Assembly (NCBI RefSeq): GCF_020085105.1
Contig: NC_058053.1
Coordinates: 20,859,388 to 20,923,387 of the forward strand
Length of the DNA stretch: 64,000 nucleotides
Direction of reading: 5' to 3'
Source of the DNA: Siniperca chuatsi
Lineage: Eukaryota > Chordata > Actinopteri > Centrarchiformes > Sinipercidae
In this document: in pieces, positions 1-64,000 of the stretch
Position numbering within the stretch: position 1 is the first letter of the stretch
Layout of the letters: every line of letters begins with the position of its first letter
Notes under the pieces: generated by a model
What the model was told of the DNA's origin: nothing
Seen by the model: only the letters and a program-made list of their open reading frames with translations
Database searches by the model: none
Made by a program: the position numbers and the translations under genes

Positions 1-1500
1 GAATGCTGCTGCAGTAAACCCGAGGATAGAATAATCTGGTTACGGGGAATCACGTTGGACAGAATAACTGTGCGTGGATTTGATCCTCTGAAATAACATC
101 TAGCCCGTGTGTGTTTGTGCGTGTGTGCGAGCGCAATTTAAAAAGTTAGGAGATCGTGGTGCCGTGGTGATGCAGGGGGGCTTTTTGTGTGTCTCTGCGC
201 TGCGCGTCCCCAAACCTGGGCTCGCCGATAGCTGCACAGAATAAGTTGTTCCCCCTCCCAGCGCCTCTGCATGATCCACTCGCTGCATAAATATGATTGC
301 AGATCTATCACCATTACAACAAACAAACGAATAACGCAGATCCACACACACGCACACACTGTCTCACACACACGCACGCACAACGCCGGTTCACAGCGAT
401 ACAGAGGAGTAGGCATAATGGTGATGAGCTTACCACTTGGATTCTTGTTTTTCTTAAGACTCTTGCCACAAAGACACTGCAGCATATGCGTTCCTTTGCT
501 GAAAATGTTCCAAAGAAACCACATTGATTTGGGCGAAGAGCAATCCAGTGGCTTAAACACCCAGATATAGATGAGATCCTTGCGGTTGCATAATAACACA
601 ATTGGATCAGTTCTCCAGGACAAGGCTACCAATTGTATCATAGAAAAATAGGTATATCCAAGTCCTATGCGTTTTCATTCACGTGGCAAAATAGTCAATA
701 TCTGTCAGACTTCGTAATAATGGTGTGTTTTCTTCTTCTGGCGAATAAAGGATGCCTCCTCAACTAGTCGATAATAGAAAATATACTCTGTAAATTGCAT
801 GTGTCGCACCGGGAGGAGACGGGCCGCCAATAAACAAACACAACTAACGTGAAAACAGTAAAACACGGTGGATTTCCGAGGAGAAAATCATTGCCTATTA
901 GTTCATCACTCTGAGGAGAGGAGGGTGGATCTGCACAGCATCAAAAGCCAAGGGAGGATGCATCCTATGCACAGACTGCTGCAATGATAGCCCCAACAAA
1001 ACACCACATTGCCGGATCAAGTCCAGTTCGTTTCTCCTATAAACCAGCTTGGTTGGCGAGGTCAGATAAAACCAACCTCAGTTTGCATTTCTTATAGTCC
1101 CACACTGCAACGTTTCTGTTAGAGCCAGGCTTGGGTTCTTAGTGTATGTCCGTTATTCCTGAAGTGTGCGCTTCTTCTCTTTGTGGTGTATTTTCCTCAA
1201 AGCCTTTTCAGCACCACGCCACTGGCATCTCCAAAAGTACGGTGCGCCTATAAAAACATTTGGATGAATTTCCTTTAGCGTCGGACCTCTGTTAGAAATA
1301 GACCGGGAGGAGGGGTTAAATTGAAAGATTGGCTTTCCATTACGTAAACACGTGGTTTCTGCGCCGTCATTTCAGTGATGCTCTCGGAAATTTTTATGAT
1401 CCGACTGAGATTAATGTCCCAAGCCGTTTCAGCTTGAATTCTTTGAAATGACAGTGTATGTGAAGTATAGATTTCCTGCACGAGGGCATGTGTGCACTGC
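1..1500. other. Left-edge region, possible 5' end of a minus-strand gene; no gene called
   Basis: The sequence is somewhat richer in CpG than the AT-rich stretch to its right and has CA-rich runs near 345-385. On the minus strand, bases 92 down to 1 follow a good acceptor (TTATTTCAG) and stay open in one frame for about 28 codons to the window edge, so a cut-off exon is possible. I do not recognise the peptide. Other open frames here are low-complexity (Cys/Val or His/Thr runs from CA repeats) and look non-coding. Treat as possible promoter or 5' UTR territory of a neighbour outside the window. Confidence 0.2.
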
Positions 1501-3331
1501 ACGTTAAAGAGTCTACATTTACAGCCCTCATCTTTATACCAGTTCTACTTGACATGTCATTTCTTTGCTCTCAGTTCCTTAAATTGTTGCAGCTTTGTGC
1601 ATCCAGATGGGTGTTAACAGAGAAATTATGCACAAAAGCTCCAAAGTCACAGGTGTTAAGACTCACCTGCTTGCCTGTGTTTGTGTCAAGTCATCTAAGC
1701 ATTTCTGAAGCAGGGCTGCAGAGTACACAGTAGCCTATAGGGCACTGCAACAGATCACTATTCCTTCGGTAAGCTGACTGAAATGAATCCAACATTAACT
1801 GCAGAAAAAAAAATCATAATAAAAGTTAATACAGAAGAGTAGATAACTTTTAAACATCTCATCAAAACAATTTGGTCTTGTACAAAATATATAACAATGA
1901 CAGGGTACACATGTCAGAGCAAAATTATTTATCATTTATTTGACAAAACATTTAGATGTAATATTGCATGTTTACATTTACTAGCTCTGTTTTGTTCCTT
2001 CATCCCTGAGGACAAGAGGCCAGTTAGTGTTGCTCATGACGACTGTTTCCACTGTATGACTACTTTTCTCTAAGGATTTAAAGGTTTTCCATCACAGACT
2101 AAGGGAGAAGAAGACATTGTTTTCCCCTGAATATAGAGGTTGTGGAGAGAGAAAGTATTTGTCTTTGGTGGGAAAACTGAACTTTGCTTCTAGACATACA
2201 AACATTTTAAATTTGATTTGGAACCAGTGGTCTTTTTGCTGTTTGATGTTCCTCTGTTAATCACTCTTAGATCTGTCAGCATGACTCCCCCCCGGCACAA
2301 ATGGCAGAAGTCTGTTTGTCTGCCAGTGTTTGGAAGTGGACCCATTAGTTACTCAATATAGTGTTGACCCCACTCACAGGTGTTGCAACTGTTTGCCAGT
2401 AAGCCATCTTTGTTAGGCTGCAATACAAAGAAATACAAATGATCAGCATTATGGCCCCAGCAAGAACAAATGACCTATTTAGAAACAGTAGTTTTTTTCC
2501 TTCTTTCCTGTAATTTTGAATTTATTAGTCAGGGATGAGTATTGAATTTGTGCTTATATGGTGATTTGCTGTAAAAATGAGCTCAAGGAAAAAGGTTGAT
2601 CCATGCTTGTAAAGAAACCATGTTGCATTAGATCACTTCATTGATCCTTCCATTTTCCAAATTACCTCCAAAACCAGCATGTACATAACATGTATCACTT
2701 TGACATGTAATACTTTTACGTTATATGTATGTAACATGTATCATCCAACCTCTGGAGATAATCTATTTTTCATAATCGTGTCCTTTTATGGACAAGTTTA
2801 CAAGTTACAGTTGAACTCTGCATGGAAGACTTATTATCAAAAGCTTCTTTTATCCAATGTAACGTCGAGTGAGCAAAAGCCAAGGTTTGTGTAAACAGTA
2901 TTAACCACAGCACAGGAAGCTTGATGAAAGACTGTAGGGGTTCATTAGTGTGTTTTGTGTTCATCTCCGAATTACAGCATTAATACACTTTAATGACCTA
3001 GTTTTGTGGCGCCCAGGTCTTGTCAGTTGCCTGTGATAACTGGTTCCTCAGGGATGTGGGCCACTTTGAAACAAAATGTTTCCTGATTGACTTTCTTTGC
3101 ATGGCATTATAATTTAGCTGTGTCACTATCAATTTTTCAATTACTGATGGAGTTTGCACATGTTATGTACCTGCTAACACATTTACTGTGCATACACACA
3201 TATCAGGTGCACACACGACAAAAACAGAACACCCACATGATACACCCAGGATATCGCCTCAGACAAGGGAATGAATGCAGTTATTTAAGCAATTGACACG
3301 TGTGTGTTGTAGAATTACATCCATATGTGTA

Positions 3332-3686
3332 CAGGGCTGCACAATTAATCGAAATATCGAAATCGCAATATGTCCAAGTGCAATATCCAAATCGCAGAAG
3401 CTGCAATTTTTTGATAAAGGTGAAATGTGTGACAAAACAGCATTATAATGAAGCACTGTAGTGCTGCAGAGATGCCTTGGCCTACAAATCTTGTTCTCCA
3501 GATGTAAGAAAACATGTATGTTTGGTACAGACCCCAGCAAATGTCACATTGTAGTTTTTTAAGTAAAAAAGAAAATTGTGATGCAAAAATGATCATTCCC
3601 ACTAATCGTGAATCATATCGCAATTGTAATATCTGTCAAAATAATTACTATGTTTTTGGTTTTTTTTACCATATCGTGCAGCCCTA
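3332..3686. mobile_element. hAT-type MITE with near-perfect 8-bp target duplication
   Basis: The ends are inverted repeats: CAGGGCTGCAC on the left and GTGCAGCCCTA on the right (last base decayed). They are flanked by TATGTGTA (3324-3331) and TATGTGTC (3687-3694), an 8-bp target-site duplication with one mismatch, the hallmark of hAT elements. The 355-bp interior is rich in AATCG/CGATT words and has no transposase. A related-looking element lies at 43942-44251. Confidence 0.8.
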
Positions 3687-4325
3687 TATGTGTCCTGTGA
3701 GGTCAAGTGGACTCATCGTGGAATCAGCACAAGTCGGAGCAGTGCGTTGCAGGCTCTCCAGCTTTCTCCCTCTGCAGAGGCCTCTCATGTCATCCTCCCA
3801 ATCGATCTGTCTACTGTAATGTAAAGTATCATCGCACCCTGGAGGATATCGTCTGACAATTTTGTCAGGGATCATTAGAATACTTCTTTTTGATTGCTCA
3901 GGCTGCGGCCGGCAGGAAGTGGCTCCCTTGTGAGTTTTTAACAGCCTGTTTTCTCCTGATGAGGAAAAATCTCTTGATTTAAGATGCACAGAGATAAATG
4001 GGCTGGTTCCAGCTCTACTCATGGTCTCTGTGGTTTTACTGTACACATTTAAAAGGCTCACACATGGGGGAGTGTGAAGATTGCATGAATTGCATGAGTG
4101 TTATCATTTGGAGATCGGTATATGTGGAAGGATTCATATCATATTATCTAATGTGAAAGATATAAGAATATTTAGAGAGGTATTTCATAACTTGAACTAT
4201 TTTTGGACTTCATAGCAACAATCTGCACACACATATGGTATATTTGTAATTTGGGTGAACTGACCCTTAGGGAGAGCAATGTAATACGAATGAGCCAGAA
4301 ATCCATTAGAATATGTGCTATGTTT

Positions 4326-4440
4326 GGGTGCCCCGGTAGCTCACCTGGTAGAGCGCCTACCTTTAAGGCTGAGTCCTTACCACAGTGGCCTGGGTTTGAT
4401 TCTGACCCGGGGCCCTTTGCTGCATGTCCATGTAATTTTA
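4326..4440 (+). repeat. tRNA-derived SINE
   Basis: The head looks like a tRNA gene: an A-box-like TAGCTCACCTGGTAGAGCG and a B-box-like GGGTTTGATTC at the expected spacing. After this comes CCCTTTGCTGCATGTC, a tail shared by many percomorph SINEs. The arms do not fold into a clean cloverleaf and there is no intact tRNA 3' end, so this is not a functional tRNA gene. Confidence 0.7.
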
Positions 4441-7400
4441 ATAAGTTGAAAGGTGGCCAGAAGCATGATAGACTTTACTGAGATAACAATAGCCAGTACC
4501 TTAACATGCTATTTTGAAAGGAGTGGATATTCCAATCAGTTTGCTTTTTATTTTCTGGCATGAGTGTTTCCTCCAAATTAAATGACTGATTAAAGGTAGA
4601 ACAAATAAATAAGCCTGAAAAGTACTGTAGTTTCCACCACAGACTATCATGCATCATGTAATCCTGGATAATGATGAAAGGACTGTGATTTTATTAGTTA
4701 TAAAAAAAACACACTGGGTGCAAGTTCTTGAAATAGTTTACATACTTTAATGTTGGACAATACTGAGGATCACTATGACAATGAAGCTATTTCTGCTATT
4801 GATTTGAACCAGTGTTATCAATACGGGAGTATGACAAACTGCATGGACATCAAATGAGGCAATGTATTGCTGTGTAAATAATAGTTATGTAATATAATGA
4901 AACATTTTAAACAATTTAATCTATTCAAAGTTACGGCATTCTGTCATTAATGTAAAAAGCAATACACTTCATAATCAGCTTGTTGTAGTTTAATTTAGAA
5001 ACTTGTGCATTGGTCCAAGTCATGGCCAATGCTTTCAGGGATTTCTAGACTGGGACCACATGCATATCCATGTTCAGTAGCAGTGTTAAAACCATCCGTT
5101 CCCTTTCACTCAGCATGCCCACAGCCAAGATGTCTACCAATCAGAGAAGGAGAGTGAGCTTTGTTTGGCACTGCTTAGAGCAAGTGTTAGCTAGCAAATG
5201 AACAGCTGCTGGGAACCAAGTCATGACCAAAGACTTCATTCAAACACACTAACACACACGCACACACACATGCACACACATATATACATAAACACAAACT
5301 CTTGCTAGCTTCTGTTCATTCCCACTCAGCTCCTTGCCCATTGAATGCCCTCCTTAAAGTTGTGCACAACACAGCCGCTGATGTCCAGGGACAAAGTAGA
5401 AGGGCTGGAACTACTTTCTGTGCTTCACTGGGCCCAAACTGCTAGACTACACTATATTAGGCAACTTCCTGGATAGCACTAATTTACAGTTATCAGAATG
5501 GGTAGATGTACTTCTTATCCAAACATGAAATAAAGAATCTGGGCCTTCTGGACAGTTGATATGTTTAACGCATATTAACATCCAACTGTCATTCACTGTC
5601 AGTTACTGCTCACTGGTACTTGGCTTAAATGCAACATCATATATGATGTTTAGACATCGGCTCTAAAACCTCTCCAGTGCACCCACATTGTGACTAATAG
5701 GGCAACAGACCAATAGCACAAATTGAGGAATCCCACACACATAATAACCAGCTCCTCTTTAAAATCCACTGTGACCAACAATATTCATAATTGCAGAGAG
5801 ATAAGGGCAATGACACTGGCCCAGTGAGGATTCAGGCACCCACCACTGAAAAGCAAGCCAGCCCACATTGAGTGAATATAGAGTGCTAGTTATACAGACT
5901 AGCTCTATCCACCAGGATATACAGCAGTGTCATGGCCACATAATGATGATCCAAGGCATGTGTCTTTATACAGTATAATTTCCCCTTTCATCTGTCTTCT
6001 ATGTGAGTTAAATGGTATACGTCTCAAGATTAATGAATAAATCTTCAATTAGGTGGTCAGATCATCATTAACAGATCCCACCAAACTTCAGAGGCACTTT
6101 TATAAATGTTCAATAAACCCCATTTTCAGAAATATTAGGAGCACTTGGAGATGTAATCAACTTTGCATTGATTTCAAGTGTTTAATGAATCTGTTGGTGT
6201 GGACTGGCATTTTCTGTTCCTCTGAAAAGTCAATTTTCCCCTCCATTAAAAACCAAAACAGCTCTAAGTCTAAACAGTCTATATTTGGAGACATCTGTCA
6301 CAAAGGTGTGTGGTTAAAAGATAGATGAAGATAGATGTTCTCAGTTTTGCTTTGGGGCGAGGCAAGAAGTACCTTCACTGAGTAGTCACCCAAAGCATGA
6401 GGAAAGGCCCACAGTCAAATGGAGCAGGGAACAAGTGAACGGATATTAGTAATGAATGCTACAGTGGTCACTCTCATGCCAAGCATCGTTTGGCGCTGAC
6501 ACTGCCTTTCCTCTGGCTTTTCTCCCCCACGCCCTCATCTCAACTTTACCCAGAAGCGACACATACACACACAGTCACATCTTAATGATGCGCAAGGCCT
6601 AAAATAAATCGCACTCTCAAATCACGCCCTTTTATAATCATCTCGCTGGGAGTTTCCTGTCCAGTGAGAATTGTCATAATCAAAATATTCGTTTCCTTAT
6701 CATGAAAACACTTTCCATTTTTAGCCTCTCTGAGCTCTCTTCTGCTTCTCTATGGCTATAACAGTAGAGTTACATAGTCAAGTTCATGAAGCTGTTTACC
6801 CGAATGTACAGCCATGTGCAGTCATGTGATCGACTGGTTCCTGCAGTGCCAATAAGATAATCAATATTTCAGCTATTTCACCCCCTCTTCAGCCACTGAT
6901 CTGCCATATAGTGAACCATTCTGTTCTGCCATCTTTATCCTGTACATCTCGTACAGATAGTAGCAGTCCCTGTAACAGCGAGGATAAAAGATTATCTTGT
7001 ACTACTTGTACCAGAATAAAATACAACAAGTAAGTGGACGATAAATGTGATACCATCAGGTTATTTTGTGTGTCAGGCATGAGGTGGATGTTTCCTCATG
7101 AACTACTTTACTTCATGCTGGAGGGTGCAGTCATTTGCACTACATGACCAGCCAGGTTCAGTGAGTAAGGAAACAATCAAACTGGCTGACTTTGACATCA
7201 TTTATAAACAGAGATTTGGCAATTCACATAATGCCCCAGCAGGCTTATTTTTTAGCTCAACTGAACTGCTTCATTTTGTATATTTTGCCATCAGTAGCAT
7301 ACATATGGGTAATAATATTCTAAATACATTTTGTTATTGTGCTGCCTGAATGTGAAGCCATGTCCCGACAATCCCTTTGTTACACACAGTAGTAGGTGTA

Positions 7401-7868
7401 TTAATCTTATGAAATATTCACAAATGAGTTAATGAAGCTTTTGTTGTTTCTGAATCAAATGACACAGTGGACCTCTTCAATTCTTATTATACTTTCCCTG
7501 ACTGCATGCAGTAGCTCTTGAATGCAGCGCTGTTCAGTAGCCAACAAATCTTTGATTTTTGAGCATCTCGAAAGCACCTGAACACAACACAAGTCAGCAG
7601 TAGACTTTTGAAATCAGTTTACACTTTCAACTGCATTAACACATAACAATAAGAGAGATACACTGACAAAAATACAGTATACAACATTGGCTCCAGTAAG
7701 TTGTAAGTGTCTGAAGTAAATTTTCACACATTCAAAAGTCTGTAACATGCTGGTATGCTTTGGAAAATGTGGGCCAGTCACGTAAAGAATATGTGATACA
7801 CTATACATAGTGTATACACAGAACAATTAGCTCTAAAGCTGCACAACTGGAGCCTAATATTCATCTCA

Positions 7869-7967
7869 ACTTGGACATCGAGGGTATCTGTGTAGGGGAC
7901 CATACTATATGTCCATTTTTAAAGAATACAGTATGGTCCCCTACACAGATATCTTCTATGTCCAAGT
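7869..7967. repeat. Long inverted repeat / hairpin (42-bp arms, 15-nt loop)
   Basis: The left arm 7869-7910 and right arm 7926-7967 are reverse complements at 38 of 42 positions, including an uninterrupted 22-bp block. The loop is only 15 nt. Transcribed, this would form a stem of the size of a microRNA precursor; as DNA it could be a very small MITE. No clear target-site duplication is seen. Confidence 0.75.
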
Positions 7968-10839
7968 CATTTGTAGTACACAGGTTAAAAAATGCAGTAT
8001 GCATATGTCTTCAGGCATATATAACCATCACATTGAACATCATTTAGAAAATATTGAGAAGGAGAAAGAGTGGGTAAAAACACATACAACAAAACATGCA
8101 CTCACTATTAAACAACAAAACAATAAGGATCATCCTGTCAGATACATGATAATTGAGAAGAATTGTTTGTTTTTGCAGGTTTTAAACCAAGATACAAGGA
8201 CAAGGGACCTTGCCAGTAACCAAGAAGCTGAGATGTTCAGGAGAGGTGAAGTTGCCAAGGGAAACAGGAGAACATTTATAGTTGTAAACAAAACTGAGGT
8301 TACATTTAAGAGGACAAATCTGAGCATAAATCTGTGTTTGTGTTAGCTTACTGCAGTTGATTAGTCCAGCATGTTACTGTACTCAGCCTCACTCTGCCTA
8401 ATTTGTTATCCTCATAACTCATTCCACTGTTATGTAACAGCACTGTGGGTCTTTTTTAACTTGTAAAGACTGCATCTTTCATTATTTATACCCTTTCATA
8501 GCACAGATCTATCTGGGATATAGGCCTGTATGGGTTTGAGTATTAAAATGGGGCACACTTCCTACATTCAGGCGGAAGTGCAGCATGTGTGCGCCAAACT
8601 GTCATCAAAAGAGCCACTTTTAGAGGGATAAAGCCTTTTTCCGAGTCAAAGCATTCATTCCTCTGTAGCTCAGCAACATTAATGGAGCAGCAGGGCTGAG
8701 AGTATAGTACCTTAGAGTCGTTACCTATTCTACCATCCATTAGCTGAAAATTGTGTTGACTTTAAAACTACTTTCTATAAATGAAGTGAGAAGCGTTTTC
8801 AGATTTGGTTAGAGTTAAGGTTTTGTCACTGTTAACTAGGGGAACTGTTTGGTTTAGGTTTTTTCACAAAGAAAGGAGCAGGTGAATGAAAAAAGAGAGG
8901 CTAATAACACCCTAACATAATAGTCAAACATGGAATGTTGACAGTGTTTTCTACATTTTCTGATATGATTAAAGATTATGTACAGCATACTCTATCATAC
9001 TAGATAATGGCAGAACAGGGTCCTATCCAAAAGAAATAAGTAGTGTGCCTTGAGATGTCTCTAATGTCTGTTTCTATTTTTAAAAAGGTCAAGACCGTGT
9101 TTGTAATGCTTCCTCAACACCAATCTGATAGATGATCACTGAGTGTGGAGAAGAGAGCTTTTAAGGGTAGAGGAGAAACCTGTTGACAAAAGCTTCCTGG
9201 TCCATTCACAACGCATCACTTTTGAAGCCTGTGTTACATTTGAGCCAACTAACTGCATAAATATTCAGAGAAAATGGAGGTTTAATTGTTCCAACAAAAC
9301 CATATTCTGCCATATTTCTGGTGTAACCTTAGAGGGACCGTACTAGAGAAAATAATGAAAGTCTTTTTACTAACAGGACTCCTTGATTGCAGGTGTCTGC
9401 TCTATAATCCTAACAAGCAGGCTTAGAGCCGGTGTGATGCAGTTACCATAGTCACTTTCCATCACACAGATTAGAAAAAAATCTTGATCCTGACCTTGGG
9501 GAAATGCACAAACTCCTTGTGCTGATGTCACTATGGTTCTGGCCACCGGCATAGACTAGAAAAATGAAATATGAGCTTTGAGGCAACTCCTGGTATTTGT
9601 CTCAATCAGCGGAGACAGGGTGGCCAACAGGGGAGACAGTGTTTCTGTTCAGTGGCCATAGTGCGATACTCACAGCAACGTGTAAAAATGACAATACTAT
9701 TTTACAAACTGTTATATACCTGTACTACCATGCATAACATAGTCAAATAGGAATGGTGATGGAATTGGATAATTAGAGGTCGCAGACTCGAGTATTACAC
9801 TGACAAAGTGGGGATCTTATCAAACAAATGAGACAAAAAAAAAAATACACCACAGATGTTGGAATAGCATAAGAATAATGTAATAAAATTACCTTTGGCC
9901 ATATTTGACCACTTTACCCTTGCAATAGCAATAGTTTCTACATCATTTTCATTATATATGTGCATCTTGGCTTTAAGATTAAGAATGGCTTCCTCTGAAA
10001 AACATTACACACGTATACACACACAAGCGCACATACACACCGTTTTTGTTGTGTTGTCTTCCTGTACGTCCCCTGTCGCAAAGAGACTGCCGTTCTTTGC
10101 ACTTATTCCCACAACGGTGCAATGAAAGATCCACCAGTGAGACTTCCCTGGAACTGGTTGCATCCACTGCCATTCTGAACAGGACATGAAAACAAGCCTC
10201 ACTGTGCTAAATACATCATTAGCTCCCTTCTTAATTGATGATGATACTAACAGGGCCTACAAAACGTATTTTACGTTTTCACATTCAATCATTGACAGTG
10301 ATCAACAGAATTTTTTAAAAACTTTAATTAACAGATCTCTACATATTGCTCTAAATCTATTACAAATATAAAACACAAAATAATTGATTGCACTACTATT
10401 CACCTCCTTTTAAAATGACACATTAAACATAACTGATTAAACAAGTTGTTTTTAGAGTTGGCACTGTAAATTGAATGGAGATCATCTGTGAATAATCAAG
10501 ATGTGTCAAAGTGTTTGTTTTTTGATTGAATAATGGAAGGTACAATGGAAGGATTGTCAACATTGTCAACATACATTGTCAATTTCCTGGAAAAAACTAC
10601 TTCATAAACACAAAGTAACATTCCAGACAAATTCACACCAAGTTTACTGAAAAGTACCATTTCTGAGGCCCTGAATATCCCTCAAAGTCAAGTAAGGTCA
10701 ATCATGAAAATGAAAAGAATGTCGAGAGCAGCCCATGTTTGAGTGTTTGTGTGAGAAGGCCACTAGTGAGGCCACCAAGAGACCTGTGGGGACTTTCTTG
10801 TTGGCCACAAGGTTCTGTGCATACAAGACATTGCTTTTC

Positions 10840-11065
10840 TGTGTGGAGTTTGCATGTTCTACCTTTGTTTGCAAGGGTTTCCTCTAGGTGCACAAGTTTC
10901 CACAGACCAAAGGCATGCAGGTTAGGTGAACTACAGTAGAGACTCTATATTTCCCAAAGCTGTGAATGTTACTGTGAATGGTTGTACCCCACCTCTTGCC
11001 CAGTGTGTGCTGGGACAGACTCCAGCACCCTGCAAACTTAAGCATGTATAGCTAATGGATGGAGA
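10840..11065. repeat. Widespread teleost interspersed repeat
   Basis: The block contains GTGTGGAGTTTGCATGTTCT, GGTTTCCTC, CAAAGGCATGCAGGTTAG and later GTGCTGGGACAGACTCCAGC, in the order seen in a very common teleost dispersed repeat (known from memory, family name not certain). A weaker relative is seen near 36650-36710. No protein-coding capacity. Confidence 0.55.
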
Positions 11066-11104
11066 TCTGAGCAAGTGTTTGCCAAAATGCATGTGGGAGA
11101 CTGT

Positions 11105-11525
11105 AGGATGACAGTTCTAAGGTCTTATGAGACCAAAGTTAAACTTTTTGGTTATATTAAAATCTAAAGTTTGGTATAAGCCAAAGCCTCCATTCTGTCC
11201 CTAAAGGTTGGTGGTGGCAGCATCAAGCTGTGGGGGATGCTTCTAAGCAGTAGGCCCCTGGAAGGCTTGTGGAAGTAATGGGTCAAATGAAGTCTGCAGT
11301 CTACAATAGAAATGCAACTTGGGAGAAGATTACTTTTCCAGCAGGACAACAACCTTCAACCGAAAGCCAATGTTACATAGGAACACATTAGGTCAGGAGT
11401 CTAGTCTAGAATTTGTGGTAGAAAATTGCTGTTCACTCACAGTATACCTGTCTGTACTTAATATTGACTTGAAAGGGGGTGAATACTTATGCAGTCAATT
11501 ATTTTGTGTTATGTATTTGTAATTA
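11105..11525 (+). mobile_element. Decayed Tc1/mariner-like transposase remnant
   Basis: Pieces of a Tc1 transposase can be read on the + strand with stops and frameshifts between them: a DET-like region near 11130 (GGTCTTATGAGACCAAAGTT), a GGGSIKLWG-like block near 11210-11240, and FQQDN near 11335. The trailing GGGGGTGAATACTTATGCA near 11475 resembles the 3' region common to fish Tc1 elements. Too broken to encode protein. Confidence 0.65.
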
Positions 11526-13313
11526 ATTTGGCTCAACTCGTAGAGATTCCTATTCCTTTTATGATGAAAGATGTATTATTGTTGATCAGTGTCAAACAAA
11601 TCCTAATTACAGCACATCCACTGTGATTCACTGTGGAGTAAGTAAACATGAAAAGTCAGTAGTCTTTATAGGCACTTAGAGTTTACAGAATATCCTTATG
11701 ATTGCTCCTTAATATGAAACACATAATAAAAGCATACAAAAATCACTGCATCAATTTTGCAAGCACAGAAAAGGATTTTTGCAGTATCCCCATTTGAGAC
11801 TCAGCTACATACATAAACAAGGATGTTTTATTTTTTGAAATGCGACAGAAAAGGCACAACGAAAGAATGTGGGAGATTGAGAGGCACCTAAATCCCAGTC
11901 CTTATTTTATCACCCTGGTACCTGCCATCTGTCCCATCGACACGTCTCCTCTTATACAACAAAGTAACAAATTGGACTGGAAACGTTTTATTGCCTATAA
12001 TTCATTCATGAGGGCTCTTCCTATGCACTGAGATGTGACTGTGCAGGGCAGCGCTGTGACTGAACAATTAATTGGCTTGTGAGGGGAGATGTCAGACATG
12101 AAGAATTACCCTTCGCCATGGCAGCTTTACAACAACTCTTACAGTTATACACAACTATATTATTCTGTAATATACTCGTACTAATTATTTGCTAGCATAT
12201 TGTTTGTGTATTGATAGTTGGCTGCACAGGCAATGCATGTATTACATATTAATATTTATCAGTCCTAAAAAGTACACTGGATCTTGTTGCACTAAACATT
12301 AAATTCAGAGTTTATCATGTTGCATGGAAAAGAGTGACATAATGATCTATTATGTTTAATCTATTACAGTTTCCTGAGTGCTTTGGTTGTTCATACTGGC
12401 GTGGGATTTTAATATACTAACAGTTGTGATCGCAGTTGCACCAAAAATCGTCATAGCCACCTCTAGTCAGTAGGGGGGAGTGTTGTAATATGGATGTTCA
12501 TTCATTAAGTCATATCACCTCAATGGGATTCATTCAACAAATCTCTGATGATATGCTGCATTGTGTTGTACTATCCCAAACATATATAGTGTACATTATA
12601 TGATAACATAATTTAACATGATACCACAGCATAGTATACAGTGCTATGGGATGCATGTATTAAATTTAATTGAATGTAGTTTTATAACTGTAAAGGAACT
12701 TAATTTCCCATGTTCTTTTTTTTTTTGTTCATGATTAAGCATTAGTGTACAATGTGGTTTATGACAGCAGATTTTCTGTGGGTGTCTAGTTGTATTAACT
12801 GTGTTTGCAATGTGTTGGTTTCAGTTGCTCTGATGTAAGTTTCCAAGTAACTGTTACCAAGGCTGTAATTGTCTGCGGGCAGCAAGAAGGAAAATACAGT
12901 AGCCAACATGCTCTTGACCTCATTGATTCAATCCTGTCAAGTTTTTTTCATTAAATGCAATATTTCTACATTTGATTTAATCATTTCACGATCTGTATGT
13001 TTAACAGGCCGATTGAACTTAGACTATAAGTCTTATTACTGTTAAAAAATGTGTGCCACTTGATTCATTTTCCTTGCAGGCATAAACAGTTTAAATTAGC
13101 ATGAACAGGTTTTGAAAACTCAGTTTGTATTTCAGTTCATTTTCAGCTTTGAACTGTGTGAAACGGTGTCTTCACACAGCAGCTCATTTTACAGTCACTC
13201 TCTCCTCACTAATTAGCCTATCTCTATGCCTGTATGTGTTTCTCTGTGTGGAACTTGCTAAACAAGCACATCGTTTGAAACCATGTATTCATTCATCTCC
13301 GCTTTCTCCAGCT

Positions 13314-13327
13314 GCTGTCATGGCAAC
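13314..13327 (-). promoter_or_regulatory. X-box-like (RFX) site upstream of cfap97d2
   Basis: Read on the minus strand the site is GTTGCC-AT-GACAGC: one perfect RFX half-site, a 2-bp AT spacer, and a second half with two changes from consensus. It lies about 315 bp before the cfap97d2 start codon. RFX factors commonly drive ciliary genes, which fits the neighbour, but a single degenerate motif is weak evidence. Confidence 0.3.
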
Positions 13328-13640
13328 CATGTATGACTGGCAGAAAACAGACTGCAGTCTCTGAGCTCCAGTCAACCTGGAACCTTTAGAGCATGAACAC
13401 ACTCATATGAGCAGATGAAGAGTTGTGATATTGAGACACCAGGGCAGCCACAAACTGTGAGGTGAGTCAGTGAGGCCTGAGGGACTGGGTTAGCTATAGC
13501 ATACTGTTCACTTTTATGCAATTAATTCTGGACCACAATGTTAATGCAAAATGATACATCATTAAAATGTGTGTGTTTCTTTTTGTGGTGGGGGGCTTGT
13601 GGTATTGCAACTTTGTTTAATGTTTTGTCTTGACAGGACC

Positions 13641-15253
13641 ATGATACAGCATTTAGCATATCAACCCTTGCTTCCCACCGGAAACAAATATCTGCAGCAG
13701 AAATGGGACAAGGCTTCATATGATTTACACAGGGGAAAGGTTAGGAGAAACAAGTACTTTGGTTTGTAAAGTGACTTAATAACTTGCTATTACTGTTTTG
13801 TCCCATATTTTGAATGTTTTGACATTCACCTCAAGCTTTTATTCTAGTCACAAACCAACCAAATTAACCTTTTTTTTTCAACCAGTGTGTGTTGGAATTG
13901 GTTTTACCACCATTCAATGCCTTTATACAAAGCTGTATGTGTTTTTTTACTCCCAAGGTGAAGTCCGCTAAATCAACAATAAACACAACTCCACCAAAGA
14001 CCTATGGTCACCTGACTCTCAAGCTGAAGAAACTACAGGTTGCTGCTTTATCTTTCATGTTTTCAACTCAACTCACATCATGTCCTTAGGGTGGCAGCAG
14101 ATGTTTAAGTGCTGAAACCATCCAGTGAAGTCTCAAACTATGAGAAATTAACAGCCCAGTAAATAAAAGGATGTTTTAACCTCAATTCCAAATAGAAAAT
14201 TTGGGAAGATTAGAAAATGTTTATTTTAATTGTCTTAGGAAAACTCGCTGTAGTGTAAATACTGTTTATATTTCTAATCATATGTTATTGCATTAAGCTT
14301 GAAGAGGAATGGACAATGAAGATTCAGAGGGAAAACAATATGCTTATAGAAAAAATATCACACATCATGAGGACAACTGGAGGAGTTGACAACAGGAATT
14401 ATTATGACAGAAAAAGGTTAGTCGAGGTTGTGGCAAAACTATCTGTAAAAGTAGGCCTACATATTTAACATAGGCAACAAGTTGTATTGCCAAGAAATAA
14501 GGTGGCCCTTGAAACTAAAAACCCAGTTGTAAAGCCTGTCTTTACTCATCATTATAGCCTTGGCAAGGAGAAGCGACAGCTGGAGTTGCTCCGTATTACC
14601 AAGGAGAATCAAATGATCCTGTTCCGTCTGAGCCAGTGCAGGCCTCACTATAATGTGAGGAGCTGGCATGAGGACTGGCTCAAAACTGTCAAGGTGATGG
14701 ACAGCATTGCACATTACCCACGAGGACAAGCAAATCTGCAAAAGGTTACATTTTTTCTTCTTTTTTAGATAAAGTAACATTACTGCAGTGGTTCATTTAT
14801 TAAGTACAACATCTGCACTCTAGGTAGGCCTACTGTAATATCATAATCACAATGACCTCCTAAACTGTATCATATGATCTTTATGTTATACCACAATAAA
14901 GATTTCATTTTATATGTTAATACCAGGGACAAGAAAAACCCATCAAGAAGGGCAGTGATTGTGATAAAGAACATAAGATCAGCGCTGACCCAACCACACA
15001 CAACCCTGCAAGCAACAAGGCCAATGGCAAAGCAGAGTCTGAGAGGAAAGAAACCAGCAAGAAAGAAGGTACAGGAACAGAGATAAAGCAGGACAGAGCG
15101 ACATACCCTGCACCTGAACCAGATACAGCTGAGAATGCTGGTTCTTCTGACACCATTCAAATTACAGCAGATAAACCTAACACTGCTGAAACATTTTCTT
15201 CTCCTGATGGATCAGAAGTGTCCAACACTCACACACCTAAAACACTTGAGTAG
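13641..15253 (+). CDS. cfap97d2: CFAP97 domain-containing protein 2
   Basis: Five coding exons: 13641-13739, 13958-14038, 14298-14416, 14558-14744, 14927-15253; all junctions are GT-AG and in phase, giving 270 aa. The start ATG lies just after an acceptor (TTGACAG), so a 5' UTR exon is expected upstream; a donor GAG/GTGAGT near 13461 is a candidate. Residues about 12-155 match the CFAP97 domain: KYLQQKWD, then LTLKLKKLQ, an ISHIMRT helix, RNYYDRKSL, EKRQLELLRITKENQ and CRPHYNV. The order and wording fit human CFAP97D2 better than CFAP97D1. The family is linked to cilia and sperm flagella, though its molecular role is not settled. Odd: the last exon adds about 108 residues, rich in Lys, Glu, Thr and Ser, absent from the short mammalian protein as I recall it. 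The gene ends about 510 bp before cdc16. Confidence 0.9.
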
Positions 15254-15451
15254 TAGACAGCAAGTCTTGCGGAGGGATAAAATGCATTGTTCTATTGATT
15301 TTTGGTACTGGGTTAGTCTAAAACAGAGCAGTAGCAGTACTTTGTATAGGCTGTATAGGCTACTGAGATAAATATAAGAACACCTCTGTGGATGATGTAA
15401 TATACACAAACAGAACGATAACGTCTGTAATTTGTTTCTTTGATGACAACA

Positions 15452-15457
15452 AATAAA
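15452..15457 (+). terminator. AATAAA polyadenylation signal of cfap97d2
   Basis: AATAAA lies about 200 nt after the cfap97d2 stop codon, within a run of overlapping AATAAA copies, and about 300 nt before the cdc16 start codon. The two genes are therefore tightly packed head to tail. Confidence 0.6.
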
Positions 15458-15763
15458 ATAATAAATAAATGAATCAAATGTATATGTATTGTTTTTATAT
15501 TTATACAAATGTTTTAAAGCTAGACAAATAACGAAAGTGAAAAAGACAAAGCGTTAAAGTGGAACTGTCTATCCAGTACGAGTTTCCTTACGGCACAACT
15601 CAGCAGAGCACTCGTTGCAGAAAGAAGCCGCGGATTTGATTTTACGCAGCTAGCAAGCTAACGCGTACTGTTTTGTCCACAGTTTGATACACTGTTTTGT
15701 CTGTCTCTAAGAATGACACACTTTTAAAAGTCAGAGCGATAATTCTAAAAAAATAAAATCAAA

Positions 15764-18700
15764 ATGAATCTCGACAGACTTCGAAAGCGAGTACGGCAGT
15801 ACATTGACCAGGTAAGAATTATGAGTTTCTGTGTTGCTAGCTAATGCTAGCTTGAAAGCCAACCTGGCGTCAGTGGCAACAAACCTTCATAGTTTGCCTG
15901 CCTGGCTAACTTAAAGCTATCACCCAGCCAGCCAGCCACAACAAAAAAAATATACATTTAAGTGACTCTTACCCTGTCTTTGTGTTTGCTTACAGCAACA
16001 GTATCAAAGTGCTCTGTTTTGGGCCGACAAGATAGCATCCCTTTCTCACGGTGAGTGAGTGCCGTTAGTGCTGTTTATGAGCCAGCATGATAGCGTACTT
16101 AACATACCAATCTGTCACCTAAAGTTGCAAAGCTAATGTTTATAGGACTGATGTTTTATTGGGAGAGTATTCGTGTTTTGTTCCTGTTCTGTTTGTCATT
16201 GTTACGTACCATACCACAGCAGAAAAGAAACTTTTTATTAGTGGGGATGGCGGATAGCACAGTAGCTTGCAAACAGCTGCAATGATGTTGTGTAGCCTGT
16301 CAGTGATGATTCTAACGTCAGAAATTGATGATCCTACCTCTTTGTTTGGCATGCAGAGGATCCCCAGGATATCTACTGGTTAGCTCAGTGCCTTTACTTG
16401 ACCTCACAGTACCACAGAGCCTCCCATGCCCTCCGTTCACGAAAACTTGACAAGGTAATTGCAGGTTATGTGTGAGTTGTAGATATATGCTGGGAAGTGA
16501 GTGATAAGGTTTATAAGGATGTTGACACAAATCAATATGTGAAGGATTTGTGTGAGTGATGTGTGTAATGATTTGCTGTGTTTAAATCAATATGAAACCA
16601 GTCACAACAATATCAGTAGCATAATCTCTGACTATGTCAGTCCCCAGTCTGAAACAACACTTGTCTTCTCGCACACAGTTGTACGGAGCTTGTCAGTATC
16701 TTGCTGCTAGGTGCCATGTAAGTAACTGGAAAATACATACTGTATCAGTTCTAAACCTTCTTCTACATGTTTATAAATTGCAGAATATAATGCCAGATAT
16801 CGTTCATGCTTTAGATTTGCAGTATTTGTGTCTGACTGTTTTGTCTAGTATGCTGCCAAAGAGTTCCAGCAGGCCTTGGATATCCTGGACGCAGAGGAGC
16901 CAGCTAGTAAGAAGCTGCTGGACAGGAGTGGGAAAGAGGACAACGGGACACCAGAGTCACCCAAGGATTGGGGCATGTCCCCTGCCTCTGTAAGTCTGGG
17001 CTGCCACTGAAATAGTAGAATATTTTGAATACAGTCCATGATTTGGTACTAATTAGATTACAGTTTTTGGACTTATCTAATTTGTTGGTGTTGCATGATC
17101 TAATCTTATTGCTCAGCATTGTTCTGTAATGTTGCTTTGGACAGAACATGGTCTGCCCAAAACCATCCACATCACCACTCGTCTTTTATTCTGGTTCTTT
17201 TTCTGTTTGGTTTTTTCTGAATGCTGTTACTGCAAATCAACAAAAATATACAATCAATAAAAGATGATTAGTGATGTGGATAGTTACCTCAAATATGTAG
17301 CTGTACTGTGTCAGTGTATTAGTGTCCTGACTTTTGTGCAGTTCCAGTTCCCACAAACACTCTGACCACCACCAGTTTTATTTACCTTGTTTGCAGAAAT
17401 TATATACATTCACAATTCAATTTTTACCCTTAATTTGTATTACATTTTGGTAATGCAGTGCCACATATGCAGTCCCTATAAATCCTTTATTTTCACAGTT
17501 TTAGAAACCAACATTTGCAATGTTTCTTTTTCTTTAGTCTAAAAAAATGGTCTACACAATAGGTACGCTCGTACATCACTACTGATTGGCATAGAGTGTT
17601 TAAGTCCTGCTCACTGCAAAAACATAAATGGACATTAATGCTAGCAAGGTAGCAATTTAAAAACAATCAGCTTTTTCACAGAGGAAAACCTTTTGAAAAA
17701 CTGCATCTTATGAACTAACAATTAGATATCCGTTTACTCCCAATAGTCACTTAATGAGATAATTGTTTTTATTTCAACATCATATTTATTAATGATGTTA
17801 AAATATTCCACAACATATATGATAATCTACACTGACTTATATGTTGTGGAGTGCACCTGCTCATAATTTCCCTACACTGCTGCTAGGACAGCATAATAGA
17901 TTGTATTCAGTGGTTGAAAGCTATTAAGTCTTGCTCTAGACGATAAGGAGTAATAACCAGGATGTCAGGATACAAGAATTGCTTCAAATTACTGCCAAGG
18001 TCCAGTTTTGTTAATGTTGTGGAAGGAGCTTTAACCCTATATGAAGTTATGAGTAATATTATGGACTAGAGACTCTGACCTCTGCCCTCTTTCTACTTTC
18101 CCTATTCCCCCTCTGAAATATTTCAGGTCAACAGCTCCATCTGCCTCCTGCGGGGTAAGATCTATGATGCCATGGACAACAGACCACTGGCTACCTCCAG
18201 CTACAAAGAGGCCTTGAAACTGGATGTCTACTGCTTTGAAGCCTTTGACCTTTTAACGTCCCACCACATGTTGACTGCGCAGGAAGGTGAGGCTGATCTG
18301 TGGCGATGATGTGCACTGATCTTTTCATTTTCTTCCAATATGTGTCATTTATTATCATTCCAATAACCTGTAAAATGGCAGTATATGTGAAACGTGTTGT
18401 TCATTTTTCAATAGAGAAAGACTTTCTTGATTCACTTCCTCTGAGTCAACAGTGCACTGAGGAAGAGGAGGAGCTTTTACACTTCCTATTTGAGAATAAG
18501 TTAAAGAAGGTAGGGGGGCTCTGCATTTAGTTTTGAAAATTATTTTATATAATTTTTTCTCATTAATTTATTAATTAAAGGATAAGGCAGATGATATTCT
18601 ATATTTTTCTTATTGTCAACTAATCCCATGAAAAGACCAAAACCAACAATGAATTGATCTGACTAACAAGTATTGTCTCCCTGAGACACCGTCCTGCCTT

Positions 18701-21700
18701 ATCCTTTAATTTGAGCTCTTAGAGAGCTAACAACCAAATGGTGCTCCCCAGTGTTGCCATGCTTCAGGGTTAATTTGTATACAGTTAATATTAATTGAAA
18801 TACAAATGCCTATTATGGATATTCTGGCCTGATTTTGTCCTAACCCCTCTTCATCTGTCTCCTTTCTCTGCCTTTTTCATGACTTGCTTTATCTTCTTTC
18901 CCACCTACTCACATTTAAACCCTGCACCCACCTTCCACACACATGCATAAACACATACACACTCTCTCCTTCTTCTTCTCCTTCCCACTGCAGTATAACA
19001 AGCCCAGTGATTTGGTGGTGCCAGAGATGGTCAATGGTCTTCAGGACAACTTGGATGTAGTGGTGTCTCTTGCTGAGAGGCATTATTATAACTGTGATTT
19101 CAAGATGTGCTACAAACTCACATCAATGTAGGTGCCTTCAGGTTTCCTCTTAGTTTGTTGTTAATTTTTGTGTGTTGAATTGGTCAAATTGTTCTGCAAA
19201 TAATGTAGAGCTTCGTAAGGAGCCTCTCTAAAAATGTGTGGCCTGTATACATCATACAAACATCATAAACTGTAACACAGTGTGTAGCTTGCTTTACTGA
19301 ACAGCTTTGCCTAAAAATTCACACCTCAACCAGTTAAAGTGATTTGGTCTAATACACATATGAGTCATTGTAGTGTAACAGTCAAACCAAAAAAGCTAAT
19401 AAATAATTGATTGATTTAATAAAAGGCAGCAGCAAACAGAAATGTCTTCAAGCTTGATTTAAAAGAAAGTTGCAGCAGACCTGCAGTTTTCTGGGAGTTT
19501 GTTCCAGATATGTGGTGCATAAAAACTGAACACTTCTCCATGTTTAGTTTTGACACTGGGGACAGAAAGCAGACCTGTCCCAGACGACATAAGAGGTCTG
19601 GAGATCAGAAATGTATTATGGCCCTAAACCATTCTGTGCTTTATAAACCAACAGCAGTATTTTAAAATCAATTATGTGGCAAACAGCAAGCCAGTGTAAA
19701 GACCTCAGAATTGGAATGATGTAATCCACTTTTTTGGTCTTAGTGAGGACTTGAGCAGCAGCATTCTGAATCAGCTGCAGCTGTCTGATCGATTTTCTTA
19801 GGGAGACCTGTAAAGACACTGTTACAGTAGTTGCATCTACTGAAGGTAGTGACATGTTTTTCCAAATCCTACTGAGACATAAATCCTTTAATTCTTGATA
19901 TATTATTCAGGTGATAGTAGGCTGACTTTGTGATTTATCTTAATGTGGCTATTGAAATTCAGGTCTGAGTCCATGACTACACCAAGATTTCTGGCTTGGT
20001 TTGTGGTTTTTAATATTACTGTTTAATAAGTTTAATTGATAAATCATAGTTCATACTAGCAAATGGAGAATTTATATTTTATTACTATTGACTGACTGGA
20101 AGATAATGAAGATATCTCACTTATCCTACTTGGTTCGTAGTTGATTTTCTCAGTTGTCATTTTGTATTTACACTGAATTGGATATGATGTGAAGAGATCT
20201 TGCTAGGTAGCTTTGCCAATATAAAATATATGTTTTATATAAATATGCATACATTTGAGGCTATGGATATTTAAAAATACATTTAAAAAAGCTGAACTAG
20301 GCAAATGATTTGGATTTCACACTATGAAAAAGTTAAGTTACTACAGTAGAATGTCAGTAAAAAAATACAGGACCTTTCATTGCAGCTCTGTTTTTGTATT
20401 TCAGGGTGATGGTCAAAGACCCCTTCCATGCCAACTGTTTACCAGTCCATATAGGAACTCTGGTGGAGCTTGGAAAAGCAAATGGTAAAATATTTATCAA
20501 CCATTGATTCACGCATAAAGATTAAGTTTGATTGCTTTGCCTACCCATCAGTATAATGGTTAATTGGTAAATATTGCACAGTTTCAAGCTTTTTTTGTTT
20601 GTTTTCCCTTGCAGAGTTGTTTTACCTCTCACACAAACTTGTAGACTTGTATCCCAACAACCCAGTAAGTGTTGCAACTATATCACTATATATCTGTTTC
20701 CCCGTTTACATCATTTCCAGTATTTGATAACAAAATGAAAACTTTTTATCAGGTATCCTGGTTTGCTGTTGGGTGCTACTATCTCATGGTTGGCCATAAA
20801 AATGAACATGCTCGGCGATACCTTAGGTATGTATTTGCACACTCAAAAGGAAGTACATCGTGTTTGAGGCCACATTGCAGACTGTTTATATATAGGTTCA
20901 GTTATACATAATGGGTATTGTATGTCTCCTGTAGCAAAGCCACCACGCTGGAGCGGACATATGGTCCTGCATGGATTGCCTATGGCCATTCATTTGCAGT
21001 GGAGAGTGAGCATGACCAAGCCATGGCTGCCTACTTCACTGCTGCCCAGCTGATGAAAGGGTAGGTACATGATTGACACGTCCTCGAGTTCGTGCTCCAG
21101 GACGTATATGCTTTTATAAATGGGTGTCTTTTTAGCTGTACTAGGTAAGGGTTTATGTGAAAAACATACCTGTCTTGTCAGCCTATATTACAGAATGGAG
21201 CTTCAATAGAGAAAAGCATGTCTTTAAGTTAAGTCTTTTGAAAAGTTAGCTTTGAGCACTGCAGCTGAGTTGCTTGATTCAGTGTTGGAGAGCAGGCACA
21301 GACTATCAGTCAATAAAACCCCACATTGCCACTATTGTTAGTGCTTTTACAGGTTAATTTTTTAGCTGTGTTTGTCACATTAAATGTCTGCAGGCAGGCG
21401 TATAGAGGGATTTATTTTTTATGATTTTAAAAGTCCTATCAGCCAAAAAAAAATGTCCACCAGTTGTAGATGTAGCCTTTTGCTCAGCCTAATGCTCAGA
21501 CAATAGTTGGACTGCTAGTAGTATATGGCTAAAACCAAATGTTGCTCCTTCTATGTTATGTTTGTCTTTTTTGATGACACTTGTGACATCTTCATTTTTC
21601 ACACTAGTGTTTTCAAGCAACAACTTGAAAACATGCAGACCTGCAAAAAGAAAGCAGGCTTAGGTATCGGCCTTTTTGACTGCAGGAATCTTTGTAGAGA

Positions 21701-24700
21701 TTTTCTAGGAACTTGGGAAACTAAACTAAAAAAGCAACGTAATTGTTTAGATTATAGTTATTAATGGCTGTTAAGCATAAAATACAGTATTTAAACATAA
21801 TTTCAGTTTTTTAAGTTCAACATTACTTCTTAAGGCTTCTAAACTCAGATTTTATTAAAACATAAGATGGGGATACATTTGGTTTTGTTTGATGTCTCCT
21901 GCACTCTCTCATCCAGGTGTCACTTACCCATGCTCTACATCGGCCTGGAGTACGGTCTGACTAACAACTCCAAGCTGGCGGAACGTTTCTTCAGCCAGGC
22001 TCTTAGTATCGCTCCAGAGGACCCATTTGTCATACACGAGGTGGCGGTGGTTGCCTTTCAAAATGGAGAGTGAGTCATGCAGCCACAAACACACACAATA
22101 ACACTTAGGCCTCGAGTTTTATAAAGGTAGCATAAATATTATTGGCTGGACAAATGGATGTTGGCACACAGCGCTGGTATTTGTAATGTCCCAACCATAT
22201 AAGCGAATGTCAGACACTCAAATGAAATCACTGAATGACCAATAACTTGCTTGACAAAGCTTTTAAAAGCTATTTTGGGTTCAATTGTTTCTGTTAGTGC
22301 AGCCCTGTCTGCTGCTGTTCATTTTTGTCATTTACATGACTTTGAGCATCAGCTAATACTCACACATTGATGTAACTACCAGTGATGAAATTGGACCATC
22401 TTATGGGAAATAACTCAGATTACAATAATGCATATTTTATCAGATAACCCCAGTCGTATCTAGCCATGCAGATAGTTTTAGCTTGATTAGTGCAGGTTTT
22501 GACATATGTGCATACACAGTAGTTGTGAACTGTTTTCATTGGAACTAATTTGTCCATGCTGTGAACGCCAAAAACAAAATTTCATTCACCTATATTATAT
22601 TGGGGTGGCAGCAAAATTCTCAAAGATTTATCTTATATTATATTTATATCTGGTTTATTTTATTGAAAATTCAGATGAGCTATAAGAATGTTTTTCACAT
22701 CTGCTGTTTTAGCTGGAAGACAGCAGAGCGGTTGTTTCTTGATGCAATGGAGAAGATCAAAGCCATAGGGAATGAGGTAACTTCTAATTTATTTAATTGA
22801 TAAAGAATAAATGTGTGAATGATGAACATCTTCAAAACATGACCAAGTCTCTGTAAGAGTTACTTATAGTATGCTTTTTGCTATTTTTCTTTAATTTTAA
22901 GGTCACTGTGGATAAATGGGAGCCTTTGTTAAACAACTTGGGTCATGTGTGTCGGAAATTGAAGTAAGTATGGAGCCAATTTTAGTATGCAGTTTTCTAT
23001 TTGAATGGATGGTAGGAATTGCACTTGCAGCTCTGCCTTTTTTAAATGGCATTGTGAATCCATGGCCTTGTTTGAGTTGGCACATATAGTACTAGTATGG
23101 GAGGCTAAATTTATCTTCAGTGGATGATGAAAGGAGATTGGTTGGAGTGCACTCTCCTCTAATTTGTTCTTTCCCCTCCTTATCTTTTTTTTTTTCACCT
23201 GCCTGCTACAAAATATTTTCAGATGCGCTCACTTGTTCTGTTCCAATCATTCGGCACAGGTAGGGTCCTCATTGAGAATTCATGAAAAGACCTTTTAATG
23301 AATTATGCAGAGCCACCACTCAATAGATATAAGGGGCTTGCAGAATGTGTGCCACACAAATGGTTGTTTTGAAAGGTGCAGATCGTTTTTATGTAGAAAA
23401 AGGGTTGCATACATACAAAGTGAATGCCTCACGTAGATTGTTGGTGCGTCATCGATACATCCATGGTCTTTTTAATTTTCCATTCTTCATTTTTAAACGA
23501 ATGAAAACACAGCTGCACATGTGCCGATATCAAAAATTTGTAGTGCAGTTATCTTGGCAAAGATTACCTTGGAATTACCAAAATAAGATGAATGTCATCA
23601 CACAGCACTGACACATACTTCGGTCACTTAAAGGGGCAATATGTAGGATTTGACCAGAATTTTTTTAAAAACATAAAAAAAATGAACTAACCTTATCATC
23701 AGAACGTGAAGAAGTAACAGTTATGACGTCATGTCAAAGAAATCTATGTATTGCGTTGCAGAGATATCTACCGTAATTAGAATGCTAACTGCTAGCCACG
23801 GCCTGTCCTGTGTTGTAATACCACCAATTTGATAGTATAGCTCAGGTAGTTCCAGCTGGGAGATGTGTGCTAGCGGCGAGTTCGCTAAGTTACACAAGCT
23901 CTCTTAGCTTTATTTAGACTAATAAATAAACAAAATAAACTCACAAAATGTCAAGAAAGGAAATATTCTTACACCTATTTTCCTGATCAAACAGAAAAAT
24001 CGCTAGAGGTCCTCTATAGGTTGAGCAGTTTGTTGGAAACTGGACTCTCATTGCCAGTGAGAACTTTGATGAATACATGCTGGCAATCGGTGTGGGGCTC
24101 GCCACTCGGCAAATGGGCAACATGGCAAAGCCTAACCTGGTGATCAGCGTGGATGATGCTGGGGTTTCATTGAAGTCTGAGAGCACTTTCAAGACCACAG
24201 ATATCAAGCTCAAACTGAGCGAAGAATTCGAGGAGACAACTGCAGACGACCGAAAGACCAAGACTCATCATCACTGTTGAGAATTAGAGTAGCTAAGTTA
24301 ACTGCACGGTTAACTGTGCTTACTAGCTAACACTAGCTAACGGCAGTAGTCTCAATTCTTACATATTGCCCCTTTTAATAAACATTACTATACAATGTTT
24401 GGTGACAAAGATGTATTACTACATTGTGTTGCTACCTTTGGCTGCAACTTTTAAACCGATTCTAACAGTTCTCTGCATATTTTTCAAAATTAATATAACT
24501 GAAATATTTAAATACTTTGAACATAATCCTCTTGGGAGATTGTCTTTTTACACCTCCAAGCCGGCGATAGCCGTGGCCAGAGGCATTATGTTTTCAGGTT
24601 GTCCGTCCGTCCCGTTCTCATGATCTTAGGAACACCTTGAATTTTGCACAAACGTCCACTTGGACTCAAGGATGAACTGACGAAAGCTGCCACCATATAT

Positions 24701-27700
24701 GTCACCTACCTCCAGATCAGCCAATAGCAAAATTCAATTGCAATAGCTGGGTTTCAACCTATAGAGGGCAGTTGCTATGTATATTTACAACAAAATATGT
24801 AGAATTCAAATACTTTGCACTAAAATGTCAAGATTTGGACCTGAATCCATCAACAACACTGCTAAATACCCATATACATTTGTTTCAGCTGAAAAATTGT
24901 GGTTTGGACATTTAGTTACTCCTTTTAATTTAAGAATGAATTGGGCGATTCCAGATTTTTCACATGTTGACTGGGATGACACAATGAGTAAACAACAACT
25001 AGCACAGTACGGCTTTCCTCCATCTCTTCCATTCTGCCATTCACTTCCTGCCTCATTCTGAATTTCGAGCGTCATTGGAATCACATGACTGCAAACAGCG
25101 TTTTGGAGCACACCTAGCTAATCGTGATCCTGTGAGTGAGTGAGTTTCACCTGCAGTTCATAGAGAGACTTTGCATCTAAAAATCCCAGAAGAAAACAAA
25201 AGCACCACATTTTGTGTAGCTATACTCTATAAGAATCCATCTTACATGGATGCCTGTTTAGGCAACAGGACTTAATATATCATCAATATAGTGATGACTT
25301 CCATTTAGCCATAAAATACACTTATACCTTTTGATTCAATTCCTTCCAAGTATTCACTACATATATTGTATGAGTCTGGACAGACATGGATGAAAACTGC
25401 AACTTGACTGGTTGGCAGAGGCATACAACCGTGGGGCAATAATTCTAGATTTTGCATTAACATTTTAAATTTTTTAGTCACGACACCATCATGAAATTGG
25501 CTTGTACCTCGCTCTTAAACTCACTCAGTCACTATCAGAAGACAGGTGTCCACAAGGAAGACCTGTTTGGTCATTGTCAGACTAGATCTACACCTTCGTC
25601 AAAGGAATGGCAGCAGCAATTAGCTGATGTAGACAAATCGATATTACCACTTACAGGCAGTTAGTGTTCCAGTACCGTGGAGTGACACATGTTGAGCAGG
25701 AAATATGCTGTATTTAGCAAAACGTTTACGTTTTGCAGGTTTGAAATTTTAAATGGTAAAATTCATATACACAGCAGCTATCAAAATAAAATAAAAAACT
25801 GCCCTGTTAGCACTCACTTCCTACAAAAAGCACATCTTTCAAAATTGCCAATGCTATTATTGCACTGCAGGCCTGAAGCTGCTAGCGCTCTGCAAATGGA
25901 TGATATTGGCTAAGCCTGGCTTTGGGTGCTCTGAATCAATGACTATGGCTTTGTTTATCAAGATATATCAGCTGTATTTGTTGTCATTCCTTCACTAAAC
26001 ACTAACTAATTTAGTTTAAATCTTCAATATTCAAATGTACCGTTTGATATCATGTATTTTGTCACATTTTTGCAAACATCATTATGAAATTTGTTGAATC
26101 CATTGATATCGACTTTGTATATTGCGGTGTTTGTTTCTGTAGAAAGTACGACCAGGCTCTGGAGTACCACCGTCAGGCACTTGTGTTAATCCCTCAGCAC
26201 GCCTCCACCTACGCTGCCATAGGATACGTGCACAGCCTCATGGGCGACTTTGAGAGTGCTATCGACTACTTTCATACGGTATAGTGTCTTCTTCAGTCTG
26301 TGCGTATGTGTTTTGTTTCTCGCTTAAAAAGCCTTGAGTAATTAGAATTTAGCAAGAACTGTACAAAGGAGGATGGATGGCTTCATGAGTTGAAGAAAGA
26401 CTAGGGGTTACCATGGAAATCAGAACTTTTAAAGGAGAACAGAGTAGAGTGTCCTTGAGGGTCGATTTGTTGTACAGCTAGCTGTTATTTTAAAAAAAAA
26501 CATAAGCTATAAGACAGATAAATACTATTTAAGTGCATGGAAACACCACCAGCTGTACAAAGTTGAAAGACTAAATAGAAAAAGATATTGTATAGCAAAA
26601 TAACATTTTTGTGACACATTCCAAAATACACTGATGTTTTTGTGGTATGGGACTTTGTTTTCTGTTTTCAGTAGTGAGAATAAACACATAAGGGATCACA
26701 TTAAAGAATGAAGCATTACCTGTGATTGGTTGACTGGTTTCTTTTCTTTATGTCAACAAAAATGTTTTTGTAAGAAATGCTTGAAGTTGGTTTGGTTTCT
26801 GTCTGTGCAGGCACTCGGACTGAAGAGGGACGACACTTTCTCTGTGACGATGCTTGGCCACTGTATTGAGATGTACATTGGTGACACAGATGCCTATATA
26901 GGTAGGATACAGCTATACTGCAGTTTCAGAAGAGTTGTTTATTATCGTTGATCATAAATTATTCTGGAAAAAGTTTTTATTTTTCAGCATTTTATCCCAA
27001 GGCTGGCTTGAAAAGTTTGATTATTTGATTGTTACAAAGTCAAATCTCAACATCAGATTTCAGCTGTAGTGGTATTACTAATACTTTTTGTTCTTGTCTA
27101 ATTTCCTCTTAAACTTTTTACTGACAGCAGTAGAATGAGTTTTTATTGGAACTACTTCTTACTGAGGAATAAGTCCTATGACAATTCTTGATAGCGTGTT
27201 ACTGGGAGTAACTGTGACATTGCCTTTGGGAAGAGATGTTGTTTTTTCATTGTTGTGAGTACCACAAACAAGCTTTTGGAGTGGCAATAGAAATCTCAGT
27301 GGCAGATATCTCAAAATCTTAGCAGACCAAAACTATCTGCAGGGCTAGATACCACAACAGGCAAATGAGAACTTTTTAAAATTTGGGTCAGTCAAAATGT
27401 TCCTTTCATGGCGAATATCTGTATATAATATAACAGAAATATCTGTTCTGAGAAACCAGCGAATATTTGAAGCCTGTGAAATTACAGAAAATCATGTATC
27501 GTCCTTTCTTTCCACTAAGGCACAGACATCAATGACAAGGTGCGGGGCAGCTTGAACACTCCAGCGCTGATGAAGATGCTGAACACATCAGAGCCTGGTG
27601 ACCTTCTCGCCACGCCAAGATTGGAAGACACCAGCATCACGTCCTTGGAAACCCCACTGTCAAATCAGGACAAGATGATGCTGGAGACGCCTCTGCGACT

Positions 27701-27773
27701 CTCTTTAACCCTGGAGTGCGATATGTATGAGAGTGATGTGATGTTAGACACCCTGTCAGATACCAGCACGTGA
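15764..27773 (+). CDS. cdc16: Anaphase-promoting complex subunit CDC16 (APC6)
   Basis: Eighteen coding exons: 15764-15811, 15996-16050, 16357-16454, 16679-16717, 16849-16989, 18127-18286, 18415-18509, 18994-19127, 20405-20484, 20615-20664, 20753-20826, 20935-21060, 21917-22069, 22713-22776, 22902-22963, 26143-26278, 26811-26901, 27520-27773. They join in phase to 619 aa, against about 620 for human CDC16. The protein is a scaffold of the APC/C ubiquitin ligase that drives mitotic exit. TPR repeats form most of it, for example [39 protein letters not shown] and [19 protein letters not shown]. The start [16 protein letters not shown] is the usual N-terminus. The C-terminal tail has several Thr-Pro sites (TPALMK, TPRLED, TPLSNQ, TPLRLS) of the kind phosphorylated by mitotic kinases. 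No break is seen. The 3.2-kb intron 15 carries a FABP-bearing mobile element. Confidence 0.97.
19400..19995 (-). mobile_element. Fragment of a non-LTR (L2/CR1-like) LINE reverse transcriptase
   Basis: On the minus strand, a recognisable reverse-transcriptase C-terminal region is readable: ARNLGV near 19990, then [28 protein letters not shown] and [16 protein letters not shown] around 19620-19780. These are the usual blocks downstream of the catalytic core in L2/CR1-type elements. Several stops and shifts interrupt it, and there is no 5' part, so it is a dead 5'-truncated copy in cdc16 intron 8, antisense to the gene. Confidence 0.8.
23632..24374. mobile_element. TTAA-flanked element carrying a host-gene fragment
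   Basis: The ends are inverted repeats: AGGGGCAATATGTAGGATT on the left, and the complement of AAGGGGCAATATGTAAGAATT on the right. Both are bordered by TTAA (23628-23631 and 24375-24378), the target preference of piggyBac-type elements. No transposase is present. The right half contains a spliced FABP coding fragment described separately. It sits in cdc16 intron 15, in the sense direction for the FABP piece. Superfamily assignment rests only on TTAA and the repeats. Confidence 0.65.
24020..24284 (+). pseudogene. Intronless fatty-acid-binding-protein (FABP) retrocopy fragment
   Basis: From 24020 a reading frame runs 87 codons to a stop at 24278-24280. It contains the FABP signature ([16 protein letters not shown]), then [29 protein letters not shown] and [12 protein letters not shown]. 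This spans the first intron position of FABP genes (after ENFDxYMxxx) without an intron, and in a shifted frame IITVEN (24267-24284) resembles the start of exon 3, so it looks like a spliced-mRNA copy. The base triplet before VEQFVG is TAG where ATG would be expected, the C-terminal third is missing and a 1-nt shift ends the frame. The wording is closest to the heart/adipocyte/fabp11 group. Probably not functional; flanked by the TTAA element ends. Confidence 0.8.
24535..24690. repeat. Teleost interspersed repeat fragment
   Basis: Contains GGCCAGAGGCATTATGTTTT, repeated GTCCGTCC, and ACAAACGTCCACTTGGACTC followed by AAGGATGAACTGA. This series is familiar from a common fish dispersed repeat. 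It lies in cdc16 intron 15, close to the right end of the FABP-carrying element. Confidence 0.5.
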
Positions 27774-28243
27774 TCTCATCCTGTCAGGAGGTGGAACTGT
27801 CGTAGCAACAGGTTGTCATAGGTACACATATCCAAACCCAAGGACAGCTATCAAACCAAAACTTTGGCACCTGTCCTCCACCAAAGGTTTCCTGTGGATT
27901 CCCCCTCTTGTGCATTATATATGGTTGTTTTTGAAAGTGACAAAACATAGAACATGCCATTGTGAACATGGGTGAATTTGTATAAAGCACCTGCTGTTCA
28001 TCATATTAATTTTCCAAGAATGCACTTTATAAGGGGAATTAACATGTGCCTTGGTTAGGGGGCTGAGTACTTGGTTAAGCACTGGACCTTGGGTTAAGCC
28101 TGAAGACACTGGGAACATGTGGTCCTCTGACACTTGATTGAACAGAGCAAACACAGCCGCACACCTCACATCACAAGACTAGTCACTTATTACTGCCTAT
28201 GGCAGGACTCTCCGTGTTGCTTAACCTGTGGATTTACACCTTG

Positions 28244-28249
28244 AATAAA
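28244..28249 (+). terminator. AATAAA polyadenylation signal of cdc16
   Basis: AATAAA about 470 nt after the cdc16 stop codon; the best canonical signal between the stop and the Tc1 element that begins near 28508. Confidence 0.6.
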
Positions 28250-28507
28250 GAGCCAGCTAAATACAAGCAGTTTTGGTGCAAACAATTCTTGGTAATTCCT
28301 ACAATAAACCAGGCTTTTATCTTAAAAGATTTTAGCATATCTGTGTTTTCTGTTAATCTAATATAAAGTGGTTGTTTTGTAAAACCCACAGAACACGTTG
28401 TTATGGCGATAGGGCTGGGCATTTTTTTATATTATCCTTTATTTTCTACTTACTGTCATATCGACAGAATTAGTGACAAAATCCTCAATGAGATACTTTA
28501 GATTATA

Positions 28508-29942
<1,435 letters not shown>

Positions 29943-30460
29943 GGTGTCTAAATGGGTGAGTTACTTTTAAAACCTGTTACAGCATGAAATCTTGCATACT
30001 TTCAAACATGTTCTAATAAACCACTAAATGTTTGAATAAATGCTTTGAACAAACAACACAATCATTTTACAGTACGATTTTTAATACTAAGTAAATTTTG
30101 TCATCGAGATGCTGTGATAATTATCCAGATATTTGCCCATATAGAATATAGTTATTAGTGATTATAGAATTAAACCATATAGTTGAAATGGTGAAGATTT
30201 TGTGGAAAACAAACAATATTTACAATACTATTGTAACTCTTAAATGTTACATCCAACTGTCCTACAACATACATTTATCATTTTGTAATACAAAACTCCT
30301 TTTAGTGTGGCTGCACTGAATTAATAGCAGATCAGAGTTCTTTTGCAGCGAAGCTATAACAATGTAAAATAATTTACCATTAATTCCAACCCCTCCAGAG
30401 AAAACAATGCCACGTGATGTGTAGGCTACACGTAGTGTGTGAAAAGTGTGTGGGATTTGT

Positions 30461-30573
30461 TGGGTCTCTGTAAATAATATTATAAAGAGTACGGTCTAGA
30501 CCTACTCAATAGGAAAAGTGCAATGAGAAAACTTCTGTTATGAATTGGCGCTATATAAATAAAATAAATTGAA
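30461..30573 (+). repeat. LINE 3' tail (L2/Rex-like)
   Basis: TGGGTCTCTGTAAATAATAT, AAAGAGTACGGTCTAGACCT and TTGGCGCTATATAAATAAAA follow one another as in the 3' end of an abundant teleost non-LTR element. Only the tail is present. It ends about 190 bp before the MGC small gene. Confidence 0.6.
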
Positions 30574-30759
30574 ACGGACTGGAGCTCAGACCATCCTCTC
30601 AAAGGTGATTCGGTTAAGGGGAGGAGTGAGGTCTCCGAGCCTCAAATGAAAACACACTCTCCATCCCCTTTCCGACAGTCACAGGCCAGATACAGTATTT
30701 CTCCGTTTACCACCGGGACTTTTTCCCAATGGAGAGCAGTTTTAGTAACTTCAGGAGAG

Positions 30760-31380
30760 ATGGGCTGTACTCCGTCTAAGTCGGCCGTCATTTACACCCA
30801 AGACAAGGTCTGCCGGGACATGGACACCTGCTCCACCTTTGTTCCCAGCCTGAAGAGCTCCGTGTCGACACCAGAGAGACCGCGGCTGTGTGTGGAGACC
30901 AGCAATGGCAGGCGAACTTTACTCAGTGGTGAGTTTATGGTCAGTTCATAAAGCCAATTTGTGGCGAAGTTGTCCACCAGGCTTTTTAGTAATCCTGCTT
31001 AAGAAATTGCTTTCAAATACATTTGTAAGGATTTCATGTCTGGTGTGTGCTCAGAAAAAAAAATAAAAATGCATTCCCCATATGGCGTGCGATGATTGCT
31101 TGTGTAAATGGAAAATGTCCTGAAGAAGATATGACAGCATGTTATTCCAGGAAAAAGCAGTGCATCGAATTCAGCCACCACCTTGCTAAATTAACGTCCG
31201 ATGTTCCCTGCAGTTCCCTGCCGAGATGTCCACGGGCGGTCAGTGAGCCAGTCCTCCTACCCGGAATCCTGGAGCTCTGCAGGCAGCGTCGCTCCAGGCA
31301 GCTCGTACAGTGCGAATCAGTTCAGCATGAAGCCCCCCACCCTTAATCCGGACCTGCACGGTGACACCGGGACTGCCTAA
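30760..31380 (+). CDS. Unrecognised 111-aa protein with N-terminal MGC lipidation motif
   Basis: Two exons, 30760-30928 and 31214-31380, join in phase (G split as g/tt) to 111 aa; donor GTGAGT, acceptor TTCCCTGCAG. The ATG at 30760 is in a GAGAGATGG context; an open frame runs further upstream but lacks character. The protein begins MGCTPSKSAVIYTQDK: Gly2 is a predicted N-myristoylation site and Cys3 a predicted palmitoylation site, so membrane anchoring is likely. The rest is polar and Ser-rich, with no folded domain I can name: FVPSLKSS, STPERPRLCVET, then SQSSYPESWSSAGS and a KPPTLNPDLHG tail. The MGCxPS start also occurs in PDE8 and in PCARE, but nothing after it matches those long proteins. 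Third-position GC is higher than in the surroundings, which supports coding. It lies between cdc16 and upf3a, in the same direction. Confidence 0.6.
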
Positions 31381-31744
31381 CTCCAACCTGCAGTTATAGC
31401 GTGACACTGGGACATAAATTGTGGAGTACAACAAGTGGGAGTCGGGTTATTTTCACACTACATGTACGTGTTTGCTGCAAAAAAACAACAACAAAAAAAC
31501 AGTTTCTTAGCCCATCTATGGTGAAAATCGGCCAGCATGTCAGCTGCATGCATTGGATGCGATCTTAAAGAAATAAATGCGTTTCTGAGCTGTTTGAATA
31601 TTTTATCATTGATTATGATATTTTAAAAAAACAGCTGCACGACCATTAACTAAGTAGTGTTCTGTGTATGCGCTGATTGAATTTGATTCAGATTAATAAT
31701 ACAAAGTATAATCGACAAATAAATGATGATGTATTATTAGAGGT

Positions 31745-32110
31745 TTAGATAAGACTTTATTCCTCCCATGGGGGAAATTCACATGCTACCCAGCAGAATA
31801 TAAAGTAAATTACACTGAGCTCCACCTTTACCAGCTGCAACATTAAAGTGATGTACACATTAATGCATCAATAATTATAATCAAATAAAATAATAAACAT
31901 TATTCTAAAATGGACCGTTTTGCATAATGAGTACTTTTACCTTTGGTACTTTAAGTAGCTAGATTGTTGCTAATACTTTTGTACTTTTACTTAAGTAACA
32001 TTTTAAATGCCTGACTTTTACTTGTGTTTTACTGTTTTTAACAGAGTATTTCTACCCTGTGGTATTGTACTACTTTTACTTAAATAAAAGATCTACTTCT
32101 TCCACCAATA
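31745..32110 (-). repeat. Composite of teleost repeats
   Basis: The left edge (AGACTTTATTCCTCCCATGG, GGGAAATTCA) looks like a common LINE-derived end. From about 31915 to 32110 lies a copy of a repeat rich in ACTTTTACTTAAGTAA and TACTACTTTTACTT, ending TCTACTTCTTCCACCA. The same family is present in the opposite orientation at 51592-51860. Confidence 0.55.
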
Positions 32111-32640
32111 CATAAATCTTTGATTCCAATACACTTTTTTATTTTTATTTTATTGATTTATCTATAGTGTCCTTGCCAAGATAGGCAGCAATAACAGCTA
32201 GTTACAGACAAGCAACACAAGACAGGTAACTCAAAATATGCCACAAAATCAGAATTAAACAGAAAAGCTTTAAAAGACCTAAATGGCACCTTAAAGCATC
32301 CCAAGAGCTGTCTAAAACCATGAAAATAACTAAGGGACAGTACGAGAATTATTGGGGTGGGGAGGGGAGGCTGAATCTTATATTTCATTTTATAAAAATC
32401 AGGAGACCCTTCCCAGCCTTATTTATATTTTAGGTGGACTCTCCCCTTGACATTGATAAAAATGAAAATTGTCTTTGTTTCACACCTTTAATAGTAGCTG
32501 TGGACGTCTCCGGAGGTATATATATTTTTATTTCTCATATTTTTTTTGTTTTTTGTCCCAGGAGGTATATGCTACAGACAGAGTAGCATTATATCAAAGC
32601 TGCCTTTTTAAATCTCTCTCCACTCACGATATTACTATAC

Positions 32641-32650
32641 TCTCGCGAGA
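32641..32650. promoter_or_regulatory. TCTCGCGAGA core promoter element of upf3a
   Basis: A perfect 10-bp palindrome TCTCGCGAGA lies 41 bp before the upf3a start codon. This element is found in many CpG-type housekeeping promoters and is bound by BANP (and reported for ZBTB33). Its position next to the first coding exon fits a role in upf3a transcription, possibly just inside the 5' UTR. Confidence 0.7.
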
Positions 32651-32690
32651 ACACAGCGACTTAACACGGGCGAGAGGGCGATGGAGAGAA

Positions 32691-35600
32691 ATGAGGTCAG
32701 AAAAGGACCAAATGACCGTGGGCAAGGCGAAAAGCGTCGTCGAGATACAGTTTAGAGACATCCCAAAAGAGCAGGAAAACATTCCCGGTAACCCCAAGCA
32801 GAGAGAGGAGAAGAAAGAGGTTTTTACTAAGGTGGGTAGTCGAGCGTTTGCGATGTGTCGCATTGTTTACGCTGTATGGAAAACAGACATGGAGGAGGCA
32901 TGGAGGGAGGTGGGATCATTTCAGCACCGCGGACAGCGGCAGGAGTAGGCTCATTGTAGGATTCACGACGATCCCGCAGTTTCTCCAATCTGTCAGCCAG
33001 ACCTATAACCTCATATCATCATAGATTTCACATTTCCCTCTGACTTTTTTTTTTGATGCAATGATTTATATTGTTCGTAAATTATGGTGTAACACTCATC
33101 TCTCTCTCTCTCAACATTTCACGCCCTGTAATCCCGGTTTTAGACTCCTAAACCCTCATTTACCCTGTAGTAAAAATAGTTGCAAAGGTGTCATGTAAAT
33201 ATGATTAATTCCGTATTTATTACACTATATCGGAGTAATGTTTTAGTGTATAAAATGTCAAAACGTTTGACAGATGTCCATCTGCAGGTCCCAGAGCCCA
33301 AAGTGATACCTTCTAAATGCTTATTTTGTCTGTGTACATTTGAGTATCTTACGTTTTTGTATTCTGTTTAAGGCCTTAACATAAAATAACAATTCCCCTT
33401 TATATTTTCCTTTAAGTATCTTTAAGGTTACAAAAAGTCATCTTGTATCACTCTATCAGAAAGTATTATATCTGTATACTCAGTTTCAGCTTGTTCCAAC
33501 CCTTGTTAGTTGAAAAATATTCAAACCCAAGACTCCATGTTTTGTTTTTGTTTTGTTTTTAGCCTAACATATTTGGTATTTACCTTTGGAAACTGAAGAA
33601 ATAATATATAAATTATTGATTACAGGTGGTGATTCGAAGGCTTCCACCTAACCTGTCAAAGGACCAGCTAGAGGAACAGCTCAGTCCGCTTCCATCCTAT
33701 GACTATTTTGAGTTCTTTCCAGCTGATCAAAGGTAATCTTGATAAATGCTTTAACCAAACAACAAATAATAATAACTTATTGATGCTTATGATACCAAAT
33801 CTTGTTGCTTTTTCCCTTACATGAGAATGTTCATGACTTCTCCCTCTTTCTCTTTGGCTCTTTCCACAGTCTTTATCCCCACCTGTTCTGCAGAGCATAT
33901 ATCAATTTTAAAAACCCTGACGATATCCTGCTGTTTAGGGACCGGTTTGATGGTTACGTCTTCATTGACAACAAGGGTATTTCTTGATTTTGTTTAAACT
34001 CAGTTTGACTTTGTTGCCAGTATGGTGGTGATGAAGGTGGCCACACAGTGCAATCTGTTCTGCTGTATTAAATGCAAACAAAGAAGTGTTTGTTTTACAG
34101 CTACAGGCTGAATTGTGTGGACAGAGAGGTGGCTTTAGCACTTTTGGTGCCATTGTTACTATTTGATAGCTAGTCTGTTAAATGATGACCGGTCTTTTGT
34201 TTCAATATTTACTCAGGCCAGGAGTATCCTGCAGTGGTAGAGTTTGCCCCCTTCCAGAAAATCTCAAAGAAGAAGCTAAAAAAGAAAGATGCCAAAGCTG
34301 GGAGCATTGAAGAAGGTACTGAAATATAAAGCTTGAGCCATCATTAGAATCTATCTTAGCTTGTAAATCTATTGTTCCTTTGTGGTTTTAAGATGTACAG
34401 AAAATCAATATTTGGGATTTTTTGATGATAAAACATGTTGCTTTAATTCATATTCATCTTGGCCCTGAAACTCCCTCAGACCCGGAATATAAGCGATTCT
34501 TGGAGAATTACTCCTGTGATGAGGAGAAGTCGATGGCCAACCCTGAGACTCTGCTGGGAGAGATAGAGGCCAAGACCAGAGAGCTCATAGGTACAGTACC
34601 ATATGCACAGATTATTTTTTTTTATTTTTCTTGTGAATCATAATAATAACTTTCAAGATTCAGAACATGAACGTCTGTTTACTTCTCTCCTTTTCTTTCG
34701 GTTTCAGCCAAACGGACAACACCGCTGTTGGAGTACATTAAGAATAAGAAAATTGAGAAACAGGTAAGAAAGAAAAAAAGCTTAAATGGAAACAAATTCA
34801 CAAATGTGAAGAATCTTTTCTCATGTGCCACATCTCTTCTTACAGAGAATAAGAGAGGAGAAGAGAGAGGAGAGGAGAAGAAGAGAGCTTGAAAAGAAGC
34901 GGCAAAGGGAGGAGGAAAAGAGAAAGCGACGAGAGGAGGAGAGACGCAAACGAAAAGAGGCAGAGAAGCAGAAGAAATTGTCTGATAAAGACATCAAAAT
35001 CAAGGTAACTCTTCATCACTAAAAATCATTTTCATCCTTAGTTGTTTATCCTAGATGTTTGGATTGTGTGGTAGCATGTAGTTATGGAGTTTCCCTGTAT
35101 TATCTGCATATCCAGCTCCTGAAGAAAAGTGACAGAGACGATGATGTGGATTCAGACAGAATGAAAGACAAAAGTGACATTGGAGAGACAGACAGAGGCA
35201 AATGGGAGAAAGCTGGAGGACAAATGAAGTCAAAGGACCCCAAAGACAAGTAAGGATTGTGAAATCCTTCACTGTAGCTGCACAACTTTCTGTTACAGGG
35301 GGCTTTCTGTGAGATGTACCACTTTACATTCAGGCATACCTAGGGTTTATAGCACTAGTAACTTTAATAGTAAATCTTTTTGATGCAGCCTGATGGTGTG
35401 TCTATCTTCTGCCAATGTGGCTTGCTTTGTCTTTTTAACAAGCTCCCTATTAAAACCGAAGGGACCCTTCCATTTAATAATGGATTCCTTACCTTCTGAA
35501 AGAAGACTGTGGAGCTATATAAATATGAATATATAAATATTAACATCTATAACTGCAGCTTGATATCGTAAAATATAAATTGAAAAACCCACAATGTTTT

Positions 35601-37639
35601 ACCAAGGAGATCAATACAGCCTACACTTATAGATATATTTCCATGTTACAATGAAACATCAATCATGCAGTTTTCAGTTAGTAAGGTCAGAGGTCAGTCA
35701 GTCTATGGGAAGGGTCTGTCCTGATTAATTGAAGAGCTAGGTGACATTTGTAGAGGATAGATACCAGCCAAAAAGGATCCATAAGTGTGAGCTCACAACC
35801 AAATGCCAATCCAAATATTCATTTTATTTATTCTAATGGATAATTGCTGATCTGTAAAGCATTAACATATTATTTCCTAACCACTAATTAAGTGGTAATT
35901 AAGTAATTAAAGGCACAATTCGTGAGCCAAATGAAAAAAGGGAGGCAGCCCCAACACCTAAATTCAAAATATAGTGTAAAGTGGTACCAAGAATTCTCAT
36001 AATAACAACTATGTTTGTGTAATAATTATGTATCTGGTGTCTATGCAATCTCTACTCTGACCACTAGAGGTCAGCCTGAGAGTGACAAGGAGCAGAGAGA
36101 GCAACATGGCCGCAGACAGAGAGATAAGGATCACCGTGGGAAAGATGAAGAGAGGAAACGACAGCGACACCACTATGAATTTGACAAGTTTATGCGCCGC
36201 AAAGATGAGACAAAATGGGGAAAGGGCTACTGCCAGGACCGAGCCAAGAAAGAGGGGCACCATCATGGCTATTCTTACTGCCCTGATAGTGGAGACAAAC
36301 TGGGAAAGGAGGACAGGGAGGACCTGGGTAACAGGAAGGAACGCCTCCGAAACAAGGTGAGCGAGAAGGTGAGCATGAGATGGGGGGTAAGGTGACAACT
36401 ATTTGCTTTGTTTCTCATGATGTAACTGCGTTTCAGATGTTGCATATACTAGTGCAAGTTCTCATACAGTGATAGCACCATTGGTAATCGGTACTGTAGG
36501 TAATACACTGACTATGGATAAGTACCTCATACAACCCCACTTCAAAAAACCCAAACTATCCCTTTAATTAACCATATTACATGACATTTAATTTCACAAC
36601 GAAGAGGCACAGAGTTTGATTCTTGGCTTCAGTCTTTCTGTGTCGAGGCTACCCGTGTTTATATAAGTTTCCTCTAGGTGCTGCAGATTCCTCCCACAGA
36701 ACAAATACATGCTAATGGGGCAAATGTTAGACCCTTAATTGCTCATAAGGGTAACGGCATGTTTGGCCTGTGAAAAAACTACTATGATGTTAGTCGTGAT
36801 GGCTCACAGTGAACTGGACGTGACAGTTTGAACCAACAACACACTGAAAGTACTGCTGAATTAAAGGCTGTCAGAATCAGTGCTGAATGTTGTGGCCGCA
36901 TGAACGACAACATGTTCACTTACTGATGTACATTTGAATGGAGATGTGTCTCCGTACGGAAGTGCCTGGCATTATGGTGCTTCTTCAGGCCTTAATAAAC
37001 ATTGGAATCAAATATAAATGCTATACAAAGCAATCCATTAAACAAATCCATGAAATATAAACCAAATAAAATAAGACTATAGGGGTAAAATGTTTTAACT
37101 CACTAGGTTGTCTCTTTGTTCAGCCCTCAATCATGGTTTGGAGAGAAAAGGCTGACAGACCTAAAGGGAGGTTTATTTTTATAACTTTGTGGTAGCGTTT
37201 CTGAGCCGTAGCTGAAACTCCTCAGGGAGTTGGGTGTGATATTTGTGACTTAACAGCCTGTGATGTCAGACAACCAGGGTGTTTTCTGTACCTGCTAGCC
37301 CAGGGCATGTTGGGATACTTCAGCCCTGTGTGACTTGGAAAAGAATAAGCAGGATAAAGAAAATGAATGAGTATGTATATAAATAATATGAATATTGAAA
37401 TTGTGTGCTGCTTGTCTCTCCCATGTCCCTGCTCTCTTGTCTCCCTGCAGGACCGTCCAGCCATGCAGCTCTATCAGCCAGGTGCACGCAACAGGAAGCG
37501 CATGAGCTCAACAGGCAAAAGCTATGACTGCATCCCTGTGGGCCACTCACCTGAATCCGGGACAGAGCATTGTTATGAAGTGGTCGCTCTGGCAACAGGG
37601 CTGGAAAAGGGGTTTGAGAAAAGCAAAGATGAACAGTGA
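32691..37639 (+). CDS. upf3a: Nonsense-mediated decay factor UPF3A
   Basis: Ten coding exons: 32691-32831, 33626-33732, 33870-33976, 34217-34315, 34480-34590, 34708-34763, 34846-35004, 35116-35249, 36068-36356, 37451-37639, in phase, 463 aa (human UPF3A about 476). The start MRSEK is the UPF3A N-terminus; an ATG 10 bases upstream (32681) is out of frame and closes after 24 codons. Residues about 48-140 are the RNP-type domain that binds UPF2 (VVIRRLPP, DYFEFF, RAYINFKNPDDI, FRDRFDGYVF). Next comes a long charged Arg/Glu/Lys coiled-coil region, and near the C-terminus the exon-junction-complex-binding motif (NKDRPAMQLYQPGARNRKR). UPF3 proteins link UPF2/UPF1 to exon junctions in mRNA surveillance. 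The RNP domain reads as UPF3A, and cdc16 linkage supports this, though the C-terminal motif is UPF3B-like. Exon 4 is 99 nt, so it can be skipped without a frameshift. Confidence 0.95.
36497..36563 (-). repeat. End fragment of a TTAA-type teleost MITE
   Basis: ACTGACTATGGATAAGTACC, CATACAACCCCACTTCAAAA and AACTATCCCTTTAA form one end of a very common percomorph MITE, bordered by TTAA at 36564-36567. No second end is seen. It lies in upf3a intron 9. Confidence 0.55.
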
Positions 37640-37666
37640 GCAGTCTGGATGTATATAGAAAATACA

Positions 37667-37672
37667 AATAAA
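37667..37672 (+). terminator. AATAAA polyadenylation signal of upf3a
   Basis: AATAAA 28 nt after the upf3a stop codon would give a very short 3' UTR; a further AATAAA near 38876 could give a 1.2-kb alternative. Confidence 0.5.
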
Positions 37673-37679
37673 TTATTCA

Positions 37680-40600
37680 GCTTTTCAGCCTAAGTTGATG
37701 GTGACATGTTTGATTGGTTATCATTGAGCTTTTAAATATAATATACTTCAGTGAGGGAGAACGGCACTTCAAAAGCAAACAGTCTTTTAGTCATTTTCAT
37801 CAGTATTAGGTGTAATAAAAGTCAAAACTTTGAATGTTGGTCAATGTTTTTGTTTTGCTGGAGCATGAACATTTTTAGCACACAATAGATATTTTAACTG
37901 TCCCACTTTTTCGTATTCAATGAATTATATAGGTATACCATTAAGTTGAATCCTTGGAATAAACCATGTGAAAAATACTGACAACAGGGGCAAACAGTAG
38001 TTACCTTTATGATAGCACAACAGTTTATTCGATTTCTCATAATTATTTTGCTTATTTCATGAACTATTTTGGTTCAAATGCACAGATTGATATATGTGTC
38101 TTATTTTTTGAAATTGCCTCCTGCTAGCTAGTTTGCAATTTCATCAAAGTTTTGTCACGTGAGGCAGTCCAGTGTCATCCCTTCTGGTCATCGTGTTTTT
38201 GAAGTGCGTCCCTCCAAGAGGCAGCTCACGTTTGGTATCCATCAACAATTTGCTGGTGTAACCATGACCTCATCCTCTGCAACAGATCTTGTTACTAAGT
38301 CTTTGTAGACTAGATGTTTTTAATAATCCTATAGATTTTATTAAAATGGCATATAATGTAAGTAGAACTTACAAACAATGGATGTAGAAAATTTAACAGA
38401 TGAAATCCTGTGTGTATTTTTGTGTGTAAAGGTGAAAGAGGATAAGAATTATTGATGAGGAGGACAATGTCAACGCGTTGTCAACGTCAATGTTTTAGCG
38501 CTTTTCCAAATTTTTATGTGTCTTATTACATTTGGTCCATCTCATTCTAAAGTGTCATAGAAAGAATCTTATTGTGTGAAAAGCTTTGTACATGATCACC
38601 CACGAGCCAAGAAGAACATGTTCTCTACATTTCTATAAAGCATTTCCTAGAAATAAAATGTAAAGTTGCAAAGTAAGACAGATAAGTGAAAACAATGAAT
38701 TTTCTATGCTGTGTGCATGGTTTTCTATTGATTCAGTCAACGTAATGTAATGGGAAAGCCACAAATATTGATAAAGTAATATGGTCTGTTTAACAAGCCT
38801 TATATTACCTTTGCACATGACCTAACATTTGTCTGTCATACCTCTTGTATCATTGTTTTCTTTAAATTGTGAGAAAATAAAGCTCTTCTACCGTTATAAA
38901 AGACTAAACGGTTTTTCAGTCATTGTGGTAGTTTTATGACAGTTTGGGTGAGGCAGCATTTGTTCGCAGCACTGGCCATAGTACACATTTACAAATGGCA
39001 GATATGAGTCAGTTATAGTTAGCAATGTATGAATACACAGCGGTATCTTGCAGTAGCATTAGTGGGTGTAGACATGCCTGGCGGTTTCATTAGTGATAGT
39101 GTAGGCAGATTATCCAAAGCTTAAATAAATCTCAGCCTTTTTACTCTCTAAGATCAGTGGTACGGTAGGTGATATACTATCTTGTTTAATTCTTGTTCTC
39201 TATTTCAATAATCAGACTAATCTCACAGATGGTGTCTGCTACACCGTCAACCAGATAAAGCAGAACCGTCTTAATCAACAGGAAGCCAGCAGCATAAGAA
39301 CACACCCCATGAATCTTGTGAGCGATGAGTTGAAATTTGGTGCTCTCACTTCACTTTACAACAACACTTTAATACAGCACACGTGTGTGTGTTTGTGTGA
39401 GTGTGTGTGTGTGTGTGTGTGTATGTGTGAATTGTAGAGGATAGTGGGTATTTACTGACACCTCAAACCCTTCTTATGGTGACTTGGCACTACTTAAGAT
39501 ACATTTAATAGTCTTTATTCTTTGTGACTCAAATCAGTCTCAACTCACATATATGGATTTATTTCTTCTGCATTTGCATTCATGTCACAAGTATCTGACA
39601 TCTTCCTTGTGGTTCTTTCCATTTACATCACAGCAGTGATATGACTGATAATGTGTAAAAGTGAAAGTAACACTCTTTGACATGTCAGGAACTCCCAAGA
39701 CTTTCCCATGTGTAACTGTATAGTTTTAGAGATTGTAGGGATAATTCATAAACCACATGGTGAGGAATAAGGCAATCACGCAGGTAATCATGATGAGTAA
39801 ATGTGTGTTCTCGGTGCAGTGACTATGTGGGGAGTCTATGACATGTGCGTGTCTTACTAATCAACTAGTCATTGCCTGAATGTAACGGATGGCTGTTTCT
39901 GAAGTTGGTAGAAAATTGTCACATGATCCATTTCCTCTCTCTCTCTCTCTCTGGCACTGTAACCCCATTTCCTCAGCAGTTACAATATCGGTACCTCCAT
40001 CTACAACTGGCACTCATATGTCTACCTGTCTCTTGTCTTGTCTGCCTCCATGTTCATATAGGTGAGTGTTCAACCGACTTTTACTGAGATTTATCAGGAG
40101 AAGTGCTAACCTTATGATCAATATATTTTTTACATTTTTAATATTGACTTGAAATGGGTCTCACACTCAAATAAATTTGTTGTGAAAGTATAAATGTATA
40201 AACATCATAGCATAAATATACTGTACATAGGTTAAAGAAATGCTTGATCCCATTACAGTGATACAACTGATAATCGTCCAGGGAGAAAGAAGAGAAAATA
40301 AATAAACCTAACAAACTTAATTATTATTTTTAGAAGAAGAAGAAAAAACACATTTTAAGCCAAATTGCAATGTAATATGTTTTTCTGATATGTTACCAAA
40401 AAATGTTGTTAATATCCTGATCGTTGCAGTAATGGTGTACTTTCCATTGCATAACTTCCAGTGAAAATTACAATGTGTCTGCTGATTCCACCTCCATTTG
40501 GATTGTGGTAACCCTACCCCATTACCACTACTATGTGCACCACGTGTGAGAGAAAGTGTTTGTATCCACTACCCGCATTGAAGGGTTAAGATGATACTGG

Positions 40601-41080
40601 AGTGTGAGACTAAGATGAAATTCAGTTTAGTCTCAACCCCCAGTTTAAGCCATTTATAATATAATCATTGGCACTTGTGATTTTTTACATGTGTGAATCG
40701 AACGCGAGCTACCCACAGACAGTTGGCACCCCTCACTTTCTAGTCGAACATGTCCTTTTCCTGTGTGAAAACTCCACCCGACACATGTGCTACTCTCACG
40801 CAAACAAAAACACAGACTAATGGAGTTATGCCATATCTGCTACAGAATCTGTTTCACACCTTGAGATCAAACATTTTTGCACATGTAAAAAGAGAATTGC
40901 ATTCAGTTGAGTGCATCACTCTAGACAAAGTTTTTTTTTTTATGTTGGTTGATGTTTTATGCTTTCTCAATCAGATATTAAACAATTAACAAACAATCAC
41001 ATGATGTGCATAAATTAAGATTAATATAATATAGCTTTATTTCCACCAGCATTTTGTAAGTCTTTGTTAAACCCTGGCAC
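37680..41080. other. Intergenic stretch between upf3a and p2ry8
   Basis: No coding exon is recognised. It holds a (TG)n tract at 39382-39430 and a (CT)n tract at 39934-39952. A donor-like ATATAG/GTGAGTG near 40061 could close a non-coding 5' exon of p2ry8, since the p2ry8 coding exon is preceded by an acceptor, but this link is speculative. Confidence 0.4.
39382..39430. repeat. (TG)n microsatellite
   Basis: Nearly uninterrupted GT dinucleotides between upf3a and p2ry8. Confidence 0.9.
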
Positions 41081-41087
41081 ACAGGTG

Positions 41088-42583
41088 ATGGGAGGCCATT
41101 TCCATCCAATCATGACAGGGAATTCCAGCAACATCAGTCTTGACAACGCTACCCTGTCGATGCTTCAGGATGTGAACACCAGCATTGCCACCTCTGTCAT
41201 CTACATGATAGTCACTGCCATTAACCTGGTAGGAAATGGCCTTTCCATGTGGCTTCTCCTCTTCCGTACCTCCCCCAAGACTCCCTCCATCATCTTCATG
41301 ATTAATCTCACCCTCACCGACTTGGCCCTTGGCGCTGCCCTGCCCTTTCAGATCGTCTATCAGCTCAAAGGATACCACTGGAATCTGGGACCCAAGATGT
41401 GCAGGTATTCTTTATGATTACAGGATGAGGGTAAAGTATTGATATAGTATTGATGTCTTTAATAGAAATCCACAAAAATGTGGACAACCTTGTGTTTGTC
41501 AGGCCAAGCGTTATTTTTGCAGATACTCAGTGTACATCCATAGTCCACTAGTTGGACTATGGATGGCACATAACCCCCCATAAAACCACAAATGGTCTTT
41601 TTTAAACCTCGGTTTAAATAAACAACATATAACCTGTTAATTAATGAGCTTTTCAGGTGCTGGTAGGTGGATTTTATTACTTTAGGACAGAGCCAAGCTA
41701 ACTTTTCCCCCCGTTTCCAGTCTTTATGCTAAGCTAAGCTTACCTGCTGCTGGCTTTAGCTTTATATGTTTAATGATCATTTTGCTTTAACCAGAGATTA
41801 AATAAAACACTCTTCTTCTATGTATCCACCTACAGTTTACTGACCCTCGTCTTCTACACCAATATGTACTGTTCCATCCTGACCATGATGGCCATTGGAA
41901 TTGACCGCTACCTGGGCATCGTCAGGCCTATGCTGTTCAGGGAGACCAGGGAGAAGAAGTCCATCGCTGTCATCAGCTGCCTTCTCATGTGGGGTTTGGT
42001 CCTGAGCGTTCTGTATCCACTGATGACCACAGACCTGACCTTTCACATTCCTAAACTCAGGATTACCACATGCTTTGATGTGTTGAAGAAAGACATGCTC
42101 CCGACCGTGTCAGCCTGGGCGGCCTTTCTCTTCAGCATGGTGTTTGTCCTCTTCCTCTTCCCTTTCTGTGTCACGACATTCTGTTATGTCAGTGTCATAC
42201 GCAAACTGGCCAGAGATTCCAAGACCGCCCAGAAAGAGAAAGCAATACGTCTGGCTATCATTGTTCTCCTGGTCTTCACCCTCTGCTTTGCTCCCAGCAA
42301 CATCCTCCTGTTCGCTCATTCTGTGCTGAGACTCTTCTATAAGCAGTCTCTCTACACGGCCTACAAACTCTCTCTCTCTTTCAGCTGCCTGAATAGCTGC
42401 CTCGATCCGTTCATTTACTACTTTGCATCCAAGGATTTCCGACAAAAGCTGAGACAGATAATGAATCTGCACAGCCTGAGTAGTGCGGACTCAATGAAGA
42501 TGGAGCATAAAGAGAGTTTGTACTCGGCACATTACACTTTCGAGGAGAGAAAACAGCAAGGTGACACTGATGCCACAGTATGA
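41088..42583 (+). CDS. p2ry8: G protein-coupled receptor P2RY8
   Basis: Two coding exons, 41088-41404 and 41836-42583, with GT-AG junction, give 354 aa (human about 359). An acceptor (CACACAG) ends 3 nt before the ATG at 41088, so the first exon is non-coding; the ATG at 41115 is a possible alternative start. Near the N-terminus are NSSN, NIS and NAT glycosylation sites. Seven membrane segments can be read: GNGLSMWLLL in TM1, NLTLTDLALG in TM2, the ECL1 Cys (GPKMC), DRYLGIVRP at the end of TM3, the ECL2 Cys (TTCFDVLKKDMLP), FCFAPSN-like TLCFAPSNILL in TM6 and DPFIYYFAS in TM7. NATLSML, TCFDVLK and the tail ESLYSAHY match P2RY8 specifically. In mammals it couples to G-alpha-13 and restrains migration of germinal-centre B cells; S-geranylgeranyl-glutathione is its reported ligand. 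The intron contains a piece of a fold-back repeat. Confidence 0.93.
41575..41765 (+). repeat. Partial copy of fold-back element family
   Basis: Shares, in order, GTTAATTAATGAGCTTTTCA, GGTGCTGGTAGG, GGACAGAGCCAAGCTAAC, and CAGTCTTTATGCTAAGCTAA with the right arm of the element at 55598-56258. It lies in the p2ry8 intron, with only one arm kept. Confidence 0.65.
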
Positions 42584-43143
42584 TACAGCACAGCATAGCG
42601 AGACGGAATGAGAGAAAAAAGAAAAAAGAGTAAAAGAGACATGAGAAAGGCAGTGAGAGAAAGATAGTGTGTGTTAAGTGTTGCCCTGAGTGTGTCAAGA
42701 CCTTACAATGTCTTTGGGTCAAATTTCAAAAACAGTTTACTTCAGTTTTATTATGTGCACCACAGAACAAATGAACATGGACAGCAGCTGAGTCTCTTTG
42801 CAAACTTAATCATTATTCTTGCATTACCCTATGTGTTATTGAGTGAAAAAACAGTTATTGTATTTGTATTTTAATGTCTGCCACAAGCTTCATAACAGTT
42901 ATTTTGACAAAATATATAGCATGCACCAAGTGTAGATAAAATGTGAATGAAATATTTGTATTATATAATCCTTCTCTGCCCGAACAGTCGACTTTTTTGC
43001 ATTCTGAACATTATATTTGTACATATCTCTGTAAATCACTGTGTACTGTGTTTACCTATGAATGGGTGTAGGTGACCTTTTCACCTTATGTAGCTGGAAA
43101 TTTGTCTGTTCTTATTTTAATTTTCTGTTTTCTTCTACTAAAA

Positions 43144-43149
43144 AATAAA
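43144..43149 (+). terminator. AATAAA polyadenylation signal of p2ry8
   Basis: AATAAA about 560 nt after the p2ry8 stop codon and about 220 nt before the asmtl promoter region. Confidence 0.5.
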
Positions 43150-43159
43150 TGTATTATTA

Positions 43160-43262
43160 GTATTCTTCTTATTATTGTTGTTGTTGTTATTGTCATATTA
43201 TTAATATTAGAAGCAGTAGTAGTAGTAGGAGTAGGAGTAGTAATAGTAGTAGAAGTAATCTA
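43160..43262. repeat. Trinucleotide microsatellite
   Basis: A compound tract of TTATTG/TTG units followed by AGTAGTAGGAGTAGGAG-type GTA/GGA units. Low-complexity open frames here (Val/Ile-rich) are artefacts of the repeat. Confidence 0.8.
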
Positions 43263-43324
43263 GTAGCTGCATGTTGCACTTGCATGCTACTAACAGTGTG
43301 CGAATGGTGGGTCCGCCCACATTA

Positions 43325-43418
43325 TGAAACGTCATCACGTATGCGCTGTCACGTCACGTTGGTCGTCCTAGCAAGCAGCTATACAGAGCTATCCCCGTCA
43401 GATTCTTGATTTGTGCAG
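43325..43418 (+). promoter_or_regulatory. asmtl promoter and non-coding first exon
   Basis: A CpG-containing patch with AACGTCATCACGT and GTCACGTCACGTT (CRE/E-box-like words, 43329-43360) stands out from AT-rich flanks. About 60 nt on, GATTTGTGCAG/GTAAGAG (exon end 43418) is a strong donor. The matching acceptor CACCTTAG (43355 bases into the gene's next exon is at 44355) precedes GGGAAGTTAG and the asmtl start at 44380. So a non-coding first exon ending at 43418 is likely. Confidence 0.55.
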
Positions 43419-43941
43419 GTAAGAGATACACTGCATAGCTATTATAATATAACTTAACGCTCACACCACTATTTTTTAATGACTTTGTTTATTCTACTGT
43501 GTCCTTTTTTTGTGTGAACTCGCTAACCAAACGTTACAGTAACATTTCGATCGCAGGAGCTTTTTCTTCTAGTTAACTACAGAACTTAAAATCCACAGAA
43601 CAACCCATATTAGCTGATAGCTAACACCAGGTTAACATATTCAGGATAGCAGAGTTGTGAACTATGTATGTCGTATGTTATATTATTAGGTTATATGCTT
43701 AAAACATTATTATATAACCTTAAGCTAATAACTTTGGCTACTTTCAGAGAAGCCACATGTTGCCACAGTAAACACATTAGCATCAGACAGTTATTTGGAA
43801 AAGCTGTAACTGTTTACATGGCTACCTTTATGCATGAAGTCACTCTATGTAAATGCAGTGAGTGGATATGTCTTTACAGTACTGACAGCAGCAGCTCATT
43901 GTCTTTTTTGAATGTATTAGTCTTTAAGAGAAATGTTGGCC

Positions 43942-44251
43942 TAGGGCTGCACGATTACGATTAGGCTACTTTGATTATAGACTGATCGTTTAAAATGCCC
44001 ATTAAAATATCTCCGAGCACAAAGTGATGCCTTTTAGATAGCTTGTTTTGTCCAACCAACTGTCCAAAACCCCAAATATACAATTCAAAATGATTTAAAT
44101 CAGAGGAAAGCAGCAAGTCCTCACATTTGAGAAGCTGGAAACAGTGCATGTTTGTTAATTTTCCTTGATGAATTACAAATGATTAATTGATATCAAAATT
44201 GATGTTATGTCGATTGACTAATTAATTCATCAACTAATTGTTTCAGCACTA
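43942..44251. repeat. hAT-like teleost repeat (related to 3332-3686 at its end)
   Basis: Begins TAGGGCTGCACGATTA, contains GAGGAAAGCAGCAAGTCCTC and ACATTTGAGAAGCTGG, and ends in a CGATTGACTAATTAATTCAT and TTTCAGCACTA series. This is a familiar high-copy fish repeat with hAT-type ends. It lies in the first intron of asmtl. Confidence 0.6.
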
Positions 44252-44379
44252 TATTCACCTGTCCTCAGTGACAGTGCATAACTGAACAGCTGCAGTCATC
44301 TCTTTTACATAAATTAGGCCACATCTATAATGTTTAACTCTGTTCATCACCTTAGGGGAAGTTAGACAAGAAGGCCACC

Positions 44380-47300
44380 ATGGTGCTGAACCCTGTCATT
44401 TCCAAGCTCGCTGGTAAACTGGTCGTGCTGGCAAGTGCTTCTCCTAGGAGACTGGAGATTCTCCGCAATGCAGTATGTTTCCCTCTGGTTAAACTCGTAG
44501 GAATTGTAGATATATCACAACAGCTGCACATTTTGTTTGATTGTGAACACATAAAATTGTACATATCGAGTTAAGCTGGAACAAGGTTTCTCTTTTCTGA
44601 AATCTTGCCTTCAGCAATTAGATACTTGTCAAGCTGTCATGTGAATCTATGCATCATATAAACACCGCCTAGATCATAGTTATGGATTTTTATACACAAA
44701 ATAATAATATATCAAACAAATTTAGGTTTATGTGTCTTGTAAATCTTTCATGATCCAATCACTGTATCAGGCAAGCTCATGTGCAGTCCTAACAATATGG
44801 TTGAGAAACCTTAGGCTGAATGACCAATAAATAATTTGTCACATCTCTTACTTTGACTTATAATGTCTTCACTGATAATGAACATAATGATAATGAACCC
44901 ATAAATTAGCCGGACTTATATATTGGCCAATATTATCTTATGGCAGATATATCTTATATATATATATATATAAAGTTGGTCGAAAGGTAACAAGAAATTG
45001 CAGTACAGAAGATGTGTGATGTGTTCGAGGTAGTTTAGAAACAGTGTTGCTGTTTGTTCACCAGAGAGCATTGACAAGTTTATTTTTCAACTGTAAAATA
45101 TCCCACTCAGTACATATTTTGGTCACAGTTCTTTAAACAAAATATGTTTATGTAAAAGGCTGATTCAAATACTGATATCAGCTTAAAAAAATCCAGTGTG
45201 GAGTATAACTTTATTGTTGCATTTTTCTCTCCTATATTTCAGGGCTTACAGTTTGAGATGGTACCATCTTGGTTCAAAGAAACTCTTGACAAGGGACTTT
45301 TCAAAGCACCTCATGAATATGCTGTTGAGACAGCCAAACAGAAGGCCCTGGAGGTGGCCAGGAGGATGCCCTTTGTGAGTTAAGCTCATCTGTGTATGAC
45401 AGTATACAGTCTATATATTATCCTGTTGAATGACACATTGATAACATATTGTGTATTAATTTGCTTTAGAAACACCTGAAGACTCCAGACATAGTAATCG
45501 GAGCAGACACTATTGTGGTAAAAGGAAAAAAGAATAACTGTATTTTATCTGCTTACTCTCTGCAATATAGGTTGTATGTTTTTTTTATTCACTCTTCATT
45601 GTTTTTCAATTCCACAGACTGTAGATGGCATGATTCTGGAGAAGCCAGTGGACAAACACGATGCTTACAGGATGCTGTCAAGGTCAGTGTCATTTTCCCT
45701 GTTTCTGAGATAACAGAAACCGAAAACAGACAGGATATTTTTACAGTTTCTCTCTTCTTTATTTTTATGTTCCAGCTTGAGTGGTAAAGAGCACAGTGTC
45801 TTTACTGGTGTAGCTATTGTCCTCTGCCATGAGAAAGAAAGTAAGTTACAACTGAATAATGGTTAGAATTTGTTTTCTATAGAAATTTGATGAAGCAAAC
45901 TTGTTAGAACAGTTAAGCCCTTTGAGGTACTTTTTTATTTTCTATTTCTTAAATGTCCAGTAAGAATATCTGCGCGGAAAAGCTATACAGTATTGTAGGT
46001 TGATTTCATACCAGTTTTGCAAATATATGTGGATAAATATATAAATAAATAAAATTAATACATGGGAGGGCCAAATGTAGCGTTTCCATCAATGGGCACG
46101 TTTCATTTTTTAAACCTCCCTTCTCAGACGAAGAAGTGGATTACCAGTTGATTGACTTCTACGAAGAAACAAAGGTGAAGTTTGCTGATCTCTCAGAAAA
46201 TATGCTGTGGGAGTACATCAATAGCGGTGAACCAATGTGAGTATGAACGCTTGAACTGTCACATATGCACATATGTAATAGCTATTATCTCTTGGTGTAA
46301 CCTAACCAAGCATTTGATCAATGGAGGTCATTCAAGTGGTTGTGGGCCCCATGAACCTGTTGATTTTTGGACTTTGATGCCTGAGTTTTGTGTTTGCTTT
46401 GGCCTCTTGGACAGGCCAGGGATTGTGTCAGCAAGAAATAAAATCTTGACTTTGGTCAGCAAGAGTGTATTGTTTGATTTGTTCTGCACATACAACCCCT
46501 TTATGTATGTGTGCAGATGTTTTTGTCTTAATCTTAGTGTAAATGTTGCTGTATAAGTAAAATGTTTGTCTGTGTGTGTCAGGGACAAGGCTGGCGGCTA
46601 TGGTATTCAGGCTCTTGGTGGCATGCTAGTGGAATATGTCCATGGAGACTTCCTCAATGTTGTGGGTTTCCCCCTCAACCACTTCTGCAAACAGCTTGAC
46701 CTTATTTACAACCACTGTACTTCCCCCTTGGACGAGGAAAGTCCATCTGTCTGCCTGAGCCACAACGGCACTCACACCTCCTCAATACTCATTCAGCCCC
46801 CATCCAACCTGCCAGCTCAGTCTAGCCACAGTTCCAGCTCTTCAGCCAAACACAACCCCTCATCCAGCCCTTCAGCCAGTCCCGTCCATAAGGTTAGTTT
46901 TTCTCAGCCTATGAGCACAATCTGTTACCTTTTTGTCATTATTTTTAAGTAACAGTCTCCCCTTATAGGTGAAAAAGAACAGCAGTGAAAGTGAAGTGGG
47001 TGAAAGTTCCTGGATCTTGGTCAACAGCCTGTCTAAACATACAGATGATAGAGAGGCTGAGTTCCAAGACTCTGAGAATACAACATTACCACTGATAACC
47101 AGCAGAGGACAGTTGAGCTCAATGACTGAGCTCAATGTGACAGAGCAAGAGGACAGTGATCCCCTAGTGAAAAAAGAGGACTTGCAGCAAATCATTGAAC
47201 TGATGGATGGATTCAAAGCCTCAAAGGTAATTAGAGATTAATGTAAATTCCTATATTGTTAAAGCTCTATGTGATGTGTTTTCATAGTGAAATATAACTT

Positions 47301-50300
47301 TTAATTATTGACATTGTTGTAGTTGATTTCTAGAGGATGTAATGAAGCATTTAGCTCAACTTAAAGAAATAGTCCAACATTTTGGGAAATACACTCGCTT
47401 TCTTTCCATAGGCGCAGTTTGAACTTTAAGGTTGGGGGTTCACAAAAAACAAATCTAGACGAAATGTAATGTGTATATCAGAGGCTTCGTTTACATGAAA
47501 ATTAATAATCAGGATACCCGCAGGTGCATTTTCATATCCCGACTAATATGCTCAATGAGTGATGGAATATTGCGAGAATTACTGTAGAAACCGAACTTGC
47601 ACAAACTGCAAAACCCGATGAGCCTTACAGGCTCGTTGATAGACCTACCCCGTGGCGTCTAATATGAACCATAGCATATGCTGTATGTTAAGACACAGAG
47701 AGGTCTGTAGTGTATTGGGATCTCCACCAGGTGGCAGCGTAGGGTTGGGTGATGTCTACCAAATTGGCATATGATGATGTCCACAGTAAAACATCGTGAT
47801 GGACGATGACATCAGTGGTATGGCTCCTTTTAAGGGACAGGGCAGTGTGGGTGAGCGAAAAAGAGAGTGACGGTGACTGTACTCAGAGCAGACAGGTGTT
47901 GGTGATTGGAGCAGAGGGAAAGGTTAGCAGTGAAGTTGTCTAGTGGCAGTAAATGTACAGTGTAGGTTACAGTGTGCCCATTTTAAATCACGATGATATG
48001 ATGGTAGAGAGAGACAATGGCACTGCTGAATCGGTCCAACCCTACTAGGCTATAAATGCTGTGTGTACATTAGGGACAGCATATGTAGACTATGGCCGCT
48101 AGCTAAGGGAAGCAGTGGCTGTCTGTCCCAACCTCTTGACTCAGTCTCTGCACTGGCAGTTTCTTCTCTGGGCCTAGCTGGTGTTGTTAGTTTCGCAAAG
48201 AAACAGCTTATATCCATTATTTGATCATGTCAAAAAGTCTTCTTTCAAGGCAGTGGTGGTGAGCTGAAGAAGCGCGTAACCGCTCCTTCTTTGCCTGTTG
48301 TGGGTACGCGTGTGAGAGTGCCCATGCAGGCTACTATACCACAGAATTAGACCAGAACAATGTTTTATGTAAATAATCAAAGTCACACAAATTAGTTAAC
48401 CCTTAGTATGTATTATTATAGAGCAAAGCATTACAAACAATTATTAATTCTGTGTTATTATAAAAATGATAAAATTTAAATCCATACATGCATTTTTGGC
48501 TATGGCCACTAGGGGGTTCAGTGAGCCCCCTGAACAAGCGCAACGCAAACTGCAAACATCAGGTAATTTAGAATCACATATCACATTCACATAAATAAAA
48601 TTGCACTTTGCTTCTGTATCCATTCTGCTTTTCCCAAAATGTTCCAGGCACTATTCACCGCATCCAAATTGTGTGTGTTCGACCTGCTACAAAGCAGGCC
48701 AGGGCTGGATGCAGAGCAGGTAGCCCAGGAGATTGAAGCCTCTGCGAAGGGGACTGAATGCCTGCTGGAAGCCTGTGTGTCTCTGGGACTGTTGAAGAGC
48801 AAAACGAGAAGTTCGTCAGCACTCATCTGTGTTGATCATTACATGATGATCACTTTTTCACACCTTAAAGGGACAGTTCACCCCAAAATCAAAAATACAT
48901 ATTTTTCCTCTTACCTGTAGTGCTATTTATCTATCTAGATTGTTTTAGTGTGAGTTTTGGAGATATCGGCTGTAGAGATTTCTGTATTTTTTTAATATAA
49001 TGGAACTATATGGCACTCAGCTTGTGGTGCTCAAAGTGGCAAAAAAATACATGTGTCTTGCCAGAAATCATGACCCGGTTACTCAAGATAATCCACAGAT
49101 TTGTTGTGAGCAGTTTGATGTAGGAACTGTTTTCCTTCTATAGTCTTTCGATAGTTAGATAGTTTCTTTCGCCCTCCAGCCTATTTATTCAAAATTAACA
49201 AATCGCCTCCTGACTACAGATAAGAGGAAAAATATGTATTTTTGATTGTGGAGTGAACTGTCCCTATAAAGAGATATCATTTAATATTTAACTTAAAATG
49301 AACCTCTCACTTGTTTTATGGTGTCTCTGCTCCCAGCATGCCAGAAGCCAGAGTACGAGAACACAGCTCTAGCCACGCAGTTTTTGCTGTCAGATGCTCC
49401 TTTTTCGCTGCAGGGCTACATCAAGCATTGTAATGACACAGTGTGGCCTCTTTTCTCCCACCTTGAGAATGCTGTGCGGCAGGGAACCAACCAGCATGAG
49501 AAGGCTTTTGGCAAGAAATCGAAGGATATGTTTCAGGTGATTATCTCCAAGTTCAGCTTCAGATGGATAAAATATGGGAGAAAAACATGAAACTATTTTA
49601 CAGGTGCTATTTATTTATTTGTTCCTCTATGTCATTTGTTTCTAATTAAAGGATACTTTCTACAACAGTCAAGAAGTCAAACTGAGATTCATGAATGCCA
49701 TGCACAGCATTGCTAAAGTTACAGGAAAAGCTGTAGCAACAGCCTTTGACCTCTCCAGTTTTAAAACTGCCTGCGACCTTGGAGGTAAAGACAGAATGTA
49801 AAGGTTAAAATAGTGTCCTTGACTAATAAACCATTCTTTCACATGTAATCTTTTTTTTTTTCCAGGATGCACTGGTGCCATGGCCTATGAGTTTACTAAA
49901 GCCCATCCTGGGTTGTCTGTGACAGTGTTTGACTTGCCAGCTGTTGTTGAGATGAGTGAACATTTCCATCCTCTGCACACAGACAACAGAGTATCATATG
50001 TAGCAGGTCAGTTTGTGTATCTGCATCAAAATACAGTCTTGACTGTGGATGTTTAATGATAAAATGTTGGCTAATGCAGTGTAATTAGCTTATTCTGTGG
50101 GTTTTGGATATCAAAGTAACAACTCACTCACTCTGTGACCATAACTCATAGCTTTGTTCTCTCTGCATAAACAGGAGACTTCTTTAAAGATGAGTTGCCC
50201 AAAGCAGACTTGTACATCCTGGCGAGAATTCTCCATGACTGGCCTGATGAGGAAGTGCATATTCTGCTAAGTAAAATTGCAGATGTGTGCACACCAGGTA

Positions 50301-51501
50301 AAAGCTATTTAGTTTTTTTTATCTTTTATACTACATATTTTCACTGAACAATGAATGCTAACATAATTCCAAATGTATTATTGACATATGCTTAGTATAA
50401 TGTTCTCAGTCATGTGCCAGTGAAACTTAGGACTCTGCAGTTTTCCATTTCAACAGCGACACTGTAGCAATAGATTTCACTGATTAGCTTCCACATTCTG
50501 GTAAAATCATATGTAAAATCTGCTGCTGTTTAGTTTCAGTGTAAGACTCAGTGGGACTTGGTTGAGAAACACAGCTGTAACCTGTTATTGTGACATGTAA
50601 AACAACACTTTGCAAGAAGCTGGCTAGTTCAAAGCCAAAATACCAACTTGATGCTAGTTTTGTTGTTCTTGATTTTGTTCTTTGCCTAAAGCAAAGGAAT
50701 GCAAGGGGATAAGGGATTACAAAACCACCACTATTGTGCTCTAAAGTTGTACATCTGCATACACATCATGCCCTTGCACCATTATGCCAGGCTGTGGACT
50801 CCTGCTAAGTGAGATCTTCCTGGATGAAGACAGAAGGGGCCCGAGTCGTGGGCTGCTCCAGGCCCTCAGCATGAGCGTGGGGAAACAGAGGAGTGCGACA
50901 GAATACAGTCTGCTTTTGAAGAGCCATGGTTTCATAACAGCACATGTCAGACATACAGACAACCTCCTGGATGCCATGCTCTGTATCAAAGCGTGACTGA
51001 CACCCTCAACACTATATGGAAGGTCTTGTGATATATACTGTAGTAACTTTTGCCAGAATCAAGGACTAAGGTCAGGAATGTTTTTAAGTGTGAGTCTGTA
51101 AACCAGCCTCTTGCCATTAAAAGGAGTCTTTGTTTTAACATTTACTTTTTTGTATTGTGTAAAGACAGATTAAGTGGAAAAAAATATGTTTTAAGTATTG
51201 GAAACAAATTGTATTATTATTATTATTATTATTATTTTGTTATAATTTTTCTACTCATTATAAGGTCTTGAACAATCTCTTTTGTTGGCCCCTAGGATGT
51301 GCAGTGCTCATAGCTGAGACCATGTTGGATGGACTGACACCCTACTCTGCTTTGCAGTCTCTGAACATGCTTGCCCAGACTGAGGGGATAGAGAGGACAG
51401 AGAGCCAGTATGCAGACTTGCTGAGCAAACATGGATTTGGTGACACGCGTGTGGTTCACACTATGAACTTCCTTGATGCTTTTATTGCCATTAAAATGTG
51501 A
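44380..51501 (+). CDS. asmtl: ASMTL: Maf-like pyrophosphatase fused to O-methyltransferase-like domain
   Basis: Shared coding exons: 44380-44472, 45243-45374, 45470-45517, 45618-45682, 45776-45840, 46128-46236, 46583-46892, 46969-47226, 48648-48810, 49337-49536, 49652-49784, 49866-50006, 50175-50297; then either of two terminal exons (50791-50996 or 51296-51501). Either choice gives 681 aa (human about 621). The start has an ideal Kozak context (GCCACCATGG). Residues about 12-215 are the Maf domain, a nucleotide pyrophosphatase fold: ASASPRR, IGADTIVTVDG, EKPVDK, LSGKEHSVFTGVAI, DKAGGYGIQALGG, GDFLNVVGFPL. A Ser-rich linker in exons 7-8 follows, longer than in human. The C-terminal half is the ASMT/HIOMT-type SAM methyltransferase domain: CDLGGCTGAMA binding loop, TVFDLP, AGDFFKDELP, LARILHDWPDEE. 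The exon 9 to 10 junction uses a weak donor (A/GTTCGT) and is the least sure boundary. The physiological reaction is not established in any vertebrate. Confidence 0.93.
44955..44972. repeat. (TA)n microsatellite
   Basis: Pure TA tract in asmtl intron 1 (coding numbering). Confidence 0.9.
47359..47405 (+). repeat. End fragment of the fold-back element family
   Basis: TTAAAGAAATAGTCCAACAT then TTTTGGGAAATACACTCGCT matches the outer end of the family whose larger copy is at 55598-56258. It is truncated, in asmtl intron 8. Confidence 0.55.
47736..48050. repeat. Probable MITE with TAGGGTTGG ends
   Basis: GTAGGGTTGGGTGATG on the left and CGGTCCAACCCTACT on the right form short inverted ends. The interior has repeated ATGATGT/CGATGATAT words. 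Target duplication is not clear. In asmtl intron 8. Confidence 0.4.
48869..49265. mobile_element. TTAA-type MITE with about 55-bp inverted ends
   Basis: The left end AGGGACAGTTCACCCCAAAA, followed by ATACATATTTTTCCTCTTAC, is mirrored on the right by ATAAGAGGAAAAATATGTAT and GGAGTGAACTGTCCCT. TTAA borders the left (48865-48868) and decayed ATAA the right. A well-known non-autonomous fish family; in asmtl intron 9. Confidence 0.75.
50791..50996 (+). CDS. asmtl: asmtl alternative terminal exon A
   Basis: After acceptor ATTATGCCAG, 206 nt run in phase from exon 13 (G split g/gc) and encode 67 residues plus TGA. It reads CGLLLSEIFLDEDRRGP, then LLQALSMSVGKQRS, EYSLLLKSHGF and HTDNLLDAMLCIKA, the last strands and helix of the methyltransferase fold. 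The segment LDEDRRGP is the family-typical one; it lacks the QTEG loop seen in exon B. An ATTAAA at 51116-51121, before exon B begins, could serve as its polyadenylation signal. Confidence 0.85.
51211..51238. repeat. (ATT)n microsatellite between the two asmtl terminal exons
   Basis: About nine TTA units, 57 nt before the acceptor of terminal exon B. Length variation here could affect the branch-point region of that acceptor. Confidence 0.85.
51296..51501 (+). CDS. asmtl: asmtl alternative terminal exon B
   Basis: After acceptor TTTGTTGGCCCCTAG, 206 nt run in the same phase from exon 13 (G split g/ga) and encode 67 residues plus TGA. It reads CAVLIAETMLDGLTPYSA, then LQSLNMLAQTEGIERTESQY, ADLLSKHGF and HTMNFLDAFIAIKM. 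It is homologous to exon A along its whole length, with 24 of 67 residues identical in a gap-free comparison made by hand. LNMLxQTEGxERT is the family-typical wording, as in human ASMTL. It starts 299 nt after the exon A stop. Confidence 0.85.
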
Positions 51502-51591
51502 CATGTGAATCATGCACACAAATCATCATGTCTTGCATTCATTTGATTACAAATGACAGGCGGTCTTTGTTCAGTTTTTTGCCTTTTTATC

Positions 51592-51860
51592 GGTAGTGGA
51601 AGAAATAACGAGACCCTTTACTTAAGTAAAAGTAGTAATACCACAATAGATAATACCAAATTTTACTAGTATTATCAGACAAATATAGTCGAGCATCAAA
51701 AGTAAAAGTAGTCATAATACAGGATGGCCCCTTTCAGAGTGTCATAAAATGATGTACATAAAATTTGATTATTATCACTGATTCATTAAGGTGTAAACTG
51801 AAATGTAATTTAATGTATAGGTAAAGGTGGAGCTAATTGGAATTATTATTTTATATACTG
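51592..51860 (+). repeat. Teleost repeat with CTTAAGTAAAAGTAGTAATA motif
   Basis: Starts GTGGAAGAAATAACGAGACC, TTTACTTAAGTAAAAGTAGT, AATACCACAA and continues through AAAAGTAAAAGTAGTCA and GGTGGAGCTAATTGG. The inverted copy is near 31745-32110. Lies directly downstream of asmtl, possibly in its 3' UTR. Confidence 0.6.
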
Positions 51861-54800
51861 TAGGGTAGTTAACTATATATGTTGAATTACTATACATGTA
51901 TCATCCCTTTCACTTGCTGCAGGAATGATGCACACCTGGTGTTGAATGCAACTGTGCACAACAGTGGAACAGTGACACGGATAACAGCTATCTAACCACT
52001 GGTATCCTGCTTGTGGTGCAGCTACTGACTTGGTGTGCTATGTAAGCTGATATACAACTATGCAATATTCTGCATTAGAATAAGTAAAGTGTGTTTATCA
52101 GTAAAATGACACCAGGCTCACTGTCATACTTACAGATTGTGAAATCAGATCTGAGCTTGCCTTGTACATGAGCACTAAAGGGACATTGTGCATCATCCCA
52201 AAAGCAAACTGATCCTTGTAATGTGGAAATAGTTTTATTTTATTCACATATTTTTGTCCACCCAAGCACTCAACTTTGCTTTAAGAAAGTACATATCTGG
52301 GATCGGACAAGAACACAAAGTTGAGACACTTGTAACTTGCATTCTGATGGTGCTGCTGGAGTTACATCCCTGGATCTCTGCAACCCACCAGATTTTAATG
52401 TGGGCAAAGTAGCTGCTGTTCAGGTCAAATGGGATGAGGAGCTTGTATGAGCAGGGCTTCATTGTTTCTGTATTGGGGTGATCTTTATTTACAACACAGG
52501 ACTGCCTATACTTGCGTATCTATGATACAGTTAAAAGTAAAAAAAAAATCTTTCTGTGATTTTTTTTTTTTTTTAGTGTGTAGCTTCCTCATTCTAAAAA
52601 CACTCACACTGTGCCGGTCAGCTGGATGACGGCTGTAGCTGGAGAGAGCATTCTGCCTCTTGAACACTTTGAAGTGCCATAATGATGCAATCTGGATGCA
52701 ATGGGAGAAAGATGATTAAAGAAGAAATAATAAATTCTTAGCGTTATGGCCTAAGTAGGATGCCATTTTGGTACACTGATGTTTTGTCTCCCAAGCGGAC
52801 ATGACTTCATGTTTACTTCAACTTTATTGGAGGCTGGAGGAAGATTGCCAGCAGCGAGGGAGGCTAAGCCTTCTGCAATGGGGCCCTGTCAAACATACTC
52901 TGAGGAATGGGTGGAGCAATCGTCTTGGTCTGTATGATGGGTTCAGTACATTTTTCTAAGTTGACCCTCTTTCCCCCACCCTTACAAACTGGTACATCTC
53001 ACAGCTTTAAGGTCCTCCTGTCCTCCCAAAGCAATTTTAGTATACATTATTGCCCCATTTGGTCTGTTTGACTATAATTGTCCTTTTTGCAAAGAATGAT
53101 CAAACTACTGACTACTTATCCTCTGACATTAATCTATCCCAAATTAAAGCTACAGAGAAAATACTTTGCTTGTTACTGTTTTACTTACAGTAAAATTAAA
53201 TATAATATTTGTTTTGCAGGTAAAATAATTGCACCATGTTAGTTCCTTGTTGTGTCAGTAAATCTCCTCAAGATGGCACCCAATACCTACAGATCTCTCC
53301 AGAAAACTTGGTGAGACACACAGAGTTCCCTGTTTTGTTAAACTGTCTAATTCTTTCCAGTGGCAACTACATGTGTGCTATAGACATCGTTTGGACATTA
53401 AGTGACAGTGAGCTATGAGAATTAAGATTTATGTTGCCAAGTTTGGGAATTAATTTGTGCCTTGTACGTTTGGTTGGGTAGGATAGTCTCTAATGCATAG
53501 AAGCATAAGGCTAAAGTCACCATCAAATAATGCCTTACAGATATTCCTCTTGGATTTCAGTTTTAAGGCAGTGGATATAGCAGCCAAACAGCTGATGGGA
53601 ATGTGGGAATATCTCTAGCCAGGATAAATAGCTCTTATTCGTTGTGACACTGAAAGTGTATCCGGATTATTCTTCATTTTGGATCCCTCACTAAGTATTT
53701 TTCTTGAAGGGTAATAAGGGTGGTCATGTTATTCATGGCTATTTTCTTGTCAGTCTAGGCTCAGGCTCTTTGTGACATCTAACTGATTTCCATTACTCAG
53801 ATTTTGTTCTTTCGATGAGGAGAGACGGGGAGGGTGGACTGAAGTTCAAATATGACACTGAGTGTAAATCGCATAAGGTTTGTTTTATTGTGAACACACA
53901 GTGAATGCATCAAAACACCATATATTGCAATACTTTACTGCCACAGTCTAAGCCTGTATTGATTCAATACATTCAGTACTTGATACACATTGCATTACTG
54001 ATTAGTTCTTTTTAAAGACAGCTAAGTGACACCAAATGGTTGTGTAGTAGGAGAATGTCAGGCTTGTGAAATACAGATGAGTGTCACAAATCAAGCAGCA
54101 GAGTCTGTGTTCCCTTAAAACATGATGAAGCATATCCATAAAAGGATTTGCATATCTGTTCACTTCCAGTGTCACATCTGCACCCGCTCACCCTCAAATG
54201 CCTCGGCTTTTGTGTACGAGCATCAACAGCAAAGCCTCTGTGAGGCCTTCTAATGAAAACCATTCAAGTCAATCAAGTTTACCAGAGACCAAAGGCCAGT
54301 GTAATTTGGGAAAATTGCTGAAACTCCAAAGTAATCTTCTGTAATGTGATCTTGCCTATTGAACACTGGCTGTACTGTACGTGTCGGATAAGAGCTCAGT
54401 CATTTTCTTCAAATGCAGTCTTGACAAGCAGCATGGATATCCACCTGCAAGTAATCATCATTCTAGTGTTAAGTGCTTTGATATTAAAATGACTGATTTA
54501 AGACCATTTGCTGCTAGTAGATAGCGATTTGAAAACACTTCCATATGTTGATAGTGAGGATAAGCTGGGTTTGTGAACCGGGTGGACTGCATGTTGTGTT
54601 CACTGTTGTAGAACAGCCAGTGAAAACACATCATGACTTCAGTTTTTCAGTGTTTCAGTTGAGAAAGCAGACTGTACATACAACAAGCGTGATGTAATCA
54701 AAGCCTGTTAAATAATAATGAGTGGAAAGTTTCATAAGATTTAGTATGTGAATTGCCTTGTAATGTAAACTTGTGCTTCAGTGAAGTTTAATGCAACTTC

Positions 54801-55597
54801 TAGTATAACCACTTGGGGGCAACGTTGGCTAAAGTAAATCTCCATATAGAGGCTGATTTGATCAAGTTATACTATTTGTTGGCACTCTCATCAAAGTGAC
54901 AGGTGAGGACAATTTCACTGCTGAGATATTTGAAAATTTGAAAATGTCCATGTCAAACTTTTTCGTTATCTTAGCTGAAAAATAAATAGTGTCATTGTTT
55001 ATACTGAAAGCATCTCTGTGACTTTGGGAAGGATACACAAAGAATCCAAATGGTTGCATGCAGAATAACAAACACTCTCTAATCAGTCAGTTTTATGAAT
55101 TGCCTCTCAAAACTGAACTCATGCTTGGGCACCTGTTTCAAAGAACAGGCTTGTTTATCAAAGGCCTCCTCTGTCAACAAACAGAAAAAGTGCGATGATG
55201 GCTGGCTCCTCAACCCACATCTGATTTCAGCAAATGTGCAATTGTTCAAAGTGAGTTGTGCTTCATTGATTTGTTTCAAGGCAGAGGAAAAATAACCTCA
55301 GGGCTTCTACCAGTTAGAAATAACAATGGAGTCCTTTTCTGCTATTTGTAGTTTTTTTTGGCCTGACATCAGAACATGGAGGGATTTTCACTGCAGATTG
55401 GGACTGTGTACAAGAGTAGGCTACTTTTCATTGGAGACGCGGCATTATGTTGGTATATCAGATCAGTAAATTATACAGTCATTGTACTCTAATATTACAG
55501 TAATCCAGCAGAGATTTTAAATTGATTTATGTCTGCTGCTTTTCTTTTTGGTGCCTCATATGATTTTAATGATTCTTGATTTGTTTGCCTTTTGATG

Positions 55598-56258
55598 ATG
55601 TTCCACATTTTGGGATATATGCTTATTTTCTTTTTACTTCCAGAGAGTTAGAAGAGAAGATCAATTCCACTCTCCTCTCAGTCTAAGCAGAAGTAAGGAG
55701 ATTTGCTTAGCTTAGCATAAAGCCTAGAAGCAAGGGGAAATAGCTAGCCTGGCTCTGTCCAAAGTTCAAAAATACGCCTACTAGCACCTCACGCTCACTA
55801 ATTTATTTGTTCAACCTGTACACAAACAGAAATGGGTTAGAAAAGAAAAAGTTGTGGTTGTCAGGGGAGGTACGTGTTGGAACTATTTCTTGGTGAATAA
55901 CTCCCGCTAGCAGTGACTCCGCTGGTCTACGCTGGTTGCCTGGCAATTTGGTGACTACAAGACAACAGGAGTTACAGCAGGTTGTTCTCCGTAAAAACTA
56001 CAAATTTACATTTCTGTTTGTCTATGGGTTAAACAAACAAGATATAACATACTAATTAATTAGCTTTAGAGGTGTTGGTAGGCATAATTTTGAACTTTGG
56101 ACAGAGCCAGGCTAGCTGTTTCCCCCTGTTCCCAATCTTTATGCTAAGCTAAGCTAATGGCCTTTGGGCACAAACATGAGAGTGGTATCAATCTCCTCAT
56201 CTAACTTTTTGCAAAAAAGCAAATAAGTGTATTTCCCAAAATGTCAAACTATTTTTTA
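55598..56258. mobile_element. Fold-back element with arms of about 230 bp
   Basis: Left and right halves are long reverse complements. For example, TTAGCATAAAGCC...AGCTAGCCTGGCTCTGTCCA near 55710-55762 pairs with TGGACAGAGCCAGGCTAGCT...CTTTATGCTAAGCT near 56098-56153. The outer ends are CATTTTGGGATATATGCTTA and the complement of AAGTGTATTTCCCAAAATG. The unpaired centre (about 55870-56010) has no coding sequence. Partial relatives are in the p2ry8 intron (41575-41765) and asmtl intron 8 (47359-47405). Confidence 0.75.
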
Positions 56259-56329
56259 AAGAAAGAAACAAACAAAAAACTCATAAGAAGACTCAAAGGC
56301 ACTCTCTTTTTAACGATTAAAATGCCTTT

Positions 56330-56405
56330 ATTGTCATGGCAAGGTCATGTTAGACCTTAGAACAAACTCTGATGCGTTTCGGCACCAAGCCTTCATCAGG
56401 GAGTC
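56330..56405 (-). repeat. Possible 3' end of a dispersed repeat
   Basis: On the minus strand: CTGATGAAGGCTTGGTGCCG, AAACGCATCAGAG, then TGACAATAAAGGCATTTTAA. The GATGAAGGCTT...CCGAAACG wording recurs in several vertebrate repeats, but I cannot name the family. Confidence 0.35.
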
Positions 56406-57189
56406 AAAAGACAACAAAAAATCATATTGGAATATACATTTGGACTGTATTATCTATCTGATTGCTCATAACTCCCAACTTTTACTCTTACCCAACCCAG
56501 GAATTAGTGAACATCAGCAGTGAAATAGTGAACACAGCACCACTCAGCTCATAATCAGAACCTATTTGGCCCCTGCTAAAAGCCAACAACAATCTCATTA
56601 ACATATGGAACTATTTGTTGCGGTCAAATACGAGAGACTGTCTCCCCTTCCTGTCTCCATGTGATGTGTGAGGTGTCACTCAGAGATACAGTAGGGGAGG
56701 AGACTCTCTGTGCTGAAATGGTTGGTGACAGGGCTTTCATCCGACCCACTGAGGGCTCTTTGTTGTTATTTTGGGATCTCTCATGGGTGCAATCTGAGAG
56801 AGCAGCAGACAGACGGGTCTCATCTCTGCACGAGCACATACACACATAAGCAGAAATGCACATGCACACACTAACAGGCACCTGCATATACAAAAAAATT
56901 TAATGACATGCTCACTGACATGTCAATCAAATTGGCTGGTTTTCTGGAGGTATGTGTGCATATGGAAAATCCATTAATTCTCAGTAATTAAGACATGAGT
57001 AGAATATATATATATATATAAGAATTATTTGTTCCACATGCTGCAATATAATTTGTATGGAAGCCCATTTCCGCTATGAAAAGGAAAAAAAAAATAGATG
57101 GAAAGTTAGTCAAGCTAAAAATAAAAATAAAAAATGTATGAGAAAATATGTCAGAATTTTGTTTTACCAATTTTAAAATTATGAGATGG

Positions 57190-57300
57190 ATAAGTCTAAA
57201 TTTTGAGAACAGAAGTCAAAATTTTGACTTACTATCTGATAATTTTGACTTAGTCAAAAAAAAAATTGTGAGAATTTTTATTTTCATCATGTCTAACCTT
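57190..57300. repeat. Degenerate palindromic minisatellite
   Basis: Repeated AAGTCAAAATTTTGACTTA-like units, each itself close to a palindrome, with poly-A interruptions. Confidence 0.6.
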
Positions 57301-57741
57301 TAATATATTTTTTATTTTCATGGTGTGAATTGGCTTCCATAGGTTTGAGTCTCTATAGTGAACTAGGATTTTTAGGGGATCATTGTGTAATGTTTATCAT
57401 TTGCAATAGTGAAAGTCTTCCATTTAAAGACCTAAATGAGTACTAAGGCTTGTTTTTATGTTGCTTAGATGTCAGTTGTTTTATTTTGTGTTAGCCCTTT
57501 ACTGGCACCAATGTGACTTCACTTATCCTTAGTGGTAGAGTCACTTTTAATTGTTTTATTCTATCTGCCAAGGTTTTGAGGTATCTTGCTAATTAACAAA
57601 ATTAAACAAATGTTTTCATGGGGTTTTAGAATAACAAGACTGTAATTTGTTGCTTTTGAGTCTCATGTAAGGTTTATTTTTTGTATTACTTTGGGCATTT
57701 TTTCCTTACAGTCGAGACATGACTGAAAATAAAGGAGAAAG

Positions 57742-57828
57742 AGATGCAACATAGGTCCCTGGCCGCACTCCAATTTGGGACATTACTGTTCAAGGTTGCC
57801 GCCTCAACCTCTAAGCTACGGGTCGCTA
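57742..57828 (-). repeat. tRNA-derived SINE, minus strand
   Basis: On the minus strand: GCGACCCGTAGCTTAGAGGT, GAGGCGGCAACCTTGAAC, then CAGGGACCTATGTTGCAT. The A-box-like head and the TTTGTTGCATGTC-like tail mark a tRNA-derived SINE; the B-box region is decayed. Confidence 0.55.
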
Positions 57829-60800
57829 TATAGGGGTTAGGGTTAGTTATGTCTCATGTAAGATTTTAATAATTTGAGCATAAAAACCTAAATTCCATTC
57901 ACTTCAATTGTGTTGGGGTGGAGGCAGAAGTTTCAGAGGTGGATCATTCGAAACCTCGGTGCATAAAAACTAAATGATCTGCATGGCTTGCTAGGCCTAC
58001 CACTAGGGCTGAATGAGAAATTAGGCTTTTTGTAATTTTAGTAAACTGACCCTTTAAAGAATTACAAAAACAAACAAACAAACAGCATATTCCTTGCCAC
58101 AGTTGTGTGTTTGGAAATTACACTGTATGAATGGAAATGAAAGTCTCCAGTTAACAGCTTAAGTCTATTTGATTTCACATTCAAACAGTAACAATGATCA
58201 TAACCTCTGACAGTGTAAGATGCAAAACAAATGTTTAGCCTATCAATGGTTTGTGCTGATAAGATATTTATGGGGTTGGCAAAGTTGTCTTTATGTCTGT
58301 CTTGTTGTCTGTTATCTTGAGTTGAAGGTGCTTCTGCAGTGGCCTCTGACACAGATCACAGGCAGCTGCTGTTTAAAACAAGTGAGAAGATATATTCCTC
58401 TCACTGTGCGATGATAACCCTTGCTCTTAACCCCCTCCAGCAGCAGTTCATCCTCCAAACAATAACAATCAATTCCCTCCACATCTGACAAAGCCGAAGA
58501 ACAACTTATAAATGATATGCATCTCCTGCTGGTCCCATGGCAACCGCCTTGACTTTATTGTTGCGTTTCTTTGATCCTGCCAAGCTTTGATTCATTTCTC
58601 TTTCACCCTTTTAGCTAAACATATCATGTGAATTTGGAGCTTTGTTCCTGACAGTCCCCGTCTTACCTCGCTCTCTCCACAGGCTCCTGACGCCTCCCAG
58701 AGGAGCCGCGGAGGAGGAGAGGAATTCCATTGGATTGAAAGACTTCTCTGGGTTTCTTTTGACTCTTCCGCCTGCCTTGCCTTCCCCCGCTCCTCATGTT
58801 GACCTGTTCCCGGTGATCCCCTGCCAAACCATCTTCCCAGCCCTGGGGGACCATGGCTATATGTGCACAAGCATACACATTACATGGGTGCATGGAGGGT
58901 TTGGGCTTGTATTCTAGACAGGTTCCAATAGTAGGTTCCTCTGCATGTCTAGGCCTTTGATTCAGTGAATGAGGAGAATGAACTTTGGCCTGATTTATGG
59001 GGAGTTTTTCATCAGGGCTTATAAGTTTGTTGACAGAGCTATAAATAAGTTGACAGGTTTCTTACAAACTGCAGCCTTGAGTGTATTCTTATAGATTCCA
59101 TTGAGAAATTCATTGCAGGCGGTTTGACATGGTTTTAAGACTTGTCTTCAAAAGAGTGGGACATTATATCTAAAGGACTTTCACCAAATGAGAACGTAAT
59201 GAAAAATGAAAAGTGTGTGTTTTCTCAGTACCATCTGGTTTCAATCATGGTAATATCCTAAACATGACCAGTTTCTTGAATCAGCTACCTTCAGCTCCCA
59301 GACGTTAGGCACTCATTATTCTAGTCAGGCCTCTCCAACAGCTACACAAAGTCTTTTTCACCAGTAAAGCTCAAATAGAAGTCAGTTATTCTCTCATTCA
59401 CTTCATAATCACTTTACAATAGCTGTTTTCACTGTTATAATGTGCTTCATTCTTTTTATAGGCCATGTGATTCAACCTTGCGACTAGTAAGACTCCAAAG
59501 AAAGTCATTTTTGGGTGTTGATTAACACTAAAATATTTAAAATATTACAGTTTTTACAATTTTGCAGTTTTTGCTGCTCACCTTGATTCATGCACATCTA
59601 GAATCTTACTGTCATCACACAAAAAACTGGACATAATTCAGCCTGTATGCACTGATTATAACTTTATAATGATTAACATGATCAACATTTCAGAGGTATA
59701 TTTGAGTCTGTCAGTAACAAGGGGGTGATCTGACTTTTAAAATACCCCCTCCTGGTTTTGTTATTGCAACCTATAGCACGCTCAAATCCCAAAAGTTCTC
59801 CCCAGTTTATTTTTGAAACTCAAAAAGTAATTCAAAAGGAAATTTGGGGATGTGGGGTGCCATTGGGTGTTATAACAAAATCATGAAGAATATCTCTGAA
59901 GGAAAACTCTTTTTTTACGACTTGAGTCTTGCATTCATAATTTTGGACGTCATTCGTACTGGTTATGTATATCACAATGAATAGCAATGATAGCCCAAAC
60001 TACAAAAGTGAGATGTGTAAAGTAATGTAGCGTATCACTCCACCAGCCTTCATTACTCAGAACAGGATACAGTGACCTATAAATGTGCCAGAATAATATT
60101 GAGCATCTACCTGAAATTTGGACAGCCATAATGTAGATGTTGAGGGGTCAGTGCTGTATATTATAAGTTATGCATTTGTATTCTTGATAGAGGGGACGAG
60201 ACATGTCAGTTAAAGGCATTAAACATGTGACATGAACTCCAGGCTCCATCACATTTAAAGCTTTTTACACATCAATATATCATTTCAGAATTAATTGTTG
60301 TCATAATAACTAGTCTAAATGACTGCCTGCCTCGGTCTCATGCCAGATGCACTATTAAATCTGCACCACATTTCCCTACAAACTGCTGCAAAGAGGGCGT
60401 TGCCACTTGATAGAAGCCCTAAGGGAGAATTCAAGCTATTAGAACTCAGTCCTTACATACAGCTTTAATGTATGTCGCGCCAGTTAAAGGCTGTTAAAAC
60501 ACATCATTTCATAAACTCACACATTTACCTCCAGTGACAAAAAAGTCTCACTCTATATTATAGATGCATATGTTGCAGTAGGTAAAAAAGTGATGTCAGG
60601 CTTTCTCTCAGCTTTCTAAAGCAGATTTGGCAAACAGTTTCAGCCCTTCACTTATTTCCTTAACTGTGGTTTCATATGTGCATTCTGTATGTGTATGGGA
60701 GGCTGTGCATACATGTTTTCTTCAGAGGACTTTAATAGAGACTCTTTAAAAGGCCCTGCAAATCTACGCAGGTGTTTTCACTTATGCTCGCTAATTAGAC

Positions 60801-63800
60801 CTCTGTCCAGATTGGAAATGGGCGGAGCTGTGCTGGAAATGATGTAAAATCATTAAACTACATGTACCAGTCAGAATGGTAAGGTGTAAGTTGCTGCACA
60901 AACAGGTGCATCAAATCTGTACATACCCACACAGCCAAGAGAAGAGGTCCAATCAGGTACAGTAAGTGAAAATACCTGTGTAGGTGCACCACAAATGTGA
61001 AGAGCCTTAAGATAGATAAAGCTTCATTTCCAAGTGATTAAAAAAAAGTGCACTTGTAGTCTGTGAAACAGCTCATTTATGAAATAAATATGCTCTTCAA
61101 AGCAATGCAACAGAAATACTGAATCACTTTTTGAATGCACTGAACAGTGTTATGGGAAGTGCAACATAAGTCTAAGGAGCATTTGTGACACTGATGGGAA
61201 GCTATTGGGAAAATACTGCTTTCCTAATACTCTTAAGAACCATACAGCATTTAAATAGATTTTAGTATTTTCTTTAGTAAGTGCTCATAGTGCAGCATTT
61301 TAAAATAAGATAAATGTAGTTAAGATAACATAGATAAGATAAATAAGTAACCACTATTCCTCTGTTGTCTTCTTTTCCCCTCACTATTCATAATGCATAC
61401 TAAGTAAATTGATGAAGATGATAATGATGATGGGGATCATTAAAAGAAAGTACCAAATTAGTCATTGGTGCATTAGTTTTTCCTTCCATCATAATAATAT
61501 CTGACAAACCTTAGCGAGTGGCTCCTCTTTTTCTTTGATCACCCTACTTAGGTGTCAAAGCACTTAGGCAGATAGTTAGAAGAGTATGAGCTGGAATATA
61601 GTGCTTATTAAAACTCCTTACCCTCAGTGACAACCATGTGTGTAATGCAACAAGTTTCAGCAGTAATACGATCATTGTTTTTCCACTTACGAGATAGAAG
61701 AGAAGGGGTGAACAGTAATTCAATTAATTGAAACTGATGTTTCAGTGATGACTACATTCAGCTATGTGTTATATAATATTGCCTAAGGGTTTGCACAAAA
61801 CCACAGCCATGCTGTTTTATGAAGAGAAATTCATCAATATTGGCAAACAGAATGAAACTGAATTTTGACAAGATACCCACATCTAATGTTGACTAATTAT
61901 CCAGTGGAGTTGTCATTACTCTAAACAGTGAGATTGGATGAAACGGCGAGTGCAGGAAATAAAACAGTATAGATAAGATGAAGAGAGCAGAAAACCTTGG
62001 ACAGAAGCTTTGACTGATGCAGACCTGCTACAGTACCTCAGTCTTGCAAACATGAGTTATACTTAATGTACTGTGGAGAACAAGGTTGGAAGTTGGACCT
62101 TGTAATGATTAGCAGATCTCCAGAAGAATTTTGCCGTCATAAATAATTTCATCACACCTGACTCTAACAACCCTGAACTGCTATTAGTCAAATTGGAATG
62201 TCAATACTGACTTTACCCTCAGCACAGTTGTTGTAATATGAGTTTTAACCAATGGAGGGCAGTATGACTATGATGACAAGCATCATCACAAAGGCTAATG
62301 CCTAAATAAGCTGTGTTCAACACCCTGAGATGCTGGTGTTTGGGCATATAGTGCATGATATATAAACTACATGGTGAATTTTGTGTCTTCTGCCATTCAG
62401 ATGTGACACTCTAACAAGTTTAGATCCCTGTGATTATAACTGATGAATGAAGGCAGAGGGAAATTGTTAGATTGTTAAGTCGAAAAAAGGGTTCTAACAT
62501 GTTGTGATTTATCGCCTTAGTATGTTGCAGTCAGGTTTTGTAATAAGCATGTCTTTTTCTACGTATACTGGTTTTTAACTTAAGTTCATTAGCTCAAAAG
62601 GTTTTTACAGCATCTTTCTCTGATCTGGTAATTACTGGAGTAACAGATTTTCACTGATACCAAGATAATTTTCCACTTAGATGTTGATGGATCAATAAGG
62701 TTCAAGAACATAACTGTACAGATTGAAATGTGTGGTCATTTGCCCACAAATATGTTGTATGTTTTTATGTTTTTTGTCCTAAATTCTTTTTGCCTTTTAC
62801 AAATATTCTATCTCTGGAAATAAACATCTACCAATGTTTTCTTGCTAATCAATGTTTAATCCTCTTTCAGTCAATCGCGTTTTTTTGTTTTTGTTTGTTT
62901 GTTTCAAGCAGTGTTTGAAGAGCAGTGGTGGAGCCTGGGGATGGTTGGGGGTGAGCTAAGTCTGGACAACAGACAGCAAGCACCTCAGAGCGAACCTCAA
63001 ACCTGGGGGTAAGACCCACAACATGACCTCTGCAGTCAGAGCAAAAACACAAAGAAACAAAGACTTTTTGCCAAGATTACTACGACACAAAGGAGAACTT
63101 GTCTGGCCCTCTGTGCACACCATTGAGGTGAAGTCATTTTTCTAAATTTTGTTTCATGTAGTGAAACAAAATGATTTTTTATATCCTCATAAATGTTTTG
63201 TTTAATCATTGCACGTATCACTTTTTCAGGTCCAACAAATCTATAAATTTCGTTTTCTTACTAGATTATTAATTTAGTGTAAAATAACAATATATTTTCT
63301 CCCCTTACACACACTCACACTGAGTTACTGTACCTCTTCTTCTGCATTTCTCCGAAGAGCTACAGCAAACAGCTGCCTGATTAATAAGTTAGGTACTCTA
63401 AATATGGCTCAGAGTCATGTATCTTTAAAAACTACTTAATAATGGTAATCAAGATTATCAACAACGTACCAATTATATCTTTACACTTTCCTCTCTTAAT
63501 TATGTATAGTTCTCCTTCACCGTGGATAAAAGGGCTGCTTTCTCGGTCTCAGGTGGATTGTTCATCTTAAGTGTTTATGATGGTGTATTTGTATCACAGC
63601 TAAGCTATGCTCTCTTAAAGTGGCAGTGAGCTAAAAGGGGCCTGTGCCTCTTTCGTGTGTGAATCAACTACAATGGAGGAGTTCCTATGTTTTATTTATT
63701 GATATGTTTTAGTGGGGGAAGACCTAGCATTCATTATCATAAAGGCCTCTAGACATCAAGTCACACACAAAAGACCCAGCCATCTTTCAGTCTCTCACAC

Positions 63801-64000
63801 ACACAGATTAACACATGCACAAGAGGAGCAGGCCGCTTTGCTGTAGCGACTTCTCGCCAGCAACCATTGGTAGCGTCAGTGACAGAAGCTGACAGTGTCA
63901 AAGTATCTTTGTCTCTCACACATAAACTGTCCCTGAAGGTGTCGTTGTGAGAGAGATGTAAAACACAGGCTTTTTTTTTCTTCATGGAGGAAGTTGTTTT

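Follow-up and report, generated by a model that had tools for sequence, protein, structure and literature searches.

The asmtl gene of Siniperca chuatsi ends in two homologous coding exons that lie side by side, each closing the reading frame with its own stop codon. The explanation that we favour, with a probability of about 0.7, is an ancient tandem duplication of the terminal exon of this gene, after which the two copies were retained as alternative last exons. The gene occupies positions 44380-51501 on the + strand of the 64-kb stretch of DNA analysed here (the window), and is modelled as 13 common exons, all GT-AG and in an open frame, followed by either terminal exon A or terminal exon B. 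With either ending the predicted product has 681 residues encoded by 14 exons.

44380..50297, + strand: asmtl exons 1-13, common to both products
44380-44472, 45243-45374, 45470-45517 and 45618-45682, + strand: asmtl exons 1-4
45776-45840, 46128-46236, 46583-46892 and 46969-47226, + strand: asmtl exons 5-8
48648-48810, 49337-49536, 49652-49784, 49866-50006 and 50175-50297, + strand: asmtl exons 9-13
50791..50996, + strand: terminal coding exon A, 67 residues plus TGA, 206 nt, phase 1, AG acceptor
51296..51501, + strand: terminal coding exon B, 67 residues plus TGA, 206 nt, phase 1, AG acceptor

The common exons encode the Maf domain, the dimerisation domain and most of the O-methyltransferase domain. 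Searches against Pfam placed Maf at residues 15-210 (194.9 bits in both products), the dimerisation domain at residues 343-431 (90.5 and 90.3 bits in the two products) and Methyltransf_2 at residues 454-661 (182.7 bits with exon A, 191.8 bits with exon B), all above the Pfam cut-offs and in the order of the ASMTL fusion. The Maf and methyltransferase halves are joined by an 86-codon linker exon (46969-47226, + strand). Upstream of asmtl and on the same strand lies a rhodopsin-type GPCR frame (41777-42580, + strand; 7tm_1, 108.5 bits), while a further frame at 41025-41417 (+ strand) resembles, by eye, the first part of this receptor, the whole of which would then span 41025-42583. Judged by its position this is probably p2ry8, as P2RY8 adjoins ASMTL in the same direction in the published neighbourhood (PMC6151645, PMC11765961). 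No Rfam family reached its gathering score between 40000 and 54000, and no relative was found among the 99 pattern matches in viral contigs.

An earlier note on this DNA had described the two terminal exons as homologous, of identical length and phase, each preceded by AG and ending in TGA, with 24 of 67 residues matching without gaps, and all of these particulars proved exact. Chance is ruled out as the source of the resemblance. The 24 ungapped residue matches (102 of 206 nt) compare with a mean of 4.7 and a maximum of 15 in 20,000 shuffles of exon B, and the local BLOSUM62 score of 102 with a mean, over 5000 shuffles, of 22.1 (sd 4.2, maximum 49). When either exon was used as a tblastn query against the 64-kb window, its only significant match was the other exon (E about 1e-9), the next-best matches having E values of 0.086 for exon A and 3.3 for exon B; the window thus holds no further significant copy of the terminal exon by this search. 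The two exons are homologous, neighbouring and in the same phase, as tandem duplicated last exons are. Taken alone, exon B scores 27.7 bits against Methyltransf_2, above the Pfam cut-off of 22.3, and exon A scores 18.4 bits, below it.

When A and B are aligned with each other and no third sequence is included, the alignment stays ungapped. This ungapped version was dropped as a statement of true homology in favour of one guided by human ASMT (26/64 identical), relative to which its middle is out of register. Compared with human ASMT, three residues are missing from exon A between SMSV and GKQR (around QTE), and three from exon B between LD and LQSLNM (around EDRRG), losses that are not visible from A and B alone. 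Both stretches are present in the bacterial relatives L001 and L002, L001 carrying EDRSGP plus the LNMLV-TDGKER stretch, while L005 is also three residues short at the same place as exon B (the EDRRG stretch). Because the missing residues lie at different places, two different 9-nt losses are the best explanation for the equal length, which is probably coincidental. The proposal that each copy had kept a different ancestral segment, with LDEDRRGP retained in A, is therefore supported, since L001 has both, but with what seem to be two separate three-codon losses, equal length can no longer serve as a sign that the exons are interchangeable.

The residues listed for the N-acetylserotonin site of human ASMT are Y108, F156, H255, D256, N302, M303, Q306, E311 and Y338 (Zhang et al. 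2017, PMC6151645). The terminal exon covers the last five of these listed positions. At 302, 303, 306, 311 and 338 (human ASMT numbering), exon B encodes N, M, Q, E and L, and exon A encodes S, M, no residue, Q and L.

50868-50870, + strand: exon A codon for N302S
50886-50888, + strand: exon A codon for E311Q (Q306 is missing from this exon)
51364-51366, + strand: exon B codon keeping N302 (M303 is also kept)
51376-51378, + strand: exon B codon keeping Q306
51391-51393, + strand: exon B codon keeping E311

The product with exon B is thus predicted to contain the catalytic residues H255, D256, E283, N302 and E311, whereas that with exon A would retain H255, D256 and E283 and have S and Q at 302 and 311. 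H255-D256 and the SAM-binding part are common to both products. The terminal exons had been described as interchangeable ends of two 681-residue enzymes, and the lengths agree with this, but three of the substrate-site residues found in B are either changed or absent in A, so the exons are not simply interchangeable. Bacterial relatives provide a wider comparison, the region being covered in 57 of 59 loci. In these, position 311 is occupied by E in 22 loci, by D in 22, by Q in 2 and by another residue in the remainder, with N at 302 in 37 loci and H at 255 in 54. N302 and E311 occur together in all six of the closest relatives (L001-L006); these O-methyltransferases come from Acidobacteria and relatives and share 37-41% identity with the methyltransferase half of ASMTL. 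A role for this glutamate beside the catalytic histidine is known from plant O-methyltransferases. We take human ASMTL to have N at 302 and E at 311 and, if so, exon A is the one that has changed in fish.

Exon A carries a signature that can be recognised in published work. Differences between fish ASMTL and ASMT1/ASMT2 are reported to include Y108H, N302S and E311Q (Zhang et al. 2017, PMC6151645), of which the latter two are the residues of exon A; the part common to both products has H at 108. Since fish ASMTL is reported with N302S and E311Q, an A-type exon is most likely the end of the published fish protein, judging from the residues named in the text of that paper, and exon B most likely has yet to be described. 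Like the gene modelled here, the published fish ASMTL is a fusion of Maf and ASMT; unlike it, a single C-terminus is named, and the mudskipper protein, cloned as cDNA from eye RNA, has 605 residues encoded by 13 exons as against 681 residues and 14 exons here. The same source reports ASMTL expression in several tissues of mudskippers and of two of three Sinocyclocheilus species, ASMTL mRNA being undetected in the cavefish relative S. grahami. Use of an A-type exon by fish other than this one is thus supported by the published residues.

Both copies show signs of constraint. The ASMT-guided alignment of A and B gives pS of 0.76 (silent sites saturated) and pN of 0.43, with pS above pN in 1000 of 1000 codon bootstraps (0.65 and 0.47 in the ungapped alignment), although such a difference alone could reflect constraint on one copy only. 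The two copies stand about equally close to human ASMT (29/66 identical for A and 29-30/66 for B, the MAFFT alignment included; local scores 116 and 103). Under a simulation of neutral decay with an assumed indel rate (2000 runs per setting), 0.3 substitutions per site left the frame intact in 0.3% of runs for A and 0.2% for B and lowered the mean ASMT score to 47 and 46, compared with the 116 and 103 observed; as the simulation starts from the present-day exons, a copy released only recently would escape notice. Codon use points the same way, the scores of 0.266 (A) and 0.268 (B) bits per codon being reached by 0 of 2000 intron samples (introns -0.564, sd 0.226), with the proviso that exon A also scores fairly high in its reverse complement (0.230) and +2 frame (0.118). 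Both exons therefore look, from this one genome, too well preserved for long neutrality, though a recent loss of function would pass. The earlier suggestion of intact frames under selection in both copies is borne out to the extent that simulation and codon use in one genome give signs of constraint, and the pattern is consistent with use of both exons.

These observations bear on an alternative in which only exon A, the published end of fish ASMTL, is used, exon B being a remnant of the ancestral exon that no longer serves. The match between A and the published residues is what one would expect under this alternative, as is the lack of any mention of a second terminal exon among the matches listed from the ASMTL literature, for the mostly open-access portions covered. 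An exon long out of use should, however, have decayed as in the simulation, while B has an intact frame, coding codon use and the set N302, M303, Q306 and E311, along with a better Pfam score than A (27.7 vs 18.4 bits) and, as described below, a better acceptor. We consider this alternative unlikely, and exon B is probably used in this fish.

The signals around the exons suggest how a choice between them could be made. Acceptors were scored with an approximate table of splice-site frequencies, and candidate poly(A) signals were assessed by their downstream elements.

50776..50790, + strand: 3' splice site of exon A, score 2.5, 12/17 pyrimidines
51281..51295, + strand: 3' splice site of exon B, score 6.9, 14/17 pyrimidines
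51116..51170, + strand: candidate poly(A) signal for exon A between A and B, ATTAAA with downstream T/GT-rich TTTTTTGTATTGTGT
51490..51495, + strand: ATTAAA over the last codons of exon B, candidate poly(A) signal
52715 and 52729, + strand: ATTAAA and AATAAA, other poly(A) candidates for exon B, 1.2 kb on

Both acceptors fall within the range of the other 12 asmtl acceptors (1.4-12.2, two of them below A). That of A is nevertheless weak: its score is equalled or exceeded by 5.5% of the 4171 AG dinucleotides in the window, as against 0.7% for the acceptor of B. A match to the branch-point pattern yTnAy occurs once in the 70 nt before exon B, and none was found in the 70 nt before exon A. Downstream of the ATTAAA at 51116 the best 15-mer contains 14 G/T, a value reached by a fraction of 0.04 of the 116 A[AT]TAAA hexamers on the + strand, whereas the three candidates for exon B have weaker downstream elements (10, 11 and 11 G/T of 15). 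Alternative last exons should each have a stop and a 3' end of their own; here both exons end in TGA, and a good poly(A)-like site follows A, with weaker candidates for B. For the intron upstream of A, predicted RNA folding was no more stable than that of shuffled sequences (z = 1.15; 88/100 shuffles at least as stable). Past the stop of exon A, a donor-like GTGAG lies at 51090-51094 (+ strand); if used, it could splice A to B, making A an internal exon and B 3' untranslated sequence.

The weaker acceptor of A, the lack of a branch-point match before it, its score below the Pfam cut-off when taken alone and its loss of N302, Q306 and E311 would all fit a second alternative, namely that B is the working end and that A, either decaying or regulatory, yields a non-functional or low-level product through its early poly(A) site. 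Against this, the N302S and E311Q of exon A are those reported for fish ASMTL, of which a cDNA has been cloned and expression reported in several tissues of several fish, and A is about as near to ASMT as B is, with an open frame and coding codon use, which makes this alternative quite unlikely.

The proposal that the terminal exon was duplicated in tandem is supported by the similarity of A and B beyond chance and by a tree of the exon segment in which they are sisters (0.897), with human ASMT next (0.729). Because ASMT falls outside the pair, duplication inside asmtl is favoured over import from asmt, although the support from this tree, built on about 67 residues from the two exons, human ASMT and a hand-picked 11 of the 57 bacterial loci, is weak. 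That one exon was instead copied in from an asmt gene, much as KRAS exon 4A is proposed to derive from nras (PMC9882654), concerns origin only, would be compatible with alternative use, and is in our view very unlikely: A shares LDEDRRGP with human ASMT, scores slightly above B against it (116 vs 103), and is no more alike to B (26/64) than either is to ASMT, but A and B group together in the tree and both have HGF, V-HT and LDA, in contrast to AGF, a dissimilar stretch and YDA in ASMT. The idea that a degenerate second asmtl gene follows exon B was rejected, since the whole-protein search returned no stray exon remnant outside the gene model at E up to 0.5 save one minus-strand match (E 0.29). 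The duplication thus seems to have been confined to the terminal exon. Sequence common to the flanks of A and B, from which the duplication might be dated, is lacking; their only matches, of 16-17 nt, are at chance level.

Under the favoured explanation of two retained alternative last exons, the end of exon 13 (50297) would be spliced to A and the transcript cleaved at the candidate poly(A) signal that precedes B, giving a product in which three positions of the N-acetylserotonin site are changed (N302S, Q306 absent, E311Q). Alternatively, A would be skipped and the better-scoring acceptor of B used, giving the ASMT-like set N302, M303, Q306 and E311. With a weak acceptor and a good poly(A) site at A followed by a stronger acceptor at B, splicing and cleavage may compete. 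Either choice would leave the Maf domain, the SAM site and H255-D256 the same, and the product with B would be expected to act canonically, while that with A may be altered in substrate or catalytically weak. A broader proposal, which is possible but on balance doubtful, is that across teleosts the choice of last exon switches the methyltransferase between a complete (B) and a disabled or re-aimed (A) state while the Maf pyrophosphatase is unchanged.

Tandem homologous last exons are a known phenomenon. KRAS 4A/4B is likewise an ancient pair of homologous tandem last coding exons; mutually exclusive use of both its exons is established (PMC9882654), whereas use of both is predicted for the asmtl pair. 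The KRAS exons also differ in swapping a membrane-targeting tail, while the asmtl swap would alter residues of an enzyme's substrate site. Among human tandem duplicated exon substitutions, which represent the same type of event, 77 of 236 are C-terminal, as in asmtl, and C-terminal substitutions are enriched (PMC9741552); ASMTL has 0 occurrences in the main text of that study. Overlap with predicted functional residues was below expectation in the human set, whereas three listed site positions change in asmtl. Drosophila pip similarly offers a mutually exclusive choice of tandem homologous terminal exons in an enzyme gene, but has eight clusters, encodes a sulfotransferase of an unrelated family and is listed under 3' untranslated examples (PMC9013439). 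What asmtl adds is a new case in which the swapped piece reaches the substrate site.

The methyltransferase half of ASMTL has no known substrate, and a 2024 review ranks ASMTL among tentative methyltransferases (PMC11514484). If both products are made, this fish would provide a natural matched pair, one with a complete and one with an altered site, for finding that substrate. The finding also prompts a look at whether the annotation of fish asmtl ends with exon A. If two ends are in use, statements about the residues of fish ASMTL would need to be made exon by exon, and should the switch proposed above hold, the description of fish ASMTL as an enzyme without the substrate-site residues of ASMT would be an effect of seeing one of two exons.
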